In this document: positions 1 to 64,000 of the stretch, one piece after another
How the letters are laid out: each line of letters starts with the position of its first letter
Position numbering within the stretch: position 1 is the stretch's first letter
Source of the DNA: Anaerobutyricum hallii
GTDB taxonomy: Bacteria > Bacillota > Clostridia > Lachnospirales > Lachnospiraceae
DNA length: 64,000 nucleotides
Reading direction: 5' to 3'
NCBI RefSeq assembly: GCF_900209925.1
Contig: NZ_LT907978.1
Coordinates: forward strand, 542,001-606,000
The notes under the pieces: model-generated
What the model saw: only the letters and a program-made list of their open reading frames with translations
Database searches by the model: none
What the model was told of the DNA's origin: nothing
Made by a program: the position numbers and the translations under genes

Positions 1-173
1 TGCCTGTAAAAGCACCAGTAGCAGACTATTGAAAAAGGAGTATCTGGAAATCAGGGAAAAGCTTTGGAAAGAAGCCTTTTGGAGTCAGAGTTTCTGCCCT
101 GCTGACAGCAGGAGGGGTTCTAGTAGAAGTAATCCATCAAGACATTGAAACCCAGGGAGGGAAAGAGTATTGA
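1..173 (+). pseudogene. tnpA: IS200-like transposase TnpA, C-terminal remnant (frameshifted)
   Basis: Frame 2 reads ACKSTSSRLLKKEYLEIREK followed by LWKEAFWSQSF, which matches the C-terminal part of Y1 (IS200/IS605) transposases, usually followed by a GG-V-x-x-YI tail. After the CCC run near 98-100 the matching tail continues in another frame (TAGGVLVEVIHQDIETQ) and stops at 171-173. So one extra C breaks the gene. The upstream catalytic HUH and Tyr residues are outside the window. The repaired stop codon overlaps the TTG start of tnpB, the usual tight coupling in this family. Confidence 0.7.
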
Positions 174-1274
174 ACATAGCATATCGTTTCCGAATTTATC
201 CGACAGAAGAACAGAAGATACTTCTTGGCAAAACATTTGGCTGTTGTCGTTTTCTGTATAATCAGATGCTCAATGATAAGATCCGGGAGTATGAAAAGAC
301 AAAGAAAATGTTAAAAAACACACCGGCCATGTATAAAAAGGAATATCCATTTCTGAAGGAAGTAGATTCGCTGGCGCTGGCAAATGTCCAGCTTCATCTG
401 GAAAAGGCCTATAAGAATTTTTTTCGGGATCCCAAGATTGGATTTCCAAGGTTTAAGTCAAAACATCATTCCAAAAACAGCTATACAACGAATGTGGTCA
501 ATGGAAATATCCTGGTGGAAAGTAAGCGGATCCGGCTTCCTAAATTAAAATGGATTGCCATGAAAAAACACAGGGAGCCAGCAGAAGGCCTTCGCCTGAA
601 ATCAGTGACGGGTTAGTATGGAACCATCCGGAAAATACTTTGCAAACCTGCTTTATGAAGGATACAGCTGTGAAAACCAAGCTGCTGAACCGGATTACAG
701 TACTGCAAAGATACTTGGGATTGATTATGCAATGCAGGGAATGGCAGTGTTTTCAGAAAAGGTTGAGACGGAAGAAGCAGGATTTTTTAGAAAAAATGAA
801 AAAAGACTGGCAAGGGAGCAGAGAAAGTTATCAAGATGCGTACGGGGAAGCCATAATTATGAACTGCAGAAAAAGAAAGTTGCCAGATGTCATGAAAAGA
901 TACGAAATCAGCGAAGAGATCATCTGCACAAACTTAGCCGAAAAATTGCAGACGGTTATGATGCAGCTGCAGTGGAAGATATCGATATGAAAGCAATGGG
1001 TCAGTGCCTGCATTTCGGAAAAAGCGTACAGGATAATGGATATGGCTTGTTCAGGGAAATGTTAGACTATAAGCTGGCGTGGAAAGGAAAGAAAATGGTA
1101 AAGGTAGACCGTTTCTTTCCTTCCAGTAAAAAATGCTGTAAATGTGGAAGGATAAAGAAAGAGCTGAAATTATCCGAAAGAGTCTATCACTGTGTGTGTG
1201 GAAATAAGATGGACAGAGATCGTAATGCAGCAATCAACATACGTGAAGAGGCAAGAAGGATGTTGACAGCATAA
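170..1274 (+). pseudogene. tnpB: RNA-guided nuclease TnpB (IS605 OrfB), one frameshift
   Basis: TnpB is the omegaRNA-guided, RuvC-type DNA nuclease ancestral to Cas12. Residues 1-148 lie in one frame (170-616; MNIAYRFRIYPTEEQ is the canonical N-terminus) and the rest in another (618-1274). An extra G in the GGG run at about 610 explains the break: removing it joins ...LKSVT to VSMEPSGKYF. Downstream the RuvC Asp (GIDYAM), Glu (VEDIDM) and last Asp (DRDRNAA) are all present, as is a zinc ribbon (CCKCG ... CVCG). The catalytic parts are intact, so the mutation is recent, a sequencing error, or tolerated. Repaired length is about 367 aa, normal for the family. The start is TTG at 170, overlapping the tnpA stop. 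Confidence 0.85.
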
Positions 1275-1403
1275 ACTGTCCGTATCCGGGCCAAAGAATC
1301 GCGGGGCACGCGAGGATAGCTTGTAGATACTTGGCTCAGTAGAGCCATTGAGCAAGAAGCCCCCACTTCAAAATCTATGATTTAAGTGGTGGGAGCATGT
1401 CAC
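1275..1403 (+). ncRNA. omegaRNA 3' scaffold and IS605 right end
   Basis: The 129 bases after the tnpB stop form several hairpins (for example GGCTCAGTAGAGCC at 1333-1346) and end in a terminal hairpin with arms CCCCACTT (1361-1368) and AAGTGG-GGG (1384-1393), then GCATGTCAC. This is the recognisable right end of many IS605/IS1341 elements. TnpB-associated omegaRNAs run from the 3' part of tnpB through this right end, with the guide read from flanking DNA just beyond it. Exact RNA ends cannot be seen from sequence. Confidence 0.6.
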
Positions 1404-1428
1404 TACGATGTACAGGAGGCTTTTTTGT

Positions 1429-1695
1429 ATGAATATGTCGCAAAACTGTATGAATTATATTCATTTTACACAGGAAAGTGTAGTCGGTACATATCAATGG
1501 AAAGGTGATATAGACCTTGCAAATATTGTTTTAATAGGTTTAGCAGAAGACCTTCCAGAAAAAGAAGAGAAATATGAACTTCATCGTTTGCTGGGAGCAT
1601 TATTATCTGCTAAATTGGATGTAGATGAGAAGTTTGACATTATAATACAAACGAAATTATCCTATATAAAAGCAGTATTAAAAAACAGATATTAA
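1429..1695 (+). pseudogene. Rpn/PD-(D/E)XK-type transposase fragment
   Basis: An 88-residue reading frame with a good ribosome site (AGGAGG at 1414-1419) and ATG at 1429. It begins MNMSQNCMNYIHFTQ and contains LANIVLIGLAEDLPEKEEKY and LHRLLGALLSAKLDVDEKFD. This resembles the middle to C-terminal part of the Rpn family (PF04754) found in Lachnospiraceae. The matching tail (MCNLSQGIKEQAY...) appears out of frame at 1801. The piece is thus the remnant of a gene with an N-terminal deletion and an internal break. It is probably not functional. Family identification rests on remembered tail motifs. Confidence 0.55.
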
Positions 1696-1800
1696 TAAAA
1701 GCAGTCATTCTCCATTTACAAAACTATAGCAAGAGAATATCTGAAAAAGGAAAATCCTGGTAAATAACAAAAAGAAAAGTATTTGCTATGAAGATATAGC

Positions 1801-1971
1801 ATGAGATATAATGAAAGTGACATTAGAAAGGATGTGAATGATATGTGTAATCTGAGTCAGGGAATAAAAGAACAGGCATATGCAGAGGGAACGGAAAATG
1901 GCATTGTGAAAGGTGTTGCTATTGGAAAACAGGAAGGAATTGCCGAGACTATAGTTAAGAGGTATCGGTGA
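1801..1971 (+). pseudogene. Rpn-family C-terminal tail remnant, copy 1
   Basis: A 56-codon frame that includes SDIRKDVNDMCNLSQGIKEQ and then AYAEGTENGIVKG, the usual end of Rpn-type recombination-promoting nucleases. It ends in TGA at 1969-1971, which overlaps the ATG of the DUF3990 gene. A near-identical piece lies at 2921-3031, so the two form direct repeats around the three-gene cassette. Confidence 0.55.
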
Positions 1972-2453
1972 TGATTTTGTATCATGGGAGTAATGTAACC
2001 GTAGAACAACCAAAACTTATTAAGCAAAATCGCTATTTAGATTTTGGATTCGGTTTTTATACTACAACGAATCGCAATCAGGCAGTAAATTTTGCACAAA
2101 AAGCAACCCATCGTCGAAAAAAAGGTAAAGCAACGCTAAATATTTATTCAATAGATGAAATAGTAGCATTTAAGGAAGGTAGCTTGCTTAAATTTGAAAG
2201 TCCAGATGAAGCATGGCTGGATTTTGTAGCGGCAAATCGTCAGGGAACGTATCAGGGTAAGCAAAGAGATTTTATCTATGGAGCGGTTGCTAATGATGAC
2301 GTTTACAGAACCATTACTCTATATATGACTGGTGTATTAGACAAAAAACAGACATTAGAAGCACTTAAAATTCGCAAATTATTTAATCAGATGGTGTTTG
2401 CAACGGAAGAATCTTTAAAATACCTGCATTTTGAGAGGAGTGAGCTTGTATGA
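1971..2453 (+). CDS. DUF3990 family protein, ADP-ribosyltransferase-like fold
   Basis: About 160 aa. The N-terminus [16 protein letters not shown], then [19 protein letters not shown] and [13 protein letters not shown], match the DUF3990 pattern (LYHGS / DFGxGFYTT / QxFDxVxGPVANDx). As I recall, this family sits in the ADP-ribosyl fold clan. The His of YHGS and the GFYTT motif would be the NAD-binding elements. Start: ATG at 1971 (AAGAGG at 1957-1962), overlapping the stop of the preceding remnant; GTG at 1968 is also possible. It overlaps the next gene by 4 bases. The trio with a small unknown protein and DUF3791 recurs in gut Firmicutes. A toxin or modifying role is plausible but inferred. 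Confidence 0.75.
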
Positions 2454-2689
2454 ATGATAATCAGTTTAGTGCGATGCTGGCGATTATTGTACCACCGATT
2501 ATTGAGCAGATTATAAAGAATAGTAATGTAGATGAAAATAAGGCTATTTCAAAATTTTATCAATCTGAGCTGTATAAAGAACTTGCGGATGAAGAGTCAA
2601 AATTGTGGCATTATAGTCCTCTGACATTGTATACTATGTATCAGGATGAGCTTTTAACAGGAAGTTATGATTATCCAGAGGAGGCATAA
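2450..2689 (+). CDS. small acidic protein between DUF3990 and DUF3791 genes, function unknown
   Basis: 79 aa, starting at an ATGA overlap with the DUF3990 gene and preceded by GAGAGGAG. It carries a mildly hydrophobic N-terminal stretch ([20 protein letters not shown]) followed by an acidic, helix-rich part ([20 protein letters not shown]). I do not recognise a characterised domain. The tight coupling on both sides suggests a co-produced partner, possibly a neutralising or adaptor subunit. It has no signal peptide and no catalytic motif. Confidence 0.65.
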
Positions 2690-2692
2690 GTT

Positions 2693-2914
2693 ATGAGTAA
2701 AGAAGCGAACTTTTTAATTTATTGCATGGAGCGATACCGTTATTTAAAGAAGCTCTCAGGTGCAGATGTGGCGAGAATTTTTGAAAAATACGATATTTAT
2801 GGATATATAACAAAATATTTTGAAGCATTGCATACAATGGGAGATAATTATATTGTGCAAGATATTGATGATTATATTGCTAATGCGGTAAATACTAATC
2901 AGATAAAGGTATAA
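2693..2914 (+). CDS. DUF3791 family protein
   Basis: 73 aa with a strong ribosome site (GAGGAGG, 2679-2685). The pattern FLIYCMERYRYLKKLSGADV ... FEKYDIYGYI ... LHTMGDNYIVQDIDDYI fits DUF3791, a small helical family almost always found next to DUF3990. No enzyme motif is seen. In this arrangement it is a good candidate for a cognate regulator or antitoxin of the ADP-ribosyltransferase-like neighbour; that role is inference from context. Confidence 0.7.
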   Translation: MSKEANFLIYCMERYRYLKKLSGADVARIFEKYDIYGYITKYFEALHTMGDNYIVQDIDDYIANAVNTNQIKV

Positions 2915-2920
2915 ACGGAT

Positions 2921-3031
2921 ATGTGTAATCTGAGTCAGGGAATAAAAGAACAGGCATATGTGGAAGGTACTGAGAATGGAATCGCCATTGGAAAACAAGA
3001 AGGAATTACTACAGTCCAATCTAATAGATAA
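2921..3031 (+). pseudogene. Rpn-family C-terminal tail remnant, copy 2
   Basis: A 36-codon frame beginning MCNLSQGIKEQAYVEGTENG, nearly identical to the stretch at 1843-1900. It follows the DUF3791 stop by 6 bases and diverges after IGKQEGI. The pair of copies suggests a duplication or recombination event that placed the cassette between two Rpn tails. Confidence 0.5.
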
Positions 3032-3313
3032 AAAAGAAACCGACATAAAGCCGGCTTCAAAAGAGAGGAAAGTATGAAAAAATCTATCAAAAATCTGTTG
3101 TTGTTTTTGATGGTTTTATGATACTGGAAATTTGTGAACAGGTTGTGAGTAAAGAATGAAGATAATCTGACGAAAAAAGAAATTGCTGACGTTTTTTTGT
3201 AAGAAATGCAATTTATCAGTAAAAAGTAGCATGACAAAGAGCAAGCTGGGAAATGGCTTGCTCTTTACTTTATATAACGTTATTGTTTGAATAACTTTTT
3301 TCAACAAGTTAAA
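3032..3313 (+). other. intergenic, with a tiny signal-peptide-like frame
   Basis: The only gene-like trace is 3074-3121, a 15-codon frame (MKKSIKNLLLFLMVL then stop) behind GAGAGGAA, which looks like the start of a lost secreted protein. A clear intrinsic terminator follows at 3239. Confidence 0.3.
3239..3273 (+). terminator. intrinsic terminator
   Basis: Perfect 8-bp stem GAGCAAGC/GCTTGCTC with a 9-base loop, followed by TTTACTTTAT. It would end plus-strand transcripts from the cassette region and could also serve cotJC on the other strand. Confidence 0.65.
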
Positions 3314-3740
3314 TTAACACTTTTTATTATCAAATGCTGGGTTGAATGCATAGAAATTCCGGCTGTCTAAGTGGTCTTGCACAATTCGGAGACTTTCACC
3401 AAATCTTTGAAAGTGTACGATTTCTCTTTCACGAAGGAATTTAATCGCAGCATAAACATCCGGGTCATCTTTTACAAGACGGAGGATATTGTCATAGGTA
3501 GTGCGTGCCTTCTGCTCCGCAGCCATATCCTCCATCAGATCTGTGATCGGGTCACCGGTAGACTGCATAGTATCTGCACTCCATGGAGTGCCACTTGCGG
3601 CGATCGGATAAATGCCGGTTGTATGGTCAACATAATAATCAGCAAATCCCTGTTCTTTAATCTGTTCTATCGTGAGATTACGGGTGAGCTGGTGAACGAT
3701 CGTGCAGACCATTTCAATATGGTTTAGTTCTTCAGTACCT
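3314..3740 (-). pseudogene. cotJC: spore coat Mn-catalase CotJC, 3' part (residues 62-202) of an interrupted gene
   Basis: Read from 3739 downward, the frame gives GTEELNHIEMVCTIVHQLTR, then the CotJC-type di-manganese catalase body (EDMAAEQKARTTYDNIL, FLREREIVHFQRFG) and the usual end (DSRNFYAFNPAFDNKKC). It has no start of its own in the right place. The missing 5' part is at 13857-14038. Both halves end in the same 6-bp core and in the same codon phase, so excision of 3741-13856 would restore a 202-codon gene of normal length. As it stands the coat protein cannot be made from this chromosome unless the element excises. Confidence 0.9.
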
Positions 3741-3752
3741 ACAGAAGCATCA
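3735..3752. other. left attachment site of the cotJC element
   Basis: Core GTACCT (3735-3740) lies between cotJC-derived TTCTTCA and the element arm ACAGAAGCATCA. The likely crossover dinucleotide is CC (3738-3739), the non-palindromic centre of the predicted attP palindrome. Confidence 0.75.
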
Positions 3753-3839
3753 GAAGAGGAGACGAAAACGAAATTGGAATACAGACAAGGCTGTGTTCAT
3801 ATATTGGGTAGAGCTACATTTGCAGGAGTATTCATTTTT

Positions 3840-4763
3840 ATGAATATGAATAAATATGAGTGTTTGAATCAGAAAAAGAAATATTGTGGAGAATCTCCTT
3901 TTTCGGGTAAGAAACGAGTTGCGGCGTATTGTCGTGTTTCGACGGAGAGAGAGGAACAGGCGCAGTCTTTTGAAAGTCAGTGCAATTTTTTTCGATGTTA
4001 TATTGAGGAGAAGAAGGAGTGGGAATTTTATAAGGTTTTTGCAGATGAGGGGATTTCGGGGACGAGTACGAAGAAAAGGGAGCAGTTTAATCGGATGATC
4101 GCGGAGGCGAGGCAGGGTAAGTTTGATTTGCTTCTTACAAAGGAGATTTCCCGTTTTGCAAGAAATACGCTTGACAGTATTTATTATACGAGGGAGCTTC
4201 GGAAGGTGGGAGTCGGGGTACTGTTTTTGAATGACGGAATCAATACGTTAGAGGGAGATGCGGAGCTGCGTCTTTCGATTATGGCATCAATTGCACAGGA
4301 AGAAAGCCGGAAAACATCGGAGAGAGTGAAATGGGGGCAAAAACGCCGGATGGAGGAAGGTGTTGTCTTTGGAAGAAGTATGCTTGGTTATGATGTGAAA
4401 AATGGGAAAATGTATGTGAATGAGGAAGGGGCTAAAGTTGTTCGGAAAATATTTTATAAATTTGTTTTAGAAAGAAAAAGTACACACACGATTGCGAAGG
4501 AGCTTTTAGAGGAAGGAATTTACCCTATGCGGAGTAAAAAATGGAGAAATACGGTTATTTTAAGAATTTTGCAGAATGAAAAGTATTGTGGGGATCTTGT
4601 GCAGAAGAAGACATTTACACCGGATTATCTTTCGCATGAGAAAAAATATAACCGGGGTGAGGAAGAGTTTGTTATTATTAAAAATCATCACGTGCCGATT
4701 ATTTCGAGAGAAATGTTTGAAAAAGCGGAAAAGATTTTTGAGGAAAAACAAAAGAAGAGGTAA
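3840..4763 (+). CDS. serine recombinase (large-serine-recombinase type, short C-terminus)
   Basis: 307 aa from ATG 3840 (AGGAG at 3824-3828). Longer in-frame extension upstream would run into the att site and lacks a ribosome site. The resolvase domain shows VAAYCRVSTEREEQ (nucleophile Ser34), DEGISGTS and ISRFARNTLD. The recombinase (PF07508) domain follows (about 170-285: MLGYDVKNGKMYVNEEG, RILQNEKYCGDLVQKKTF). It ends just after IFEEKQKKR, where relatives continue into a zinc ribbon and coiled coil. Either it is truncated, or it is a minimal version. Relatives such as SpoIVCA excise skin in the mother cell. Its place beside the left att site makes it the likely excisase/integrase of this element. 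Confidence 0.85.
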   Translation: MNMNKYECLNQKKKYCGESPFSGKKRVAAYCRVSTEREEQAQSFESQCNFFRCYIEEKKEWEFYKVFADEGISGTSTKKREQFNRMIAEARQGKFDLLLTKEISRFARNTLDSIYYTRELRKVGVGVLFLNDGINTLEGDAELRLSIMASIAQEESRKTSERVKWGQKRRMEEGVVFGRSMLGYDVKNGKMYVNEEGAKVVRKIFYKFVLERKSTHTIAKELLEEGIYPMRSKKWRNTVILRILQNEKYCGDLVQKKTFTPDYLSHEKKYNRGEEEFVIIKNHHVPIISREMFEKAEKIFEEKQKKR

Positions 4764-4834
4764 ACCATATCCTACAAATCCGTTAAAAAATATGCTACTA
4801 TTGATAATAAGAAATAGTCGAGGGAGGTACACAT

Positions 4835-6421
4835 ATGGGGAGTTATATGAATCCAGGAAGTTTTTCATTTCGTGGGAGTCTGCGTTCTAAAATATATGTA
4901 GACAAAAGCGAATTGATTGCAAAGATAAATGAAGTTCTTTACACTGAGCAGAAGTATATTTGTGTAAGCCGTCCGAGAAGATTTGGTAAGTCGATGGCAG
5001 CAAATATGCTTGCAGCATATTATGATCGAAGTGAGAATACAGAAGAATTATTTCAGAATCTTATGATTAGCAAAGATAGTTCATATAGGGAAAATCTAAA
5101 TCAATATGATGTGATTAAGATTAATATGCAGGAATTTTTAAGCCTGTCGGGGACGATAGAAGAAATGCTGCAAATGCTTAGAGATTATCTGCTTTCAGAT
5201 TTTAAAGAAGCTTATCATGAAGTACATTTTCGAGATGAAAAAAATCTAATTCAGGTTATGAAAGATGTTTTTTCTTATACAAAATGTCCGTTTGTAATTC
5301 TGATTGATGAGTGGGACTGCCTGTTTCGGGAATATAAACAGGACAAAGAAGCCCAGAAGAAATATTTGGATTTTTTACGGGTCTGGCTGAAAGATAAAGA
5401 TTATGTAGCACTTGCATACATGACGGGAATTCTGCCGATTAAAAAATATGGGTCTCACTCTGCACTAAATATGTTTACAGAATATTCGATGACAAATCCG
5501 CGCGAAATGGCGGAGTATTTTGGGTTCACAGAAGAGGAAGTAGAGAAATTGTGTGAAAGATTCGACCGCAATTTTGAGGAAACTCATACCTGGTACGATG
5601 GATATGAACTGGTAAAAATAGATGGGAAAGAGAAAATCTATTATTCCATGTATAGTCCTAAATCAGTAGTGGATGCCATGTTGAGTGGTGTGTTTGATAA
5701 CTACTGGAATCAGACAGAAACCTATGAAGCACTAAAAGCATATATAAAGTTAAATTTTGACGGACTAAAAGATGCAGTGATTCGTATGCTTGCAGGAGAA
5801 AGAGTTCAGATTAATACGGGGACATTTTCCAATGATATGACGAGTTTTCAGGGAAAAGATGATGTATTAACTCTGCTGATTCATTTAGGATATTTAAGTT
5901 ATCACTGGCCGGACAAAACAGTTACAATTCCAAACAAAGAAGTATCTCAGGAATATATCAATGCAATCAGTACGATGGACTGGTCTGAGGTGACAGCATC
6001 CATTGAAGATTCCAGAATGTTGTTAGAAGCTCTTTGGAATATGGATGGAAAAGCTGTGGCAGAAGGAATTGACAAAGCACATCAAGAGATTTCCATTTTG
6101 CAATATAACAACGAAAATTCATTAAGCTGTACTATACATCTTGCATTTTATTTTGCGAGAGAATATTACACGATAGTCAGAGAACTTCCAACAGGAAAAG
6201 GATTTGCAGATGTTTGCTTTATTCCAAGAAAAATGCATCTCGATAAACCGGCTGTAATTATAGAATTAAAATGGGATAAAAGTGCAAAAGGAGCAATCAG
6301 CCAGATTAAGGAAAAACATTATGTAGAGGCTTTGAAAGATTATCAGGGAAAGTTATTGCTAGCAGGAATTAATTATGATAAAGACACAAAAAAGCATACC
6401 TGTATGATAGAAGAATTCTGA
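4835..6421 (+). CDS. AAA-ATPase-like protein with C-terminal PD-(D/E)XK nuclease domain
   Basis: 528 aa, ATG 4835 after GGGAGG. The N-terminal half is of the AAA-ATPase-like type (PF09820): YICVSRPRRFGKSM is the Walker A variant (about 35-50) and FVILIDEWDCLF the Walker B. The C-terminal part carries a PDDEXK_9-like core: GFADVCFIP ... AVIIELKWDK ... AISQIKEKHYVEAL. Such proteins are abundant, multi-copy and often recently moved in Bacteroides and gut Firmicutes; their role (defence, mobile-element related) is unsettled. It lies inside the cotJC element, 71 bp after the recombinase, but has its own ribosome site. Confidence 0.8.
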   Translation: MGSYMNPGSFSFRGSLRSKIYVDKSELIAKINEVLYTEQKYICVSRPRRFGKSMAANMLAAYYDRSENTEELFQNLMISKDSSYRENLNQYDVIKINMQEFLSLSGTIEEMLQMLRDYLLSDFKEAYHEVHFRDEKNLIQVMKDVFSYTKCPFVILIDEWDCLFREYKQDKEAQKKYLDFLRVWLKDKDYVALAYMTGILPIKKYGSHSALNMFTEYSMTNPREMAEYFGFTEEEVEKLCERFDRNFEETHTWYDGYELVKIDGKEKIYYSMYSPKSVVDAMLSGVFDNYWNQTETYEALKAYIKLNFDGLKDAVIRMLAGERVQINTGTFSNDMTSFQGKDDVLTLLIHLGYLSYHWPDKTVTIPNKEVSQEYINAISTMDWSEVTASIEDSRMLLEALWNMDGKAVAEGIDKAHQEISILQYNNENSLSCTIHLAFYFAREYYTIVRELPTGKGFADVCFIPRKMHLDKPAVIIELKWDKSAKGAISQIKEKHYVEALKDYQGKLLLAGINYDKDTKKHTCMIEEF

Positions 6422-6462
6422 TTTTGGGCTGTTGCTTTACATACGGTGTCTCCCTATCTGTG

Positions 6463-6501
6463 TTAACCCGAAATTTACAATAATTTTACAATAATTCCAC
6501 T
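6463..6501 (+). promoter_or_regulatory. PhoP-box-like array upstream of the phosphatase
   Basis: Four hexamers spaced exactly 11 bp apart: TTAACC (6463), TTTACA (6474), TTTACA (6485) and TCCACT (6496), each separated by 5 bases. Three fit the Gram-positive PHO-box form TT(A/C/T)A(C/T)A with 5-bp spacing; the last is poor. The next gene is a secreted phosphatase, so control by PhoPR under phosphate limitation is a strong guess. Confidence 0.6.
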
Positions 6502-6598
6502 TTATCTTGATAGAAGAGCATACAAAAACTTGCTATCTTATATAACGTAGATTCTAAAGTTTTCAACAAAAGAATGGCGAAAAGGAAAAGAGGTTATT

Positions 6599-8578
6599 AT
6601 GAGAAAGCTTATGTGGAAAAAAGCTGCAGCAGCAGCTATGACTGCAACAATTTTAGCAACAAGTGCAACAGTTCTTCAAGCGGCTGCCCCACCGGACGGA
6701 TATACGAATGCACAAGATACCGTAGAGGCTTACGGTGGAGCCTACAGCAATTGGATGACAAAGTGGAACAGTACAATCAGTAAGGATAGAGAGCAGATTT
6801 CTCTTTCTCCGGGAAGTGACAACAGTTCATTGAATTTTGCATGGTATACAAAGAAAGCTTCTGGAATTCAGAAGTTAAAGATCGCAGAGAATAAGAGACT
6901 TACGAATGCAAAAGTATATGAGGCAAAGCAGACAGAGGCAGTGACAGACAAAGATGATACAGCATATGTATCAAATAAAGTAACTGCAACAGATTTAAAG
7001 GCTAACACAACCTATTATTACAGTTATCAGAAAGACGGACAGTGGACAGCACCAGAAAAATATACAACAGATAATGGCAGTAAGTTCAGCTTTATCTTTG
7101 TAGGTGATCCACAGATTGGTTCTTCAAATGAATTAAAAGGACAGGATACGGCCGAGTTTTATAATGCACAGTCTGCAGCAGTAGCAAATGATGCATTTAA
7201 CTGGAATACAACTTTAAGCCAGGCGATGGAAAAGACAAATAATAAAGCAAGTTTTGTTCTTTCTTCTGGTGACCAGATTCAGAGTACAAAGAAAAAGTCT
7301 CCGAATAAGGCAGCGTGGGGAAGTGAAATCGAATACAGTGGATATTTAAGCCCGGATGTATTAAAGAATCTTCCGGTAGCAACTACTGTAGGTAATCATG
7401 ATGCAGACAATGCAAACTACACCTATCATTTCAATACAGCAAATGCCAGTGAACTTGGTTCAAATAAAACCGTTGGCGGTGACTATTGGTTTAAACATGA
7501 TAATGCTTTATTTATTATGTTAAATACACAGGACACCAATGTAGAAGAACATAGACAGTTTATCGAGCAGACGGTAGCAGCAAATAAAGACTGCAAGTGG
7601 AGAATCGTTACACTCCATCAGGATATTTATGGTTCTGCGGAACATTCTAATGAACCGGAGATCACAAACTTAAGATATCAGCTTGCACCAATTTTCGAAG
7701 ATAACAAAGTAGATGTTGTTCTTACCGGACATGACCATGCTTATTCTCGCACACAGATTTTAAAGGGTGGACATAAAACAACAGAGTATTCTAATAGTGA
7801 TTTCAAATCTATGTTAAACAAAGATATGGATGCCGGAGAGAATCCAGATACGGTATACACAGCAAAAGAAAATATTAAAGCAGACACGACAGATCCATCT
7901 GAAAAAGCATATCTTGATTACTTGAATCAGGTAATGGATAAAGATGCCATTCAGCAGGTAACAAAGAAGGGTACAACCGTATTTAATCCAACTGGTATTC
8001 TTTACATGACAGCAGGTTCTTCCTCAGGAAGTAAATACTATGACCTTGTTCCAAGACAGCAGAGCTACATCGCAAACCGCTGGCAGCAGGATGTCCCTAC
8101 TTATTCGGTTATTGATATTACAGATACAACATTTACGATCAATACATACCGTACAGACACAGAAGAAAAGATTGACGAGACATTCAGTATTGCAAAAGTA
8201 AACGAATCTGAAAATAAAAATCAGACAGAAGATAAGAAACAGCCGGCTACAGAAAAGAAAGATACAACCAAACCAATTGAAACAGCAATTGCACCAAAGA
8301 AAGCAGTGCTTAAGAAAGTAAAAGCAACTGGTAAAAAGAAAGTAAAAATAATTGTTAAAAAGACTTCTGAAAAAATCAATGGATATGAGGTGATTTTATC
8401 TACGAAGAAGAACTTTAAGAAAGCAAAGAAGGTGACAACAAAGGAAAATGTTGTTATAGTGAAAAAATTAAAAGCTGGTAAAAAATATTTCGTAAAAGTA
8501 CGTGCCTTCAAGAAGGTGGGTAATAAAAAGATTTACGGAAAATATAGTACAGTGAAAAAAGTTATTGTAAAGAAGTAG
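6599..8578 (+). CDS. secreted purple-acid-phosphatase-like metallophosphoesterase
   Basis: 659 aa. Residues 1-28 are a signal peptide (positive RKLMWKK, hydrophobic core, cut near LQA-AA). Residues about 50-160 look like the N-terminal fibronectin-like domain of purple acid phosphatases. The metallophosphoesterase core follows with GDPQIG, SSGDQ, VGNHD, TLHQD and GHDHAY, covering the expected metal ligands. The last 110 residues are a very lysine-rich fibronectin-like domain (KAGKKYFVKVRAF), possibly for surface binding. The enzyme should release phosphate from organic esters outside the cell. The PhoP-like box upstream fits. Start ATG 6599 follows AAAAGAGG. It lies within the cotJC element. 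Confidence 0.88.
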   Translation: MRKLMWKKAAAAAMTATILATSATVLQAAAPPDGYTNAQDTVEAYGGAYSNWMTKWNSTISKDREQISLSPGSDNSSLNFAWYTKKASGIQKLKIAENKRLTNAKVYEAKQTEAVTDKDDTAYVSNKVTATDLKANTTYYYSYQKDGQWTAPEKYTTDNGSKFSFIFVGDPQIGSSNELKGQDTAEFYNAQSAAVANDAFNWNTTLSQAMEKTNNKASFVLSSGDQIQSTKKKSPNKAAWGSEIEYSGYLSPDVLKNLPVATTVGNHDADNANYTYHFNTANASELGSNKTVGGDYWFKHDNALFIMLNTQDTNVEEHRQFIEQTVAANKDCKWRIVTLHQDIYGSAEHSNEPEITNLRYQLAPIFEDNKVDVVLTGHDHAYSRTQILKGGHKTTEYSNSDFKSMLNKDMDAGENPDTVYTAKENIKADTTDPSEKAYLDYLNQVMDKDAIQQVTKKGTTVFNPTGILYMTAGSSSGSKYYDLVPRQQSYIANRWQQDVPTYSVIDITDTTFTINTYRTDTEEKIDETFSIAKVNESENKNQTEDKKQPATEKKDTTKPIETAIAPKKAVLKKVKATGKKKVKIIVKKTSEKINGYEVILSTKKNFKKAKKVTTKENVVIVKKLKAGKKYFVKVRAFKKVGNKKIYGKYSTVKKVIVKK

Positions 8579-8670
8579 CTATAAAGAAGTAGCTGCAAAG
8601 AAGTAATAAAACAGCAACAGTGAAAAAGTAACAGTAAAAAAATAACAGCAAAGAAATAACAGGAGATCTT

Positions 8671-9831
8671 ATGTCAGAAGAATTAAAGAAAACTGACATA
8701 AAAAAGATTGCAGGAAGGGGATGTCTGGTGGTAGCGGGCATCCTGTTTCTGCTCTTTTTATGTCGATATAATCAGATAAAAAAAGAATCTTTATATGATA
8801 CAGAAGGAAGAACATTTGCTAAGGCAGAGGTAACGGATATTTTGCAGGATAATGAGACGAAAGATGGGATTTATATTGGCAGGCAGCTTGTAAAATTAAA
8901 AGTTACTTCGGGAAAATGGAAGGGAAAAACGATGGAAGCAGACAGTTCTTCTGCCTATCTGTATGGAGCACATTGCAAAAAAGGAAGCAGGGTAATTGCA
9001 CTAATCAGTGAGGCAAATGGTTCTTTTTCAGCTTCTGTCTACAGCGTGGACAGAGAGATGCAGGTGTATTTGATTATAGCCATTTTTCTACTGACATTAA
9101 TTATTATCGGAGGAAAGCAGGGACTTGCTTCTGTAATTGGACTTGCATTTACGGCGATATGTATTTTATTTTTATTTTTACCGATGATATATAAAGGACA
9201 TTCTCCGATTCTGGCAGCGGTGATTGTTGTTATCCTGACGACAATTGTAACGATGTATCTTGTAGGCGGGGCTTCAGGAAAGACAGCAGTAGCCATTGCC
9301 GGAACTGTTTTAGGAGTACTGATCTCTGCACTGTTTGCTTTGATATTTTGTAAAATGACAGATATAAGCGGGTATAATGTATCAGCGATCGAAAGCCTGA
9401 TCTATGTAAGAGATCAGACAGGAATAGAAGTAGGACAGCTTTTATTTGCAGGTATTCTTATTGCTTCTTTAGGTGCTGTCATGGATGTAGCAATGTCGAT
9501 CTCATCAACGATAGAAGAAATATCTTATCAAAATCCTGAACTGGGGATAAAAGGCTTATTTTTTTCTGGAATGCGTGTCGGAAAAGATATGATGGGAACG
9601 ATGTCAAATACATTAATTCTTGCCTTTGCAGGCGGTTCGATTAATACACTGGTATTTATCTATGCTTATAATTATGAATATTTGCAGATGATCAATATGT
9701 TTGATATCGGAATCGAAATCATTCAGGGAGTTGCTTCAAGTATGGGAGTCATCCTTACTGTACCGATCTGCTCATTTTTGTCAGCATGTATACAAGGAAA
9801 ACAAAAGAAAACCTTGACAAAAGAAAAATAG
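8671..9831 (+). CDS. YibE/F-like multi-spanning membrane protein
   Basis: 386 aa, ATG 8671 after CAGGAG. One N-terminal membrane segment (about 18-35) is followed by an outside domain of about 90 residues and then seven or so membrane helices (VYLIIAIFLLTLIIIGG onward). The pattern and the conserved stretch SLGAVMDVAMSISSTIEEI identify the YibE/F family. Its biochemical role is unknown. It lies 92 bp after the phosphatase; the spacer is made of decaying repeats of the AAAGAAGTAGC type, so co-transcription is possible. Confidence 0.8.
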   Translation: MSEELKKTDIKKIAGRGCLVVAGILFLLFLCRYNQIKKESLYDTEGRTFAKAEVTDILQDNETKDGIYIGRQLVKLKVTSGKWKGKTMEADSSSAYLYGAHCKKGSRVIALISEANGSFSASVYSVDREMQVYLIIAIFLLTLIIIGGKQGLASVIGLAFTAICILFLFLPMIYKGHSPILAAVIVVILTTIVTMYLVGGASGKTAVAIAGTVLGVLISALFALIFCKMTDISGYNVSAIESLIYVRDQTGIEVGQLLFAGILIASLGAVMDVAMSISSTIEEISYQNPELGIKGLFFSGMRVGKDMMGTMSNTLILAFAGGSINTLVFIYAYNYEYLQMINMFDIGIEIIQGVASSMGVILTVPICSFLSACIQGKQKKTLTKEK

Positions 9832-9880
9832 TAATATATTATGAACCCTAGTAAGGAAATGGAAATTGAGGAGCAATATT

Positions 9881-10006
9881 ATGATGATGATGTGTGTCAT
9901 GCCAATGAATTACATAACTTGTAGCTGTGAAGATTCACAGATGGATATGTCTTCTGTGAGGGAGACTGGCTTGCCTGCACATAATGATCAGAATGCGTGT
10001 TTATAG
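9881..10006 (+). CDS. possible 41-residue Met/Cys-rich small protein
   Basis: Frame beginning with four Met codons (MMMMCVMPMNYITCSCEDSQ) after GAGGAGC at 9868-9874, ending TAG at 10006. It has four Cys and no clear membrane helix. The good ribosome site supports translation; no family is recognised. It could be a chance frame upstream of the metNIQ leader. Confidence 0.35.
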   Translation: MMMMCVMPMNYITCSCEDSQMDMSSVRETGLPAHNDQNACL

Positions 10007-10108
10007 ATTTTCAGAAGATTTGTTTGAAAAGAGCTTGAGAAGGATGGATTACCAGAGCTCTTATTTCGGCAGAGATTATAATTTTCATGACACCAGAGAT
10101 GAGTTTCA

Positions 10109-10134
10109 AGCAGGTAGTGATACCTGCTTTTTTC
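10109..10134 (+). terminator. intrinsic terminator upstream of metN
   Basis: 8-bp stem AGCAGGTA/TACCTGCT with loop GTGA and a T-rich tail (TTTTTTCTTT). It is 85 bp before metN. It may end the small-protein transcript or be a leader attenuator; no S-box or T-box consensus is visible around it. Confidence 0.6.
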
Positions 10135-10218
10135 TTTCATACCAAAAAGAAACTTAATGGCAGGTAAATACCGACCGCAAGCTGAAACAATTTTCATAAA
10201 AACCAGGGAGGAAGAATA

Positions 10219-11259
10219 ATGGCAGAGATTGTAATAGAGAATCTCTATAAGTCTTTTGATACAAAAGATGGAACAGTAGAGGCTCTTAAAAATGTTAATT
10301 TAAGCATCGAGTCCGGAGATATTTACGGTATTATCGGTATGTCCGGCGCTGGAAAGAGTACATTAGTACGATGTATTAACTTTCTTGAAGTTCCGACAAA
10401 GGGACGGGTTCTTATTAATGGAAAGTCTTTAGGAGATTATACTTCAAGAGAACTTAGAAAGCAGAGAGAAGACATCGGAATGATTTTTCAGCATTTCAAC
10501 TTACTGATGCAGAAAAATGTTTTGGAAAATGTTTGTTTTCCGTTGTATATTCAGGGAAAGTCCAAGAAAGATGCTAAAAAGCGTGCAAAGGAGCTTTTGG
10601 ATATCGTTGGACTTGGGGATAGAACTGGAGCATTTCCGGCACAGTTGTCCGGTGGACAAAAGCAGAGAGTTGCGATTGCGAGAGCATTGGCATCTGATCC
10701 AAAGATTCTTCTTTGTGATGAGGCAACCAGCGCACTTGACCCACAGACAACATCTTCTATTTTAGCATTGTTAAAGGATATCAATGAACGTTTTAATATC
10801 ACGATCGTAATTATTACCCATCAGATGTCTGTTGTTCGTGAAATATGTTCTCATGTAGCGATTGTAAAAGGCGGCGAAGTAGCAGAACAGGGAACAGTAG
10901 AAGAGATTTTTACACATCCCAAGACTGCAGTTGCAAGAGAACTCCTTAAGAATGATGTTGGTGACGGAGAAGAAAAGAACAGAAAGACAACAAGTGGCAA
11001 GGAACTGATTCAGAGTGGAGAAAAGATTCGAATCGTCTTTTCCGAGAATTCAGCATTTGAGCCAGTCATTGCCAATCTGATTCTTAATTTTAATGAGCCG
11101 GTAAATATTTTAAAGGCAGATACAAAGAATGTCCGCGGTGTGGCAAAAGGAGAAATGATTCTTGAATTTGCGCCGGACTGTACAAAAAATAAAGAAATGA
11201 AACAGTATCTTTTAGACAGAGGATTAGATTTAGAGGAGGTGAATGAGAATGTGGACTAA
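10219..11259 (+). CDS. metN: methionine ABC transporter ATP-binding protein MetN
   Basis: 346 aa. Walker A GMSGAGKST (about 39-47), Q-loop IFQHFN, signature LSGGQKQRVAIARA, Walker B ILLCDEATSALD and H-loop IITHQM are all present. The C-terminal 80 residues (RIVFSENSAFEPVIANLIL onward) form the NIL ligand-binding domain, which marks the MetN subfamily and lets methionine inhibit transport. Start ATG 10219 after GGGAGGAAG. It overlaps metI. It powers uptake of D/L-methionine or related compounds. Confidence 0.95.
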   Translation: MAEIVIENLYKSFDTKDGTVEALKNVNLSIESGDIYGIIGMSGAGKSTLVRCINFLEVPTKGRVLINGKSLGDYTSRELRKQREDIGMIFQHFNLLMQKNVLENVCFPLYIQGKSKKDAKKRAKELLDIVGLGDRTGAFPAQLSGGQKQRVAIARALASDPKILLCDEATSALDPQTTSSILALLKDINERFNITIVIITHQMSVVREICSHVAIVKGGEVAEQGTVEEIFTHPKTAVARELLKNDVGDGEEKNRKTTSGKELIQSGEKIRIVFSENSAFEPVIANLILNFNEPVNILKADTKNVRGVAKGEMILEFAPDCTKNKEMKQYLLDRGLDLEEVNENVD

Positions 11260-11908
11260 AGAAATAACAGATATGATCGTCAGTGGTGTATGGGCAACAC
11301 TTTACATGACACTTGCTTCTACAATCTTAGGATATGTATTTGGACTTCCGATGGGTGTCCTTTTAGCAATCACAGATAAAGAAGGATTAACACCAAATGC
11401 AATCGTATATAAAATATTAGATGTCATCGCAAATATCGTTCGAAGTATCCCGTTCCTAATCCTTCTTATTTTGCTTATTCCATTTACAAAGCTGATCGTT
11501 GGACAAAGTTATGGTTCTACAGCAACTGTTGTACCACTTGTGATCGCAGCAATTCCATTTATTGCTCGAATGGTGGAATCTTCTATTAAAGAAGTAGATC
11601 CGGGTGTTATTGAGGCAGCTCGTTCTATGGGAGCAAGCAATATGCAGATCGTTATGAAGGTTCTCTTAGTAGAAGCCAGAACATCCTTACTTACCGGAGC
11701 AACAATCGCAATCGGAACAATTCTTGGTTATTCCGCAATGGCAGGTTGTGTCGGCGGTGGTGGACTCGGTGATATTGCCATCCGTTACGGATACTATCGT
11801 TATCAGACAAGTATTATGATCGTTACGGTTGTACTGCTTGTTGTACTTGTACAGATTTTCCAGAGTATTGGTATGTTCCTTGCAGCCAAACTTGATAAGA
11901 GAAAATAA
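11249..11908 (+). CDS. metI: methionine ABC transporter permease MetI
   Basis: 219 aa with five or so membrane helices and the EAA-type loop EAARSMGASNMQIVMKVLLVEA that contacts MetN. ATG 11249 (MWTKEITDM) lies 8 bases after AGGAGGT; the earlier in-frame ATG at 11243 is too close to it. It overlaps the metN end by 11 bases, so the two are translationally coupled. The length is typical for MetI. Confidence 0.95.
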   Translation: MWTKEITDMIVSGVWATLYMTLASTILGYVFGLPMGVLLAITDKEGLTPNAIVYKILDVIANIVRSIPFLILLILLIPFTKLIVGQSYGSTATVVPLVIAAIPFIARMVESSIKEVDPGVIEAARSMGASNMQIVMKVLLVEARTSLLTGATIAIGTILGYSAMAGCVGGGGLGDIAIRYGYYRYQTSIMIVTVVLLVVLVQIFQSIGMFLAAKLDKRK

Positions 11909-11950
11909 AATTCAGATCAATTTCAGATCAATTATAGTTATCAACTATTT

Positions 11951-12082
11951 GGAGTCAGCAAATTCAAGTCGAGCAGCCGCGAGACTTGGCGCGTGATTCT
12001 GGTCAGCGTAAGCTGACATATTCTTTACAGAATCACTGCGCATCCTCGCGGAGCGTTTATCTCAGTCGAAGATTGGACTCCC
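11951..12082. repeat. palindromic repeat type C, copy 1
   Basis: Nested hairpin: CCGCGAG/CTCGCGG outside, GCGCGTGATTCTG/CAGAATCACTGCGC in the middle, GTCAGC/GCTGAC inside, bounded by GGAGTC and GACTCC. A near-identical inverted copy is at 57043-57165. It lies between metI and metQ. Confidence 0.85.
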
Positions 12083-12148
12083 ACTGAGACAAATTTGCTG
12101 TCACTCACCACCTGAAAGAGGTAGGAGTCTTCTCGACTGAGATAAAAG
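12083..12148. repeat. short palindromic repeat type E, copy 1
   Basis: Contains CACCACCTGAAAGAGGT and TCTTCTCGACTGAGATA. The same unit occurs inverted at 15058-15115. It shares the TCGACT/CTGAGATA ends with type C, as if one frame carried two different cores. Confidence 0.75.
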
Positions 12149-12182
12149 ATTCTCTGAATAGTTAGAATAAATAAAAAATGCA

Positions 12183-12222
12183 CTCAGGAGTCTTCTTACA
12201 AATCATGCACAAAAGACTCCGA
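12183..12222 (+). promoter_or_regulatory. hairpin just upstream of metQ
   Basis: Arms GAGTCTT (12188-12194) and AAGACTC (12213-12219) around an 18-base loop, with extra CTC/GAG pairs outside. It is 30 bp before metQ. It may protect or separate the metQ message, which often needs more protein than metNI. Confidence 0.35.
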
Positions 12223-12254
12223 GAGCACATAAAAAAGAAAGAGAGGAAACAAAC

Positions 12255-13094
12255 ATGAAGAAATTTGGAGCATTTTTATTAGCAGGTGTACTTGCAATCG
12301 GAACATTAACCGGATGTGGAAGTACAGATAAGAAGGCAGAAGGTTCTACAGGAAGTACAGACAGCAAAGTCATTAAAGTTGCAGCTTCTGCAACTCCACA
12401 CGCAGAAATCTTAGAAGAAGCAAAACCGCTTCTCGAAAAAGAAGGATATGACTTAGAGGTAACTGTATTTGATGATTATGTACAGCCAAACGAAGTTGTA
12501 GACAGTGGAGATTTTGATGCAAACTACTTCCAGCATGCGCCTTACATGGAACAGTTCAATAAAGAAAAAGGAACAAAATTAGTAGATGCAGGCGATATTC
12601 ACTACGAGCCATTCGGAATCTATCCAGGAACAAAGAAAAGCCTTGATGAAATCGCAGATGGCGACGAAATCGCTGTACCAAACGATACAACAAACGAGGC
12701 AAGAGCATTACTTCTTCTTCAGGACAATGGTATTATCAAGTTAAAAGACGGTGCAGGACTCACAGCAACTGTAAATGACATCGCAGAAAATCCACACAAT
12801 ATTAAGATTGTTGAGTTAGAAGCTGCACAGGTAGCACGTGTAACAGGCGAGACAGCTTTCGTTGTATTAAATGGAAACTATGCCCTTCAGGCTGGATACT
12901 CTGTAAAAAAAGATGCCCTCGCTTATGAAGCAGCAGATTCAGAAGCAGCAAAAACTTATGTAAATATCATCGCAGTAAAAGATGGAAATCAGGACAACGA
13001 TGCGATCAAAGCATTAGTAAAAGTTCTTAAATCTGATGACATCAAGAAATTCATTGATGAAAAATACGATGGTGCAGTAATTGCATTTGAATAA
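12255..13094 (+). CDS. metQ: methionine-binding lipoprotein MetQ
   Basis: 279 aa. Lipoprotein signal with lipobox LTGC (Cys21), followed by a Gly/Ser/Lys linker and the NlpA/MetQ fold (KVAASATPHAEILEEAKPLL, YFQHAPYMEQFN, NDTTNEARALLLLQ). It captures methionine outside the membrane and hands it to MetI. A 346-bp gap filled with repeats separates it from metI, unusual for this operon. ATG 12255 follows GAGAGGAAA. A type A hairpin repeat starts 19 bp after its stop. Confidence 0.95.
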   Translation: MKKFGAFLLAGVLAIGTLTGCGSTDKKAEGSTGSTDSKVIKVAASATPHAEILEEAKPLLEKEGYDLEVTVFDDYVQPNEVVDSGDFDANYFQHAPYMEQFNKEKGTKLVDAGDIHYEPFGIYPGTKKSLDEIADGDEIAVPNDTTNEARALLLLQDNGIIKLKDGAGLTATVNDIAENPHNIKIVELEAAQVARVTGETAFVVLNGNYALQAGYSVKKDALAYEAADSEAAKTYVNIIAVKDGNQDNDAIKALVKVLKSDDIKKFIDEKYDGAVIAFE

Positions 13095-13112
13095 TAATTT
13101 GTAGATTTCGTA

Positions 13113-13237
13113 TAGACGAAAAAAGAAAAAATACCATATCCCATCTGCTCTGTAGTCGCTGTGTTTAAGATGCTTATCCGCATCTTAAACACGCTCCGAA
13201 GCCGCATCTGGGATATGGTATTTTTTCTTTTTTCTGA
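13113..13237. repeat. palindromic repeat type A, copy 1
   Basis: Outer arms run AAAAAATACCATATCCCA / TGGGATATGGTATTTTTT. The core has the hairpin GTGTTTAAGATG/CATCTTAAACAC. It begins 19 bp after the metQ stop and is flanked by AATTTGTAGATTTCG. Confidence 0.9.
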
Positions 13238-13254
13238 CTATTCCAAACCCACAG

Positions 13255-13690
13255 TTGGCTCCAGAAGGAAATTAGTATTTTTGTTTGAGAGAGAGGGGAA
13301 TGCTCAGAAGGCTATGGTTTTTATTTGGAATAAAAATTTCCAAAAGGGGATGTTTTCTCACTGAATTGTAGTAAATCTTCTAAAGAAAAAAGAATGGTTA
13401 TAAGTTAGATTTTTTTACTATAGTTTTCGTACAATTCAGCATAAAAATTTATTTCAGCGGCTATCTGGTTTTGATAACAAATAGCAAATTGGTAATTTTT
13501 GTTAGAAAGAGAAGGGATTCTCTAGAAGATTATGAGAGTTAACCAGAGAAAAAATTCTCTAGAAGGTTATGGATTCTCGGGAAATTAAAACCTAAGAGAT
13601 TGACACATTTCTTCTGGAAGTCTCCATCTGAATAAAAAGCGTAGACTTTTGGAGAAGCCCCATTCTCGCCAACTGTAGATTTAGAATAGC
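13255..13690. repeat. degenerate type D and G repeat material
   Basis: No gene. Fragments match the type D ends (ACAATTCAGC at 13431 and CAGCGGCTATCTGG) and the type G unit (TTATGAGAGTTAACCAGAG at 13528). The central D hairpin has been deleted. Stacked repeat debris between two type A copies. Confidence 0.65.
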
Positions 13691-13815
13691 CAGAAAAAAG
13701 AAAAAAATAATACATCCCAGATGCGGCTTCGGAGCGTGTTTAAGATGCGAACGAGCATCTTAAACACAGCGACTACAGAGCAGATGGGATGTATTATTTT
13801 TTTCTTTTTTCGTCT
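13691..13815. repeat. palindromic repeat type A, copy 2 (inverted)
   Basis: Arms AATAATACATCCCA / TGGGATGTATTATT differ from copy 1 at matching positions on both sides, so pairing is kept. It ends CGTCTACACGAAATCTACAA, only 26 bp from the right att site of the cotJC element, and is inside that element. Confidence 0.9.
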
Positions 13816-14038
13816 ACACGAAATCTACAAATTCGTATTTTGATGCTTCTGTACCTATATCTGTGAGGATGCCCATAACAGGACGGTAAGGCATGGCAAA
13901 TCGTTGGGAGAGATAACGCATCGCAGCTCCAGTCTCTCCATCAGGGCCCCCAAATTGCGAGATGATTGCCTTGGCCATGGCCGCATCAGTTCTTTTTATA
14001 TTAATTGGATACTCTAATCTTTTTTCATAATTCCACAT
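13814..14038 (-). pseudogene. cotJC: spore coat Mn-catalase CotJC, 5' part (residues 1-61) of an interrupted gene
   Basis: Starts ATG 14038, 4 bases after the cotJB stop, with GGAGGG overlapping the cotJB end. MWNYEKRLEYPINIK, then QFGGPDGETGAAMRYLSQRF and MPYRPVMGILTDIGT, are the canonical CotJC N-terminus. At the core AGGTAC the frame runs into the element and stops after EASKYEFVDFV. The rest of the gene is at 3314-3740. In B. subtilis CotJC is a coat component made in the mother cell and related to manganese catalases. Confidence 0.92.
13841..13856. other. right attachment site of the cotJC element
   Basis: Element arm TGATGCTTCT (13841-13850) followed by core GTACCT (13851-13856) and cotJC sequence ATATCTGTGAGG. 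It pairs with the site at 3735. The outer halves of both sites join to code ...LTDIGTEELN... without loss or gain of a base. Confidence 0.75.
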
Positions 14039-14042
14039 AAAC

Positions 14043-14408
14043 CTATCCCTCCATTTCCCATGGCCATGGTTTATTGGCCCATGCCCAGAATTCTGTGTCT
14101 TTTGGAACTGTATCAAGATTCAGAGGTGAGAAGCGGCTGCTATATTCTTTGATGGCCTGTTTTCTTGCATTTTTATAATATTCAAAATATTCTAAAGCTT
14201 CTTTGCTTTCGGGATGTGTATCAAGAAACATGGCACAGTCTAGTGCAGCAAAGCTTACAAGATCAATATAACGCTTGAGTTTTTTTTGCTCGGCGCAGCA
14301 GCTGCAGCCGTTGTTATAATTGCGGTTATGATTGGAATTAGAATTCATGTTTCGATTATAATTACAGTTTAAATTGCAGTTTTCAGAAGAATTTATATTT
14401 TGCATCAT
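14043..14408 (-). CDS. cotJB: spore coat protein CotJB
   Basis: 121 aa from ATG 14408 (MMQNINSSENCNLN), 8 bases after GGAGG; the GTG at 14417 abuts the ribosome site and is unlikely. The N-terminal 45 residues are an Asn-rich, Cys-containing tail. The CotJB core follows (LKRYIDLVSFAALDCAMFLD ... HPESKEALEYFEYY ... ARKQAIKEYSSRF ... FWAWANKPWPWE). The start overlaps the cotJA stop (ATGA). It is required with CotJA and CotJC for assembly into the inner coat in Bacillus. Confidence 0.93.
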   Translation of the reverse strand: MMQNINSSENCNLNCNYNRNMNSNSNHNRNYNNGCSCCAEQKKLKRYIDLVSFAALDCAMFLDTHPESKEALEYFEYYKNARKQAIKEYSSRFSPLNLDTVPKDTEFWAWANKPWPWEMEG

Positions 14409-14605
14409 TTTCGGCACCTCCTTCCAAGAAAAGCCAGATCAAGTTCCTGAAAGATTGTGCCAGCACATAATGCGTTTTCTGGTTTATATATATTCTGCCA
14501 TTTCTGCCATGGTACATAAGCCATAGCAAGAGGCAGGGAATCAAGTTTTACAGTTTCCTTTTCCTGTGTACATGAACAGGAAGAGTGATAAGAATTATCC
14601 ATCAT
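14405..14605 (-). CDS. cotJA: spore coat-associated protein CotJA
   Basis: 66 aa from ATG 14605, 8 bases after AAGGAG (14614-14619). Conserved features: LAMAYVPWQKWQNIY and ALCAGTIFQELDLAFLGRRC, typical of CotJA. The longer frame from 14635 starts before the ribosome site and is disfavoured. First gene of the cotJABC operon, which in Bacillus depends on the mother-cell factor SigE. Confidence 0.9.
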   Translation of the reverse strand: MMDNSYHSSCSCTQEKETVKLDSLPLAMAYVPWQKWQNIYKPENALCAGTIFQELDLAFLGRRCRK

Positions 14606-15018
14606 AAAAGCATCTCCTTGTTTTGTAAGATTCATAACTATTCAGAGTAATACAGATTCTAAACTATTATGGAATCTGTATTTAAATTTGTGGATGGATT
14701 TATTTTGAAAAGTTAGTCTGAACAGTTACTATAATTTATATATATGACAAGGAATAGAATGTGTCCGTAAGATATGCATTTCAGACTGTATACAAATTCA
14801 ATAAATAATATGTTATAAAAATACAAGAAATCCGGATTAGCAAATGTAATATTTTATGGATATTGTTATAAGAGTATCAGAAAGTGATTCAAAAGTTTGG
14901 AGAGTGTACAAATTGACAGAAATATGCGGGAGGGAGTATAATATAAAAATAACTGTTTTATTTCAGAATATGTTAGTTCCCCAAAATAACATATTAGAAA
15001 TCCCCAAAACAGTGAGAG
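14606..15018. promoter_or_regulatory. divergent control region between cotJA and the metal GTPase genes
   Basis: Holds an inverted repeat ACAGATTC/GAATCTGT at 14652-14659 and 14672-14679, about 50 bp before cotJA, perhaps an operator or leader hairpin. I could not place a convincing SigE promoter by eye. The 85-codon frame from 14856 lacks a ribosome site and is not called. Confidence 0.4.
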
Positions 15019-15057
15019 AGTCTTCCGGAGAATCTGTTTTTTCGGAAGACTTTTTTT
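15019..15057 (+). terminator. intrinsic terminator in the leader of the His-rich GTPase gene
   Basis: 9-bp perfect stem AGTCTTCCG (15019-15027) / CGGAAGACT (15043-15051) followed by seven T. It lies 160 bp before the GTPase start, with no clear gene ahead of it on this strand, so it may be part of an attenuated leader or end a small RNA. Confidence 0.65.
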
Positions 15058-15115
15058 ATCTCAGTCGAGAAGACTCCCACCTCTTTCAGGTGGTGAGTAA
15101 CAGCTCGACTTGAAT
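15058..15115. repeat. short palindromic repeat type E, copy 2
   Basis: Inverted relative to 12083-12148: ATCTCAGTCGAGAAGACTCC, CCACCTCTTTCAGGTGG and GCTCGACTTGAAT. The hairpin CCACCT/AGGTGG and the outer AGTCGAG/CTCGACT pair. Confidence 0.75.
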
Positions 15116-15215
15116 AAAAAGAAATTGCACACGCCTTGCATTTTTGTAATCTGAACTGTATAATATAAGATTGAATATAAATTGCTTTATTTTTTGTAGA
15201 GAAAGGAATGGAACA

Positions 15216-16337
15216 ATGACAAAGATAGATATTATTTCTGGTTTTCTTGGAGCCGGAAAAACAACTTTAATTAAAAAACTTATTGAAGAAGGACTGAAGG
15301 GTCAGAAGGTTGTTCTGATCGAGAACGAATTTGGTGAGATTGGTATTGACGGTGGATTTTTAAAAGAGTCTGGTATTCAGATTAATGAAATGAATTCCGG
15401 ATGTATTTGCTGTTCTTTAGTTGGTGATTTTAATACAGCTTTAAAAGATGTGTTAGAACAGTATACACCGGATCGTATTATCATCGAACCTTCAGGAGTT
15501 GGCAAGCTTTCTGATGTTATGAAAGCAGTACAAAAAGTTGTGGATGCAGAAGAGAATGTTGTATTAAACAGTCATATCACTGTTGCGGATGCGATGAGAG
15601 CGAAAATGTATCTGAAAAACTTTGGAGAATTTTATCGTAATCAGGTTGAGTTTGCCAGCGCAGTAATCTTAAGCCGTTCACAGAATGTAAAAGAAGATAA
15701 GTTAGAGAAGGCAGTAGCGCTTCTTCGTGATATTAATGGAAAATGTCCGATTGTGACAACTCCTTGGGAAGAGCTTAGTGGGGCACAGCTTCTTGAAGTA
15801 ATGGAAGGTGAGAATGATTTTGCTAAAGAATTGATGGAGGCAGCACAGGTTTGTCCTGAATGTGGACATCATCATGAACATGGTGAAGAATGTCACGAAC
15901 ATCATCACGACCACGATCATGAATGTCACGAGCATCATCACGACCATGATCATGAATGCCACGAGCATCATCACGACCACGACCATGAATGTCATGAACA
16001 TCATCATGACCATGACCATGATTGCTGTGGTCATGATCATCACCACCATCATGCGGATGAAGTATTTACAAGCTGGGGAAAAGAAACTCCGAAGAAGTAT
16101 ACAGAAGAAGGAATTCGAGCAATTCTTGATACATTATCTAAAGAAGACTCCAATGAGTATGGAATTATCTTAAGAGCAAAGGGTATTGTACCGGATGAAA
16201 ACGGTAAATGGATTCATTTTGATCTTGTACCAGGTGAAGATGAAGTACGTTACGGTTCAGCAGAATATACTGGACGAATTTGCGTTATTGGCTCAAAACT
16301 TAATGAAGACAAGCTGGCAGAGCTTTTTGGTTTATAA
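15216..16337 (+). CDS. COG0523 (CobW/YeiR-like) GTPase with His-rich metal-binding insert
   Basis: 373 aa from ATG 15216 (GAAAGGA 15201). G1 GFLGAGKTT (10-18), metal motif CICC (about 60-65), G3-like EPSGVG, and a C-terminal CobW_C domain (YGIILRAKGIVP). The G4 site reads SRSQNVKED instead of NKxD. Between the domains is a His/Cys/Asp/Glu-rich segment: ECPGHHHEHGEE-type start, then four exact 11-residue repeats ECHEHHHDHDH and HDCCGHDHHHHH. COG0523 proteins act as metal (Zn, Co, Ni, Fe) chaperones or insertases; the insert would store or sense metal. It is followed by a second GTPase gene 78 bp on. Confidence 0.88.
   Translation: MTKIDIISGFLGAGKTTLIKKLIEEGLKGQKVVLIENEFGEIGIDGGFLKESGIQINEMNSGCICCSLVGDFNTALKDVLEQYTPDRIIIEPSGVGKLSDVMKAVQKVVDAEENVVLNSHITVADAMRAKMYLKNFGEFYRNQVEFASAVILSRSQNVKEDKLEKAVALLRDINGKCPIVTTPWEELSGAQLLEVMEGENDFAKELMEAAQVCPECGHHHEHGEECHEHHHDHDHECHEHHHDHDHECHEHHHDHDHECHEHHHDHDHDCCGHDHHHHHADEVFTSWGKETPKKYTEEGIRAILDTLSKEDSNEYGIILRAKGIVPDENGKWIHFDLVPGEDEVRYGSAEYTGRICVIGSKLNEDKLAELFGL
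15888..16019 (+). repeat. four 33-bp tandem repeats coding ECHEHHHDHDH
   Basis: Four in-frame units; the protein repeat is perfect while the DNA differs at silent sites (CAC/CAT, GAC/GAT). This implies selection on the protein. The number of units could vary among strains by slippage. Confidence 0.9.
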
Positions 16338-16415
16338 AAATGTATCCTGGGAATTTTTGATAAAAACAGGGACGAAAGATTTTAAGAATACACAAAAGCC
16401 CACAGGAGGAGATGT

Positions 16416-17393
16416 ATGTTAAGTAGAAAGAAGAAGCTGGAAATCCCGGTATATTTATTTATGGGATTTTTAGAGGCCGGAAAGACAACCTTTATTCAGG
16501 AAACGCTGGAAGAAGATTATTTTAACGATGGAGAGAGAACACTTTTATTCGCCTGTGAAGAGGGAATGGAAGAATATGATGAAGAACTGTTAAAAAGAAC
16601 GAATACAACACTTGTCTATGTAGAAGATCAGGAAGATTTTAATACAGAATTTCTTACCAGTAAACTTTTGGAGCACTATCCGGACCGCGTGATTATAGAA
16701 TATAACGGTATGTGGACCATTGATCATATGGTAGAAGCGTTAGAAGGAACTCCACTTATGATATTCCAGACAATTGTAAGTGCTAATGCGGAAACATTTG
16801 ATTTATATATGAACAATATGCGTTCCCTTGCTGTAGAAATGTTTAAGATGGCAGAATTGGTTATTATTAACCGCTGTACGAAGGCAACACCAAGAGCAAC
16901 TTACAGAAGAAGCATTAAAGCAGTAAACCGTAGTGTTCAGGTTGTTTTTGATTCAATGGTTCCAGGTGAAGACATGGGAGAAGAAGAGGAAGAGTTACCA
17001 TTTGATATCAGCGGAGATGAGATTCATCTTGAAGATGATGATTATGGAGTATGGTTTATTGATGCCATGGAACGTCCTGAACTCTATGACGGAAAGACTA
17101 TGGTAATGAAAACAAGAGTATTTAAAGCAATGCGTATGCCAAAGGGAACTTTCGTTCCGGGTCGACATGCGATGACATGTTGTGCTGATGATATTCAGTT
17201 CATTGGATATCTTTGCCATACAAACCATGCGAAGTCCTCTACAATTAAATCTCTTAAGAATAAGATGTGGATTATACTTACCGCAGAAGTAAAAGTAGAA
17301 TATAACGAAGAATATAAAGATAAAGGACCGGTACTATACGCCAAACGAATTGAAGCAGCAGAACCGCCAGAAGAAGAATTAGTATATTTTTAA
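16416..17393 (+). CDS. COG0523-type GTPase fused to a TIGR03943/DUF1980-like domain
   Basis: 325 aa, ATG 16416 after AGGAGGAG. P-loop GFLEAGKTT has Glu where most relatives have Gly. The CxCC metal motif is replaced by CEEGMEEYDEEL, an acidic run. The C-terminal part (ELYDGKTMVMKTRVFKA ... FVPGRHAMTCCADDIQFIGY) matches the C-terminal domain of the YcgQ/TIGR03943 family, which sits with GTPases and permeases in zinc-linked gene sets. A role in metal delivery together with the preceding GTPase is likely. The stop codon lies in the sequence TAAATACTAATTTG that begins a type B repeat. Confidence 0.75.
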   Translation: MLSRKKKLEIPVYLFMGFLEAGKTTFIQETLEEDYFNDGERTLLFACEEGMEEYDEELLKRTNTTLVYVEDQEDFNTEFLTSKLLEHYPDRVIIEYNGMWTIDHMVEALEGTPLMIFQTIVSANAETFDLYMNNMRSLAVEMFKMAELVIINRCTKATPRATYRRSIKAVNRSVQVVFDSMVPGEDMGEEEEELPFDISGDEIHLEDDDYGVWFIDAMERPELYDGKTMVMKTRVFKAMRMPKGTFVPGRHAMTCCADDIQFIGYLCHTNHAKSSTIKSLKNKMWIILTAEVKVEYNEEYKDKGPVLYAKRIEAAEPPEEELVYF

Positions 17394-17414
17394 ATACTAA
17401 TTTGATGGACTAAA

Positions 17415-17541
17415 GAGACGAAAAGCAGAAATTTAATAGAAAAGAAAATGTGAAGATAGTCGCTTCGCAGAAAATGCCTGCTCGGCATTTTTACTCGCTC
17501 TGACATCACATTTTCTTTTCTATTAAATTTCTGCTTTTCTG
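17415..17541. repeat. palindromic repeat type B, copy 1
   Basis: Arms GCAGAAATTTAATAGAAAAG / CTTTTCTATTAAATTTCTGC and ATGCC/GGCAT core. Outer flanks AATACTAATTT and AAATTAGTATT also pair. It starts 22 bp after a stop codon. Confidence 0.9.
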
Positions 17542-17599
17542 TGCTTTGGCTCCAGATGAAAATTAGTATTTAAATCTTGGATGGGAATAAGGGGATTGC

Positions 17600-17945
17600 C
17601 CAGAAGGCTATGGTCAGAATTCCGCAGTGCAACGGAACAAAATCAAACTTATAACAATTCTTTGTTCTTTATCATAGTTTTCCTACAATTCAGCATAAAA
17701 TTTTGTTTTAGCGGCTGTCTGGTTTTGATAACAAATAGCAAATTAGTGATTTCTGTTGGAAAGAAAAAGGGATTTTCCAGAAGATTATGAGAGTTAACCA
17801 GAGAAAAAATTCTCCATGAGGTAGGAGTAGATAAATATAATTTTTATACAATCGAGTAAGAAAGTATCTTCTTCTAGAGATGTTCATTCCAATGAAAACC
17901 ATAGCATTCTGGACAATCCCCTTCTTCTTACTCAAATCCAAATAC
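17600..17945. repeat. half type D repeat followed by type G unit
   Basis: 17617-17725 matches the right half of type D (GCAACGGAACAAAATCAAAC ... ACAATTCAGC ... AGCGGCTGTCTGG). 17750-17945 is the type G unit (GAGAGTTAACCAGAGAAAAA ... CTTCTTCTAGAGATGTTCAT), also at 47110-47300 (inverted) and 60475-60660. No gene. Confidence 0.8.
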
Positions 17946-17969
17946 TAATTTCCTTCTGGAGCCAAAAAG

Positions 17970-18096
17970 CAGAAAACCCGAAATTTAAGATAGAAGAAAA
18001 TGTGATGTCGGAGCCAGTAAAAATGCCGAACAGGCATTTTCTACGCCGCGACTATCTTCACATTTTCTTCTATCTTAAATTTCTGGTTTTCGTTTC
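17970..18096. repeat. palindromic repeat type B, copy 2 (inverted)
   Basis: Arms AAATTTAAGATAGAAGAAAA / TTTTCTTCTATCTTAAATTT, changed relative to copy 1 at matched positions on both arms. Flanked by AATACTAATTTCC and AAATTAGTATT. Confidence 0.9.
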
Positions 18097-18154
18097 TTTA
18101 GTCTTTCAAATTAGTATTTAATCCCTATTCTCACTAATTGTGGATTTAGATAGT

Positions 18155-18275
18155 CAGAAAAAAGAAAAATACCATATCCCAGATGCGGCTTCGGAGCGTG
18201 TTTAAGATGCGAATGAGCATTTTAAACACAGCGACTATAGAGCAGATGGGATATGGTATTTTTCTTTTTTCGTCT
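18155..18275. repeat. palindromic repeat type A, copy 3 (inverted)
   Basis: Arms AAAAATACCATATCCCA / TGGGATATGGTATTTTT with the GTGTTTAAGATG core; one core base differs (GAGCATTTTAAACAC), leaving a G.T wobble. Flank ACGAAATCTACAAATTCGTA is shared with copies 1, 2 and 8. Confidence 0.9.
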
Positions 18276-18557
18276 ACACGAAATCTACAAATTCGTAGTT
18301 GAGTTTTTATTCTTGTGTATTTATAATAATACTATGTGGGTATGCTATAAAATAATATTTTACAGATTCTGAAAAGAAATGATAAAAGAGCATGTCCAAG
18401 ATAAGAAATGTGTTCTAAGATTTTTTTCTGTGTTCATATTTACAGAAAATATTATAAGAGTACATAATAAGAAAACAGGAGGAAAGGCTTTTAGAGTGTC
18501 CGGTGGAGACAGAGATACTGTTGATGCAATGGGCAAGAAGAAAAAAGTTGTAAAAGC

Positions 18558-19910
18558 ATGAAGGAAAAGTCAGTAAAAAGTAATGGGAAAGACAGCAGGG
18601 AGTCGTTTAACAGCCGGTGGGGATTTATTCTTGCCTGTATCGGTTCCGCAGTAGGAATGGGAAATATATGGATGTTTTCTACCAGAGTTTCTCTCTATGG
18701 TGGAGGTTCATTTTTAATTCCGTATTTTATTTTTGTTATCTTGATCGGATCAACTGGTGTTATAGGAGAGATGAGTCTTGGACGAGCTGCAAGATCCGGA
18801 CCGATTGATGCCTTTGGTATGATTTGTGAACAGAAGGGAAAAAGGAAGATTGGGGAGGCTCTTGGAATGATTCCGGTGCTTGGATCTCTTGCAATGGCAA
18901 TTGGTTATACAGTAGTTATGGGCTGGATTTTAAAGTATGCTGTTGGTACATTTACAGGAGCAACGCTTGCTCCGGAAAGTATAGAAGATTTTGGCGGACG
19001 TTTTGGAAGTATGGCATCTGCATTTGGTAATAACCTGTGGCAGATTGGTGCGTTGATTATATGCATGGCTATTTTGATGTTCGGTGTAGGAAGGGGAATC
19101 GAAAAGGCAAATAAAATATTGATGCCGGTATTTTTTATATTGTTTGTTATTCTTGGCATATATGTGTTTTTTCAGCCGGGAGCTGCTGCAGGATATCATT
19201 ATATTTTTCGTGTAGATAAAGCAGCGTTATTAAGTCCAAAAACATGGATATTTGCACTTGGGCAGGCATTTTTCTCTCTGTCTGTTGCGGGAAATGGAAC
19301 GTTGATCTATGGTTCCTATCTTTCTGATGAAGAAGATATTCCGGCATCGGCAGGAAGAGTTGCATTTTTTGATACAGTAGCAGCAATGCTTGCAGCACTT
19401 GTTATTATTCCTGCGATGGCAACGACAGGGGCGCAGCTTAATCAGGGAGGTCCTGGTCTGCTCTTTATTTATTTACCGAATCTTATAAAATCAATGCCGG
19501 GAAGTACATTGATTGCAATGATTTTCTTTGTAGCGGTGTTATTTGCAGGAATGACATCATTGATTAATCTTTATGAAGCGCCGATTGCTACCGTACAGGA
19601 AAAATTACATATAGGAAGAAAGCCAGCGTGTCTGGTTATTGCAGTGATTGGTATCGTTATGTCGCTGTTAATCCAGGGAATTGTATCTGGCTGGATGGAC
19701 GTTCTTTCTATTTATATTTGCCCACTTGGAGCAGGTATTGCAGGAATTATGTTTTTCTGGATTGCGGGTGAAAAATATGTGGAAGTACAGGTCAATAAAG
19801 GAAGAGAAAATACATTTACAAAATTATATTTTCCGATATGTAAATATATTTATGTGCCAATCTGTATTTTAGTTCTTGTATTGGGAATTGCACTTGGCGG
19901 AATCGGATGA
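18558..19910 (+). CDS. sodium:neurotransmitter symporter family (NSS/SNF) amino-acid transporter
   Basis: 450 aa, 11-12 membrane helices. The helix 1 signature WGFILACIGSAVGMGNIWMF holds the unwound sodium/substrate site; GGGSFLIPYF and the SLSVAGNGTLIYGSYL stretch also fit the LeuT fold. It should import an amino acid with sodium. The location ahead of L-serine dehydratase suggests serine or a related amino acid, an inference. The ATG at 18558 has only a weak upstream site and overlaps the stop of a doubtful 60-codon frame (ATGA). Confidence 0.88.
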   Translation: MKEKSVKSNGKDSRESFNSRWGFILACIGSAVGMGNIWMFSTRVSLYGGGSFLIPYFIFVILIGSTGVIGEMSLGRAARSGPIDAFGMICEQKGKRKIGEALGMIPVLGSLAMAIGYTVVMGWILKYAVGTFTGATLAPESIEDFGGRFGSMASAFGNNLWQIGALIICMAILMFGVGRGIEKANKILMPVFFILFVILGIYVFFQPGAAAGYHYIFRVDKAALLSPKTWIFALGQAFFSLSVAGNGTLIYGSYLSDEEDIPASAGRVAFFDTVAAMLAALVIIPAMATTGAQLNQGGPGLLFIYLPNLIKSMPGSTLIAMIFFVAVLFAGMTSLINLYEAPIATVQEKLHIGRKPACLVIAVIGIVMSLLIQGIVSGWMDVLSIYICPLGAGIAGIMFFWIAGEKYVEVQVNKGRENTFTKLYFPICKYIYVPICILVLVLGIALGGIG

Positions 19911-20004
19911 TATAGAGATATAGATTATGAGAATATTATGAGAATATAGTAGAGAAATAAGTGTATGGGAAAGGTGCTGCAAGCACAAGTTATGGAGAGA
20001 AAGT

Positions 20005-20262
20005 GTGAGAAGGTTCAGTTATACAATTAAAGAAGAACAGGGAATTCATGCCCGTCCGGCTTCTTTTCTTATTCAGGAAGCCAGAACTTATGAAAGCCGT
20101 ATTACTATTCGTGTAAAGGGAAAAGAAGCAGATGCATCCAATATTATTGCTGTAATGGCTTTAGATGTCGTATGTGGGCAGAGAGTGGAAGTAGAGATCT
20201 GTGGAACAGATGAAGGCGTGGCATATCGGGGAATGAAGAAATTTTTTGAAGAGAACTTATAA
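20005..20262 (+). CDS. HPr-family phosphocarrier protein without the regulatory Ser46
   Basis: 85 aa, GTG start at 20005 (GGAGAGAAA ahead). GIHARPA places the phosphorylatable His at 15. At the regulatory position the sequence is DASNIIAVMAL: residue 46 is Asn where HPr normally has Ser in KSIMGVM, so HPr-kinase control looks lost. It lies between an amino-acid transporter and sdaAB and away from PTS genes. It could be a specialised HPr acting on a paralogous partner or a regulator; the true ptsH is probably elsewhere. Confidence 0.75.
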   Translation: MRRFSYTIKEEQGIHARPASFLIQEARTYESRITIRVKGKEADASNIIAVMALDVVCGQRVEVEICGTDEGVAYRGMKKFFEENL

Positions 20263-20314
20263 AACATTTTGATTTTGTTAGGAAAAACAGAAATAAAAAT
20301 ATAAGGAGAGATTT

Positions 20315-20983
20315 ATGAATATTTTTGATGTGATCGGTCCGGTCATGGTTGGACCTTCTAGTTCCCATACGGCAGGAGCAGTAAGGATTGGATTTGTGGC
20401 GAGACAGCTTTTAGGAGAAGAGGTCAGAGAAGCAAAGATTTTATTATATGGTTCTTTTCTTGCAACAGGCAGGGGACATGGTACGGATAAAGCTTTGGTT
20501 GCGGGACTCCTTGGTATGAAACCAGATGATTACCGAATTCCATCAAGTATTGACATTGCGGAAGATAAGGGTATGAAGCTTTCTTTTGGGGAAGCGGTGT
20601 TAAAAGAAGCGCATCCGAATACGGCACAGCTTTATTTAAAAGGTGTTTCAGGCAAGACGCTAGAGCTTATCGGACAGTCACTTGGTGGCGGCCGGATCAA
20701 TATTGCAGAGATTGATGGAATCGAGACGAATTTTTCAGGAGAGAATCCAACATTAATCGTACACAATCTTGACCAGCCGGGGCATGTATCGGAAGTCACC
20801 TCCATGCTTGCGCATAAGTCAGTGAATATTGCAACAATGCAGTTATACCGTTCTGCTAAGGGAGGAAAGGCCGTTATGGTTGTTGAATGTGATCAGGAAG
20901 TTCCAAGGGAAGGAATTCGTTGGTTAGAACGGGCAGAAGGCGTTCTTAAGGTGACGTATCTTGGAAAGGAAGAGGAAAAGTAA
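20315..20983 (+). CDS. sdaAB: L-serine dehydratase, iron-sulfur type, beta subunit
   Basis: 222 aa, ATG 20315 after AAGGAGAG. IGPVMVGPSSSHTAGAVRIG is the canonical N-terminus, and the C-terminal third is an ACT domain (VHNLDQPGHVSEVTSMLAHK). With the alpha subunit it forms the oxygen-sensitive 4Fe-4S enzyme that turns L-serine into pyruvate and ammonia. Stop and alpha start are adjacent (TAA then ATG), so the pair is coupled. Confidence 0.95.
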   Translation: MNIFDVIGPVMVGPSSSHTAGAVRIGFVARQLLGEEVREAKILLYGSFLATGRGHGTDKALVAGLLGMKPDDYRIPSSIDIAEDKGMKLSFGEAVLKEAHPNTAQLYLKGVSGKTLELIGQSLGGGRINIAEIDGIETNFSGENPTLIVHNLDQPGHVSEVTSMLAHKSVNIATMQLYRSAKGGKAVMVVECDQEVPREGIRWLERAEGVLKVTYLGKEEEK

Positions 20984-21859
20984 ATGACGGAATATCACAG
21001 TATTCAAAGTTTATTAGATCTTTGTAAAGAGCAGGAAAAACAAGTATGGGAAGTTGTGCAGCAGGCCGATATGGAGGAGAGTGGCGCAACGGAAAAACAG
21101 GTTTTTGAGAAGATGCGTTTTATGTATAAGGCGATGCAGCAAGCAGATAAAGACTATGAAGCAGATTTGAAGTCTCAGAGTGGAATGGTTGGCGGTGACG
21201 GGGAAAAGATGCGTCAGTTTAATGCCAGTGGAAAGAATCTGTGCAGTGAGTATTCCAGTCTTGCAATGGAAAAAGCATTGAAGATGGGAGAATCGAATGC
21301 TTGTATGAAAAGAATCGTAGCAGCGCCTACCGCAGGTTCTTGTGGAGTGATTCCAGCAGTTCTTTTAAGTTATGAAGAGAGTAAAAATGCAGAGGAAGAT
21401 GAATTGGTGAAGGCGCTTTTTGTTGCTTCCGGTATCGGAAAAGTTGTTGCGGAAAATGCATCGATTGCCGGAGCATTTGGCGGATGCCAGGCAGAAATCG
21501 GAACGGCAAGTGCGATGGCTGCCGGGGCATTGGCATATCTGCAAGGTGCAGATAATGAGCAGATTATGCAGGCGGCAACCTTCGCCCTAAAAAATATGCT
21601 TGGACTTGCATGTGATCCGGTTGGTGGTCTGGTAGAAGTTCCCTGTGTTAAAAGAAATGTAGCAGGAGTTGTGAATGCGATTTCAAGTGCTCAGCTTGCT
21701 CTTGCAGGTATTACCAGTGTGATCACTCCAGATGACACAATCGATAGTATGCGCCGTATAGGAAATGATCTTCCATCCTGCCTGAAAGAAACCAGTAAAG
21801 GTGGTCTTGCAGTAACAGAATCGGCAAAAAAGATTATGGAACGGTTTAAAACCTCATAA
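20984..21859 (+). CDS. sdaAA: L-serine dehydratase, iron-sulfur type, alpha subunit
   Basis: 291 aa. Carries the cluster-binding cysteines in APTAGSCGVIPA and LACDPVGGLVEVPC and the GGDGEKMRQF motif. It begins immediately after sdaAB. The catalytic subunit for serine deamination; with the upstream transporter it would feed serine carbon into pyruvate. Confidence 0.95.
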   Translation: MTEYHSIQSLLDLCKEQEKQVWEVVQQADMEESGATEKQVFEKMRFMYKAMQQADKDYEADLKSQSGMVGGDGEKMRQFNASGKNLCSEYSSLAMEKALKMGESNACMKRIVAAPTAGSCGVIPAVLLSYEESKNAEEDELVKALFVASGIGKVVAENASIAGAFGGCQAEIGTASAMAAGALAYLQGADNEQIMQAATFALKNMLGLACDPVGGLVEVPCVKRNVAGVVNAISSAQLALAGITSVITPDDTIDSMRRIGNDLPSCLKETSKGGLAVTESAKKIMERFKTS

Positions 21860-21902
21860 ATAATCCCATAAAGGTAAGTAGTCCACATAAACAGTATACG
21901 AC

Positions 21903-22325
21903 TTATTCTTCTGGTATAAACTCAGGATTGTTCAGAATGTCTTCTAGAGTGATGCCGTAGAAAAAGTCGTGTACCATAGAATCAAACTTCTTCCACATAG
22001 GCAGAGTACGGCACTGACCTGCTCTTGGACAGGCATCCGCATCTTTCATCAGGCAGGCAACCGGAGCAAGACTTCCTTCGGCTACTTCAAGAATCTCGCC
22101 AACGCTGTACTCGGCAGGAGTGCGGGTAAGCTGGTAGCCGCCGCCTTTGCCTCGAAGACCTTTTAACATCTTTTGTTTTACAAGAGACTTCAGTATACTT
22201 TCCAGATATTTATCTGAAATACTTTGTCTTTTTGCAATATCTTTAAGGGGAATATATCCCTCATTTCCATGCTCCGCTAAATCTAACATAACACGGAGTG
22301 CATAACGTCCTTTTGTAGAAATCAT
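21903..22325 (-). CDS. Rrf2 family regulator with three cysteines (IscR-like)
   Basis: 140 aa. Winged helix at the N-terminus (MISTKGRYALRVMLDLAEHG, KYLESILKSLVKQKML, GLRGKGGGYQL) and a loop with three Cys (ACLMKDADACPRAGQC), the spacing used by IscR-type proteins to hold an Fe-S cluster. It could sense Fe-S status or redox. It is convergent with sdaAA, whose product is an Fe-S enzyme; whether it regulates it is unknown. AAGGAG lies upstream of its start. Confidence 0.88.
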   Translation of the reverse strand: MISTKGRYALRVMLDLAEHGNEGYIPLKDIAKRQSISDKYLESILKSLVKQKMLKGLRGKGGGYQLTRTPAEYSVGEILEVAEGSLAPVACLMKDADACPRAGQCRTLPMWKKFDSMVHDFFYGITLEDILNNPEFIPEE

Positions 22326-22380
22326 AAAAATCTCCTTTTGTCCTTAATATCATGAATATATTATAACATATTTTATCAAA

Positions 22381-22502
22381 GAGACGAAAAAAGAATTCCT
22401 TTCTATAGCAACTGTAAAGATATCGCTGCGTAGAAAATGCCTGATTGGCATTTTTACTTGCTCCCACATTACATTTGCTATAGAAAGGAATTCTTTTTTC
22501 TG
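22381..22502. repeat. palindromic repeat type B, copy 3
   Basis: Arms AGAATTCCTTTCTATAGCAA / TTGCTATAGAAAGGAATTCT are quite different from copies 1 and 2 yet pair perfectly; the inner ATGCC/GGCAT core and the CTGTGTTTTGGCTCCAGAAG end are the same. It begins in the 5' region of the Rrf2 gene. Confidence 0.9.
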
Positions 22503-22625
22503 TGTTTTGGCTCCAGAAGGAATGAATCCAATAGTCTTTGGGAGAGTTGAGGGGGAAGTCAATCCCCTATCTGATATAGCCTCCGGTAGGGCGCATATCG
22601 TAGCAAGAATAAGGGGCATTCTTGA

Positions 22626-23183
22626 TTATTTTACAAGAGCAAAAAGTAAATTACCTGCGCCGCAAAGACACATAATTAGTATAGGATTTAGCTTCCATTT
22701 TCTAAGAGCAGCGAAGGCAGCAATAAAAAGTAAAAGTTCAACGATATTCACTGAGGAAATGCGTAAAGTCTGCCCAGAAAGAACAGCAGTCTGAAACATG
22801 GAAAATCCGGCGGCAGTAATGAGTGCCACAACGGCAGGCCGCAGACTGGAAAGAATATTACTGATTGCTGAAGTTTCTTTGTATTTACAATATACAAGTG
22901 CCAGAATAGATACCAGAATACAGGAAGGAAAAATCGAGCCGAAAGTAGCAGCAATCGCACCGGGAATTCCCGCAATCTGCAGACCGGTAAATGTGGCAGA
23001 ATTGACACCGATTGGACCGGGTGTCATTTCTGCGATTGTGATAAGATTCGTGAATTCATTCATAGTAAGCCATCCATGAGTTTCTACAACCTGGCTTTGA
23101 ATCAGCGGAATTGCAGCGTACCCACCGCCGACACTAAAAAGTCCGATCTGTACGAAACTCAGAAATAATTGTATATAAATCAT
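22626..23183 (-). CDS. chromate transporter family protein, short form, subunit 2
   Basis: 185 aa from ATG 23183, with CAGGAGA upstream; ATGA overlap with the preceding gene. SVGGGYAAIPLIQSQVV, EFTNLITIAEMTPGPIGVN and the FTGLQIAGIPGAI stretch are typical of the CHR family. Short CHR proteins work as pairs of half-size subunits with opposite membrane orientation. The true substrate in anaerobes is unclear; chromate or sulfate-like anions are possible. Confidence 0.88.
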   Translation of the reverse strand: MIYIQLFLSFVQIGLFSVGGGYAAIPLIQSQVVETHGWLTMNEFTNLITIAEMTPGPIGVNSATFTGLQIAGIPGAIAATFGSIFPSCILVSILALVYCKYKETSAISNILSSLRPAVVALITAAGFSMFQTAVLSGQTLRISSVNIVELLLFIAAFAALRKWKLNPILIMCLCGAGNLLFALVK

Positions 23184-23803
23184 AATTTCGTCTCCTGTAA
23201 GCATTTTGGTTTCTGTGTTTCCTTCTGTGTTTGTTTAAGAAAAAATGGTCTGCATTGATGCCATATAAACTGAATGATGCCGATACATGCGGCTATAAGA
23301 ATAATATAAATAACATTTACTCCTAAGAAAAAGTCACATACAAAAGCAGCGGTCATGATAAAAATAGACAGGCTGCTTTTCTCTTTTAATACACTTTCTC
23401 CAAGGCTGCATGCGGCATCTAAAATAACAGCGGCAACACCAGCCTGCATTCCTTTTAATACGATAGCTACCCATACATTTGTTGAAAAAATGGCATAGAA
23501 AAAAGAAACGACAGACAAAATGATCATAGGTGGAAGAACCGTTCCGAGTGTTGCTACAAGCATTCCGGCAAGACCATATACATTCCACCCAACTAAAATA
23601 GCGGCATTTACAGCAATTGCTCCTGGACAGGACTGTGCCAAAGCCGTAAAATCAAGCATTTCCTGTTCATTGATCCAGTGTAGTTCATCTACGAATTTAT
23701 GCTTCATAAAAGTGACGATGACAAAGCCGCCGCCAAATGTAAAAGCACTGATATAAAGTGTCGTAAGAAATAACACCCATAATTTGTGCGGTTTATTTTT
23801 CAT
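23180..23803 (-). CDS. chromate transporter family protein, short form, subunit 1
   Basis: 207 aa. SAFTFGGGFVIVTFMKHKFV and DFTALAQSCPGAIAVNAAIL match the CHR domain (PF02417). It overlaps the second half by 4 bases. The pair is divergent from a LysR gene that is its probable regulator. Confidence 0.88.
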   Translation of the reverse strand: MKNKPHKLWVLFLTTLYISAFTFGGGFVIVTFMKHKFVDELHWINEQEMLDFTALAQSCPGAIAVNAAILVGWNVYGLAGMLVATLGTVLPPMIILSVVSFFYAIFSTNVWVAIVLKGMQAGVAAVILDAACSLGESVLKEKSSLSIFIMTAAFVCDFFLGVNVIYIILIAACIGIIQFIWHQCRPFFLKQTQKETQKPKCLQETKL

Positions 23804-23824
23804 AAAATCCCTCTTACTTTCTAG

Positions 23825-23907
23825 AGAGTGTTTGAAAAATTATTCCTGTAATCTGCACACCCTACTTTGCGGTATATTTTACAGAAAGTATTTTTCAAAC
23901 ATGCTCT
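23825..23907. repeat. palindromic repeat type F, copy 1
   Basis: Arms AGAGTGTTTGAAAAAT / ATTTTTCAAACATGCTCT around CTGTAA/TTACAG. A diverged relative lies at 43068-43158 (ATTTGGAAAATTATTACTGT ... ACATTTTTCAAATACAT). It sits in the divergent promoter region. Confidence 0.6.
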
Positions 23908-24045
23908 AAAGATATTTAAAAATTAAGTCTTTTTACATTATTAATATATCACTTGCGAGATTATTTTAAAAATACTATAATTATAATAAAGTTCATAGAT
24001 AAAAAACTATAAGTTAGAAATCGGATTTGAGAAAGGAGGAATAGC

Positions 24046-24921
24046 GTGTCTATTCGCCATTTTAGAATTTTTATCGCAGTAGCAGAAGAAGAAAACATTA
24101 CAAAAGCAGCAAAAAAACTATATCTGACACAGCCAACGGTAAGTATTGCCATAAAAGAAATAGAAGAACATTATGGAGCAAGATTTTTTGAGAGAATTAA
24201 TCAGAGGCTTCATATCACAGAAGAAGGAAAAAGATTTCTTGATTATGCAAAACACTTTATTGCGATGTATGATGAGATGGAAATTGCATTTAAAAATACA
24301 GACTTTACAGGGAGGCTTCGCATAGGAGCCAGTGTAAATATAGGAACATACTATATGCCAAGACTCATTCGGGAATTTCAGGATAGATATCCAGGAATTA
24401 AAGTACAGGTGAAAATAAATACAACCGCTGTTGTAGAAAAAGAATTGCTAGATGGAAAGCTGGATCTGGCGCTTGTAGGAGGAACAATACAGTCAGAACA
24501 TATCGTTGCAGAGCCATTATTTTATGAAAAATATACCGCAATATGCGCGCCTGAGCACCCGATGGCAGGAAAAACAGTATTATTAGAAGAATTTATGAAA
24601 GAACCACTTTTATTCAGAGAAAAAAGTAGTGGCGCGTACGAAGTATTCCAAAGTGCAGTAAACCAGACCGGGCTTACCGTTATGCCTGTTTGGGAAAGCA
24701 CATCCCAGACAACACTTATGGAAGCCGTTCATTACGGATTAGGAGTAACGATTCTGCCCGAACAGATGATAAAAAGAGAAGTCAGAGAGGGAAGATTAGC
24801 CCAGATTACATTCTCCGACTTCTCCTTTCAGAATACGATTCATATAGCGTATCATCATAGTAAATATTTGTCTCCATCAATAAAGAACTTCATCCTTCTG
24901 GTAAAAACTCTGGGCTTTTAA
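24046..24921 (+). CDS. LysR family transcriptional regulator
   Basis: 291 aa, GTG start at 24046 behind GAAAGGAGG. Helix-turn-helix at residues 4-60 (NITKAAKKLYLTQPTVSIAI, RFFERINQRLHIT) and a LysR substrate-binding domain. It is divergent from the chromate-transporter pair and likely controls it. Its stop codon lies in TTTTAATTCATTAGG, the end motif of the next type A repeat. Confidence 0.9.
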   Translation: MSIRHFRIFIAVAEEENITKAAKKLYLTQPTVSIAIKEIEEHYGARFFERINQRLHITEEGKRFLDYAKHFIAMYDEMEIAFKNTDFTGRLRIGASVNIGTYYMPRLIREFQDRYPGIKVQVKINTTAVVEKELLDGKLDLALVGGTIQSEHIVAEPLFYEKYTAICAPEHPMAGKTVLLEEFMKEPLLFREKSSGAYEVFQSAVNQTGLTVMPVWESTSQTTLMEAVHYGLGVTILPEQMIKREVREGRLAQITFSDFSFQNTIHIAYHHSKYLSPSIKNFILLVKTLGF

Positions 24922-24937
24922 TTCATTAGGGAGGAAA

Positions 24938-25061
24938 CAGACGAAAAAAGAAATAATGCCATATCCCATCTGCTCTGTAGTCGCTGTGTTTAAGATGCTT
25001 ATCCGCATCTTAAACACGCTCCGAAGCCGCATCTGGGATATGACATTATTTCTTTTTTCTG
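24938..25061. repeat. palindromic repeat type A, copy 4
   Basis: Arms AATAATGCCATATCCCA / TGGGATATGACATTATT (one mismatch), core GTGTTTAAGATG/CATCTTAAACAC. Ends CTGTGTTTTGGCTCCAGAAG then AATGAATTTAATAGTCTTTG, which pairs with the upstream TTTTAATTCATT. Confidence 0.9.
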
Positions 25062-25360
25062 TGTTTTGGCTCCAGAAGGAATGAATTTAATAGTCTTTGG
25101 GAAAGATATGAGGAAGGGGACAGAAGGTTGTGCTTATTCTGATATTATTTCCATATATATTGAACTTTTTTCAAAGTTCGCTGATGATAAGATGATGCCG
25201 CAAGCTGTTACTGTACATGATAAATTTATCATTATATTGTTGCAATATATCATTTTTCTCTTCTGGACGCTATATCTTCCGAACAAGCAGTAGTCTTTTG
25301 ATTTCTCCCCCTTATCCCTCCACAAAGACTATTGAATTCATTCCATGTGAAGCCAAAACA

Positions 25361-25484
25361 CAGAAAATAAAAATAATAGACCATTGCAAATGTAATGTGA
25401 GAGCAAGTAAAAATGCCGAACAGGCATTTTCTACGTAGTGATATCTTTACATTTGCAATGGTCTATTATTTTTATTTTCGTCTG
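25361..25484. repeat. palindromic repeat type B, copy 4 (inverted)
   Basis: Arms AATAATAGACCATTGCAAAT / ATTTGCAATGGTCTATTATT: a third stem sequence, again perfectly paired. The same stem is used by copy 5. Flanks AATTCATTCC and AATGAATTAAAT pair. Confidence 0.9.
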
Positions 25485-25489
25485 TTCCC

Positions 25490-26440
25490 CTAATGAATTA
25501 AATCGTTAGACAATATCTTTTCCACCTCGGTAACGGGTTTTTCAATTACCTCAGCGATTACTTCCAAAGAAATGCCCGCTTTATACATGCGTTGGGTGTG
25601 ATTGATAGTTGCTTCGTTAAATCCTTCTCTTCGACCAGATTCTTTATGGTCTGTCCATGCGTTTCTCATGTTTATCGTCTCCTCCTTTTCTGGAATTGAA
25701 AAATGTAATCCTGTAAATGTGTTTATAATCTGTGCAGCAGTAACGGAAAAAGCAGAATAGTCTGAATCAGAAAGCAGCGTATCCATTTTTCTTTCGTCAG
25801 AAACTACTTTTAATATATGCATAAGCCGGCCAAATTCTGTATGGAATTTCGTGAAATCGGAAATATTATTGCATGATATTAAATGAAGTTTGTAATCTGG
25901 AAGAAATTTCTTAAGGGATTCATCTGCCTCAGAAAACATCTCCTGAAGGCTCTTTGCCGCATCCCATTCGTCATTACCAAAATATATGGTAACAGTAATA
26001 ACTGGAATAAGGCGATCCTCTGGATGCCACCCTGATAAAAATTCCTCTGTAGTTTCTTTAAAACCAGAGTTTTGCTTTCGTACTTTTCTATATTGCTTTG
26101 TTTTTTCATTTATCTGTGCGGAATAATTAATCGCATCATAGAGCATATTTCTGACAGGCATTGCGTAATGGATATGAGATTGATTCTCAATTCCAAACAG
26201 TACATAAAGTGTATTTTTATATTCTTTAGTAATACAGCCTTTTAAAATATCTCGAAATTTCTGTATGGTAGCTAATTCTCCGCGCTTACCAAGTGGAAGG
26301 GTAATTTCAGAAGTATCTCGTTCAATTAAATTATCTGGAAGTATTCTTTGCTGTCCATCGTAAATAAGATAATTAAAAATATCAGCAAAAATCTCATTAT
26401 TGGACAAATATTCTTTCGTAAGTGCATCAGCTTGTCTCAT
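25490..26440 (-). CDS. Rpn family recombination-promoting nuclease/putative transposase
   Basis: 316 aa from ATG 26440 (GAGGTGAG ahead); the frame extends upstream to 26500 without a ribosome site. PF04754-type features: NEIFADIFNYLIYDGQ near the N-terminus, LYVLFGIENQSHIHYAMPVR (PD-(D/E)XK Glu-x-Gln), MLYDAINYSAQI, and the RLIPVITVTIYFGNDEWDAA block. The C-terminal helix region is like the degraded tails at 1801 and 2921. The last codons LIH-stop lie in TTTAATTCATTAGG, the end of the neighbouring repeat, so the terminus was rewritten by it. Confidence 0.82.
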   Translation of the reverse strand: MRQADALTKEYLSNNEIFADIFNYLIYDGQQRILPDNLIERDTSEITLPLGKRGELATIQKFRDILKGCITKEYKNTLYVLFGIENQSHIHYAMPVRNMLYDAINYSAQINEKTKQYRKVRKQNSGFKETTEEFLSGWHPEDRLIPVITVTIYFGNDEWDAAKSLQEMFSEADESLKKFLPDYKLHLISCNNISDFTKFHTEFGRLMHILKVVSDERKMDTLLSDSDYSAFSVTAAQIINTFTGLHFSIPEKEETINMRNAWTDHKESGRREGFNEATINHTQRMYKAGISLEVIAEVIEKPVTEVEKILSNDLIH

Positions 26441-26583
26441 AACACTCACCTCGAAATATAAATTATTTTGTCTGAATATATGATACATTAAAATTAACAT
26501 AAAATCAACAAATTTCCAAAAAATAACATGAAAAAATTGGAGGTAGAGAGACTATTGCATTCATTCCTTCTGGAGCCAAAACA

Positions 26584-26706
26584 CAGAAAATAAAAATAAT
26601 AGACCATTGCAAATGTAATGTGAGAGCAAGTAAAAATGACGAACAGGCATTTTCTACGCAGTGATATCTTTACAGTTGCAATGGTCTATTATTTTTATTT
26701 TCGTCT
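26584..26706. repeat. palindromic repeat type B, copy 5 (inverted)
   Basis: Nearly identical to copy 4, 1.1 kb away on the other side of the Rpn gene; the two bracket that gene in the same orientation. Differences include GACGAACAGGCAT for GCCGAACAGGCAT. Confidence 0.9.
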
Positions 26707-26845
26707 ATTTCCTCTCTTTGGGGAGCGTCAGCATAGTCTTGACGGCCTTAAATCACCATTTTTCAAAAAAATTTACCTCTCAAAAACCGCATATTTCCGC
26801 CGTATTTGCAGGTTTTTTAAAATTGTTCTAAAATAAATCCCTATA

Positions 26846-26880
26846 AACCTATTTACAAAGTAGGTTAATAGTGATATTAT
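26846..26880 (+). promoter_or_regulatory. cysK promoter with overlapping inverted-repeat operator
   Basis: -35 TTTACA (26852-26857), 17-bp spacer, -10 TATTAT (26875-26880). The inverted repeat AACCTA (26846-26851) / TAGGTT (26861-26866) surrounds the -35. This is well placed for repression. The Rrf2 (CymR-like) regulator encoded after cysK is the natural candidate. Confidence 0.6.
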
Positions 26881-26951
26881 CATAGCCATGAGATACATGA
26901 AAGAAATAAATCAATAAAAAATGAGATTTTAGAATAAGGAGGAACAAAGCA

Positions 26952-27884
26952 ATGGCTAACATTTATAAAGGTACATTAGGACTGATCGGAAACACACCTC
27001 TTGTTGAGGTTACGAACATTGAAAAAGAATTAGGACTGAAAGCAAGAGTTTTAGTGAAGCTTGAATATTTTAATCCGGCAGGAAGTGTTAAGGATAGAAT
27101 TGCAAAAGCGATGATTGAGGATGCTGAGAAGAAAGGAATTTTAAAAGAAGGTTCCGTAATCATTGAGCCGACATCCGGTAACACAGGAATCGGTCTTGCC
27201 TCTATCGCAGCAGCAAAAGGATACAGAATCATTCTTACAATGCCAGAGACAATGAGTGTTGAGCGAAGAAATATTTTAAAAGCTTACGGTGCTGAGATTG
27301 TTCTTACAAGTGGAGCGAAAGGAATGAAGGGTGCTATCGCAAAGGCAAATGAACTTGCTGAAGAGATTTCAGACAGCTTTATTCCAGGACAGTTTGTAAA
27401 TCCTGCCAATCCTGCAATCCATAAAGCAACAACTGGTCCTGAGATTTGGAACGATACGGACGGAGAAGTTGATATCTTTATCGCAGGTGTTGGTACAGGC
27501 GGAACTTTAACGGGTACAGGACAGTACTTAAAAGAGCAGAAACCAGAAGTTAAGATTGTTGCATTAGAGCCGGACAGCTCACCGGTTTTATCAGAAGGTA
27601 AGGCAGGTCCACATAAGATTCAGGGTATCGGAGCAGGGTTTGTACCGGATGTATTAGACACAAAGGTTTACGATGAAATCTTTAGAGCAGAGAATGATGA
27701 TGCCTTTGAAACAGCAAAACTTTTAGCAAAGAAAGAAGGAATTTTAGTTGGTATTTCTTCAGGAGCATCTTTACATGCAGCGATTGAATATGCGAAGAAG
27801 CCGGAGAATGAAGGTAAGACAATCGTAGCACTTCTTCCGGATACAGGAGACAGATATTACTCTACAGCATTATTTACTGAATAA
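26952..27884 (+). CDS. cysK: cysteine synthase (O-acetylserine sulfhydrylase)
   Basis: 310 aa. PLP lysine in [11 protein letters not shown] (about residue 43), phosphate loop TSGNTGIG, and [17 protein letters not shown]. It makes cysteine from O-acetylserine and sulfide. ATG 26952 follows AAGGAGG. A 26-bp gap leads to the Rrf2 regulator; in B. subtilis CysK is also the co-repressor of CymR, so the pairing is meaningful. Confidence 0.96.
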
Positions 27885-27910
27885 TTTATAGAAAAGAAAG
27901 GTGACAATCA

Positions 27911-28360
27911 ATGAATCTTTCGAAGAAAAGCAGGTATGGGATTACCGCATTGATTGATCTGGCAGTATATGCCAGAAATCAATGTGTACAATTAAGTAGT
28001 ATCGCAGAACGCAATAAGATATCTGTAAAGTATCTGGAACAGATTTTTTCCGGTTTAAGAAGAGCAGGGCTGGTAAAAAGTATAAAGGGACCACAGGGCG
28101 GTTATCTTTTAGCTAAAAGTCCGGAAAGCATTACCGTAGCAGATGTGATCTATGCGTTAGATGGAAGCTATCTTCTGGAAGATGAAAGAAGCGTGGTAAG
28201 TGGAGCAGATGAAAAGGGAATATCGACAGCGATACAGAAACTTCTGATCGAGCAGATGAATGATCAGACAGATAAGTTATTAAAACAGTTAACATTAAAA
28301 ACACTGGTGGATTCTTCTTTGGAGTACAGTCAGAGTGGACAGGAAATGTATTACATTTAG
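27911..28360 (+). CDS. Rrf2 family regulator, CymR-like
   Basis: 149 aa. Winged helix (MNLSKKSRYGITALIDLAVY, KISVKYLEQIFSGLRRAGLV, IKGPQGGYLLAKS). It has no three-Cys Fe-S loop, unlike the Rrf2 protein at 21903, which fits CymR, the cysteine-metabolism repressor that works with CysK. Co-transcribed with cysK; the likely target is the cysK promoter and the sulfur block that follows. Confidence 0.85.
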   Translation: MNLSKKSRYGITALIDLAVYARNQCVQLSSIAERNKISVKYLEQIFSGLRRAGLVKSIKGPQGGYLLAKSPESITVADVIYALDGSYLLEDERSVVSGADEKGISTAIQKLLIEQMNDQTDKLLKQLTLKTLVDSSLEYSQSGQEMYYI

Positions 28361-28447
28361 ATTAGAATCAGATTTTTAGATTAGTTAGATTAGATAAATT
28401 AGATAGATAAAATCAGATAAGAATTTTAGATACTCAAGAGGGTAGAC

Positions 28448-30196
28448 ATGAAGACAAAGAGATTAGAGACAGATGTGTTAATCATCGGTGGAGGAACAGC
28501 AGGCTGCTTTGCTGCCTATACTTTGGGAAAAGAAGCAGGGGTAAGTGTTCTCATAGCGGAAAAAGCGAATATTAAGAGAAGCGGCTGTCTGGCAGCTGGT
28601 GTTAACGCCTTAAATGCCTATATTACGGAGGGGCATGTGCCTCAGGACTATGTGGATTATGCGAAAAAGGATGCGCATGGAATTGTCAGAGAGGACTTGC
28701 TTTTATCTATGTCCGAGCGACTGAATCATGTAACGAAAGTTCTCGATGATCTGGGACTGGTTATTCTGAAAGATGAGAATGGAAAATACGTTGCAAGAGG
28801 GAATCGAAATATAAAGATTAACGGTGAGAATATTAAGCCTCTCTTAGCCGAAGCGGCAATGGCGCAGGAGAATGTTACTGTGCTTGAGAGGGTGAATATC
28901 ACAGATTATATAATAGAAGAGAATGAAGTAAAAGGAGCCTGGGGCTTTAATATAGAAGAGAATGTTTTCTATGATATCCGAGCAAAAGCTATTCTTTGTG
29001 CGACTGGCGGAGCAGCAGGGCTTTACCGTCCGAATAATCCCGGATTTTCAAGACATAAAATGTGGTATTCCCCATTTAATACTGGAGCTGGATTTGCAAT
29101 GGGAATTTTAGCCGGAGCGGAAATGACAACTTTTGAAATGCGGTTTATTGCTCTTAGATGTAAAGATACGATTGCACCGGTCGGAACGATCGCACAGGGA
29201 GTTGGAGCAAAGCAGATGAATGCTCATGGCGAGATTTATGAGACAAAGTATGGTCTTACAACTTCTCAACGTTTATATGGAACTGTAACAGAGAACAGAG
29301 AAGGACGAGGTCCTTGTTATTTAAAAACGGATGAGATCAGTGCAGCGCAGGAACAGGATTTATATAGAGCCTACCTTAACATGGCACCGAGCCAGACTTT
29401 GAAATGGCTGGAAGGTTCGAGAGGTCCGGCAAGTGAAAATGTTGAGATTGAAGGTACAGAACCTTACATCGTCGGCGGTCATACTGCAAGCGGCTATTGG
29501 GTAGATAATGGCAGACGAACAACAGTGAAAGGTTTATTTGCAGCAGGCGATGTTGCAGGAGGCTGTCCACAGAAATATGTAACCGGGGCATTAGCAGAAG
29601 GTGAGATTGCAGCAGAATCCATGATAGAGTATGTAAAAGCTTTAAAAGAAAAGAACAAAGCGGTTAAGGAAGATGCTGCTGTACATAAAACAGAAACAAT
29701 GATAGATACTGCTGCTGCATTAAAGAAAAAAGAGTATGAATCTCATTTAATCGCACAAGAAAATGACAGCGAAGATACATTTTTCATTACGGCAGAGCAG
29801 CTTGAAGAAGCTATGCAGAAGGTTATGGATCAGTATGCCGGAGGAATTGCTACAGATTATCAGTACAATGAAGAAAGACTGGTAATCGGCAAAAAGCGAA
29901 TTGGTGAGCTTCTTGGAATGGTTGATGAACTTAAAGCAAAAGATATGTTTGAGTTAAAAGATATCTACGAAGTAAGAGAAAGGTTGATCGTGTGCCAGAC
30001 TTTAATTGAACATTTACGGGCAAGAAAAGAGACAAGGTGGCACAGTTTCGGAGAGAATACCGATTATCCGGAAGAAAGCAGCAAGTGGCTTAAATATGTG
30101 AATTCAAAAAGAAAGCCAGATGGCGAGACAGAAATCATTTTCAGAGAACTGGTGACAGGAGGAAAGGTATATGAGTGTACGGATTTTACAGAATAA
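28448..30196 (+). CDS. aprA: adenylylsulfate reductase alpha subunit (AprA-like flavoprotein)
   Basis: 582 aa. FAD-binding N-terminus TDVLIIGGGTAGCFAAYTLG, then KRSGCLAAGVNALNAYI, a strong AprA signature, and EGRGPCYLKTDEI, YIVGGHTASGYWVD and VAGGCPQKYVTGALAEGEIA. It should reduce adenosine 5'-phosphosulfate to sulfite and AMP together with the ferredoxin-like beta subunit. Overlap of about 26 bases with the next gene. Best known from sulfate reducers; here it is wired to cysDN and biosynthetic genes, which suggests assimilation. Confidence 0.9.
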   Translation: MKTKRLETDVLIIGGGTAGCFAAYTLGKEAGVSVLIAEKANIKRSGCLAAGVNALNAYITEGHVPQDYVDYAKKDAHGIVREDLLLSMSERLNHVTKVLDDLGLVILKDENGKYVARGNRNIKINGENIKPLLAEAAMAQENVTVLERVNITDYIIEENEVKGAWGFNIEENVFYDIRAKAILCATGGAAGLYRPNNPGFSRHKMWYSPFNTGAGFAMGILAGAEMTTFEMRFIALRCKDTIAPVGTIAQGVGAKQMNAHGEIYETKYGLTTSQRLYGTVTENREGRGPCYLKTDEISAAQEQDLYRAYLNMAPSQTLKWLEGSRGPASENVEIEGTEPYIVGGHTASGYWVDNGRRTTVKGLFAAGDVAGGCPQKYVTGALAEGEIAAESMIEYVKALKEKNKAVKEDAAVHKTETMIDTAAALKKKEYESHLIAQENDSEDTFFITAEQLEEAMQKVMDQYAGGIATDYQYNEERLVIGKKRIGELLGMVDELKAKDMFELKDIYEVRERLIVCQTLIEHLRARKETRWHSFGENTDYPEESSKWLKYVNSKRKPDGETEIIFRELVTGGKVYECTDFTE

Positions 30197-30485
30197 ATGT
30201 GTGGGATGCGGAAGATGCCTTTCTGTCTGTCCCGGAAATCTCTTAAAAAAAGGTGAGGATGGCAAAGTACATATCCGCAATATCAGAGACTGCTGGGGAT
30301 GTACCGCCTGTTTAAAAGAATGTCACACCGGAGCGATTTTATATTTTCTTGGTGCCGACATGGGAGGCATGGGATCCATGCTTTCTGTAAAAGAAAAAGG
30401 TGATGTTCGTGTGTGGAGGGTTGACAGCCCGGACGGACAGACAAAGACCATTGAGATTAACATGAAGGATTCTAATAAATATTAG
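30171..30485 (+). CDS. aprB: adenylylsulfate reductase beta subunit, ferredoxin-like
   Basis: 104 aa, ATG 30171 with AGGAGGAAAGG inside the aprA end. Two 4Fe-4S motifs: CVGCGRCLSVCP and CWGCTACLKECH. AprB of sulfate reducers is about 150 aa with a C-terminal tail that wraps AprA; this one is shorter. It passes electrons to the flavin of AprA. Confidence 0.85.
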   Translation: MSVRILQNKCVGCGRCLSVCPGNLLKKGEDGKVHIRNIRDCWGCTACLKECHTGAILYFLGADMGGMGSMLSVKEKGDVRVWRVDSPDGQTKTIEINMKDSNKY

Positions 30486-30518
30486 TATAGAAAACATTTA
30501 TAAAAAGGAGGAAATGAG

Positions 30519-31421
30519 ATGGGAACATTATCACATCTTGATGAACTGGAAGCAGAAGCAATATACATAATGAGAGAAGTGGCAGCAGAATGTGAGAAGC
30601 CAGTTATGCTGTATTCGATCGGAAAGGATAGTTCCGTAATGCTGCATCTGGCAATGAAAGCCTTTTACCCGGAAAAACCGCCGTTCCCATTTATGCATAT
30701 CGATACAACATGGAAATTCAAAGAAATGATCGAATTTAGAGATAAGATTGCAAAAGAAAAAGGAATTGACATGATTGTATACACGAATGAAGAAGGTGTA
30801 AAACAGGGAATTAATCCATTTGATCATGGTTCAGCCTACACAGATATCATGAAGACACAGGCATTAAAACAGGCACTCACAAAATACGGATTTACCGCAG
30901 CATTTGGCGGCGGCCGTCGTGATGAAGAAAAATCAAGAGCCAAAGAGAGAATTTTCTCCTTTAGAAATAAAGAACAGGCATGGGATCCTAAGAACCAGCG
31001 CCCGGAAGTGTGGAAGTTATATAATACACAGATTAAGCAGGGCGAAAGTATTCGAGTATTCCCGATTTCTAACTGGACAGAGAAAGATATCTGGCAGTAT
31101 ATCAAACGTGAAAATATTGAAATCGTGCCACTTTATTATGCAGCTGAACGTCCGGTAGTAGAGCGTGACGGCAATATTATCATGGTAGATGATGACAGAA
31201 TGAAGCTTCGTCCAGGTGAAAAGATTGAACATAAGAGCGTAAGATTCCGTACTCTTGGATGTTACCCGTTAACAGGTGGTATTGAATCTACAGCGCATAC
31301 ATTAGACGAGATTATTGATGAGACACTTAGCGCAGTAGATTCCGAGAGAACCAGTCGTGTTATTGACCATGACGGCGGAGCAGCCAGCATGGAAAGAAGA
31401 AAGAAAGAGGGGTACTTCTAA
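30519..31421 (+). CDS. cysD: sulfate adenylyltransferase subunit 2
   Basis: 300 aa. PP-loop [14 protein letters not shown], then [32 protein letters not shown] and [11 protein letters not shown] are the CysD hallmarks. With CysN it makes APS from sulfate and ATP, driven by GTP. ATG 30519 follows AGGAGG. The stop is one base before the cysN start. Confidence 0.96.
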
Positions 31422-31422
31422 G

Positions 31423-33072
31423 ATGAAAGGATTATTAAAATTTATTACATGCGGAAGCGTGGATGACGGAAAATCAACATTGATCGGACATATCCTGTAT
31501 GATTCCAAGCTTCTTTATACAGATCAGGAAAAAGCACTTGAACTTGACTCAAAAGTGGGAAGTCGTGGTGGAAAAATAGACTATTCTTTACTGCTTGATG
31601 GATTAATGGCAGAAAGAGAACAGGGTATCACAATTGATGTAGCTTACAGATATTTTACGACAGATAATCGAAGCTTCATCGTAGCAGATACTCCAGGACA
31701 TGAAGAATATACAAGAAACATGGCAGTAGGTGCATCTTTTGCAGACTTAGCCGTTATTCTTCTTGATGCAACGCAGGGTGTGCTCGTACAGACAAGACGT
31801 CACGCAAGAATCTGTGCATTAATGGGAATTAAATATTTTATTTTTGCTGTAAACAAGATGGATCTTGCGAAATACAGTGAAGAGAGATTCCGTGAAATTG
31901 AAAAACAGATTGAAGCATTAAAAGCAGAACTTGGACTGGAAAATGTATATATCGTTCCGGTATCCGCTACAGAAGGTGATAACGTAACAAAAGCGTCTGA
32001 CAACATGAACTGGTATGAAGGAAAACCAATCCTCTCTATTTTAGAGCAGGTTGATATTGATGAGAATCAGGAAGAAGGTTTCTATCTTCCGGTACAGAGA
32101 GTATGTCGTCCAAATCATCAGTTCCGCGGATTCCAAGGACAGATTGAAAGTGGAAGCATCAAGGTAGGCGATGAAATTACTGCATTGCCAAGTATGGAAA
32201 AAGCACACGTTAAGTCCATTCACGTAACAGACAAAGAGGTACAATCTGCAGAAAAAGGACAGCCAGTAACGATTCAGCTTGACAGAGAAGTAGATGTATC
32301 AAGAGGGTGTGTATTATCCGCAGGTGCAGGAGAAAAAGTAACTTCTTCCGTAGAAGCAACGTTGCTTTGGATGGATGATGATAAACTGGAAAGTGGAAAA
32401 AATTATTTTGTAAAATTAGGAACCAGATTAGTACCTGGTATCGTTTCAAAAATCCTTTACTCTATCGATGTAAATACAGGCGAACAGAAACCAGCCGATT
32501 CTTTAGGAAAGAATGAGATTGCAGAATGTGAGATTACATTTGTCGATCGTGTTGTGGCTGATGAGTTTAGCAAACATAAGACATTAGGAGAATTAATCCT
32601 GATCGACCGAGTAACAAACATGACTTCTGCCTGCGGTGTTGTAACGGAAGTAAAAGAAGATGGCCAGGAAGCAGGAAAGAAAGCAGATCAGCTTCGTGCT
32701 GTAATTAAAGGACAAAGAGCAGCAACAATTCCATTTGATCTTTCAGATGAGAATATCACAAGAAGCTTTGTAGAACAGGTAGAAAAAGAACTGACATTAG
32801 GTGGAAGACATACATACCTCTATGCACCAAAGGATGATGAGCCGGTAGGACTTGTCGTAAGACACTTAAACAGAGCTGGTATTATCGTATTACTTGTTCT
32901 GAACAAAGACTTAAAAAATAAAGAAGAAATAAAAGGCTCCTTAGCAAAATACAGCAAGTATATCAAGCACTGGGAAGAAGGAGAAAAAGGAGATGTGGAC
33001 AGTACAGTACAGACAATCCGTAAACTTACAGAATATGCGGAAGATGTCTACGGTGTTGCGAGCCATATCTAA
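31423..33072 (+). CDS. cysN: sulfate adenylyltransferase subunit 1 (GTPase) with a C-terminal extension
   Basis: 549 aa from ATG 31423 (AAAGAGGGG ahead). EF-Tu-like GTPase: GSVDDGKSTLIG, DTPGHEEYTRNM, NKMDL. It stimulates APS synthesis by CysD. Residues from about 450 on form an extra region (TIPFDLSDENITRSFVEQVE ... VVRHLNRAGIIVLLVLN) that looks like an APS-kinase domain remnant but has no P-loop, consistent with a pathway that reduces APS directly and needs no PAPS. Confidence 0.92.
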   Translation: MKGLLKFITCGSVDDGKSTLIGHILYDSKLLYTDQEKALELDSKVGSRGGKIDYSLLLDGLMAEREQGITIDVAYRYFTTDNRSFIVADTPGHEEYTRNMAVGASFADLAVILLDATQGVLVQTRRHARICALMGIKYFIFAVNKMDLAKYSEERFREIEKQIEALKAELGLENVYIVPVSATEGDNVTKASDNMNWYEGKPILSILEQVDIDENQEEGFYLPVQRVCRPNHQFRGFQGQIESGSIKVGDEITALPSMEKAHVKSIHVTDKEVQSAEKGQPVTIQLDREVDVSRGCVLSAGAGEKVTSSVEATLLWMDDDKLESGKNYFVKLGTRLVPGIVSKILYSIDVNTGEQKPADSLGKNEIAECEITFVDRVVADEFSKHKTLGELILIDRVTNMTSACGVVTEVKEDGQEAGKKADQLRAVIKGQRAATIPFDLSDENITRSFVEQVEKELTLGGRHTYLYAPKDDEPVGLVVRHLNRAGIIVLLVLNKDLKNKEEIKGSLAKYSKYIKHWEEGEKGDVDSTVQTIRKLTEYAEDVYGVASHI

Positions 33073-33086
33073 AAGGAGAGACGAAA

Positions 33087-34313
33087 ATGAAGTTTAATAC
33101 AAAGCTTCTTCATGGCAAAGCAGGAAGAAATACGCTGGATGGAGCAACGCTTCCGGGAATCAGTCAGGTAAGTGCTTTTTATTATGATTCTGCAGAGCAT
33201 CTTGAAAAAGTATTTGGAAACAAAGCACCAGGATTTGCCTATACAAGAATCGGTAATCCGACAGTTGCAGCATTTGAACAGAGAATCAATGAAGTGGAAG
33301 GAGGTACAGGCGCTGTTGCCTGTGCTTCCGGAATGGCAGCCATCACCGTAGCACTGTTAAATGTATTAAGTGCTGGAGATGAAATCATTGCAGGAAGCGG
33401 ATTATTCGGAGGAACCATCGACTTATTCAAGGATTTAGAAGCGTTTGGTATTACGACACATTTCATTCCACATATTACCGTGGAAGACATCAAACCGGTT
33501 TTAAATCAAAACATCAAAGCAGTTTTTGGAGAGATTATAGGTAATCCGGGGCTTGATGTTGTAAATATTAAAGAAGTATCTGATTTCCTTCATGAAAATG
33601 GCGTACCATTTATTGTGGATGCAACGACAGCGACCCCTTATCTTATAAATGCATTAGCAGCCGGAGCCGATATTGTCATACATTCCAGTTCCAAATATAT
33701 CAATGGAAGCGGAAATGCAATCAGTGGAATTATTGTGGACGGTGGAAAGTTTCAATGGGATAAAGAGAGATATCCTGCGATGAAAGAATATAGCAAATAC
33801 GGAAAGTTTGCCTACACAGCAAGACTTCGAAACGATGTGTGGAGAAATATGGGTGGGTGTCTCGCGCCAATGAACGCTTACCTTAATATTTTAGGGCTTG
33901 AAACACTTGGTATTCGAATGAAAGCACTTTGTAACAATGCATTGACACTTGCAAAGACATTAGAAAAACTTCCGGGAATTACAGTAAACTACCCAGGATT
34001 AGAGAGCAGTCCGTATAAAACACTTGTCGATGAACAGTTCGGAGGACTTGGAGGTGCCATCCTCACAATCCGGGCAGGTTCCAGAGAAAATGCATTTAAA
34101 TTAATTAATTCTTTAAAGTATGCCTTGATAGCCACTAATATCGGTGATTTAAGAACACTCGTCATTCATCCGGCATCGACTATTTATTTACATAGCACAC
34201 AGGAAGAACAGGAACATGCAGGTGTGTATGATGATACGATCCGTATTAGTGTCGGACTTGAAGATGTCGAAGATTTGATTGAAGACTTTACACAGGCTGT
34301 AAAAAATATATAA
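33087..34313 (+). CDS. metY: O-acetylhomoserine sulfhydrylase-type PLP enzyme
   Basis: 408 aa of the Cys/Met-metabolism PLP family. PLP lysine in IHSSSKYINGSG; FAYTRIGNPTVAAFEQRI and ACASGMAAITVALL are typical. It would make homocysteine from O-acetylhomoserine. In Wolinella succinogenes a MetY partner takes sulfur from a thiocarboxylated carrier (HcyS); matching carrier, E1-like and JAMM protease genes lie 2-3 kb downstream here, so the sulfur donor may be protein-bound. ATG 33087 follows AAGGAGAG. Confidence 0.9.
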   Translation: MKFNTKLLHGKAGRNTLDGATLPGISQVSAFYYDSAEHLEKVFGNKAPGFAYTRIGNPTVAAFEQRINEVEGGTGAVACASGMAAITVALLNVLSAGDEIIAGSGLFGGTIDLFKDLEAFGITTHFIPHITVEDIKPVLNQNIKAVFGEIIGNPGLDVVNIKEVSDFLHENGVPFIVDATTATPYLINALAAGADIVIHSSSKYINGSGNAISGIIVDGGKFQWDKERYPAMKEYSKYGKFAYTARLRNDVWRNMGGCLAPMNAYLNILGLETLGIRMKALCNNALTLAKTLEKLPGITVNYPGLESSPYKTLVDEQFGGLGGAILTIRAGSRENAFKLINSLKYALIATNIGDLRTLVIHPASTIYLHSTQEEQEHAGVYDDTIRISVGLEDVEDLIEDFTQAVKNI

Positions 34314-34365
34314 TAATCATTAGAAACAAAAAACAGGGTATTTCATTTAATTACAGGAGGATAAC

Positions 34366-35229
34366 ATGGCAGTAGATTATGCAACCTTGAAAAAGGGCGG
34401 ATTTATGCGTCAGAAACAGAAAAATAATTTTTCTTTAAGACTTCGTACAGTCGGCGGACATATGAGTGCAGAGCAGCTTGCAAAAGTTGCCGAAGTGGCA
34501 GAAAAATACGGGGAAGGATATGTACATTTAACATCCAGACAGGGTGTGGAGATTCCTTTTATTAAACTAGATCAGATTGAAGAAGTAAAAAATGCATTAG
34601 CAGAAGGCGATGTTGTTCCGGGTGTATGCGGACCTCGTGTAAGAACCGTTACTGCCTGTCAAGGAGCGGCAATCTGTCAGAGCGGATGTATTGATACCTA
34701 CACACTGGCAAAAGAACTGGATGAAAGATACTTTGGATATGAACTTCCGCATAAGTTTAAATTTGGTATTACAGGATGCCAGAATAACTGCTTAAAAGCA
34801 GAGGAAAATGATGTAGGAATCAAAGGTGGAATGCAGGTTGCATGGGTAGAAGATAAATGTATCCAGTGTGGTGTCTGTGTAAAAGCATGTCGAAATGAGG
34901 CAATTACTTTAGAAGATGGAAAAATCAGTATCAACACAGGAAAATGTAACTACTGTGGACGATGTGTAAAGTCTTGTCCGGTAGATGCATACGATGCACA
35001 GCCAGGATATATTGTTTCTTTCGGTGGAACATTTGGAAATCATATCAGCAAAGGCGAGACAATTATTCCATTTATCGAAAGCCACGAAAAATTATTAAAA
35101 GTATGTGATGCCGCATTAAAATTCTTTGAACAGAATGGAAAAGCAGGAGAGCGACTTAAATTCACGATTGACCGTACAGGAAAAGAGGCGTTTGAAAAAG
35201 CAATTAAGGAGGCCTATGAAAATGAGTGA
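34366..35229 (+). CDS. siroheme sulfite reductase, small ferredoxin-containing form
   Basis: 287 aa. The ferredoxin-like half (FSLRLRTVGGHMSAEQL, YVHLTSRQGVEIPFIKL) precedes siroheme/Fe-S cysteines in TACQGAAICQSGC and GITGCQNNCLKAEEND, then an inserted pair of 4Fe-4S motifs CIQCGVCVKAC and CNYCGRCVKSC. This is the layout of AsrC-like or group I Fsr-like small sulfite reductases. It would reduce sulfite from AprAB to sulfide. It overlaps the tusA-like gene by 8 bases. Confidence 0.85.
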   Translation: MAVDYATLKKGGFMRQKQKNNFSLRLRTVGGHMSAEQLAKVAEVAEKYGEGYVHLTSRQGVEIPFIKLDQIEEVKNALAEGDVVPGVCGPRVRTVTACQGAAICQSGCIDTYTLAKELDERYFGYELPHKFKFGITGCQNNCLKAEENDVGIKGGMQVAWVEDKCIQCGVCVKACRNEAITLEDGKISINTGKCNYCGRCVKSCPVDAYDAQPGYIVSFGGTFGNHISKGETIIPFIESHEKLLKVCDAALKFFEQNGKAGERLKFTIDRTGKEAFEKAIKEAYENE

Positions 35230-35467
35230 AATGCATTTTGATGAACAGGTGGATATTACAGATGTTGTATGTCCTGTTACCTTTGTAAAAGCAAAAGTAG
35301 CATTAGAAGAAATGGATGAAGGACAGGTTTTAGCCGTAAAAATGAATGATGGCGAGCCAGTACAGAATGTTCCAAGAAGTATCAAAGAAGAAGGACATCA
35401 GATTTTAAAATTAAATACAAATGATGACGGAACATATACTTTATTCGTAAAGAAAGTTGGAGAATAA
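35222..35467 (+). CDS. TusA-like sulfur-carrier protein
   Basis: 81 aa; ATG 35222 lies 9 bases after AAGGAGG (ATG 35216 is too close). ITDVVCPVTFVKAKVALEEM carries the Cys-Pro motif of TusA, where the Cys holds persulfide. Its position after sulfite reductase suggests it receives or donates sulfur in the sulfide-to-thiocarboxylate step. Confidence 0.82.
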   Translation: MSEMHFDEQVDITDVVCPVTFVKAKVALEEMDEGQVLAVKMNDGEPVQNVPRSIKEEGHQILKLNTNDDGTYTLFVKKVGE

Positions 35468-35525
35468 AGTTACATATAGGAAGTTAAAAGAATAAAACAG
35501 GAAAATCCCAAGCAGGAGAACAGTT

Positions 35526-35840
35526 ATGGCAGAAAGATTAAATAAGGACAGCTTTCAGGAAAAGGTGTTAAATGCACCGGGACTCGCAATCGCAGACTTC
35601 TACTCTGACAGTTGTATTCCATGCAAAAAGTTATCTCCGATACTTGCAGATTTGGACGAAAAATATCCAGACGTATACATCGGAAAAGTAAATATTGTTT
35701 ATGAGCAGGAACTCATCGAAGAGTACAGCGTTATGTCCTCTCCAGTACTTATTTTCTTCAAAAACGGAGAAGAGGTAGATCGAATTACAGGGGCTGTAAG
35801 TAAATATAAAATCGAAGAAGCGATTGAAAAGAATAAGTAG
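35526..35840 (+). CDS. thioredoxin-like protein with CIPC active site
   Basis: 104 aa thioredoxin fold (IADFYSDSCIPCKKLSPILA, VYIGKVNIVYEQELIEEYSV, SPVLIFFKNGEEV). The active site is CIPC rather than CGPC, which should shift its redox potential. Cis-Pro after SS is kept. Probable reductant for a step of the sulfur block. ATG 35526 follows AGGAG. Confidence 0.88.
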   Translation: MAERLNKDSFQEKVLNAPGLAIADFYSDSCIPCKKLSPILADLDEKYPDVYIGKVNIVYEQELIEEYSVMSSPVLIFFKNGEEVDRITGAVSKYKIEEAIEKNK

Positions 35841-36049
35841 TAAAGCATATAACAAAAACTGATAAAAGGCAGAACAAAACATATTTATAAAATTAGATAT
35901 AAAGTCATGTATAGCAATTTGCATATATTTACAAAGTGATTGTAAAGACATATATAATAAATTGAATATAAAAGTTTAAGGTAAGGCCGATATAATAAGA
36001 CAGATATGATTTTAGAAATATAAAACAGACATAAATGGAGGATAGAATC

Positions 36050-36253
36050 GTGAAAATCACAGTTGCCGGAAAAGTAAAAGAATATGAAGACGGATTAAAT
36101 GTCACACAGCTTATTGAAAAGGAAAATGTAGAGACACCGGAATACGTTACCGTGTCTGTAAATGATGAATTCATTGAAAAAGCAGATTTTGACAAAGCTT
36201 TAAAAGATGGTGACGAAGTTGAATTCCTGTATTTCATGGGAGGTGGAAGATAA
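36050..36253 (+). CDS. ThiS/HcyS-like ubiquitin-fold sulfur carrier with a masked C-terminus
   Basis: 67 aa from GTG 36050, 8 bases after GGAGG (36037-36041). Beta-grasp pattern KITVAGKVKEYEDGLNVTQL ... VTVSVNDEFI ... DGDEVEFLYFMGGG. Carriers are activated at a C-terminal Gly-Gly, but this one ends GGGR, with an extra Arg after the glycines. A JAMM peptidase two genes on could trim it. This matches the HcyS-HcyF-HcyD logic of thiocarboxylate-dependent methionine synthesis. The stop overlaps the next start (TAATG). Confidence 0.82.
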   Translation: MKITVAGKVKEYEDGLNVTQLIEKENVETPEYVTVSVNDEFIEKADFDKALKDGDEVEFLYFMGGGR

Positions 36254-37056
36254 TGCTATCAAACGAGCAGCTTGAACGCTACTCCCGTCATATTATCCTG
36301 AAGGAAGTTGGCGCAAAAGGACAGAAGAAATTATTAAATGCCAAAGTCTTAATTATCGGAGCCGGTGGACTTGGCGCACCAGCCGCAATGTATTTAGCAG
36401 CAGCCGGTGTTGGAACAATCGGAATCGCAGATGCAGACGAAGTAGATTTATCTAACTTACAAAGACAGATCATTCATTCAACACAGGACGTAGGTAAGGC
36501 AAAAGTACAGTCTGCAAAAGAAACAATGGAAGCCATTAATCCAGATGTAAAAGTAATTACATATCGTACATTCGTTGATTCAGAATCCATCATGGACTTA
36601 ATCAAAGACTATGATTTTATCATCGATGGAACAGACAATTTCCCTGCAAAATTCCTGATTAACGATGCCTGCGTAATGGCAAAGAAACCATTTTCCCATG
36701 CCGGAATCATTCGTTTCAAAGGTCAGCTCATGACTTACGTGCCGGGAGAAGGTCCATGTTATCGTTGTGTATTCAAAAATCCGCTGCCAAAGGATGCAGT
36801 ACCAACCTGTAAACAGGCCGGTGTGATCGGTGCAATGGGTGGAGTGATCGGAAGTCTTCAGGCAATGGAAGCAATCAAATACATTCTTGGAGTTGGAGAC
36901 TTACTGACAGGATATCTCTTAACTTATGATGCATTAAAGATGGAATTTAGAAAGATTAAACTTCCATCACATACAAAAGATTGCGCTGTATGTGGTGAAC
37001 ATCCGACAATCACAGAGCTTATCGATTATGAACAGACAGAATGTGAGGGAATCTAA
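36253..37056 (+). CDS. E1-like adenylyltransferase (ThiF/MoeB/HcyF family)
   Basis: 267 aa. LERYSRHIILKEVGAKGQKK, ATP loop IIGAGGLGAPAAMYLA, NLQRQIIH, and zinc cysteines CYRCVF and CAVCGEHP. It should adenylate the C-terminal glycine of the preceding carrier before sulfur transfer. Full-length without a rhodanese domain. Coupled to both neighbours. Confidence 0.93.
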   Translation: MLSNEQLERYSRHIILKEVGAKGQKKLLNAKVLIIGAGGLGAPAAMYLAAAGVGTIGIADADEVDLSNLQRQIIHSTQDVGKAKVQSAKETMEAINPDVKVITYRTFVDSESIMDLIKDYDFIIDGTDNFPAKFLINDACVMAKKPFSHAGIIRFKGQLMTYVPGEGPCYRCVFKNPLPKDAVPTCKQAGVIGAMGGVIGSLQAMEAIKYILGVGDLLTGYLLTYDALKMEFRKIKLPSHTKDCAVCGEHPTITELIDYEQTECEGI

Positions 37057-37058
37057 TC

Positions 37059-37472
37059 ATGCAGGTAAAGCTTAAAAAAGAAGACTTTCAGGCAATGGCA
37101 GCCCATGCCATTGCCCACCTGCCGGAAGAAGCCTGCGGACTCATCGCCGGCGAAAAATCCGACACAGAACGAGTAATAAAAAAAGTATATTACCTTACAA
37201 ATATTGACCATACAAATGAACATTTCTCTTTAGATCCAAAAGAGCAGCTTGCAGCGATCAAAGACATGAGAAAGAACGGCTTAGAACCACTTGGAAACTG
37301 GCACTCCCATCCAGAAACACCAGCAAGACCGTCACAGGAAGATATCCGCCTTGCCTTTGATTCTGAAGCAAGTTATCTTATTATGTCCCTGATGGATCAG
37401 GAAAATCCTGTAATCCATGCTTTCCGAGTAAGAGAGGGACAGGTATCTAAGGATGAGATTGTAACTATTTAA
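37059..37472 (+). CDS. JAMM/Mov34 (M67) metallopeptidase, Mec+/HcyD-like
   Basis: 137 aa. EEACGLIAG gives the catalytic Glu, and NWHSHPETPARPSQEDI the HxHPx6SxxD zinc motif. It probably trims the carrier's C-terminal Arg or releases an amino acid from the carrier, as Mec+ does for CysO-cysteine. The gene ends ...ACTATTTAATTCATT, where the stop codon is part of the neighbouring repeat end. Confidence 0.88.
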   Translation: MQVKLKKEDFQAMAAHAIAHLPEEACGLIAGEKSDTERVIKKVYYLTNIDHTNEHFSLDPKEQLAAIKDMRKNGLEPLGNWHSHPETPARPSQEDIRLAFDSEASYLIMSLMDQENPVIHAFRVREGQVSKDEIVTI

Positions 37473-37487
37473 TTCATTTAGAGAAAA

Positions 37488-37611
37488 CAGACGAAAAAAG
37501 AAATACTGCCCTATCCCATCTGCTCTGTAGTCGCTGGGTTTAAGATGCTCATCCGCATCTTAAACCCACTCCGAAGCCGCATCTGGGATAGGGCAGTATT
37601 TCTTTTTTCTG
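37488..37611. repeat. palindromic repeat type A, copy 5
   Basis: Arms AAATACTGCCCTATCCCA / TGGGATAGGGCAGTATTT. The inner hairpin is GGGTTTAAGATG/CATCTTAAACCC where other copies have GTGTTT/AAACAC: a compensated base-pair change. It starts 16 bp after the peptidase stop. Confidence 0.9.
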
Positions 37612-37723
37612 TGTTTTGGCTCCAGAAGGAATGAATACAATCGTCTTTGGGAGAGAGAAGGGGGAGAGGTCAGAAGACTACTGCTTGTTCGGAAGATGTA
37701 TCGTCAGATTCATTAGGAGAAAA

Positions 37724-37855
37724 CAGACGAAAAAAAGAAACAATGTCATATCCCATCTGCTCTGTAATCGCTGTGTTTAAGATGCTCATCCGCATCTTAA
37801 ACACGCTCCGAAGCCGCATCTGGGATAGGGCAGTATTTCTTTTTATTTTCGTCTG
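37724..37855. repeat. palindromic repeat type A, copy 6 (hybrid)
   Basis: The left arm (AATGTCATATCCCA) does not match its right arm (TGGGATAGGGCAGTATTT), which is the same as copy 5's. The end TTTTATTTTCGTCTGTTTCC resembles type B copies. It looks like a recombinant of copy 5 with another copy. Confidence 0.88.
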
Positions 37856-37944
37856 TTTCCTCAAATGAATCAAATAGTAAAAAAGTTCTTTACTTTTTAT
37901 GTGATTTTGGATACATTATTAATAGAGATACCATCTTAACCTAT

Positions 37945-37980
37945 CTATCTTAAGTTAAGTATTGCGGCATTATAAGATAG
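37945..37980. promoter_or_regulatory. inverted repeat upstream of the first GntR gene
   Basis: CTATCTTA (37945-37952) / TAAGATAG (37973-37980), with further TTAAG repeats between. It is 43 bp before the GntR start and may be its operator. Confidence 0.4.
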
Positions 37981-38022
37981 AAGTATTGTTAAGTAAGAAA
38001 AAATTGGAGGAGGAATATTTGA

Positions 38023-38649
38023 ATGAGGGCATTATCAGAAAAACGCCTCAGTGATTACATGGCACAACAGATTGCTGATGAGATTCTTTCCGGTCGGATT
38101 GCTGGAGGGACGCAGTTAAAGCAGGAAGAACTGGCAGAAATGTTTGGAACTTCGAGAATTCCAATCAGAGAAGCATTTCAGGTATTAGAGGGACAGGGGC
38201 TGATTGTCCGTCTGGCTACAAGAAGAATTTATGCAGTAGAATTATCGGAAGAGCAGATTCAGATTATTTATGAAATGATAGGGGATATTTTAAAGAAAGC
38301 GGTAAAGAATTTGGAGAATGAAGATAAAGTAAAAGAAGCAATAATGATTCTTTCTTCATCTTTATCTACATCGAAACGTTTTGATGAGGTAGTATTAGAA
38401 TGTACGGATAATGCCTATTTTTCTAAATTGCTCTATACTGCTTCGGAGTGCTATATTCGTTTTGCCGTATCCTGTGGAGCCAATGAGCAGGAAAGCAAAT
38501 GCAGAGAAGAGATGAAACAGATTATTTTAGAAGAAAATGGTGCGAATCTCGACAGTATTTCTGGAAGAAAGAAAATATTCAAAAAAATAGATGCATGGAT
38601 GAAGGCGCTTGCAGATAACGTAAATGCAGAGAGGGGAAAGAATAAATGA
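38023..38649 (+). CDS. GntR family regulator
   Basis: 208 aa. N-terminal winged helix (LSDYMAQQIADEILSGRIAG, QEELAEMFGTSRIPIREAFQ, VLEGQGLIVRLATRRIY). The C-terminal ligand domain is helical but lacks obvious FCD metal residues. It overlaps a second GntR gene by 4 bases (ATGA). Controls, presumably, the nearby permease and tartrate dehydratase. Confidence 0.88.
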   Translation: MRALSEKRLSDYMAQQIADEILSGRIAGGTQLKQEELAEMFGTSRIPIREAFQVLEGQGLIVRLATRRIYAVELSEEQIQIIYEMIGDILKKAVKNLENEDKVKEAIMILSSSLSTSKRFDEVVLECTDNAYFSKLLYTASECYIRFAVSCGANEQESKCREEMKQIILEENGANLDSISGRKKIFKKIDAWMKALADNVNAERGKNK

Positions 38650-39290
38650 TGGGATTAAGACCAATTAAGATGCCGTCAGCAAAAGAGCGAGTAGCGGCAG
38701 AACTTAGAAAGGCGATATTGTCAAGGCAGATGAAAGAAGGCGAAGTGCTTTCACTTGAAAGCGTGGCATCGCAGCTTAATGTATCTGCGATGCCGGTAAG
38801 AGAAGCTTTTCAGATTCTTGCCCGCGATGGATTGATTCAGCTTCGGAAAAATAAAGCAGCAGTTGTTCTTGGTGTAACAGAAACTTATATTAAAGAACAT
38901 TATCAGCTTCGTGCAATCTTAGAGGGAGCGGCAGCTCGCCTTTGTGCAGCACCAGAAACAGATATTTCGGAACTTGAAGAAATATATCAAGATTCCTGTA
39001 AGGTATTAGAGAATAAAGACTTTTCACGCTACACAGATATTAATAGGGAATTTCATAATGAAATCTGGACAGCTGCAGGAAATGGAAAAATGAAAAACAT
39101 GATCTCCGAACTTTGGAATGGACTTTCTATGGGTAATATGGTTTCTGAAGAAGACTATGCCAAAGTTTCTGTAAAAGAACATGGAGAAATTTTAGAAGCA
39201 ATCAAAGCACATGATGGAGATGCAGCAGAAGCAGCTATGAAGGAACATATAATGCGAAGCAGAGATGATATGCTGACTTATTATAATTAG
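38646..39290 (+). CDS. GntR family regulator with FCD-type domain
   Basis: 214 aa. Winged helix (AKERVAAELRKAILSRQMKE, VASQLNVSAMPVREAFQILA) and an FCD-type domain with INREFHNEIWTAAGNGKM and EHGEILEAIKAHDGDAAEAA, where Asp/His residues bind metal in FadR relatives. Two GntR proteins made from one message may act as a heteromer or bind different acids. Confidence 0.9.
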   Translation: MMGLRPIKMPSAKERVAAELRKAILSRQMKEGEVLSLESVASQLNVSAMPVREAFQILARDGLIQLRKNKAAVVLGVTETYIKEHYQLRAILEGAAARLCAAPETDISELEEIYQDSCKVLENKDFSRYTDINREFHNEIWTAAGNGKMKNMISELWNGLSMGNMVSEEDYAKVSVKEHGEILEAIKAHDGDAAEAAMKEHIMRSRDDMLTYYN

Positions 39291-39306
39291 TTTGCCACAG
39301 GCAAGT

Positions 39307-39370
39307 AGACAGCTCCCTGAAAGATAAATAGACCACAAATATGGTCTATTTATCTTTCAGGGAGCTGTCT
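39307..39370. repeat. perfect 64-bp palindrome (29-bp arms)
   Basis: Arms 39307-39335 and 39342-39370 are exact reverse complements (beginning AGACAGCTCCCTGAAAG and ending CAGGGAGCTGTCT) around a 6-base loop. It follows the second GntR stop by 16 bp. It resembles a bidirectional terminator but has almost no T tail. It may be a structured-repeat relative. Confidence 0.85.
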
Positions 39371-39429
39371 TTGACTGGTTTGGGAGGCTAATTATATTTC
39401 AATCCTACAAATCTATTTAGTGAATTAAC

Positions 39430-39726
39430 TTAGAAACTTGAAACTTCTGGATAATCATAACTATTTTTGTAACTATATTCAGGAGAGCAGTCAATATTTC
39501 CATTATTCCATGTAATAACGCCATATTCTATTACCGGATTTTTGAAAATCTTATCATCTTTTAATGGTTCATATACTGGTCCTGTTAATATAGTGGCATC
39601 AAATAACTTTGTTTCGCCGTTAGAAAATGTAATTAACATTATCATGTCATCTAAGGGTTTTACTTTTGTTATTTCCAGACTTTCTGTTGGTTCTCCAGCA
39701 TATACAATTCCGTCCATAATATACAT
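39430..39726 (-). CDS. DUF2442 family protein
   Basis: 98 aa. ITKVKPLDDMIMLITFSNGE, TKLFDATILTGPVYEPLKDD and VITWNNGNIDCSPEYSY fit DUF2442, a small family often found beside DUF4160 and toxin-antitoxin-like genes. No DUF4160 partner is present. Function unknown. Confidence 0.8.
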   Translation of the reverse strand: MYIMDGIVYAGEPTESLEITKVKPLDDMIMLITFSNGETKLFDATILTGPVYEPLKDDKIFKNPVIEYGVITWNNGNIDCSPEYSYKNSYDYPEVSSF

Positions 39727-40109
39727 ATGGTTTCTTCTCCAATCTTTTAGATTATATTTTTATTTGTATAAATATTATATCAGTTCTTTATTCGGCAATA
39801 CAAGCATTAACTAAGATATTTTCTTCAGTGCATTCTGCACAAAAAAATAGTCACAACTTTATTGTATTTGCCGAAATGATGCAAAAGGAGCAAAAAACAG
39901 TTGACTTTTTCTCAATAAAGGTATATCTTGAAATCAGGATTTGGATACAAAATCAAATATCAAAAATCATAAATCAGAAATGTAAAAGCAAAACATCAAG
40001 TAAAGAAATTGGGATTTTCATTTGCTGGGTATGGGAGGCTGGAAAGGGTAAGAGGATTTATGATAAAAGCAAAACGTAAGACGAATCTAACAAATGAGGA
40101 GGTAAAGAG
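39727..40109 (+). promoter_or_regulatory. 383-bp region with a probable promoter for the permease-ttdAB operon
   Basis: -35 TTGACT at 39901-39906 and -10 TATCTT at 39924-39929 (17-bp spacer; TATATC at 15 bp is an alternative). The rest shows no convincing gene. The leader of about 180 bases contains no riboswitch I recognise. Confidence 0.4.
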
Positions 40110-41378
40110 ATGAGTCAGATAACAATCACGTTACTTTTCTTGCTGTTCGCGATTGTCATGTTTATGTGGGAGAAGATTCCACTGGGACTGACATCCATGA
40201 TTGTATGTGTCGGACTGGTAGTTACCGGTGTACTTGAATGGCAGACAGCGTTCGCAGGATTTATCGACAGCAACGTTATCTTGTTTGTAGCAATGTTTAT
40301 CGTAGGAGGGGCATTGTTTGAAACAGGAATGGCCAACAAGATTGGCGGAATTGTTACTCATTTTGCAAAGACAGAAAGACAGCTTATCGTAGCTATCATG
40401 GTTATCGTAGGTGTGATGAGTGGATTTCTTTCAAACACAGGAACAGCAGCAATCCTGATTCCAGTAGTTATCGGAATCGCAGCGAAGTCAGGGTATTCCC
40501 GTTCAAGACTGTTAATGCCTTTGGTTTTTGCAGCAGCGATGGGAGGTAACCTCACATTGATTGGTGCTCCTGGAAATATGATTGCGCAGTCAGGTATGGA
40601 AGGAATTGGTCTTAAGTTTGGATTCTTTGATTATGCCAAAGTTGGTGTTCCGATTTTAATTGTAGGAATTATTTACTTTGCATTTATCGGATACAAGTTT
40701 CTTCCGAATAAAGAAGGAAGCGACGAAGGAATCTTTGATGAGTCAAAGGATTTTAGCCATGTACCAAAGTGGAAACAGTACCTTTCCTTAGTAATTCTGC
40801 TACTCACCTTAGTAGGAATGATATTTGAGGAACAGCTTGGTATCAAGCTTTGTGTCATCGGATGTATTGGAGCGTTAGCTTTAATGGTTACAGGAGTAAT
40901 CAGTGAGAAAGATGCACTGGCATCTATTGATTTAAAAACAATTTTCCTTTTTGGAGGAACGCTTTCTTTAGCAGCTGCATTAGAGCAAACAGGAGCAGGA
41001 GAACTTATTGCAGAAAAGGTAATCGGAATGCTTGGCGATAACCCATCTCCATATGTACTTACATTTGTAATCTTTATGCTCTGCTGTGTAATGACGAACT
41101 TCATGTCCAACACAGCGACAACAGCCCTGATGGTTCCAATTGGAATTTCCATTGCACAGGGAATGGGTGCAGATCCAAGTGCCGTATTGATGGCATGTGT
41201 CATTGGTGGTTCCTGTGCATATGCAACACCAATCGGAATGCCGGCTAACACAATGGTTGTAACAGCAGGTGGCTATACATTTAAAGATTATGCCAAAGCT
41301 GGTGTGCCAATGATTTTAGTGGCAACGGTAGTAAGTATGATACTTCTTCCGATTTTCTATCCATTTTTCCCAGGATAG
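40110..41378 (+). CDS. SLC13-family anion/dicarboxylate permease
   Basis: 422 aa, 11-12 membrane helices. Paired SNT motifs in FLSNTGTAAILIPV and FMSNTATTALMVPI, and GGNLTLIGAPGNMI with CAYATPIGMPANTMV, mark the DASS/SLC13 fold. Sitting directly before ttdAB it probably takes in tartrate or a C4-dicarboxylate. ATG 40110 follows TGAGGAGG. Confidence 0.88.
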   Translation: MSQITITLLFLLFAIVMFMWEKIPLGLTSMIVCVGLVVTGVLEWQTAFAGFIDSNVILFVAMFIVGGALFETGMANKIGGIVTHFAKTERQLIVAIMVIVGVMSGFLSNTGTAAILIPVVIGIAAKSGYSRSRLLMPLVFAAAMGGNLTLIGAPGNMIAQSGMEGIGLKFGFFDYAKVGVPILIVGIIYFAFIGYKFLPNKEGSDEGIFDESKDFSHVPKWKQYLSLVILLLTLVGMIFEEQLGIKLCVIGCIGALALMVTGVISEKDALASIDLKTIFLFGGTLSLAAALEQTGAGELIAEKVIGMLGDNPSPYVLTFVIFMLCCVMTNFMSNTATTALMVPIGISIAQGMGADPSAVLMACVIGGSCAYATPIGMPANTMVVTAGGYTFKDYAKAGVPMILVATVVSMILLPIFYPFFPG

Positions 41379-41393
41379 AGAGTCGGTTAAGCA

Positions 41394-41411
41394 GGCCGGG
41401 TTGCTCCGGCC
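41394..41411 (+). other. hairpin between permease and ttdA
   Basis: GGCCGG (41394-41399) / CCGGCC (41406-41411) followed by GAATAAATTAAAG. No long T tract, so it is more likely an RNA stability or processing element than a full terminator. Confidence 0.4.
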
Positions 41412-41521
41412 GAATAAATTAAAGCAGAACTTATTAATGAAAATGTATACGGTTAATCTTTCATTCATTCACATATTTAAATCCCGCTGACCGTCGGGTA
41501 AATTAACAGGAGGATTTCTAA

Positions 41522-42421
41522 ATGTCTAAAGAAGAACAGGTAACACAACTTACGGAACATATGGCTAAGTTTATTGCTCATGTTGCAAAGAAACTTCCAG
41601 ATGATGTTATTGCAAAACTGGAGGAGCTTCGTGATAAAGAAGACAGCCCTCTTTCCAAAACAATCTATGATACTATGTTTAAAAATCAGGAACTGGCGGT
41701 AAAGCTGAATCGTCCAAGTTGTCAGGATACCGGAGTATTACAGTTCTGGGTAAAATGTGGTACAAAGTTCCCATTAATCGGAGAGCTTGAAGCACTATTA
41801 AAAGATGCTGTTGTAAAAGCAACATTTGAAGCACCACTTCGTCATAACAGTGTAGAAACATTTGATGAGTACAATACAGGTAAGAATGTTGGAAAAGGAA
41901 CACCAACTGTATTCTGGGACATCGTTCCTGACTCAGACGAATGTGAAATTTACACATACATGGCTGGTGGCGGATGCACCCTTCCAGGAAAAGCAATGGT
42001 TCTTATGCCAGGTGAAGGATACGAAGGAGTAACAAAGTTCGTTATGGATGTTATGACAACATACGGATTAAATGCCTGTCCTCCATTATTAGTAGGTGTA
42101 GGTGTAGCAACTTCTGTAGAAACAGCAGCCCTTCTTTCTAAAAAGGCTTTAATGCGTCCAATCGGTTCTCACAATGATAATGAGAGAGCAGCTAAGATGG
42201 AAGCATTATTAGAAGACGGAATTAATGCTATCGGATTAGGACCTCAGGGTATGGGTGGAAAATACTCCGTAATGGGAGTAAATATCGAAAATACAGCCCG
42301 TCATCCATCCGCAATCGGTGTAGCCGTAAACGTAGGATGCTGGAGTCACAGAAGAGGACACATTGTATTTGACAAGGATTTAAATTATAAAATTACAACA
42401 CATACGGGGGTAGAGTTATAA
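41522..42421 (+). CDS. ttdA: L(+)-tartrate dehydratase alpha subunit
   Basis: 299 aa, class I fumarase alpha fold. Cluster cysteines in [25 protein letters not shown] and NACPPLLVG; the tail [18 protein letters not shown] is TtdA-like. It removes water from L-tartrate to give oxaloacetate, using a 4Fe-4S cluster; related enzymes act on fumarate/malate. ATG 41522 after AGGAGG, overlapping ttdB by one base. Confidence 0.88.
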
Positions 42422-43047
42422 TGGTAGAAGTAAAAGATGGAAAAAAGATTTTAACAACACCAATTTCAGCAGAAGATTTAAAAGGCATTAAAATCGGAGA
42501 TATCATTTATTTAAATGGAAGCATGACAACCTGTCGTGATGTAGCTCACCGTCGTTTAGTAGAAGAAGGAAGAGAACTTCCTGTAGATGTAAGAAATAAT
42601 GCTATTTTCCATGCAGGACCAATTATCCGTCCTTTAGAAAATGATAAGTTTCAGATGGTATCCGTAGGACCAACAACCAGTATGCGTATGGAAAAATTTG
42701 AATATGAATTCGTGAAAGAAACTGGTGTACGTGTGATCATCGGAAAAGGTGGTATGAAAGAAAATACAGAACGTGCCTGCAAAGACTTTGGAGCAATCCA
42801 CTGTGTATTCCCAGCAGGAAACGCTGTAGTAGCCGCAACAGAAGTAGAAGAAATCGTAAGAGCAGAATGGCGTGATCTTGGAATGCCAGAAACCTTATGG
42901 AACTGCCGCGTAAAAGAATTTGGCCCTTTAATCGTATCCATCGATCCAGAAGGAAACAACTTCTTTGAGCAGCAGAAAGTAGAATATAACAAACGTAAAG
43001 ATGAACAGATTGAGAAAATCTCCGCACAGGTAGGATTCATTAAATAA
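42421..43047 (+). CDS. ttdB: L(+)-tartrate dehydratase beta subunit
   Basis: 208 aa, class I fumarase beta fold. [62 protein letters not shown] and [17 protein letters not shown] follow E. coli TtdB closely. With TtdA it makes the full enzyme, so tartrate is the first substrate to test. Confidence 0.92.
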
Positions 43048-43432
43048 ATTCAATAAACTATCAACAAACCAGAATATATTTGGAAAATTATTACTGTGAT
43101 ATGAACACCTCGATTTATAATATATTTACAGAAAACATTTTTCAAATACATTTTAATGAATTATAGGATATTGTGCAAAGAATCCGAAATCTGGAAATTT
43201 GAATATATGTCGGCAGGCAGGCCCAAACCTGCCGGCATATAAAGATGATACAAGATAATCAAGATTTACAATCAAATAACAAAAAAATAACTAATTCCAA
43301 ATAACGTAAAAACCACAAGTAAAAATTCCCCTAAGTTTAGAAATTAATATTATAAAAAGCCCCCTTTGGACATAATACGATAATTATTCCGAAGGGGATC
43401 TTTAATTTGTACTTAAATTAGATAGCTTTGTT
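43048..43432. repeat. repeat type F copy 2 and two hairpins
   Basis: 43068-43158 is a diverged type F palindrome. A hairpin at 43204-43241 (TATATG, CGGCAGG / CCTGCCG, CATATA) and another at 43360-43397 (CCCCTTTGGA / TCCGAAGGGG, then ATCTTTAATTT) probably end ttdAB transcripts. No gene is seen. Confidence 0.6.
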
Positions 43433-43828
43433 TTGTATGAGCATTCTTCTACAAATCTCATGGACATGCTGCAAGAGCAGAAAGTTGATGTGATTCTGGC
43501 TACAACCGATAACCGTAATTCCGATTACGAATACCTCCTTATCAAAACCTGCGAAACGGTGCTTGCAGTAGAAAAAAATCATCCGCTCATAAAGAAAGCT
43601 CAGCCTCGTAAGGATTTTCTATATCCATATATTATAATGGCGGTATTTTTTACAATCCTTTTCCTTTTGACACAGGCAATGTCAAACCTGGCAACCCTGA
43701 CTATTTTTATTCCTCTAGTTACATCCGCATGTCTCAAGATAGGCATTGATCCAAGAGCAGTGGTTGTCGGTGTACTTACTGCAAGCTGTATCTCCATTAT
43801 GACACCAATGGCTGCACCATGCCTATGA
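43433..43828 (+). pseudogene. chimeric remnant: LysR ligand domain joined to a permease end
   Basis: Residues 8-55 (NLMDMLQEQKVDVILATTDN, then YLLIKTCETVLAVEKNHPLI) are part of a LysR-type substrate-binding domain. From residue 60 on the frame is membrane-like (FFTILFLLTQAMSNLATLTI, FIPLVTSACLKIGI), like the last helices of an SLC13/CitM-type permease. The frame begins at TTG without a ribosome site. A deletion that removed the end of one gene and the start of another explains it. Not expected to work. Confidence 0.6.
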
Positions 43829-43967
43829 TGTTTCCGTTTTATTAGAAACTTAAAATAACTAAAGTAATAATTTCCCAAAAATAAAATTTTTAGTTGATTT
43901 CTCATCCATTATAGCATATAATAAAACAAGCTAAGAAATGTGGTGAATTTCAAGCATGAGCAAAATG

Positions 43968-44002
43968 AAAACCCCGGAAGTGTGTGTGACTTCCGGGGTT
44001 TT
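43968..44002. terminator. strong bidirectional intrinsic terminator
   Basis: 14-bp perfect stem AAAACCCCGGAAGT (43968-43981) / ACTTCCGGGGTTTT (43989-44002) with a 7-base loop. It lies 40 bp after the stop of the small protein at 44042-44137 on the minus strand and is probably its terminator. Confidence 0.85.
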
Positions 44003-44041
44003 CTATTCCGTTTATGTAAAGTGGCTTATGCCTTTAGGCTG

Positions 44042-44137
44042 TTACTGTTTGTCGCTACTGTCCAACCATTTGCAAATGTAGTAGCTAACTACATTCGCCG
44101 TAACAGAAACAAAAAATGTGGTGCCTATTTCGCACAT
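44042..44137 (-). CDS. 31-residue membrane peptide, type I toxin/holin-like
   Basis: ATG 44137 with an excellent ribosome site on the minus strand (AAGGAGGTGA at 44142-44151). The peptide has a short start MCEIG, a hydrophobic span TTFFVSVTANVVSYYICKWL, and a charged end DSSDKQ. The layout (single helix, charged tail, strong ribosome site, strong terminator) is that of Fst/TxpA-like or putative holin-like toxins, which are controlled by antisense RNA. It is too short for routine gene calling. The antitoxin RNA cannot be seen with certainty. Confidence 0.65.
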   Translation of the reverse strand: MCEIGTTFFVSVTANVVSYYICKWLDSSDKQ

Positions 44138-44452
44138 GAGACTTCACCTCCTTTCTGCTGGAGGGGCGACAGCATATATAATATATATAAAGAATATACA
44201 AAATTTTACATGGAACAAATTGGGAAATACGAAACCTAGTATTTTGAAATTATTAAAATGTATTAAAATGATTATTTATAGAAAAAATCTAAAATTTAAT
44301 AGAATTTTCCTATAGATTTATTTTGTTCCATTTACTTGTTGTAGCTTTTTTCCTGTGGTATAATAACTTAGCTGTTTAATGTGTGAAAGTTAGTAAAAGC
44401 ACATCGTACAGTCCGAAACTGATAAACTAGACGAAAGAAGGAGAGCAGCAAC

Positions 44453-45244
44453 ATGACTCGTTTAGAAAAGTTAAGAAAGAGACTGGGTCAGTGTGACGAG
44501 ATACTTTTAGATGCCATACTGATGAGACATCATATTATTAAAGATATTATGGCTTACAAAGAAGAGAATGGCCTTAATATTCTTGACCCGGAACAGGAAG
44601 AGAGACAGAAAGAATGGCTCGACGGTCGTTTAGAGGACGAGAGCAATGCAAGTGAAGTATGGGATATTTTCCATGCGATCGGTAAAGCAAGTAAGCAGAT
44701 GCAGGCAAGAAAGCTTTTCGATTACAATATCGTACTTATTGGATTTATGGGTGCCGGAAAAACAAGTATTTCCGAATATTTAAAAACATTGTTTGCAATG
44801 GACGTTATTGAGATGGATCAGATTATCGCAGAGAGAGAAGGAATGAGTATTCCAGATATCTTTGAGGTTCATGGAGAACAGTATTTTCGTGATTTAGAGA
44901 CCAATCTTCTTATCGAGATGCAGGCAAGAAAGAATGTTGTAATCTCCTGTGGCGGAGGAACCCCACTTCGTGAATGTAACGTTGTCGAGATGAAGAAGAA
45001 TGGACGTGTTGTATTACTTACCGCTTCACCGGAAACGATTTTCGACAGAGTAAAGGACAGTCATGACCGTCCGGTTATCGAGAATAATAAAAATGTTCCA
45101 TTCATTGCTGATCTGATGGAAAAAAGACGTGTAAAATATGAGGCAGCGGCAGATATCGTTATCAATACAGATGGCAAGAGTCTTATTGAAGTATGCGAAG
45201 AACTTGTTCAGAAGTTATTAGCAATGGATGAGAATGATAAATAA
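44453..45244 (+). CDS. aroK: chorismate mutase-like / shikimate kinase fusion
   Basis: 263 aa. Residues 1-85 are an AroQ-type helical domain (LEKLRKRLGQCDEILLDAIL, RHHIIKDIMAYKEENGLNIL). From residue 92 a shikimate kinase follows: P-loop GFMGAGKTS, MDQIIAEREGMSIPDIF, FRDLE, SCGGGTPLR. It phosphorylates shikimate at O3. Such fusions are known in Clostridia. ATG 44453 follows AAGGAG. First of three genes (kinase, dehydrogenase, dehydroquinase). Confidence 0.92.
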   Translation: MTRLEKLRKRLGQCDEILLDAILMRHHIIKDIMAYKEENGLNILDPEQEERQKEWLDGRLEDESNASEVWDIFHAIGKASKQMQARKLFDYNIVLIGFMGAGKTSISEYLKTLFAMDVIEMDQIIAEREGMSIPDIFEVHGEQYFRDLETNLLIEMQARKNVVISCGGGTPLRECNVVEMKKNGRVVLLTASPETIFDRVKDSHDRPVIENNKNVPFIADLMEKRRVKYEAAADIVINTDGKSLIEVCEELVQKLLAMDENDK

Positions 45245-45287
45245 TCACATAATAAATATTTAAAGAAAAAGAAAGAGGGTATGTATC

Positions 45288-46148
45288 ATGGCAAAAGTTG
45301 ACATTAATACAAAGATGATTACTTTACTTGGTGACCCATTAAAGCAGTCATTTGCAGCACAGATGCAGAATTGCGGTTATGAAGCAGCAGGTTTAAATAT
45401 GATTTATTTCTACACAGAAGTAAATAACGAACATCTTGCAGACGTAGTTAACGGTATCCGTTACATGAACTTTGCAGGTTTTGCAGTAACAAAGCCAAAT
45501 AAAGTAAAGGTTCTTGAGTACCTTGATGAGTTAGATCCATTATGCAAGAAAATGGGAGCCAGTAACACAGTTGTAAAAACTCCGGAAGGTAAATTAGTTG
45601 GATATAATACAGACGGAATTGGTTTCATCAGATCCATGGAAAGAGATGGAAATGTTAAGATCGATGAGAACACTTACTTCTGTATTGGTAGTGGTGGAGC
45701 AGGTCGTGCTATGTGTTCAGCACTTGCTTACTACGGCGCAAAGAAAATCTACATTACAGATGTATTTGAAGAATCCAGTAAGGCTTTAGTAGAAGATATC
45801 AATAAGAACTTTGCACCAGTAGCAGAATTCTGCCCGGCAGGTGATTTTTCTAAAGTAAAAGAAGCTACCGTAGTATTAAATGCCAGCGGAATCGGAATGG
45901 GAAGCCATATCGGAGAAAACCCACTTCCAAAAGAATTTATCAGCAAAGATCAGTTCTATTTTGATGCTTGCTACAACCCGGCAAAAACTCAGTTCTTATT
46001 AGATGCTGAAGAAGCTGGAGCAACTATCTTAAACGGTCTTGGAATGTCTCTCTACCAGGGAGCTGCCCAGATTGAATATTGGACAGGTCAGGAACCTCCA
46101 ATCGAAGCAATGCGTCAGAAATTATTAGACATTATTTCTGAGAAATAA
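45288..46148 (+). CDS. shikimate/quinate dehydrogenase family, divergent AroE
   Basis: 286 aa. Catalytic Lys in AVTKPNK, Asp in YNTDGIGFIRSM, NAD(P) loop GSGGAGRAMCSAL. The N-terminal substrate motif reads GDPLKQSFAAQM: the usual HSxSP has lost its second Ser, and the site is changed. That suggests a specificity other than plain shikimate, such as quinate or a dehydro-derivative. A more canonical paralogue is at 54506. ATG 45288 after AGAGGG. Confidence 0.85.
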   Translation: MAKVDINTKMITLLGDPLKQSFAAQMQNCGYEAAGLNMIYFYTEVNNEHLADVVNGIRYMNFAGFAVTKPNKVKVLEYLDELDPLCKKMGASNTVVKTPEGKLVGYNTDGIGFIRSMERDGNVKIDENTYFCIGSGGAGRAMCSALAYYGAKKIYITDVFEESSKALVEDINKNFAPVAEFCPAGDFSKVKEATVVLNASGIGMGSHIGENPLPKEFISKDQFYFDACYNPAKTQFLLDAEEAGATILNGLGMSLYQGAAQIEYWTGQEPPIEAMRQKLLDIISEK

Positions 46149-46167
46149 TTTGAGAAAGGATTTTGTT

Positions 46168-46929
46168 ATGAACCCTGTAGTAGTAAGAAATGTAGCAATC
46201 GGAGAAGGAATCCCTAAAATTTGTGTACCTATCGTTGGAAAAACAAGAGAAGAAATCTTAGACGCTGCAAAGAAGATCCTTCCAATCGGAGCAGATGTTG
46301 TAGAGTGGCGTGTAGACTGGTACGAAGATATTTTTGATTTTGAAAAAGTAGAAGAAACAGCAAAACAGTTAAGAGAAGTCCTTGGCGAAATGCCAATCCT
46401 CTTCACTTTCCGTACTTCTAAAGAAGGTGGAGAAAAGGCAATCGAAACATCGGTTTATGTAGAATTAAACCAGAAGATCAGTGCAACAGGCTATGTTGAC
46501 CTTGTAGATATGGAAGCATTTACCGGCGATGATGCTGTAAAAGCTGTTGTAGAAGAAGCACACAAACATGGAGTAAAAGTTGTTGCTTCCAATCATGACT
46601 TCGACAAGACACCAGCAAAATCTGATATTATCTACAGACTCCGCAAAATGCAGGAGCTTGGAGCAGACATCCCTAAAATTGCTGTAATGCCTCAGAACAA
46701 AAAGGATGTACTCACTCTTCTTGCAGCAACAGAAGAGATGGTAGACAACTATGCTGACCGTCCGATCATCACAATGTCTATGGCCGCAACAGGTGTAATC
46801 AGTCGTGTATGCGGTGAAGTATTCGGATCTGCACTTACATTTGGTGCCGTAGGAAAAGCTTCCGCACCGGGACAGATGGGCGCAGGTGAGTTAAAAGAAA
46901 TGCTCACAACATTACATGAATCATTATAA
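46168..46929 (+). CDS. aroD: type I 3-dehydroquinate dehydratase
   Basis: 253 aa from ATG 46168 (GAGAAAGGA 46151-46159; the upstream TTG lies in the ribosome site). ICVPIVGKTREEIL, VVEWRVDWYED (Glu86-like), LFTFRTSKEGGEK, VVASNHDFDKTP (catalytic His), AVMPQNKKDVL with the Schiff-base Lys region, and SMAATGVISRVCGEVFGSAL. It interconverts 3-dehydroquinate and 3-dehydroshikimate. With two dehydrogenases and transporters nearby it may run in a quinate-degrading direction. Confidence 0.94.
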   Translation: MNPVVVRNVAIGEGIPKICVPIVGKTREEILDAAKKILPIGADVVEWRVDWYEDIFDFEKVEETAKQLREVLGEMPILFTFRTSKEGGEKAIETSVYVELNQKISATGYVDLVDMEAFTGDDAVKAVVEEAHKHGVKVVASNHDFDKTPAKSDIIYRLRKMQELGADIPKIAVMPQNKKDVLTLLAATEEMVDNYADRPIITMSMAATGVISRVCGEVFGSALTFGAVGKASAPGQMGAGELKEMLTTLHESL

Positions 46930-46950
46930 ATACTAATTTGCTGGACTAAA

Positions 46951-47077
46951 GAGACGAAAAGCAGAAATTTGATATAAAAGAAAATGTGAAGATAGTCACT
47001 TCGTAGAAAATGCCTGACCGGCATTTTTACTAGCTCCGACATCACATTTTCTTTTATATCAAATTTCTGCTTTTCTG
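46951..47077. repeat. palindromic repeat type B, copy 6
   Basis: Arms GCAGAAATTTGATATAAAAG / CTTTTATATCAAATTTCTGC: compared with copy 1, A to G and G to T on the left are matched by T to C and C to A on the right. It starts 22 bp after the aroD stop; the stop is part of TAAATACTAATTTG. Confidence 0.92.
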
Positions 47078-47109
47078 TTTTTTGGCTCCAGAAGGAAATT
47101 AGTATTTGG

Positions 47110-47300
47110 ATTTGAGGAAGAATAAGGGGATTGCCCAGAAGGCTATGGTTTTCATTAGAATGAACATCGCCCAAAGAAGACACTTTCTTATTTGGTTGTA
47201 TAAAAATTACAGTTACCTACTCTTACCTTATGAAAAATTTTTCTCTGGTTAACTCTCATAATCTTCTGGAGAATCCCCTTCTCTTTCCAACAGAAATCAC
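47110..47300. repeat. type G repeat unit, copy 2 (inverted)
   Basis: Contains GGCTATGGTTTTCATTAGAA, GAAGACACTTTCTT and CTGGTTAACTCTCATAATCT, the reverse of 17750-17945. It sits between a type B and a type D copy. Confidence 0.75.
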
Positions 47301-47324
47301 TAATTTGCTATTTGTTATCAAAAC

Positions 47325-47593
47325 CAGACAGCCGCTGAAACAAAATTTCCTGCTGAATTGTAAGGAAAATATGGTAAAGAAAAAAGAATGTTTATAAGTA
47401 TTGCATTTTGTGACTTTGCGCTATGGAATTCTGACCATAGGAACTTGGGGCTCGTTTTTCCCAAGTTCCTGTTTTTCTGGGCAGAATGGAGTGCTTAGCG
47501 CAACGGAACAAAATCAAACTTATAAACATTCTTTTTTCTTTAGAAGACTCCATACAATTCAGCTCAATATCTTCTACTAAAGCGGCGTCTGTG
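47325..47593. repeat. palindromic repeat type D, copy 1
   Basis: A 269-bp near-palindrome. Ends CAGACAGCCGCT / AGCGGCGTCTG. Inner arms TAAAGAAAAAAGAATG / CATTCTTTTTTCTTTA, TTTGCGCTA / TAGCGCAA, GGAACTTGGG / CCCAAGTTCC. Other copies at 49724, 50055 and 60191. Confidence 0.9.
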
Positions 47594-47693
47594 TCCCCGG
47601 CAAATTTGTATTGTCCGTAAATCTTTGTAAATCAGCTATTTGACATTACATAGTACCTAAGATAATATAGTATCAACAAGGAGGCAAAAATAA

Positions 47694-48005
47694 ATGAATG
47701 CACAGTTTAAGAAAGGGGTTCTGGAACTGATTGTTCTTGCAGCGGTAGAACAAAAGGATATGTACGGATATGAGCTGGTTGCAGAAGTTTCTAAAGTAGT
47801 GAATGTAAAGGAAGGAACCATTTATCCTATTTTAAAACGACTGACCAATGAGCATTATTTTGAGACATATTTAAGAGAATCAACGGAAGGCCCACCAAGG
47901 AAGTATTATCATTTGACTGCTGCGGGGATTCTTCATTTAAGAGAATTAGAAAAAGAGTGGGAAGAATTTTCCCAGAATGTGAATCGATTTTTAAAGGAGA
48001 GATAG
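47694..48005 (+). CDS. PadR family transcriptional regulator
   Basis: 103 aa. MNAQFKKGVLELIVLAAVEQ, YGYELVAEVSKVVNVKEGTI, YPILKRLTNEHYFETYL and GPPRKYYHLTAAGILHLREL are the PadR pattern. ATG 47694 after AAGGAGG. It forms an operon with a DUF1700 membrane protein and a third gene, a layout frequent in Firmicutes that links PadR to envelope stress. Confidence 0.93.
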   Translation: MNAQFKKGVLELIVLAAVEQKDMYGYELVAEVSKVVNVKEGTIYPILKRLTNEHYFETYLRESTEGPPRKYYHLTAAGILHLRELEKEWEEFSQNVNRFLKER

Positions 48006-48008
48006 TGG

Positions 48009-48677
48009 ATGTTAAAGAAGGAGTTTTTAAAAGAGCTGGAAGACCGGCTTCAGATGCTTAATGAAAAAGAGCGGAAAGATATGATAGAAGAGTATTCACA
48101 ACATATCAGTATGCGTATGGAAAGTGGAATGAAGGAGGAAGAGGCAATCGATGATTTCGGGAATATTGATGATTTGATTGCAGAGATTCTTGATGCTTAT
48201 CATTTAGATCCGGAATATGAAGTAAAGAACAAAGGAAGGAATGGGAAGACGGGAGTTGCAGATTTACTGCCCAAAGATTTTTTTGAGAAAAGAAAGAAGA
48301 AAAGTAAAGAACGTGATCTTAAAAAGAATAAAAAAGTAGAGACTATGGAACGATTTAAGAAAAATCGAGGAGAAACAATAGAAAATATAGCAGATAAAGC
48401 AAGGAAAACGAGTGGCAGTGCTATTTCATGGAGCTGGGATAAGGCAAAGAAGATTTTCTTGATTTTTGTAAAAGTGGTATTAATTTGTCTGGTAGTCCCG
48501 GCAGCCTTTTTTGATGTGGCGGGATTAGTTGGTCTGGGAACCTTAAGTGTTATGGCATTTCAGGGCTATCCGGTTATCGGATGTGTTATCGTTGCGCTGG
48601 GAGCTGTTCTTAGTATGACAGCATATATTCTTTTTTTATTTAGCTACATATTGAAAGGGAAAGGTGTAAATGTATGA
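48009..48677 (+). CDS. DUF1700 family membrane protein
   Basis: 222 aa. The N-terminal FLKELEDRLQMLNEKERKDM and EYSQHISMRMESGMKEEEAI region is the DUF1700 helical part; a long Lys-rich linker (85-125) leads to two or three membrane helices at the C-terminus. It overlaps the following gene by 4 bases. It probably acts with PadR; the role is unknown. Confidence 0.85.
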   Translation: MLKKEFLKELEDRLQMLNEKERKDMIEEYSQHISMRMESGMKEEEAIDDFGNIDDLIAEILDAYHLDPEYEVKNKGRNGKTGVADLLPKDFFEKRKKKSKERDLKKNKKVETMERFKKNRGETIENIADKARKTSGSAISWSWDKAKKIFLIFVKVVLICLVVPAAFFDVAGLVGLGTLSVMAFQGYPVIGCVIVALGAVLSMTAYILFLFSYILKGKGVNV

Positions 48678-49315
48678 GTTATAGAAAAGTTTTGGTAGGA
48701 ATTTTTATGGCGGGATTTCTTTGCTGCGGAATCGGAGCAGGAGTAATGTTTCAGGAATATTCTTCCTTTCAATATATGGGAGAAAAAAGAATTGGAAGTA
48801 ATAAAATAGCGGAAAAAACATTCATGGAGAATTTATATACAGACAAAACGAAGAAGTTAAATACGTCATTTACAACATACAATAATGAAAATGGTGATAT
48901 AGAGGTAAAAACATCAAAGTCTATTCCTAAAGATAAAATTCAGATCAAAGTACGCTATGATTCAGATAATGTAAAGTCTATACATATCGATAAAAACCTG
49001 TACTGTGATGATGAGTATACATCAGACGATATATATATGGATGATGACGAATATGATGAAAGTGATGTAGACAATGTAGATAATGATACACAGGCAAATG
49101 AAAATATGGCACTATCGGATAAAAAGAACCTGACAAATCAGGAATTTTTCATTAGTGCAGTGGGGCGTATGTCGGATGTAGAATATTTTCTTAGCTATAA
49201 AGATGAGATTTTAAAAAATATCAAAGAAAGAAAAATTTATAACTACGTTTATCCACAAATAATTTCAGTAGAAATTACAGTGAATCCAGAAAATAAAAAC
49301 TTAATGAACATATAA
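48674..49315 (+). CDS. membrane-anchored protein of the PadR-DUF1700 operon (DUF4097-like, short)
   Basis: 213 aa. One N-terminal membrane anchor (LVGIFMAGFLCCGIGAGVMF), then FTTYNNENGDIEVKTSKSIP, which resembles the start of the beta-helical DUF4097 repeat, and an acidic stretch rich in Asp/Tyr (about 120-140). It lacks the longer repeats of DUF4097 proteins, so family assignment is tentative. Confidence 0.6.
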   Translation: MSYRKVLVGIFMAGFLCCGIGAGVMFQEYSSFQYMGEKRIGSNKIAEKTFMENLYTDKTKKLNTSFTTYNNENGDIEVKTSKSIPKDKIQIKVRYDSDNVKSIHIDKNLYCDDEYTSDDIYMDDDEYDESDVDNVDNDTQANENMALSDKKNLTNQEFFISAVGRMSDVEYFLSYKDEILKNIKERKIYNYVYPQIISVEITVNPENKNLMNI

Positions 49316-49337
49316 CTTTTGATTTGTAGATTTGGTG

Positions 49338-49418
49338 TAGACGAAAAAAGAAACAATACCATATCCCATCTGCTCTGTAGTCGCTGTGTTTAAAATGCTC
49401 ATCCGCATCTTAAACACG
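49338..49418. repeat. palindromic repeat type A, copy 7 (truncated)
   Basis: Only the left arm and the core are present (ATACCATATCCCATCTGCTC ... CGCATCTTAAACACG); the right arm is replaced at 49419 by AATTTGAGGAACTAAAG, the flank of a type B copy. A natural junction of two repeat types. Confidence 0.88.
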
Positions 49419-49434
49419 AATTTGAGGAACTAAA

Positions 49435-49561
49435 GAAACGAAAACCCAAAATTTAATAGAAAAGAAAATGTGAAGATAGTCGCTTCGCAGAAAATGCCTG
49501 CTCGGCATTTTTACTCGCTCCGACATCACATTTTCTTTTCTATTAAATTTCTGGTTTTCTG
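49435..49561. repeat. palindromic repeat type B, copy 7
   Basis: Arms AAATTTAATAGAAAAGAAAA / TTTTCTTTTCTATTAAATTT as in copy 1, but the outermost bases are AACCC/GGTTT-like as in copy 2. Ends CTTTGGCTCCAGATGG. Confidence 0.9.
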
Positions 49562-50344
49562 TCCTTTGGCTCCAGATGGAAATTAATATTTAAAGCTTGG
49601 ATGGGAATAAGGGGATTGTCGAGAAGGCTATGAGTTCCCTTCTGGAGATTTCCATTTGACATAGAAATTGTAGACTTCTGGACAACTTCCCTTTGTTTTT
49701 AACTGATTTGTGGAATGAGGTTAGGCAGCCGCTACAATAGAACTTCCGGCCAAATTGTAAGAAAACTAGGGTAAAGAAAAGAGAATTTTTATAAATAATG
49801 CATTTTGTGACTTTGCGCTGTGGAATTTTGACTCTGAAAACTTCGGACTCGTTTTTCCGAAGTTTTCGTTTTTTGAGGCAAAATGGAGCGTTTAGAGCAA
49901 CGGAACAAAATCAAATTTATAAAAATTCTCTTTTCTTAGAAGGCGAAATACAATTCGGTAAGAAATTTTTTCCCTTTGGAGATTCTTATTCAAATGAAAA
50001 TTATAGACTTCTGGGCAATCCCCTTGTTTTTTTATTGATTTGTGGAATGAGATTAGACAGCCGCTATAATAGAACTTCCGGCTGAATTGTAAGAAAACTA
50101 GGGTCGAGTAAAGAGAATTTTTATAAATAATGTATTTTGTGACTTTGTGCTGTGGAATTTTGACTCTAAAAACTTCGGACTCGTTTTTCCGAAGTTTTTG
50201 TTTTTTGAGGCAAAATGGAGCGTTTAGCGCAACGGAACAAAATCAAATTTATAAAAATTCTCTTTTCTTTAGAAACTTCAATGCAATTCAGTTAAGTAAT
50301 TTTCTTTAGCGGCGTCTATCTCAACCCCTGCAAATCAGAAGATA
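49562..50344. repeat. two type D repeats in tandem (49724-49962, 50055-50318) with flanks
   Basis: No gene. Both copies use arms AAAGAGAATTTTTATAAAT / ATTTATAAAAATTCTCTTT in place of the AAGAATGTTTATAAG of copy 1, with pairing kept. The first has lost its right-end motif. Loop arms GAAAACTTCGGA / TCCGAAGTTTTC replace GGAACTTGGG / CCCAAGTTCC. Confidence 0.85.
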
Positions 50345-51253
50345 TCATCCAAAGCGATATTCTTTATTTAGATTACTTTGTTCGATGACATATTTTTTAA
50401 ATTCTTCGATCAATGGTGGATGGTATACGTCTTTCAGGATTGCCATATAAAAATAGCGCTTATAAGAAGGCTGTGTTAATTTGAGTACTTTTACATCGAC
50501 ATAGTTAAGCCCATCAAACTTAGGAGCGATCATGATGCCAAATCCTTTGGAGACAAAGCCGGCACCGACAAGATCTTCTTCAATCTCGCAGAGGATATCC
50601 GGATAAGCATTGATGCTTTTGAATAAGTCATCAATAATGTGGCGTAATCCACTTTTGTGGCGGAAGATAATCTGTGGATAATCAAGAGTTTCCTTTAAGC
50701 TTACACTGTCTTTGACGGCAAGTGGATGATCTTTTGGAACGATGACAACGAGTTCCTGAGTTGCGATAGGGATAAATTCGACCATTGGACTATTATTTAA
50801 TTTAGAACAAAAAACCATATCGTATTCTCTGTCTATAAGACTGCGGACCAGATCGACAGAGAGACCATGTTCACAACTGAAATTAAACCAGATATTTTTA
50901 TCTGGGTGAAGATCAAGAAAGTTTTTTACGGTAGTTGGAACATAGTCTGTTCCGAGTGTACGGAGAAAGCCGATATTAATTTCTCCTTCACCGTTTGCCA
51001 CTAATTTGATGTCTCTTACTGCGTTATCTAAGCTTGCGAGAATTTCCTTTACATTAGAATAAAATGCCTTACCGTATTTTGTCAGTACAATGTTACGTCC
51101 ACGCTTTTCAAAGAGCTGTATGCCCAGTTCGCTCTCCAATGTAGAAATAGCGTAGCTTAAGCTTGGCTGTGTGATAGAAAGAATTTCAGCGGCCTTGCTG
51201 TAATGTTCTGTTCTGGCAAGTGTTTCAAAATAACGTAAGTGAAATAAGTTCAT
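50345..51253 (-). CDS. LysR family transcriptional regulator of the quinate/shikimate-type cluster
   Basis: 302 aa. HTH at 3-60 (FHLRYFETLARTEHYSKAAE, ILSITQPSLSYAISTLESEL, GIQLFEKRGRNIVLTKYG) and a CbbR/CysB-like ligand domain. It is divergent from the TIM-barrel gene at 51535, and a palindromic promoter lies between. It probably senses a shikimate-family acid, by analogy with QuiR-type regulators. Confidence 0.88.
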   Translation of the reverse strand: MNLFHLRYFETLARTEHYSKAAEILSITQPSLSYAISTLESELGIQLFEKRGRNIVLTKYGKAFYSNVKEILASLDNAVRDIKLVANGEGEINIGFLRTLGTDYVPTTVKNFLDLHPDKNIWFNFSCEHGLSVDLVRSLIDREYDMVFCSKLNNSPMVEFIPIATQELVVIVPKDHPLAVKDSVSLKETLDYPQIIFRHKSGLRHIIDDLFKSINAYPDILCEIEEDLVGAGFVSKGFGIMIAPKFDGLNYVDVKVLKLTQPSYKRYFYMAILKDVYHPPLIEEFKKYVIEQSNLNKEYRFG

Positions 51254-51420
51254 TGAAAAACCCCCTTTAATAAAAAGTATTGTTTAAAAATCTTAGTATT
51301 ATACAACCCAATCATAGCTTATTGTTGCCATAAATTTTTTAGAAATCTACCTTAAAAATTCCTACGTTTTACCTTAACATAAATGATAAAAAAAATCTAT
51401 GAATTTACGAATATTCTCGA

Positions 51421-51450
51421 TTGGTTTTATTGAATAAAACGAGTTATAAT
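51421..51450 (+). promoter_or_regulatory. promoter with palindromic operator for the 51535 operon
   Basis: -35 TTGGTT (51421-51426), -10 TATAAT (51445-51450), 18-bp spacer. Inside the spacer is the perfect inverted repeat GTTTTAT-TGA-ATAAAAC (51424-51440). The site fits LysR or a repressor; the TATAAT is exact. Confidence 0.55.
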
Positions 51451-51534
51451 CTAAGTAACTTAAAAAGTTAAAAAAATAACAAGTAAAATTTTAAAGCAAA
51501 ATTATATTTTTTCAAATGAGAAGGAGGACATATC

Positions 51535-52374
51535 ATGTCAAAAGAATTTCCTATTACCGTTAGTTCATGGACACTTGGAGACCAGTGCAAATTTGAGGAG
51601 CGTGTAAAAGCAGCTAAGGAAGCAGGATACGATGGAATCGGTCTTCGTGCTGAAACTTATGTAGATGCATTAAATGAAGGACTTCATGACGAAGACATCC
51701 TTGCAATTCTTGAAAAATATGATATGAAGGTTACTGAAGTAGAATACATCGTACAGTGGGCTGAGGATGCTCGTTCTTATGAGCAGAAATACAAAGAGCA
51801 GATGTGCTTCCATATGTGTGAACTCTTCAACGTAGGTCACATCAACTGTGGATTAATGGAAGATTACTCTGTAGAACATACAGCTCAGAAATTAAAAGAG
51901 TTATGTCAGAGAGCAGGCAAATTAGTGATCGGTGTTGAGCCAATGCCATACAGCGGAATCCCTAACATGGAAAAAGGATGGGCTGTTGTAAAAGGTTCTG
52001 GATGTGACAATGCGAAGTTAATCATGGATACATGGCACTGGGTAAGAGCAAACCAGCCAATCGATCTTGATGTAATTAAAGATATCCCAGCAGATAAGAT
52101 CGTTTCTATTCAGATCAACGACGTTTGGGATCGTCCATACGCTAAGAGCATCTTAAGAGATGAGTCTATGCATGATCGTCTCGCTCCTGGAACAGGAATC
52201 GGATGTACAGCAGACTTCGTTAAGATGGTACGTGAAAAAGGTATTGAGCCAAAAGCAATCGGTGTTGAAGTAATCAGTGATGCTATCCTTGCTAAAGGTG
52301 TTGCAGAAGCTGCAAAACATACATTTGATAATACAAAGAAAGTTCTTGAGCAGGTTTGGCCAGAAGTACTTTAA
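51535..52374 (+). CDS. xylose-isomerase-like TIM barrel, possible 3-dehydroshikimate dehydratase (AsbF-like)
   Basis: 279 aa. VSSWTLGDQCKFEERVKAAK, AGYDGIGLRAE, VIGVEPMPY, LIMDTWHWVRANQP, IVSIQINDVWD and AIGVEVISD give the expected Glu/Asp/His/Glu metal set. Sugar epimerases share this fold, but the size and the shikimate-pathway company point to AsbF/QuiC-type enzymes that turn 3-dehydroshikimate into protocatechuate. An inositol- or sugar-type isomerase is the alternative. ATG 51535 after GAAGGAGG. Confidence 0.65.
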   Translation: MSKEFPITVSSWTLGDQCKFEERVKAAKEAGYDGIGLRAETYVDALNEGLHDEDILAILEKYDMKVTEVEYIVQWAEDARSYEQKYKEQMCFHMCELFNVGHINCGLMEDYSVEHTAQKLKELCQRAGKLVIGVEPMPYSGIPNMEKGWAVVKGSGCDNAKLIMDTWHWVRANQPIDLDVIKDIPADKIVSIQINDVWDRPYAKSILRDESMHDRLAPGTGIGCTADFVKMVREKGIEPKAIGVEVISDAILAKGVAEAAKHTFDNTKKVLEQVWPEVL

Positions 52375-52433
52375 TCTTCAATTATTTACTTGAATTATAT
52401 AATTAACTTGTCAAAAGCTAAAATGAAATAATA

Positions 52434-52469
52434 GACCGCAGTCCGCAGGTTAGAGGCTGCGGCGCGGTC
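52434..52469 (+). other. GC-rich hairpin before the ene-reductase gene
   Basis: GACCGC, CCGCAG / CTGCGG, GCGGTC with a 8-base loop; 30 bp ahead of the next start, with no T tract. Likely an intercistronic stability or processing element. Confidence 0.45.
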
Positions 52470-52496
52470 ATGTGAATAATTAGGAAGGGGTAAATT

Positions 52497-54467
52497 ATGA
52501 AGTTTGAAAATATGTTTTCACCAATTCAGATTGGACCTATGGAAGTAAAGAACCGTTTTGTAGTACCTCCAATGGGTAACAACTTTGCAAACACAGACGG
52601 AACAATGAGTGATCAGTCTGTTGCTTACTACGGCGCACGTGCAAAGGGTGGATTTGGTTTAATTACACTTGAGGCTACGGTTGTTCATAAAGGAGCAAAG
52701 GGTGGTCCTAGAAAACCTTGTTTATATGATGATGCATCAATTCCTAGCTTCAAGAAAGTAATTGATGCCTGCCATGCAGAAGGAGCTAAAGTTTCCATTC
52801 AGTTACAGAATGCCGGACCAGAAGGTAACGCAAAGAACGCTGGCGCACCAATCCAGGCAGCTACAGCAGTATCATCAGCAGATGGAAGAGATATTCCGGA
52901 AGAAGTTACAACAGAACAGGTTTATGAATTAGCAAGAGGATATGGAGAAGCTGCAAGAAGAGCAATGGAAGCTGGTGCAGATGCTGTAGAAATTCATATG
53001 GCACATGGTTACCTTGTAAATTCTTTCATGTCTCCAAGAACAAATAAACGTGTCGATGAGTTTGGTGGTTCTTTCGAGAACAGAATGCGTTTCTCAACCC
53101 TCATCATTGATGAAGTTAAAAAAGCAACACAGGGAAAAATCGCTGTACTCGCCCGTATCAACAGTACAGAGGATATGTTCGGTGGACTTGACAACCATGA
53201 TATGTGTGCAATCGCAACTTATTTAGAGTCTTGCGGATTAGATGCACTTCATGTATCTCGTGCTGTTCATTTAAAAGATGAATATATGTGGGCTCCTACA
53301 GGTATTCATGGTGGATTCTCCGCGGAATATGTAGCAAATATCAAGAAATGTGTATCTATTCCTGTTATCACAGTTGGTCGTTACACAGAGCCACAGTTCG
53401 CTGAGGTAATGGTTCGTACTGGTACAGCAGATTTAGTTGCATTTGGACGTCAGTCTCTTGCAGATCCTGCTATGCCTAAAAAAGCATTGGAAGACAGATT
53501 AGAAGACATGACACCATGTATCGCTTGTTTACAGGGTTGTGTTGCAAATATGTATGCTGGAAAGCCAATCTGCTGTTTAACAAACCCAGTTCTTGGTCGT
53601 GAGAGCGAAGGAATGAAAGAAGCAGAAACGAAGAAGAAAATTTATGTAATTGGTGGCGGCCCTGCTGGTATGTGTGCAGCATTTACTGCAGCAAGAAGAG
53701 GACATGACGTTACATTATTTGAAGCAAGCGACGTACTCGGTGGAAATATGAGACTTGCTGCTTACCCACCTGGAAAAGGTGATATCACAAACATGATCAG
53801 AAGTTACATTACAAAATGTGAAAAATCTGGTGTAAAGATTGTTCTTAATACAGAAGTAACAGCAGATCTTATTAAGAAAGATGCTCCAGATGCAGTGATC
53901 GTAGCAACTGGTTCTGAAACACTTGTACTTCCATTCATCAAAGGTATCACAGCTCCTGAAATCGTTCATGGAGGAGACTGCTTATCCGGTAAACGTCCGG
54001 TAGGACATAAAGTACTTGTTGTAGGTGGCGGTATGGTAGGTGCTGAAACAGCAGAGTTCCTTGCGGAAAAAGGACATGATGTTTCTATCATCGAGATGAG
54101 AGATGCTATCGGACCAGATGTAATCCACGAACATAGAGTATTCCTTATGGAAGGTCTTAAAGAGTATGATGTTCATCAGTATGTAAATGCAGCGGTATCT
54201 GAGATTTATCCTGATGGCGTAAGCTACAAGAATGCAGCCGATAAATCCGATGAGACAGTATATGAATTAAGAGGATTTGACACTGTTGTTCTTTCAATGG
54301 GATATGTTTCTAAATATACACATCGTGAAGGTCAGGAAGTTGTTTATGATTTCGTTGACGAATTAAAAGCTATCTGCCCAGAAGTACATGTAGTTGGTGA
54401 TGCAATCAGAGCTCGTCGTGCTTTAGACGCAACAAAAGAAGCTTATGATGTTGCATTAAATATCTAA
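52497..54467 (+). CDS. OYE-type NADH:flavin oxidoreductase (2-enoate/2,4-dienoyl-CoA reductase family)
   Basis: 656 aa. FMN TIM barrel at 1-340 (FSPIQIGPMEVKNRFVVPPM, AADAVEIHMAHGYLVNSF-like, SPRTNKRVDEFGG), 4Fe-4S cysteines CIACLQGC and PICCL, then two dinucleotide domains (VIGGGPAGMCAA, VVGGGMVGAETAEFL). Such enzymes reduce activated C=C bonds. 3-Dehydroshikimate is an enone, so it would be a fitting substrate in this neighbourhood; that is inference. It may allow reductive quinate/shikimate use without aromatisation. Confidence 0.9.
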   Translation: MKFENMFSPIQIGPMEVKNRFVVPPMGNNFANTDGTMSDQSVAYYGARAKGGFGLITLEATVVHKGAKGGPRKPCLYDDASIPSFKKVIDACHAEGAKVSIQLQNAGPEGNAKNAGAPIQAATAVSSADGRDIPEEVTTEQVYELARGYGEAARRAMEAGADAVEIHMAHGYLVNSFMSPRTNKRVDEFGGSFENRMRFSTLIIDEVKKATQGKIAVLARINSTEDMFGGLDNHDMCAIATYLESCGLDALHVSRAVHLKDEYMWAPTGIHGGFSAEYVANIKKCVSIPVITVGRYTEPQFAEVMVRTGTADLVAFGRQSLADPAMPKKALEDRLEDMTPCIACLQGCVANMYAGKPICCLTNPVLGRESEGMKEAETKKKIYVIGGGPAGMCAAFTAARRGHDVTLFEASDVLGGNMRLAAYPPGKGDITNMIRSYITKCEKSGVKIVLNTEVTADLIKKDAPDAVIVATGSETLVLPFIKGITAPEIVHGGDCLSGKRPVGHKVLVVGGGMVGAETAEFLAEKGHDVSIIEMRDAIGPDVIHEHRVFLMEGLKEYDVHQYVNAAVSEIYPDGVSYKNAADKSDETVYELRGFDTVVLSMGYVSKYTHREGQEVVYDFVDELKAICPEVHVVGDAIRARRALDATKEAYDVALNI

Positions 54468-54505
54468 TCCTAAGATATAACAGGCAATAATGGAGGGAAT
54501 AACAA

Positions 54506-55381
54506 ATGGAAAGACGTATTAACGGACACACAGGACTTTTAGCACTGTTTGGAACACCTGTAGGACATTCAGGATCACCTGCAATGTATAACTTCAGTTT
54601 CCAGCATGATGGACTTGACTATGCATATATGGCATTTGATGTAAATGTAGAACAGATGCCTGCTGTATTTGACAGCATCCGTTTATTCAACATGCGTGGT
54701 GGTAACTTTACAATGCCATGTAAAAACATTGCAGCAGAGTTAGTTGATAAATTATCTCCTGCAGCAGAGATCATTGGAGCATGTAACGTATTTGTTAACG
54801 ATGCCGGAGTAATCACAGGACATATCACAGACGGTGTTGGTTTCGTAAAGAACCTTGAAGTAAATGGTGTAGACGTTAAGGGTAAGAAAACAGTTGTTCT
54901 TGGAGCTGGCGGAGCGGCTACAGCAATTCAGGTACAGCTTGCATTAGACGGAGCTTCTGAAGTAGCAATCTTCAACATTGATGATGAATTCTATAGCAGA
55001 GCAGAGTCTACTAAAGAAAAGCTTGCAGCACGCTGTCCTGAATGTAAAGTAACAGTGGAGCATCTTGAAGACAAAGAAGCTCTTGCAGCAGCGGTAAACA
55101 ATGCAGATATCGTAATCAATGCTACAATCATGGGAATGAAACCTCATGAAGACGTAACATTAATCGATAAATCTTTATTCCGCAAAGACTTAGTTGTTGC
55201 TGATACAGTTTACAATCCTGAAAAAACAAAGATGATTCTTGAAGCGGAAGAAGTTGGATGTCAGGCAATCGGCGGAAAAGGAATGCTTTTATATCAGGGT
55301 GTTGTTAACTACAGTCTGTTTACAGGAAAAGATTTCCCAATCGAGGAATATCAGAAATTCCAGGCAGAACAGGGAAAATAA
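54506..55381 (+). CDS. shikimate/quinate dehydrogenase, AroE-like
   Basis: 291 aa. Substrate motif GTPVGHSGSPAMYN keeps the HSxSP serines; GGNFTMPCKN holds the catalytic Lys; ITDGVGFVKNLE the Asp; LGAGGAATAIQVQL the NAD(P) loop. It is a closer match to classic shikimate dehydrogenase than the 45288 copy. Two different AroE proteins in one 10-kb stretch, one with the biosynthetic-like trio and one with transporters, point to a catabolic set. ATG 54506 after GGAGGG. Confidence 0.9.
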   Translation: MERRINGHTGLLALFGTPVGHSGSPAMYNFSFQHDGLDYAYMAFDVNVEQMPAVFDSIRLFNMRGGNFTMPCKNIAAELVDKLSPAAEIIGACNVFVNDAGVITGHITDGVGFVKNLEVNGVDVKGKKTVVLGAGGAATAIQVQLALDGASEVAIFNIDDEFYSRAESTKEKLAARCPECKVTVEHLEDKEALAAAVNNADIVINATIMGMKPHEDVTLIDKSLFRKDLVVADTVYNPEKTKMILEAEEVGCQAIGGKGMLLYQGVVNYSLFTGKDFPIEEYQKFQAEQGK

Positions 55382-55394
55382 TTTAAAATTAAAT

Positions 55395-55440
55395 CATCAG
55401 TTGTCATTCACTGTTTGGATACAGTGAATGACTGACGATG
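55395..55440 (+). other. hairpin between aroE-like and MFS genes
   Basis: CATTCACTGT (55405-55414) / ACAGTGAATG (55421-55430) with CATC/GATG outside. Not followed by T residues. Probably intercistronic. Confidence 0.45.
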
Positions 55441-55492
55441 AGTTAATATAGCAGCATTTTAAAATTACATTTAAATTTAGAGGAGAAAATGT

Positions 55493-56788
55493 ATGAAAGC
55501 GAAAAAATATATCTGGTCAATGATCTGTGTGTACATGGCTTATTTGACACATGGTATGCAGGCACTTATTTTTTCACAGAATCAGGTAAACTTTGCAACA
55601 AAATGGGGATTTGATATGTCTAATCCGGAATCTGCAGCGTACGCAGCAGGTGTTGCAGCCGTTTCTACAGCAATCGCATGGACTGGATTTGGTAAATTCA
55701 TTTCTGTATGGATTGGTGGAGAGATTTCTGACCGTGTCGGCCGTAAGAAGTTAATGATTGGTGGAGCAATTCTTTATATCATCTGCTTCGCAACAATGTT
55801 TGTAACGAACAATGCAACTGTAGCTGCAATCATGGGCTTATTAGGTGGTATTGCTACATCTGGTTTCTGGGATGCATCCGGATATCCAGCAGTACAGGAA
55901 GCATATCCTGCAGCACCAGGTTCCGCATTAATTATGATTAAGTTCTTCGTAGCGTTATCAAGTATCTTCTACCCACTGATCTGCGTACAGACAGCAGCAG
56001 CAGGTAACTGGAAGATTAACATTGTAATTCCTTTAGTATTATCTTGTGTTGTATTGGTATTTGCATGTATCGCAAGATTCGTTTATGATGATGAAAAAGC
56101 AGCAAACGCTGGCGCAGGAAGCGACAAGAGAGCTGACCAGGCTGAAATCGATGCAGCAAAAGCAAGACAGCTTGTTGCACCTGGAAAGTTTACAGCATTC
56201 CTCACATATTTCTATGCATTCTTAGTAATGGCAGTTATGTATGGTGCTCAGCAGTATACAAAAGCGTTCGGTCTTGCATACTGTGGACTTAGCGAAATGC
56301 AGGCAGCATCTATGACAACAATGTATCAGGTTGGTTCTATCGTTGCCGTAGCATTCTGGGCTGTAATGATGAGTAAATTAAAATGGCATCCGTTAAAAGT
56401 ATTGATCGTTGACGCGGTTATCACAGCAGGCTCCCTTTTAGCAGTACTTTTAGTACATCAGGTAGCAATCGTTTATATCGCAATCTTAATTCTTGGATTT
56501 GGTTGTGCCGGTGGTGCTTTACAGACAGGTCTTTCTGTATTACAGGAATTCGTACCTGGACCAAAAGGACGTAACACAGGTATCTACTATACATTTATGG
56601 GCGCTGCTTCTTATCTTATGCCTGTAATTGTAGCAAAATTAACAGTCATTTCCGGCGAAAGTAAAGCAGTATACACATTAATGACTCTCATGTTTATCTT
56701 AGCAGTAGTTCAGGTAGTAGCAACACTGTACCTCATCTTAAGATACAAGAAGGTATTTGGAACTACTCCATTAGCAAAAGCGGAATAA
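55493..56788 (+). CDS. MFS transporter, probable shikimate/quinate-type importer
   Basis: 431 aa, 12 helices. Motif A reads EISDRVGRKKLMIGG after helix 2; GFWDASGYPAVQEAYPAAPG in helix 4-5. The overall form is that of solute:cation symporters. It follows the dehydrogenase by 112 bp in the same operon, so a hydroaromatic acid is the likely cargo. ATG 55493 after AGAGGAG. Confidence 0.82.
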   Translation: MKAKKYIWSMICVYMAYLTHGMQALIFSQNQVNFATKWGFDMSNPESAAYAAGVAAVSTAIAWTGFGKFISVWIGGEISDRVGRKKLMIGGAILYIICFATMFVTNNATVAAIMGLLGGIATSGFWDASGYPAVQEAYPAAPGSALIMIKFFVALSSIFYPLICVQTAAAGNWKINIVIPLVLSCVVLVFACIARFVYDDEKAANAGAGSDKRADQAEIDAAKARQLVAPGKFTAFLTYFYAFLVMAVMYGAQQYTKAFGLAYCGLSEMQAASMTTMYQVGSIVAVAFWAVMMSKLKWHPLKVLIVDAVITAGSLLAVLLVHQVAIVYIAILILGFGCAGGALQTGLSVLQEFVPGPKGRNTGIYYTFMGAASYLMPVIVAKLTVISGESKAVYTLMTLMFILAVVQVVATLYLILRYKKVFGTTPLAKAE

Positions 56789-56895
56789 AGTTTAAGATAA
56801 ATAGCGATTTTAAAGTAATTATTTTAAATCCTTGTGAAGTTGTTTTAAATAGTTATGGGAATTTAGATGATTACAACTAAAAGCAAATGGTAATT

Positions 56896-56927
56896 AGCCT
56901 GTATATAGTTTATACTATATACAGGCT
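56896..56927. terminator. probable terminator after the MFS gene
   Basis: 14-bp perfect stem AGCCTGTATATAGT / ACTATATACAGGCT with a 4-base loop, followed by CACCATGTTTTTA. The T run is offset, so strength is uncertain. Confidence 0.5.
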
Positions 56928-57042
56928 CACCATGTTTTTAGCTGTTTATTTTTTTAATATCATTAGTTAAAAAATAAACAAAAACCTATTAAAACCTGCA
57001 AATTCATAGAATGTATCTATAAATACTAACCGATGCACAAAA

Positions 57043-57165
57043 GGGGAGTCCAATCTTTGTCTGAGATAAACGCTCCGCGAGGATGCGCAGTGATTCTGTA
57101 AAGAATATGTCAGCTTACGCTGACCAGAATCACGCGCCAAGTCTCGCGGCGGCTCGACTTGAATT
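57043..57165. repeat. palindromic repeat type C, copy 2 (inverted)
   Basis: GGAGTCCAATCTTTG ... CTCCGCGAGGATGCGCAGTG ... GTCAGCTTACGCTGAC ... CACGCGCCAAGTCTCGCGG ... CTCGACTTGAATT. About 95% like the copy at 11951-12082, 45 kb away. Confidence 0.88.
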
Positions 57166-57328
57166 GTAAGTATTTTAGAAGATATCTATGGTAAGTCTGT
57201 TGTAGTAATACACTGCTGTTTTAATTTTATTTTCTGAAAAACAGATGTAGACCGAAATAGATTGAAACAAAGGATATTTTTGTTTTTTGGTGTGTTAGTA
57301 CACAAGTATTAGAAGAGGAGATATTTTT

Positions 57329-57826
57329 ATGAAGGTATTAAAGTGGCTGGATAATAATTTGGAACAGGCCATACTCCTGATGTTATTGTGTGGAATGACA
57401 ATCGTTATGGGAGGGCAGATTATTGCCAGATATGCTTTTTCAGCTTCCCTGTCCTGGTCTGAGGAGATCACGAGATATATGTTTATTATTTCTGGTTTTA
57501 TCAGTGCCAGTTATTGTATTAAGAACGGTTTATCCGTTAAGATTGACCAGTTAGTAGGTATGCTTCCGGGCAAAGGAGTTCATTATATGCGACTGGTAAG
57601 TTATCTTATACAGTTACTCTTTTTTGCTTATCTGGTTCCTTTTGCATGGAAATATGTAAAAGCAGGAATGGCAAGTGGACAGTTAAGTCCAGCTTGTGGA
57701 ATTCCAATGTACCTGATTCAGTCATTCACAGTAATCAGTTTTGTTTTATGCTGTATCCGTCTGATTCAGAAGTTTATACAGCGAGTTGAGATCATTACAG
57801 GAAAAAGAGAAGCGGAGGAGAAATAA
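57329..57826 (+). CDS. dctQ: TRAP transporter small membrane subunit (DctQ)
   Basis: 165 aa, four helices. LDNNLEQAILLMLLCGMTIV, RYAFSASLSWSEEITRYMFI and the GLSVKIDQLVGMLPG loop are typical. It partners DctM. ATG 57329 after AGAGGAG; three bases from the next gene. Confidence 0.92.
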   Translation: MKVLKWLDNNLEQAILLMLLCGMTIVMGGQIIARYAFSASLSWSEEITRYMFIISGFISASYCIKNGLSVKIDQLVGMLPGKGVHYMRLVSYLIQLLFFAYLVPFAWKYVKAGMASGQLSPACGIPMYLIQSFTVISFVLCCIRLIQKFIQRVEIITGKREAEEK

Positions 57827-57829
57827 AGA

Positions 57830-59119
57830 ATGTCACCATTAGTAGTATTTATATTATTCTTTGTATGTTTATTAATAGCGATTCCAATCTCTGTATCCCT
57901 TGGTTTGGTTGCAGTATTACCGGGAGTATTTGATCCGTCTTTTACAGCAAGTGCTTCCTACGTTATCCGTTCTATGTTTGGTGGAATCGATAGTTTCCCA
58001 CTCCTTGCAGTACCGATGTTTATTTTATCCGGTATTATTATGGCAAGAGGTGGAATTTCTAAGAGGTTATTTGATCTCTTTTCATATTTCATTGGAAAAC
58101 GTACAGCAGGTCTGCCATGTGCAGCAGTAATAACCTGTCTGTTTTATGGAGCAATCTCTGGTTCGGGAATTGCCACAGTTGCTGCAGTTGGCAGTATGAC
58201 AATCCCTCTGTTAGTAGAGCTTGGCTACGATAAAAAGTTCTGTACTGCCTTAGTTGCAGTTGCAGGAAGTCTTGGTGTTATTATTCCACCAAGTATTCCA
58301 TTTATTATGTATGGTATGGCATCAGGGGCATCTGTAAGTGACATTTTCCTTGCAGGAATTGTTCCGGGAGTTCTTATCGGACTTCTTTTAATGGTATATG
58401 CCGTATTTTATTGTAAGAAACATGGAGAAGATAAAGAAAAGATTAATGCAAAGATCGATGATCTTCATGCACAGGGATTATGGAAAGTATTTAAGAGCAG
58501 TTTCTTTGCAGTGCTGTCTCCAGTCATCATCCTTGGATGTATTTACTCAGGTGTTGCCTCGCCTACAGAAGCAGCCGTTATCTCTGTATTCTACTCACTG
58601 ATCGTCAGTATTTTCATTTATAAATCACTTCCGATTAAGAAAGTTTACGATGTATTTGTAGAAGCAGTAAGAACATATGCACCAATCTTATTTATTTTAG
58701 CAGCATCCATAGCATTCTCCAGAGTACTTACACTGATGCAGGTTCCACAGCTTATCAGTGGATGGATTCTTGCCCATTTTACAAGTAAGGTTGTTGTATT
58801 GATCGTAATCAACCTTGTATTATTACTTGTAGGTATGGTTATGGATACTACTCCTGCCATTCTCATCCTTACACCAATCCTTCTTCCAATCGTAGAGGGC
58901 TTTGGAATGGATCCCATTCATTTTGGTGTCATGATGGTTGTAAACTTAGCGATTGGTTTTGTTACACCACCAATCGGTGTAAACCTTTTCGTAGCAAGCT
59001 CTCTTACCGATATTCCGGTTGTAGATATCGCAAAAAGAGCAATGCCACTCATTGGTTTCTTCTTAATCGCATTGTTACTTATCACCTTTATTCCACAGAT
59101 CAGTCTGTGTTTGCTTTAG
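57830..59119 (+). CDS. dctM: TRAP transporter large membrane subunit (DctM)
   Basis: 429 aa, about 12 helices. AVPMFILSGIIMARGGISKR, GAISGSGIATVAAVGSMTIP, VIIPPSIPFIMYGMASG and DTTPAILILTPILLPI are the DctM hallmarks. It moves organic acids with a sodium gradient. Follows dctQ by 3 bases. Confidence 0.95.
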   Translation: MSPLVVFILFFVCLLIAIPISVSLGLVAVLPGVFDPSFTASASYVIRSMFGGIDSFPLLAVPMFILSGIIMARGGISKRLFDLFSYFIGKRTAGLPCAAVITCLFYGAISGSGIATVAAVGSMTIPLLVELGYDKKFCTALVAVAGSLGVIIPPSIPFIMYGMASGASVSDIFLAGIVPGVLIGLLLMVYAVFYCKKHGEDKEKINAKIDDLHAQGLWKVFKSSFFAVLSPVIILGCIYSGVASPTEAAVISVFYSLIVSIFIYKSLPIKKVYDVFVEAVRTYAPILFILAASIAFSRVLTLMQVPQLISGWILAHFTSKVVVLIVINLVLLLVGMVMDTTPAILILTPILLPIVEGFGMDPIHFGVMMVVNLAIGFVTPPIGVNLFVASSLTDIPVVDIAKRAMPLIGFFLIALLLITFIPQISLCLL

Positions 59120-59139
59120 ATTAGGAAAGGAGAATCAAA

Positions 59140-60174
59140 ATGAAAGGAAAATTTACAAGCGTTATCCTTGCAGTTGTTCTTGTCGCTATTACTGCAGGAA
59201 CCATATTCTTTGGATATTCTAAGGCAAGTGGTAAGATAACAAAGTCAGGTGCAGAAGAAGAACAGAGATACGCATGGCCACTTGCAACCTGTAGTACAGA
59301 AGATACGATCACACACATCTTCGCAACACAGTTTGCAAAAGAAGTAGAGAAATTAAGTGATGGCAAGATGAAGATTAATGTATATCCACAGAGTACATTA
59401 GGTGGTGACCGAGAACTTATGGAGAGTTGTAAAGATGGAGACATCCCATTCGTTGTACAGTCTCCGGCACCACAGGTAAGCTTCATGCCGCAGCTTTGTG
59501 TATTTGATACACCATGTTTATTTGAAAATATTGATGATGCCCGAAAAGCAATCGATAATCCAGATTTCCAGAAAGAAATTCAGAAAATTTATAAAGGCGC
59601 AGGCTATGATCTACTTGGAATCGCAGACCAGTGTTTTCGTGTAATGACCAGCGCCAAACCATTTACAGGAATCGAAAGCTTCAAAGGTCAGAAAATCCGT
59701 ACAATGGAGAACGCATATCATCTTCAGTTCTGGAAACAGATGGGAGCAAACCCTACACCAATGAGCTTCTCCGAAGTATACATCGGACTCCAGCAGGGAA
59801 CGATCGATGCACAGGAAAACGCTTACGAAATTATCGTAAGTGCGAAGCTTTACGAACAGCAGAAATACTTAATCAGCACGAATGCAGTACCGGATTATAC
59901 AACATTGATTGTCAGTGACGAATTCTACCAGGGACTGACAAAAGAACAGCAGAAGATTATCGATCAGGCTGCAAAAACAGCACAGGAAAAAGCTCGTGAA
60001 TCTGCCGATGACCGTCGCGTACAGCGTCAGAAGGTTCTTGAAGACGAAGGTATGCAGATTGTAGATGTAGACCAGAAAACCTGGAAACAAATGCAGGAAA
60101 AATGCCAGCCAGTATACGATGCGATTCGTAAACAGGCAGGAGATAAACTTGTAGACCTGTATATGGGAAAATAG
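59140..60174 (+). CDS. dctP: TRAP transporter solute-binding protein (DctP)
   Basis: 344 aa. N-terminal hydrophobic segment (SVILAVVLVAITAGTIFF) is a signal anchor without a lipobox Cys. Binding fold: FATQFAKEVEKLSDGKMKIN, YPQSTLGGDRELMESCKDGD, and FKGQKIRTMEN, whose Arg pairs with the ligand carboxylate. Ligand unknown; by context a hydroaromatic or other plant acid. ATG 59140 after AAAGGAG. Confidence 0.93.
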   Translation: MKGKFTSVILAVVLVAITAGTIFFGYSKASGKITKSGAEEEQRYAWPLATCSTEDTITHIFATQFAKEVEKLSDGKMKINVYPQSTLGGDRELMESCKDGDIPFVVQSPAPQVSFMPQLCVFDTPCLFENIDDARKAIDNPDFQKEIQKIYKGAGYDLLGIADQCFRVMTSAKPFTGIESFKGQKIRTMENAYHLQFWKQMGANPTPMSFSEVYIGLQQGTIDAQENAYEIIVSAKLYEQQKYLISTNAVPDYTTLIVSDEFYQGLTKEQQKIIDQAAKTAQEKARESADDRRVQRQKVLEDEGMQIVDVDQKTWKQMQEKCQPVYDAIRKQAGDKLVDLYMGK

Positions 60175-60190
60175 TAATTTGCTGGGGAAA

Positions 60191-60457
60191 CAGACGCCGC
60201 TTTAGTAGAAGATATTGAGTTGAATTGTAGTAGTCTTCTAAAGAAAAGAAGAATGGTTATAAGTTTGATTTTGTTCCGTTGCGCTAAGCATTCCATTCTG
60301 CCCAGAAAAACAGGAACTTGGGAAAAACGAGTCCCAAGTTCCTATGGTCAGAATTCCATAGCGCAAAGTCACAAAATGCAATACTTATAACCATTCTTTT
60401 TTCTTTACCATAGTTTCCTTACAATTCAGCAGGAAATTTTGTTTCAGCGGCTGTCTG
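60191..60457. repeat. palindromic repeat type D, copy 4 (inverted)
   Basis: Ends CAGACGCCGCT / AGCGGCTGTCTG. Arms AAGAAGAATGGTTATAAG / CTTATAACCATTCTT, GGAACTTGGG / CCCAAGTTCC. Starts 16 bp after the dctP stop. Confidence 0.9.
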
Positions 60458-60474
60458 TTTTTAATAGCAAATTA

Positions 60475-60660
60475 GTGATTTCTGTTGAAAAGAGAAGGGG
60501 ATTCTCCAAAAGATTATGTGAGCTAACCAGAGAAAAATTCTCCATGAGGTAGGAGTAGTTAAATGTAATTTTTATACAATCAAGTAAGAAAGTATCTTCT
60601 TCTAGAGATGTTCATTCTAATGAAAACCATAGTCTTCTGGGCAATCCCCATTCTCACCAA
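60475..60660. repeat. type G repeat unit, copy 3
   Basis: Same order as 17750-17945: GAAAAGAGAAGGGGATTCTC ... CTAACCAGAGAAAAATTCTC ... GTATCTTCTTCTAGAGATGT ... AAAACCATAGTCTTCTGGGC. Confidence 0.75.
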
Positions 60661-60677
60661 CTGTAGATTTGGATAGT

Positions 60678-60800
60678 CAGAAAAAAGAAATAATACCATA
60701 TCCCAGATGCGGCTTCGGAGCGTGTTTAAGATGCGAATGAGCATTTTAAACACAGCGACTACAGAGCAGATGGGATATGGTATTATTTCTTTTTTCGTCT
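60678..60800. repeat. palindromic repeat type A, copy 8 (inverted)
   Basis: Arms AAATAATACCATATCCCA / TGGGATATGGTATTATTT. Same flank ACCAAATCTACAAATTCGTA. It precedes the promoter of the large surface protein gene. Confidence 0.9.
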
Positions 60801-60865
60801 ACACCAAATCTACAAATTCGTATTTTATATGGTATAATAAAATAATTAGATGGAGGAGGAAAGTT

Positions 60866-63800
60866 ATGAAAAAACTATTTAGCAGGTGCAGTTGGCTTAT
60901 AACTGTGCTGATATGTTTAGGTATTCTGTTTTCAGTAAAAACGTTTGCTAAGGACAGTGCTGCTGATGATTCATTAAGTGGATCTTTAGGGAAGAATATT
61001 ACATGGACGTTAGAAGGAAGTTCTGATTCTGGATATACTATTCGTATAAGTGGTAGTGGAGATACACCGGATTACGATTATATTAGTGATATTCCATGGT
61101 ATTCTCACATTAATGAGATTAAAAGCGTTGTTGTTGAAGAGGGAATTACAGGTTTAGGAAAATCATCTTTTTATAAAAGTACAAGTATCCAATCTGTTAA
61201 ATTAGCAGATAGTGTTCGTTCGATTGGAGAAATGTGTTTTTTTCGGAATGGATCTTTGGAAAAAATTGAATTGGGGAACGGCCTGACATCTATTGGGGAA
61301 GCGGCTTTTTCAGTTAGTAACCTAAAAAAAGTTTCTTTACCTATAGGGATTACACATATTGAGTCAGATACATTTTATGGCTGTAAACAGCTTGAAAGTA
61401 TTAATCTTGAACACGTAAAAAGCATTGGTAGAAGGACTTTCTACATTTGTTCTAATTTGTCGGGTATTCATTTATCAACAGATCTTCAACAACTGGAGTA
61501 TGCGGCTTTTCGTGGATGTAGTTCTATTGATAAGGTTAATATTGGAAGTAAACTGAGTGAATTAAGTGAACAGGTATTTGCTGAGTGTTCGTCTTTAAAA
61601 GAGATTTATATACCTGATAATATTACAGCGATTCAGAAAGCGGCTTTTTATGAGTGTACTGCTCTTGGGCAGGTAACTGGAGCTAAGAGTGTAGAAGTGC
61701 TGGGAGAGATGGCTTTTAATGGTGCAAAATCTCTTGAAACGTATCCTTTCGGTGATAAAGTTTGGTCTATTGGAAACAGTGCATTTTCTGGTTGTTCATC
61801 TTTTAAGATTGATAAAATTCCTGACAGTGTAACATTTATGGGAACATGGGCCTTTGGCAAAACAGCAATCGAAACTATTGAGTTTGGCAGTGGATTGACA
61901 TATATTAATTCTTATGCTTTCTCATATTGCTCAAACTTAACAAAAGTTACGCTACCAGCCAATATGCAGTCTATTAAAATATATGCCTTTTCTCATTGTC
62001 CCAAATTAAAAAATGTAATTTTTACAGAAGGTTTGAAAACAATTAATGAAGGAGCCTTTACAGGTTCTATTATTAAAGAAGCTGTAATTCCTAAGTCAGT
62101 ATCTGCTATAGGCAGTAGAGCATTTCCGGATAGTACAAAGCTGACTTTACTCAATGACAAATTGACAAATATGGGAGGAAATACATATAAAGTAATTCAT
62201 AAGGCTAAAGCCTCTTTTTACTATAATTATGATTATGCCTATGAAGTTCTTGAGTTGGTGAATAAGATTAGAAAAGAAAATAATCTTGAGCCGGTGACTA
62301 TGGATGTTGATTTACTTGATAATGCCATGTATAGAGCTTCTGAACTTGCTCTGTATTTTAGTCATCAATCACCTATGGGATTTACAGCAATCGGTACAAC
62401 AGAAAATTGTGCATTAGGTCAGAAAACTCCTCAGAAGGTTGTAGATGCTTGGATGTCGGATGAACACAAATATCCTATTCTCTCATCAGATTTTACTGCA
62501 ATAGGCATTGGAGCTGTCGAATCAAACGGTCAGCTACACTGGACACAAGAATTTTTATCTAAGGTATCAGAAGAAGCGATGCAATCTTCTTATAAAAATG
62601 GGAATCAGATTAATACGATTAAATATACAACAGATATTGTAAACAATTTTTATCCTGAACAAGAATTGGTCAAGATTAAGGAAAAAGGAAATAGTTCTAT
62701 CGTAAGTATCCTAAAGCGAGCGGTTCTATTACCTGATTCCGTCCATTATGTATCTTCTGATGAAAAGGTATGTACAGTTTCCAAAGATGGTAAGCTTACT
62801 GGTAAGGAAGCGGGAAATGCAACAATTACAATTTATGCTGCAGATAGCGCTGATGAATATGCTCTGCAAACGACAGTCCAGGTGGAAGTACAACATAATT
62901 GGCAGTCGAAATATACAATTGATAAAGAACCTACTTGTACAGAGAATGGTAGTCAGAGTATTCATTGTGATGTTTGTAATGCAATTAATCAAGATAGAGT
63001 AGGAGTAATCAAAGCAACTGGACATAAATGGTCTGCTTGGGAAGTGACAAAAGAAGCAAGCGAGACAGAGGAAGGAAGTCGAAGAAGAGTCTGTGAGAAT
63101 GATGCGACTCACATGGAGATAGAAGTAATCCCTGTTTTAGCTCATGTGCATAAGTTGATGAAGGTAGAAGCAAAGAAAGCAACATGTACAGAAGACGGAA
63201 ATAAGGAATACTATGTATGTTCCAGTTGTAAGAAACTTTTTGCCGATGCTGACATTGGAAAAGAAATCAACAAAGAAGATACCGTAATCAAGGCAACAGG
63301 TCACAAAGCAGAAAAGATAGCTGGAAAAGCAGCAACGTATACAGAGAATGGCTTAACAGAAGGAAGTAAGTGTTCTATCTGTGGAACAGTTATCGTTGCT
63401 CAGAAGGTAATTCCTAAAAAGGATATTAAAGGAGATGTTAAAAATCCGACTTCTGTTAATAGGGTAGAAAAGAAAATTACAGGAAATAGGAGTGATGGAG
63501 ATATTAAAGATTCAACATTTAACAGTCTCCAGTTAAGAGCTAAAAAGGCAGGAAAAAATTATATCAATCTGTCTTGGACAAAGGTTAAAGGTGCTTCTGG
63601 TTATATTATCTATGGTAATAGATGTAATTCGAATGGAAAAGTATATCCACTTAGAAAAGTTATAAGTACGGCAAAAATGTGTCAGAAAATTATGAAGCTG
63701 AAGAAAGGCACCTATTATAAGTATGTAGTTATTGCTTATAAAATGACAGGGGCAGGTCAGAAAGTAATTGCATCTTCAAAGACTATTCATGTGGCAACTG

Positions 63801-64000
63801 CTGGAGGCAAGGTTGGTAACTATAAGAAAGTGAAACTTAACAAGAAAATAGTCAAGTTAAAATGTGGGAAAGTCTTCAAGATAAAGGCAGAACAGGTACC
63901 TGAAAAGAAGAAGCTAAAGGTAAAAAGACATAGGGATCTTTGTTTCGAGTCATCAAATCCTGCCATTGCTGCAGTGAGTGCTTCTGGTAGAGTGAAAGCA
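60866..64000 (+). CDS. large secreted BspA-like LRR / CAP-domain / Ig-like surface protein (partial, runs off window)
   Basis: At least 1045 codons open to the window end. ATG 60866 after GGAGGAGG. Signal peptide 1-28 (LITVLICLGILFSVKTFA). Residues about 35-440: BspA-type leucine-rich repeats (SIQSVKLADSVRSIGEMCFF, LEKIELGNGLTSIGEAAF). About 450-570: CAP/SCP-like domain (YEVLELVNKIRKENNLEPVT, MYRASELALYFSH, TENCALG). Then a bacterial Ig-like domain, three Cys-paired modules (CTENGSQSIHCDVC, CTEDGNKEYYVCSSC), a fibronectin-like part (INLSWTKVKGASGYIIYGN), and a second Ig-like start. Likely a host- or matrix-binding wall protein. Confidence 0.88.
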   Translation, partial: MKKLFSRCSWLITVLICLGILFSVKTFAKDSAADDSLSGSLGKNITWTLEGSSDSGYTIRISGSGDTPDYDYISDIPWYSHINEIKSVVVEEGITGLGKSSFYKSTSIQSVKLADSVRSIGEMCFFRNGSLEKIELGNGLTSIGEAAFSVSNLKKVSLPIGITHIESDTFYGCKQLESINLEHVKSIGRRTFYICSNLSGIHLSTDLQQLEYAAFRGCSSIDKVNIGSKLSELSEQVFAECSSLKEIYIPDNITAIQKAAFYECTALGQVTGAKSVEVLGEMAFNGAKSLETYPFGDKVWSIGNSAFSGCSSFKIDKIPDSVTFMGTWAFGKTAIETIEFGSGLTYINSYAFSYCSNLTKVTLPANMQSIKIYAFSHCPKLKNVIFTEGLKTINEGAFTGSIIKEAVIPKSVSAIGSRAFPDSTKLTLLNDKLTNMGGNTYKVIHKAKASFYYNYDYAYEVLELVNKIRKENNLEPVTMDVDLLDNAMYRASELALYFSHQSPMGFTAIGTTENCALGQKTPQKVVDAWMSDEHKYPILSSDFTAIGIGAVESNGQLHWTQEFLSKVSEEAMQSSYKNGNQINTIKYTTDIVNNFYPEQELVKIKEKGNSSIVSILKRAVLLPDSVHYVSSDEKVCTVSKDGKLTGKEAGNATITIYAADSADEYALQTTVQVEVQHNWQSKYTIDKEPTCTENGSQSIHCDVCNAINQDRVGVIKATGHKWSAWEVTKEASETEEGSRRRVCENDATHMEIEVIPVLAHVHKLMKVEAKKATCTEDGNKEYYVCSSCKKLFADADIGKEINKEDTVIKATGHKAEKIAGKAATYTENGLTEGSKCSICGTVIVAQKVIPKKDIKGDVKNPTSVNRVEKKITGNRSDGDIKDSTFNSLQLRAKKAGKNYINLSWTKVKGASGYIIYGNRCNSNGKVYPLRKVISTAKMCQKIMKLKKGTYYKYVVIAYKMTGAGQKVIASSKTIHVATAGGKVGNYKKVKLNKKIVKLKCGKVFKIKAEQVPEKKKLKVKRHRDLCFESSNPAIAAVSASGRVKA

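Follow-up and report, generated by a model that had tools for sequence, protein, structure and literature searches.

The cotJC gene of the gut bacterium analyzed here, a member of the genus Anaerobutyricum, encodes a manganese catalase-like spore coat protein and lies in two parts, 10.1 kb apart, within the window, i.e. the whole stretch of 64,000 nucleotides that was analyzed. This arrangement raises the question of whether the gene has been lost or is rebuilt when its product is needed. Sequence comparison makes it likely that the segment between the two parts is a sporulation-gene (developmental) intervening element, which would be excised in the mother cell, the compartment in which cotJABC functions. 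A search of the single 3,515,670-bp contig of this genome detected no second manganese catalase match at E ≤ 0.001, and the split copy is thus its sole cotJC. The features of the locus are listed below.

Features of the split cotJC locus (positions in the window)
Feature	Position	Strand	Basis or remark
3' part of cotJC (Mn catalase-like spore coat protein)	3314..3734	-	PF05067 9.6e-25, profile 65-197; in-frame with 5' part
cotJC-intervening element, 10,116 bp	3735..13850	.	Join analysis
Left crossover repeat GTACCTA; central CC at 3738-3739	3735..3741	.	
Inner attP half-arm TACAGAAGCATCA	3740..3752	.	Exact inverted match of 13841-13853
Sigma-E-like promoter GAATACA-14-CATATATT, 34 nt upstream of recombinase ATG	3777..3805	+	Consensus presumed to be that of sigma-E
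Serine recombinase, 307 aa: Resolvase and Recombinase domains, no zinc ribbon	3840..4763	+	Domain search
AAA-ATPase_like / PDDEXK_9 protein	4835..6421	+	Domain search
Purple acid phosphatase / calcineurin-like phosphoesterase with fn3 domain	6599..8578	+	Domain search
YibE/F-like membrane protein	8671..9831	+	Domain search
MetN-like ABC ATPase with NIL domain; below MetN equivalog cut-off	10219..11259	+	Domain search
MetI-type permease	11243..11908	+	Domain search
MetQ/NlpA-like lipoprotein	12255..13094	+	Domain search
Inner attP half-arm TGATGCTTCTGTA	13841..13853	.	
5' part of cotJC, with start codon	13851..14038	-	Join to 3' part
Right crossover repeat GTACCTA	13851..13857	.	
cotJB, intact	14043..14417	-	PF12652 (CotJB domain) 1.7e-24
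cotJA, intact, overlaps cotJB	14405..14635	-	PF11007 (CotJA domain) 3.8e-19

Joining of the two parts in silico, by precise loss of the segment at a 7-bp repeat, restored a reading frame of 202 residues without a stop, which reads ...LTDIGTEELNHIEM... at the junction. The first-pass annotation had stated that the halves lie on the same strand 10.1 kb apart, that excision would restore the gene exactly, that cotJA and cotJB are intact and coupled, and that a serine recombinase gene lies just inside the left end. The coordinates, the in-silico join, the domain matches and gene overlap in the CotJ operon, and a recombinase start 105 bp inside the element agree with all four statements. Its core sequence GTACCT is present at 3735-3740 and 13851-13856, but the word shared by the two ends is longer by one base, GTACCTA. 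An assembly artefact was ruled out, as the genome is one contig and the cotJC pieces are likewise separated in further genomes assembled as a single contig (G413, G305, G551, G607 and G454).

With four copies of GTACCTA in the window, the repeat alone would be weak evidence. In the predicted circle junction, the central CC is flanked by a perfect 13+13-bp palindrome, and 18 of 25 positions are symmetrical there; the joined chromosomal site reaches 8 of 25. This palindrome resembles the attP of serine recombinases. Taken together with the recombinase inside the left end and the same split in relatives, it indicates that the split is not a chance arrangement.

The recombinase has the domains of large serine recombinases, with a Resolvase catalytic domain (7.1e-33) and PF07508 (6.6e-23), but the protein ends after PF07508, and neither the C-terminal zinc ribbon (PF13408) nor anything beyond it was found. 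The zinc ribbon is also missing from recombinases L059, L060, L061 and L064 and is kept in L073, L077, L072, L092 and L085, with a match just under the cut-off in L096; its loss was seen twice within the genus. The window enzyme is thus a truncated derivative of its clade rather than a full member of the large serine recombinases; a full-length relative measures 478 aa. In the elements with short recombinases, the search for a remnant of the lost domain found nothing beyond 22–31 residues at the domain edge. Such an enzyme could be dead or integration-defective; its sequence is nevertheless conserved, with a dN/dS of 0.063 versus A. hallii (G003). Clustering of small ORFs over single-locus elements revealed no recognizable directionality factor among the matches listed: the small ORFs common to most elements overlapped the recombinase gene in antisense orientation or in another frame, and one further ORF was shared cargo. 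The genes from 4835 to 13094 are the cargo of the window element; no phage domain was detected in the cargo ORFs scanned with Pfam or NCBIfam, and the element is not classed as a prophage.

In the proposed mechanism, the recombinase would recombine the two GTACCTA sites, which would free a circle with the palindromic attP and restore cotJC exactly. The sigma-E-like promoter upstream of its gene suggests that excision happens in the mother cell, in which case the spore line would keep the split gene and the cargo. The host genome encodes sigma-E, SpoIIID and SpoIVA. With a matrix that we take to represent sigma-E promoters, scores of at least 12 were obtained for 10 of 50 recombinases versus 5 of 361 other ORFs, and sites at p ≤ 0.05 against shuffles preceded 17 of 49 recombinases, related sequences in both counts not being independent. 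Many recombinases, such as L073 and L077, had no good match in the region before the gene, and the region upstream of cotJA scored only 8.4.

A. hallii DSM 3353 and other congeners carry homologous elements at the same cotJC codon, with recombinases 55–94% identical across the genus; no recombinase was recognized in the stretches examined of G006 and G007. The comparison with related strains that the first-pass annotation had proposed yielded uninterrupted alleles in the congeners G005 and G010. Four genus members with a split cotJC also carry an intact CotJC paralogue. Of the 244 genomes of the host family in which CotJC was matched, 70 have pieces with a boundary at one of three fixed positions, and full-length CotJC is absent from all 70. 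General gene breakage was ruled out by the control gene SpoIVA, which was incomplete in 3 of 80 genomes, in one of these at contig ends.

A fourth split position was also found; all positions fall on manganese-ligand motifs, and each is matched by its own recombinase clade. On the recombinase tree, five site labels required 4 changes, the minimum, compared with an average of 28.1 in shuffles, none of 200 being as low. Among the best 80 recombinase relatives from species genomes, 76 adjoin a cotJC piece, and some cotJC genes hold two elements, as in the one-contig genome G551, or three by piece count. A scan of IMG/VR gave 32 relatives, eight of these with CotJC pieces. The window case is one instance of a class-wide pattern, in which cotJC appears to be targeted time and again by such elements throughout Clostridia and separate recombinase clades appear to own separate attB sites coinciding with the motif codons.

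Rejoining was extended to 48 pairs of pieces, a set formed without L128/L129 (G217), whose middle piece is missing. Open reading frames of at least 185 residues resulted for 42 pairs; four of these frames run into foreign sequence at their end, owing to a second element beyond the first. Since both junction-finding methods used keep the codon register by construction, independent proof comes not from an open frame as such but from the in-register repeat, which was at least 4 bp long in 29 of the 48 pairs. The attP was more symmetrical than the attB in 35 of 48 pairs, with three ties, a trend that most site C elements did not follow. The site C repeat was GCAGCAGA by the first junction method and shorter by joined-protein scoring.

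An explanation that we regard as very improbable is that insertion killed cotJC and the halves are fossils, as might be thought from the lack of an intact copy in the host and from a frame-broken cotJC without an element in G060. Against this, dN/dS of the joined gene was 0.026 between the window and A. hallii and 0.036–0.052 among G001, G002 and G023, across synonymous divergence of 0.7–1.4, and the frames are open on both sides at the exact register. Values were low in both halves (up to 0.065 where measurable) and for the recombinase (0.063–0.126 where measurable), several pairs being saturated at silent sites and giving no ratio; both halves and the recombinase are thus under purifying selection. 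Between the window and A. hallii, dS was lower for the recombinase (0.675) than for cotJC (1.43). The element may therefore have been transferred from one lineage to the other since their divergence, and some of the constraint on cotJC in this pair may be older than the element. The comparisons among G001, G002 and G023 are free of this weakness (recombinase dS 1.04–1.10, cotJC dS 0.70–0.97).

It is also conceivable, though unlikely, that these are ordinary integrative elements for which cotJC is a safe landing site, the coat catalase being dispensable and excision serving only transfer, with no tie to sporulation. Some cotJC elements are indeed prophages with portal, terminase, head and tail proteins, the elements of G022 and G023 are 98% identical versus 76–87% in the upstream cotJ flank, i.e. 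a recent transfer, and PMC11222575 counts in favour of this explanation. It does not account well for purifying selection on both halves while split, for the open frames of most rejoined pairs, or for the enrichment of sigma-E-like promoters before recombinases. The same promoters speak against random switching of cotJC in the population (phase variation) in place of development-timed removal, the least probable of the alternatives, as does the nature of the target, since to our knowledge coat genes have no vegetative use. In its favour, PMC10747680 reports that at every time point some of the cells had excised yin from yabG.

The intervening element proposed by the first-pass annotation is thus well supported by the in-register join, attP anatomy, resident recombinase, congener alleles, purifying selection and sigma-E-like promoter; we infer excision, its timing in sporulation and restriction to the mother cell, activity of the short recombinase, and a benefit from the cargo. 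A broader model is offered tentatively, as somewhat less probable than not. Clostridial cotJC would be a DNA-spliced gene, whose four manganese-ligand motifs hold attB sites of separate recombinase lineages and from which up to three elements would have to be removed in a single mother cell to yield one CotJC enzyme; the Anaerobutyricum recombinase would twice have shed the zinc ribbon and the later part, becoming an enzyme that is driven by sigma-E, catalyses excision only and can do without a directionality factor.

If the intervening-element interpretation is right, the coat-catalase gene would be a class-wide docking place for elements with metabolic or phage cargo, riding at little cost because they exit only in the doomed mother cell, and gut bacteria would offer dozens of parallel cases. 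The five site-dedicated recombinase clades would be useful for DNA engineering, and the natural recombinases without a zinc ribbon would directly test the role of that part in direction control. For annotation, a split cotJC need not mean a pseudogene or an assembly error.

No report of a cotJC interruption was found among the matches listed from the open-licence PMC literature, the scope of this search. The few known instances of gene reconstruction in spore formers each involve, in the papers cited here, one element in one gene. The skin element in sigK of B. subtilis and C. difficile has its own serine recombinase, and its excision exactly restores a mother-cell gene (PMC5025042), as would be the case for the cotJC element; the latter differs in splitting a coat enzyme gene instead of a sigma factor gene, in its recombinase without the zinc-ribbon part and, compared with C. 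difficile, in that no small ORF was recognized as a counterpart of the directionality factor CD1234 by small-ORF clustering. The gin element in gerE of B. cereus ATCC10987, whose recombinase is reported to be sporulation-specific, has three recombinases and GirX (PMC5595907). The window element shares with gin a non-phage cargo but has one recombinase, and its relatives use several sites of one gene. SPbeta in spsM, vfbin in spoVFB and yin in yabG are mobile DNA with a recombinase in sporulation genes (PMC10747680), each a single element in a single gene, whereas the cotJC elements are found across many bacterial families, at four motifs of the gene, with up to three per gene by piece count. 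In helper-embedded PICIs, one integrase clade repeatedly targets prophage late genes that need timed rebuilding (PMC10111431), although that is a phage-satellite system and not sporulation. In conclusion, cotJC is a new target gene, and its multi-site arrangement is new, for a known kind of element.

In the window, joining the two cotJC parts in silico reproduced the 202-residue CotJC claimed in the first-pass annotation. The core GTACCT that had been assigned to both halves is indeed present at both, but the word they share is longer, GTACCTA. The predicted circle junction, TGATGCTTCTGTA-CC-TACAGAAGCATCA, is a perfect 13-bp palindrome around a non-palindromic CC, whereas the joined chromosomal site has weak symmetry. 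Serine integrase sites typically show such asymmetry, with attP symmetrical and the chromosomal attB weakly so. A search of the whole window genome, a single contig of 3,515,670 bp, found no second Mn-catalase match at E <= 0.001.

Features of the split cotJC locus in the window
Feature	Position	Strand	Remarks
cotJC 3' part	3734-3314	minus	
crossover repeat GTACCTA	3735-3741 and 13851-13857		common to both cotJC parts
sigma-E-like site	3777-3805		GAATACA-14-CATATATT; sigma-E matrix scan
recombinase	3840-4763		307 aa; Resolvase + PF07508 domains, ends after PF07508
cotJC 5' part	14038-13851	minus	runs into element
cotJB	14417-14043	minus	
cotJA	14635-14405	minus	

For the cargo previously read as phosphatase, YibE/F and methionine uptake, Pfam and NCBIfam searches identified a purple acid phosphatase with fn3, YibE/F, MetN-MetI-MetQ-like proteins and an AAA/PDDEXK protein; neither database detected phage domains in the cargo ORFs. 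GC content of the element was the same as that of its flanks (0.374 vs 0.376 and 0.384). The host has genes for sigma-E (372.6 bits) and SpoIIID (136.3 bits), and its SpoIVA is intact. By eye, a long hairpin-like sequence occurs at the element's right end in two oppositely oriented copies (13120-13225 and 13708-13805), the latter directly adjoining the att site. Also seen by eye were a transposase-like frame of TnpB/OrfB type, broken into two adjoining frames (170-1274), and two CobW-like GTPase genes (15171-17393), one with a long histidine-rich repeat, which are encoded upstream of cotJABC on the opposite strand.

CotJC matches were found in 14 of 24 genus genomes, the window's included, and cotJC was split or partial in 12 of these (G000, G001, G002, G003, G006, G007, G008, G009, G011, G013, G022 and G023), four of which (G001, G002, G006 and G022) also carry an intact copy. 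Uninterrupted cotJC in related strains, a check named beforehand, was found as the only form in G005 and G010. The cut lies at the window's codon in nine of the 12 (exceptions G006, G007 and G013; G009 is placed from its 5' side alone), and all eight same-codon genomes other than the window's own carry a homologous recombinase (55-94% identical). For G006 and G007, the retrieved sequence contained no recombinase above the search threshold. In the same-genus relative G003, part of which is identical in sequence to an Anaerobutyricum hallii DSM 3353 contig (L131), the element ends lie on two contigs; its recombinase is 94% identical to that of the window, and MetN, MetI and MetQ are in common.

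Across the compared genomes, the 202-residue CotJC is cut in four places: residues 28-32 (A), 60-67 (B, with crossover points B1 and B2 next to each other), 133-136 (C) and ~176 (D). These positions coincide with the motifs GGPDGE, TEELxHxE, EDMAAEQKAR and REIVHFQRFGE, which from the catalase literature we take to be the metal-ligand carriers and across which CotJC aligns with the solved manganese catalases 6j42 and 4r42, and also 1jku. In the D-site cases (G013, G296 and G371) the C-terminal tail follows after another 3.2-6.9 kb; a D-type recombinase adjoins it in G013 and G296, while that of G371 showed up only as two frames truncated at the edges of the retrieved sequence. G285 diverges at the D position, and its tail was not found within the 19 kb fetched.

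Rejoining left the frame open over 185 residues or more in 42 of 48 piece pairs, four of which (L062, L082, L087 and L107/L108) have a foreign last part because of a D site. The other six pairs (L063, L089, L096, L124/L096, L119/L118 and L121/L122) either lack a piece at one end or run into a second element. Both pieces shared an in-register repeat of 4 bp or more in 29 of the 48 pairs.

Of 397 host-family genomes, 244 had CotJC matches, weak ones only in 78 (G000, G003 and 76 more). When these 76 were searched again, two (G243 and G375) proved to have full-length CotJC, 68 had a piece bounded at profile position A (~30), B (~63-68) or C (~147-152), and 51 had both sides of one site. With G000 and G003 the family total is 70/244 (29%), or 53/244 (22%) with both sides; one-sided boundaries in this count may be contig ends, and the count leaves out additional split copies where the genome also has an intact gene. 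None of the 70 had a full-length CotJC match. In the class sample (matches in 193 of 291 genomes), 40 weak-match genomes were re-searched, setting aside the window's genome, G455, G510, G516, G588, G606, G626, G664 and G682. Match boundaries placed an A/B/C boundary in 39 of the 40 and both sides in 28; since pieces overlap or lie within ~0.2 kb in at least four cases (G483, G605, G659 and G678), which are not insertions, split genes would number at most 35 of the 40. Of 80 genomes with a match to the control gene SpoIVA, which is longer than cotJC, 3 (G065, G120 and G128) carried an incomplete copy. In the one-contig genome G454 (C1:2541492-2698788), the two cotJC parts share a strand but are separated by 157 kb; L125 (G083:C68) has two equal-scoring 3' parts in tandem, 3.5 kb apart, with the 5' part on a different contig.

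A maximum-likelihood tree was built for 53 recombinases, labelled B1 (21), A (11), B2 (10), C (9) or D (2). Every label was confined to one side of a single fully supported branch, and the five labels needed 4 changes against a shuffled mean of 28.1. Frames under 270 aa were omitted, and the program flagged a possible long-branch effect in the joining of the C and D clades. The G265 element (L109) has its B1 enzyme at the 5' end and two further recombinases close to the 3' end; these two were also omitted, and in an earlier tree they fell on the B1 branch. Three recombinase frames, one of them short, adjoin at that 3' end, opposite the B1 one. The site C recombinase of L085 has a DUF4368 C-terminal domain, absent from the scanned A and B clade proteins.

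Genes with two elements (G282, G134, G082 and G217) have one recombinase per matching clade; three elements are implied by four cotJC pieces on three contigs in G574, and the one-contig genome G551 has three collinear pieces. A cotJC piece flanked 76 of the best 80 of 561 confirmed window-recombinase relatives among species genomes, the others being L179, L181, L194 and L197. The 28 elements that each fall within a single locus measure 1.6-16.9 kb; in a scan of ten ORFs, larger elements of ~39 kb (G161) and ~42 kb (G246) showed phage head and tail genes, and that of G413 a tape-measure protein.

Joined cotJC appeared strongly constrained, with dN/dS of 0.026 between the window and G003 (dS 1.43; 5' part 0.037, 3' part 0.021) and 0.036-0.052 among G001, G002 and G023 (dS 0.70-0.97; parts 0 to 0.062); no part exceeded 0.065 (5' part, G003/G001), many wider pairs being saturated and yielding no value. 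For the short recombinases dN/dS was 0.063 between the window and G003 and 0.093-0.126 among G001, G002, G022 and G023. Recombinase dS in G001/G002/G023 (1.04-1.10) equals or exceeds that of cotJC, and the element was therefore resident while cotJC was conserved. Between the window and G003, in contrast, recombinase dS (0.675) is below that of cotJC, which leaves room for the element to have been transferred after divergence. The B1 element and following cotJC part of L061 and L063 (G023 and G022) are ~98% identical and the upstream cotJ flanks 76-87%; recent element transfer would explain this, as would a chimeric contig, G022 being 7% contaminated.

Sigma-E-like promoters were predicted with a sigma-E scoring matrix. 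From 51 recombinases, two without a start call were dropped, and 17 of the 49 upstream regions reached p <= 0.05 against first-order random sequences. In a second scan, a score of 12 was reached by 10/50 recombinases and 5/361 other ORFs (Fisher 5.6e-7), and a score of 10 by 13/50 and 14/361; a rank test gave p 3e-4. These statistics are inflated by relatedness of the sequences, and the comparison ORFs include unchecked frames. The window recombinase is missing among the 30 shown from the second scan, probably because an earlier start was taken for the gene. The cotJA upstream region scored low (8.4).

The recombinase region after PF07508 has been lost on two separate B1 branches, {window, G003} and {G001, G002, G022, G023}. 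Among the named loci, recombinases under 350 aa made up 3 of 86 ORFs away from contig ends: L131, L206 and, in L173, a frame belonging to a broken gene. L206, from a Blautia MAG (327 aa), may be a third short case. To our knowledge, known directionality factors work via the recombinase C-terminal part. Because this part is lost while the sequence is conserved, the comparison suggests that excision by the short recombinases would be controlled by transcription alone. The host has ten more recombinases (frames of 543-667 aa), and a helper may act in trans on that of the window.

Interrupted genes named in PMC10747680 are sigK, spsM, spoVFB, gerE and yabG, and the term 'cotJ' is absent from the available parts of PMC10747680 and PMC5595907. 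In C. difficile R20291, the CotJC homologue CDR20291_1465 lies downstream of the phi027 attR site and is described in PMC11222575 as adjacent to the phage, not split by it. The SPbeta and C. difficile skin recombinases are constitutive, and those of gin, vfbin and B. subtilis skin are sporulation-specific, according to PMC5595907.
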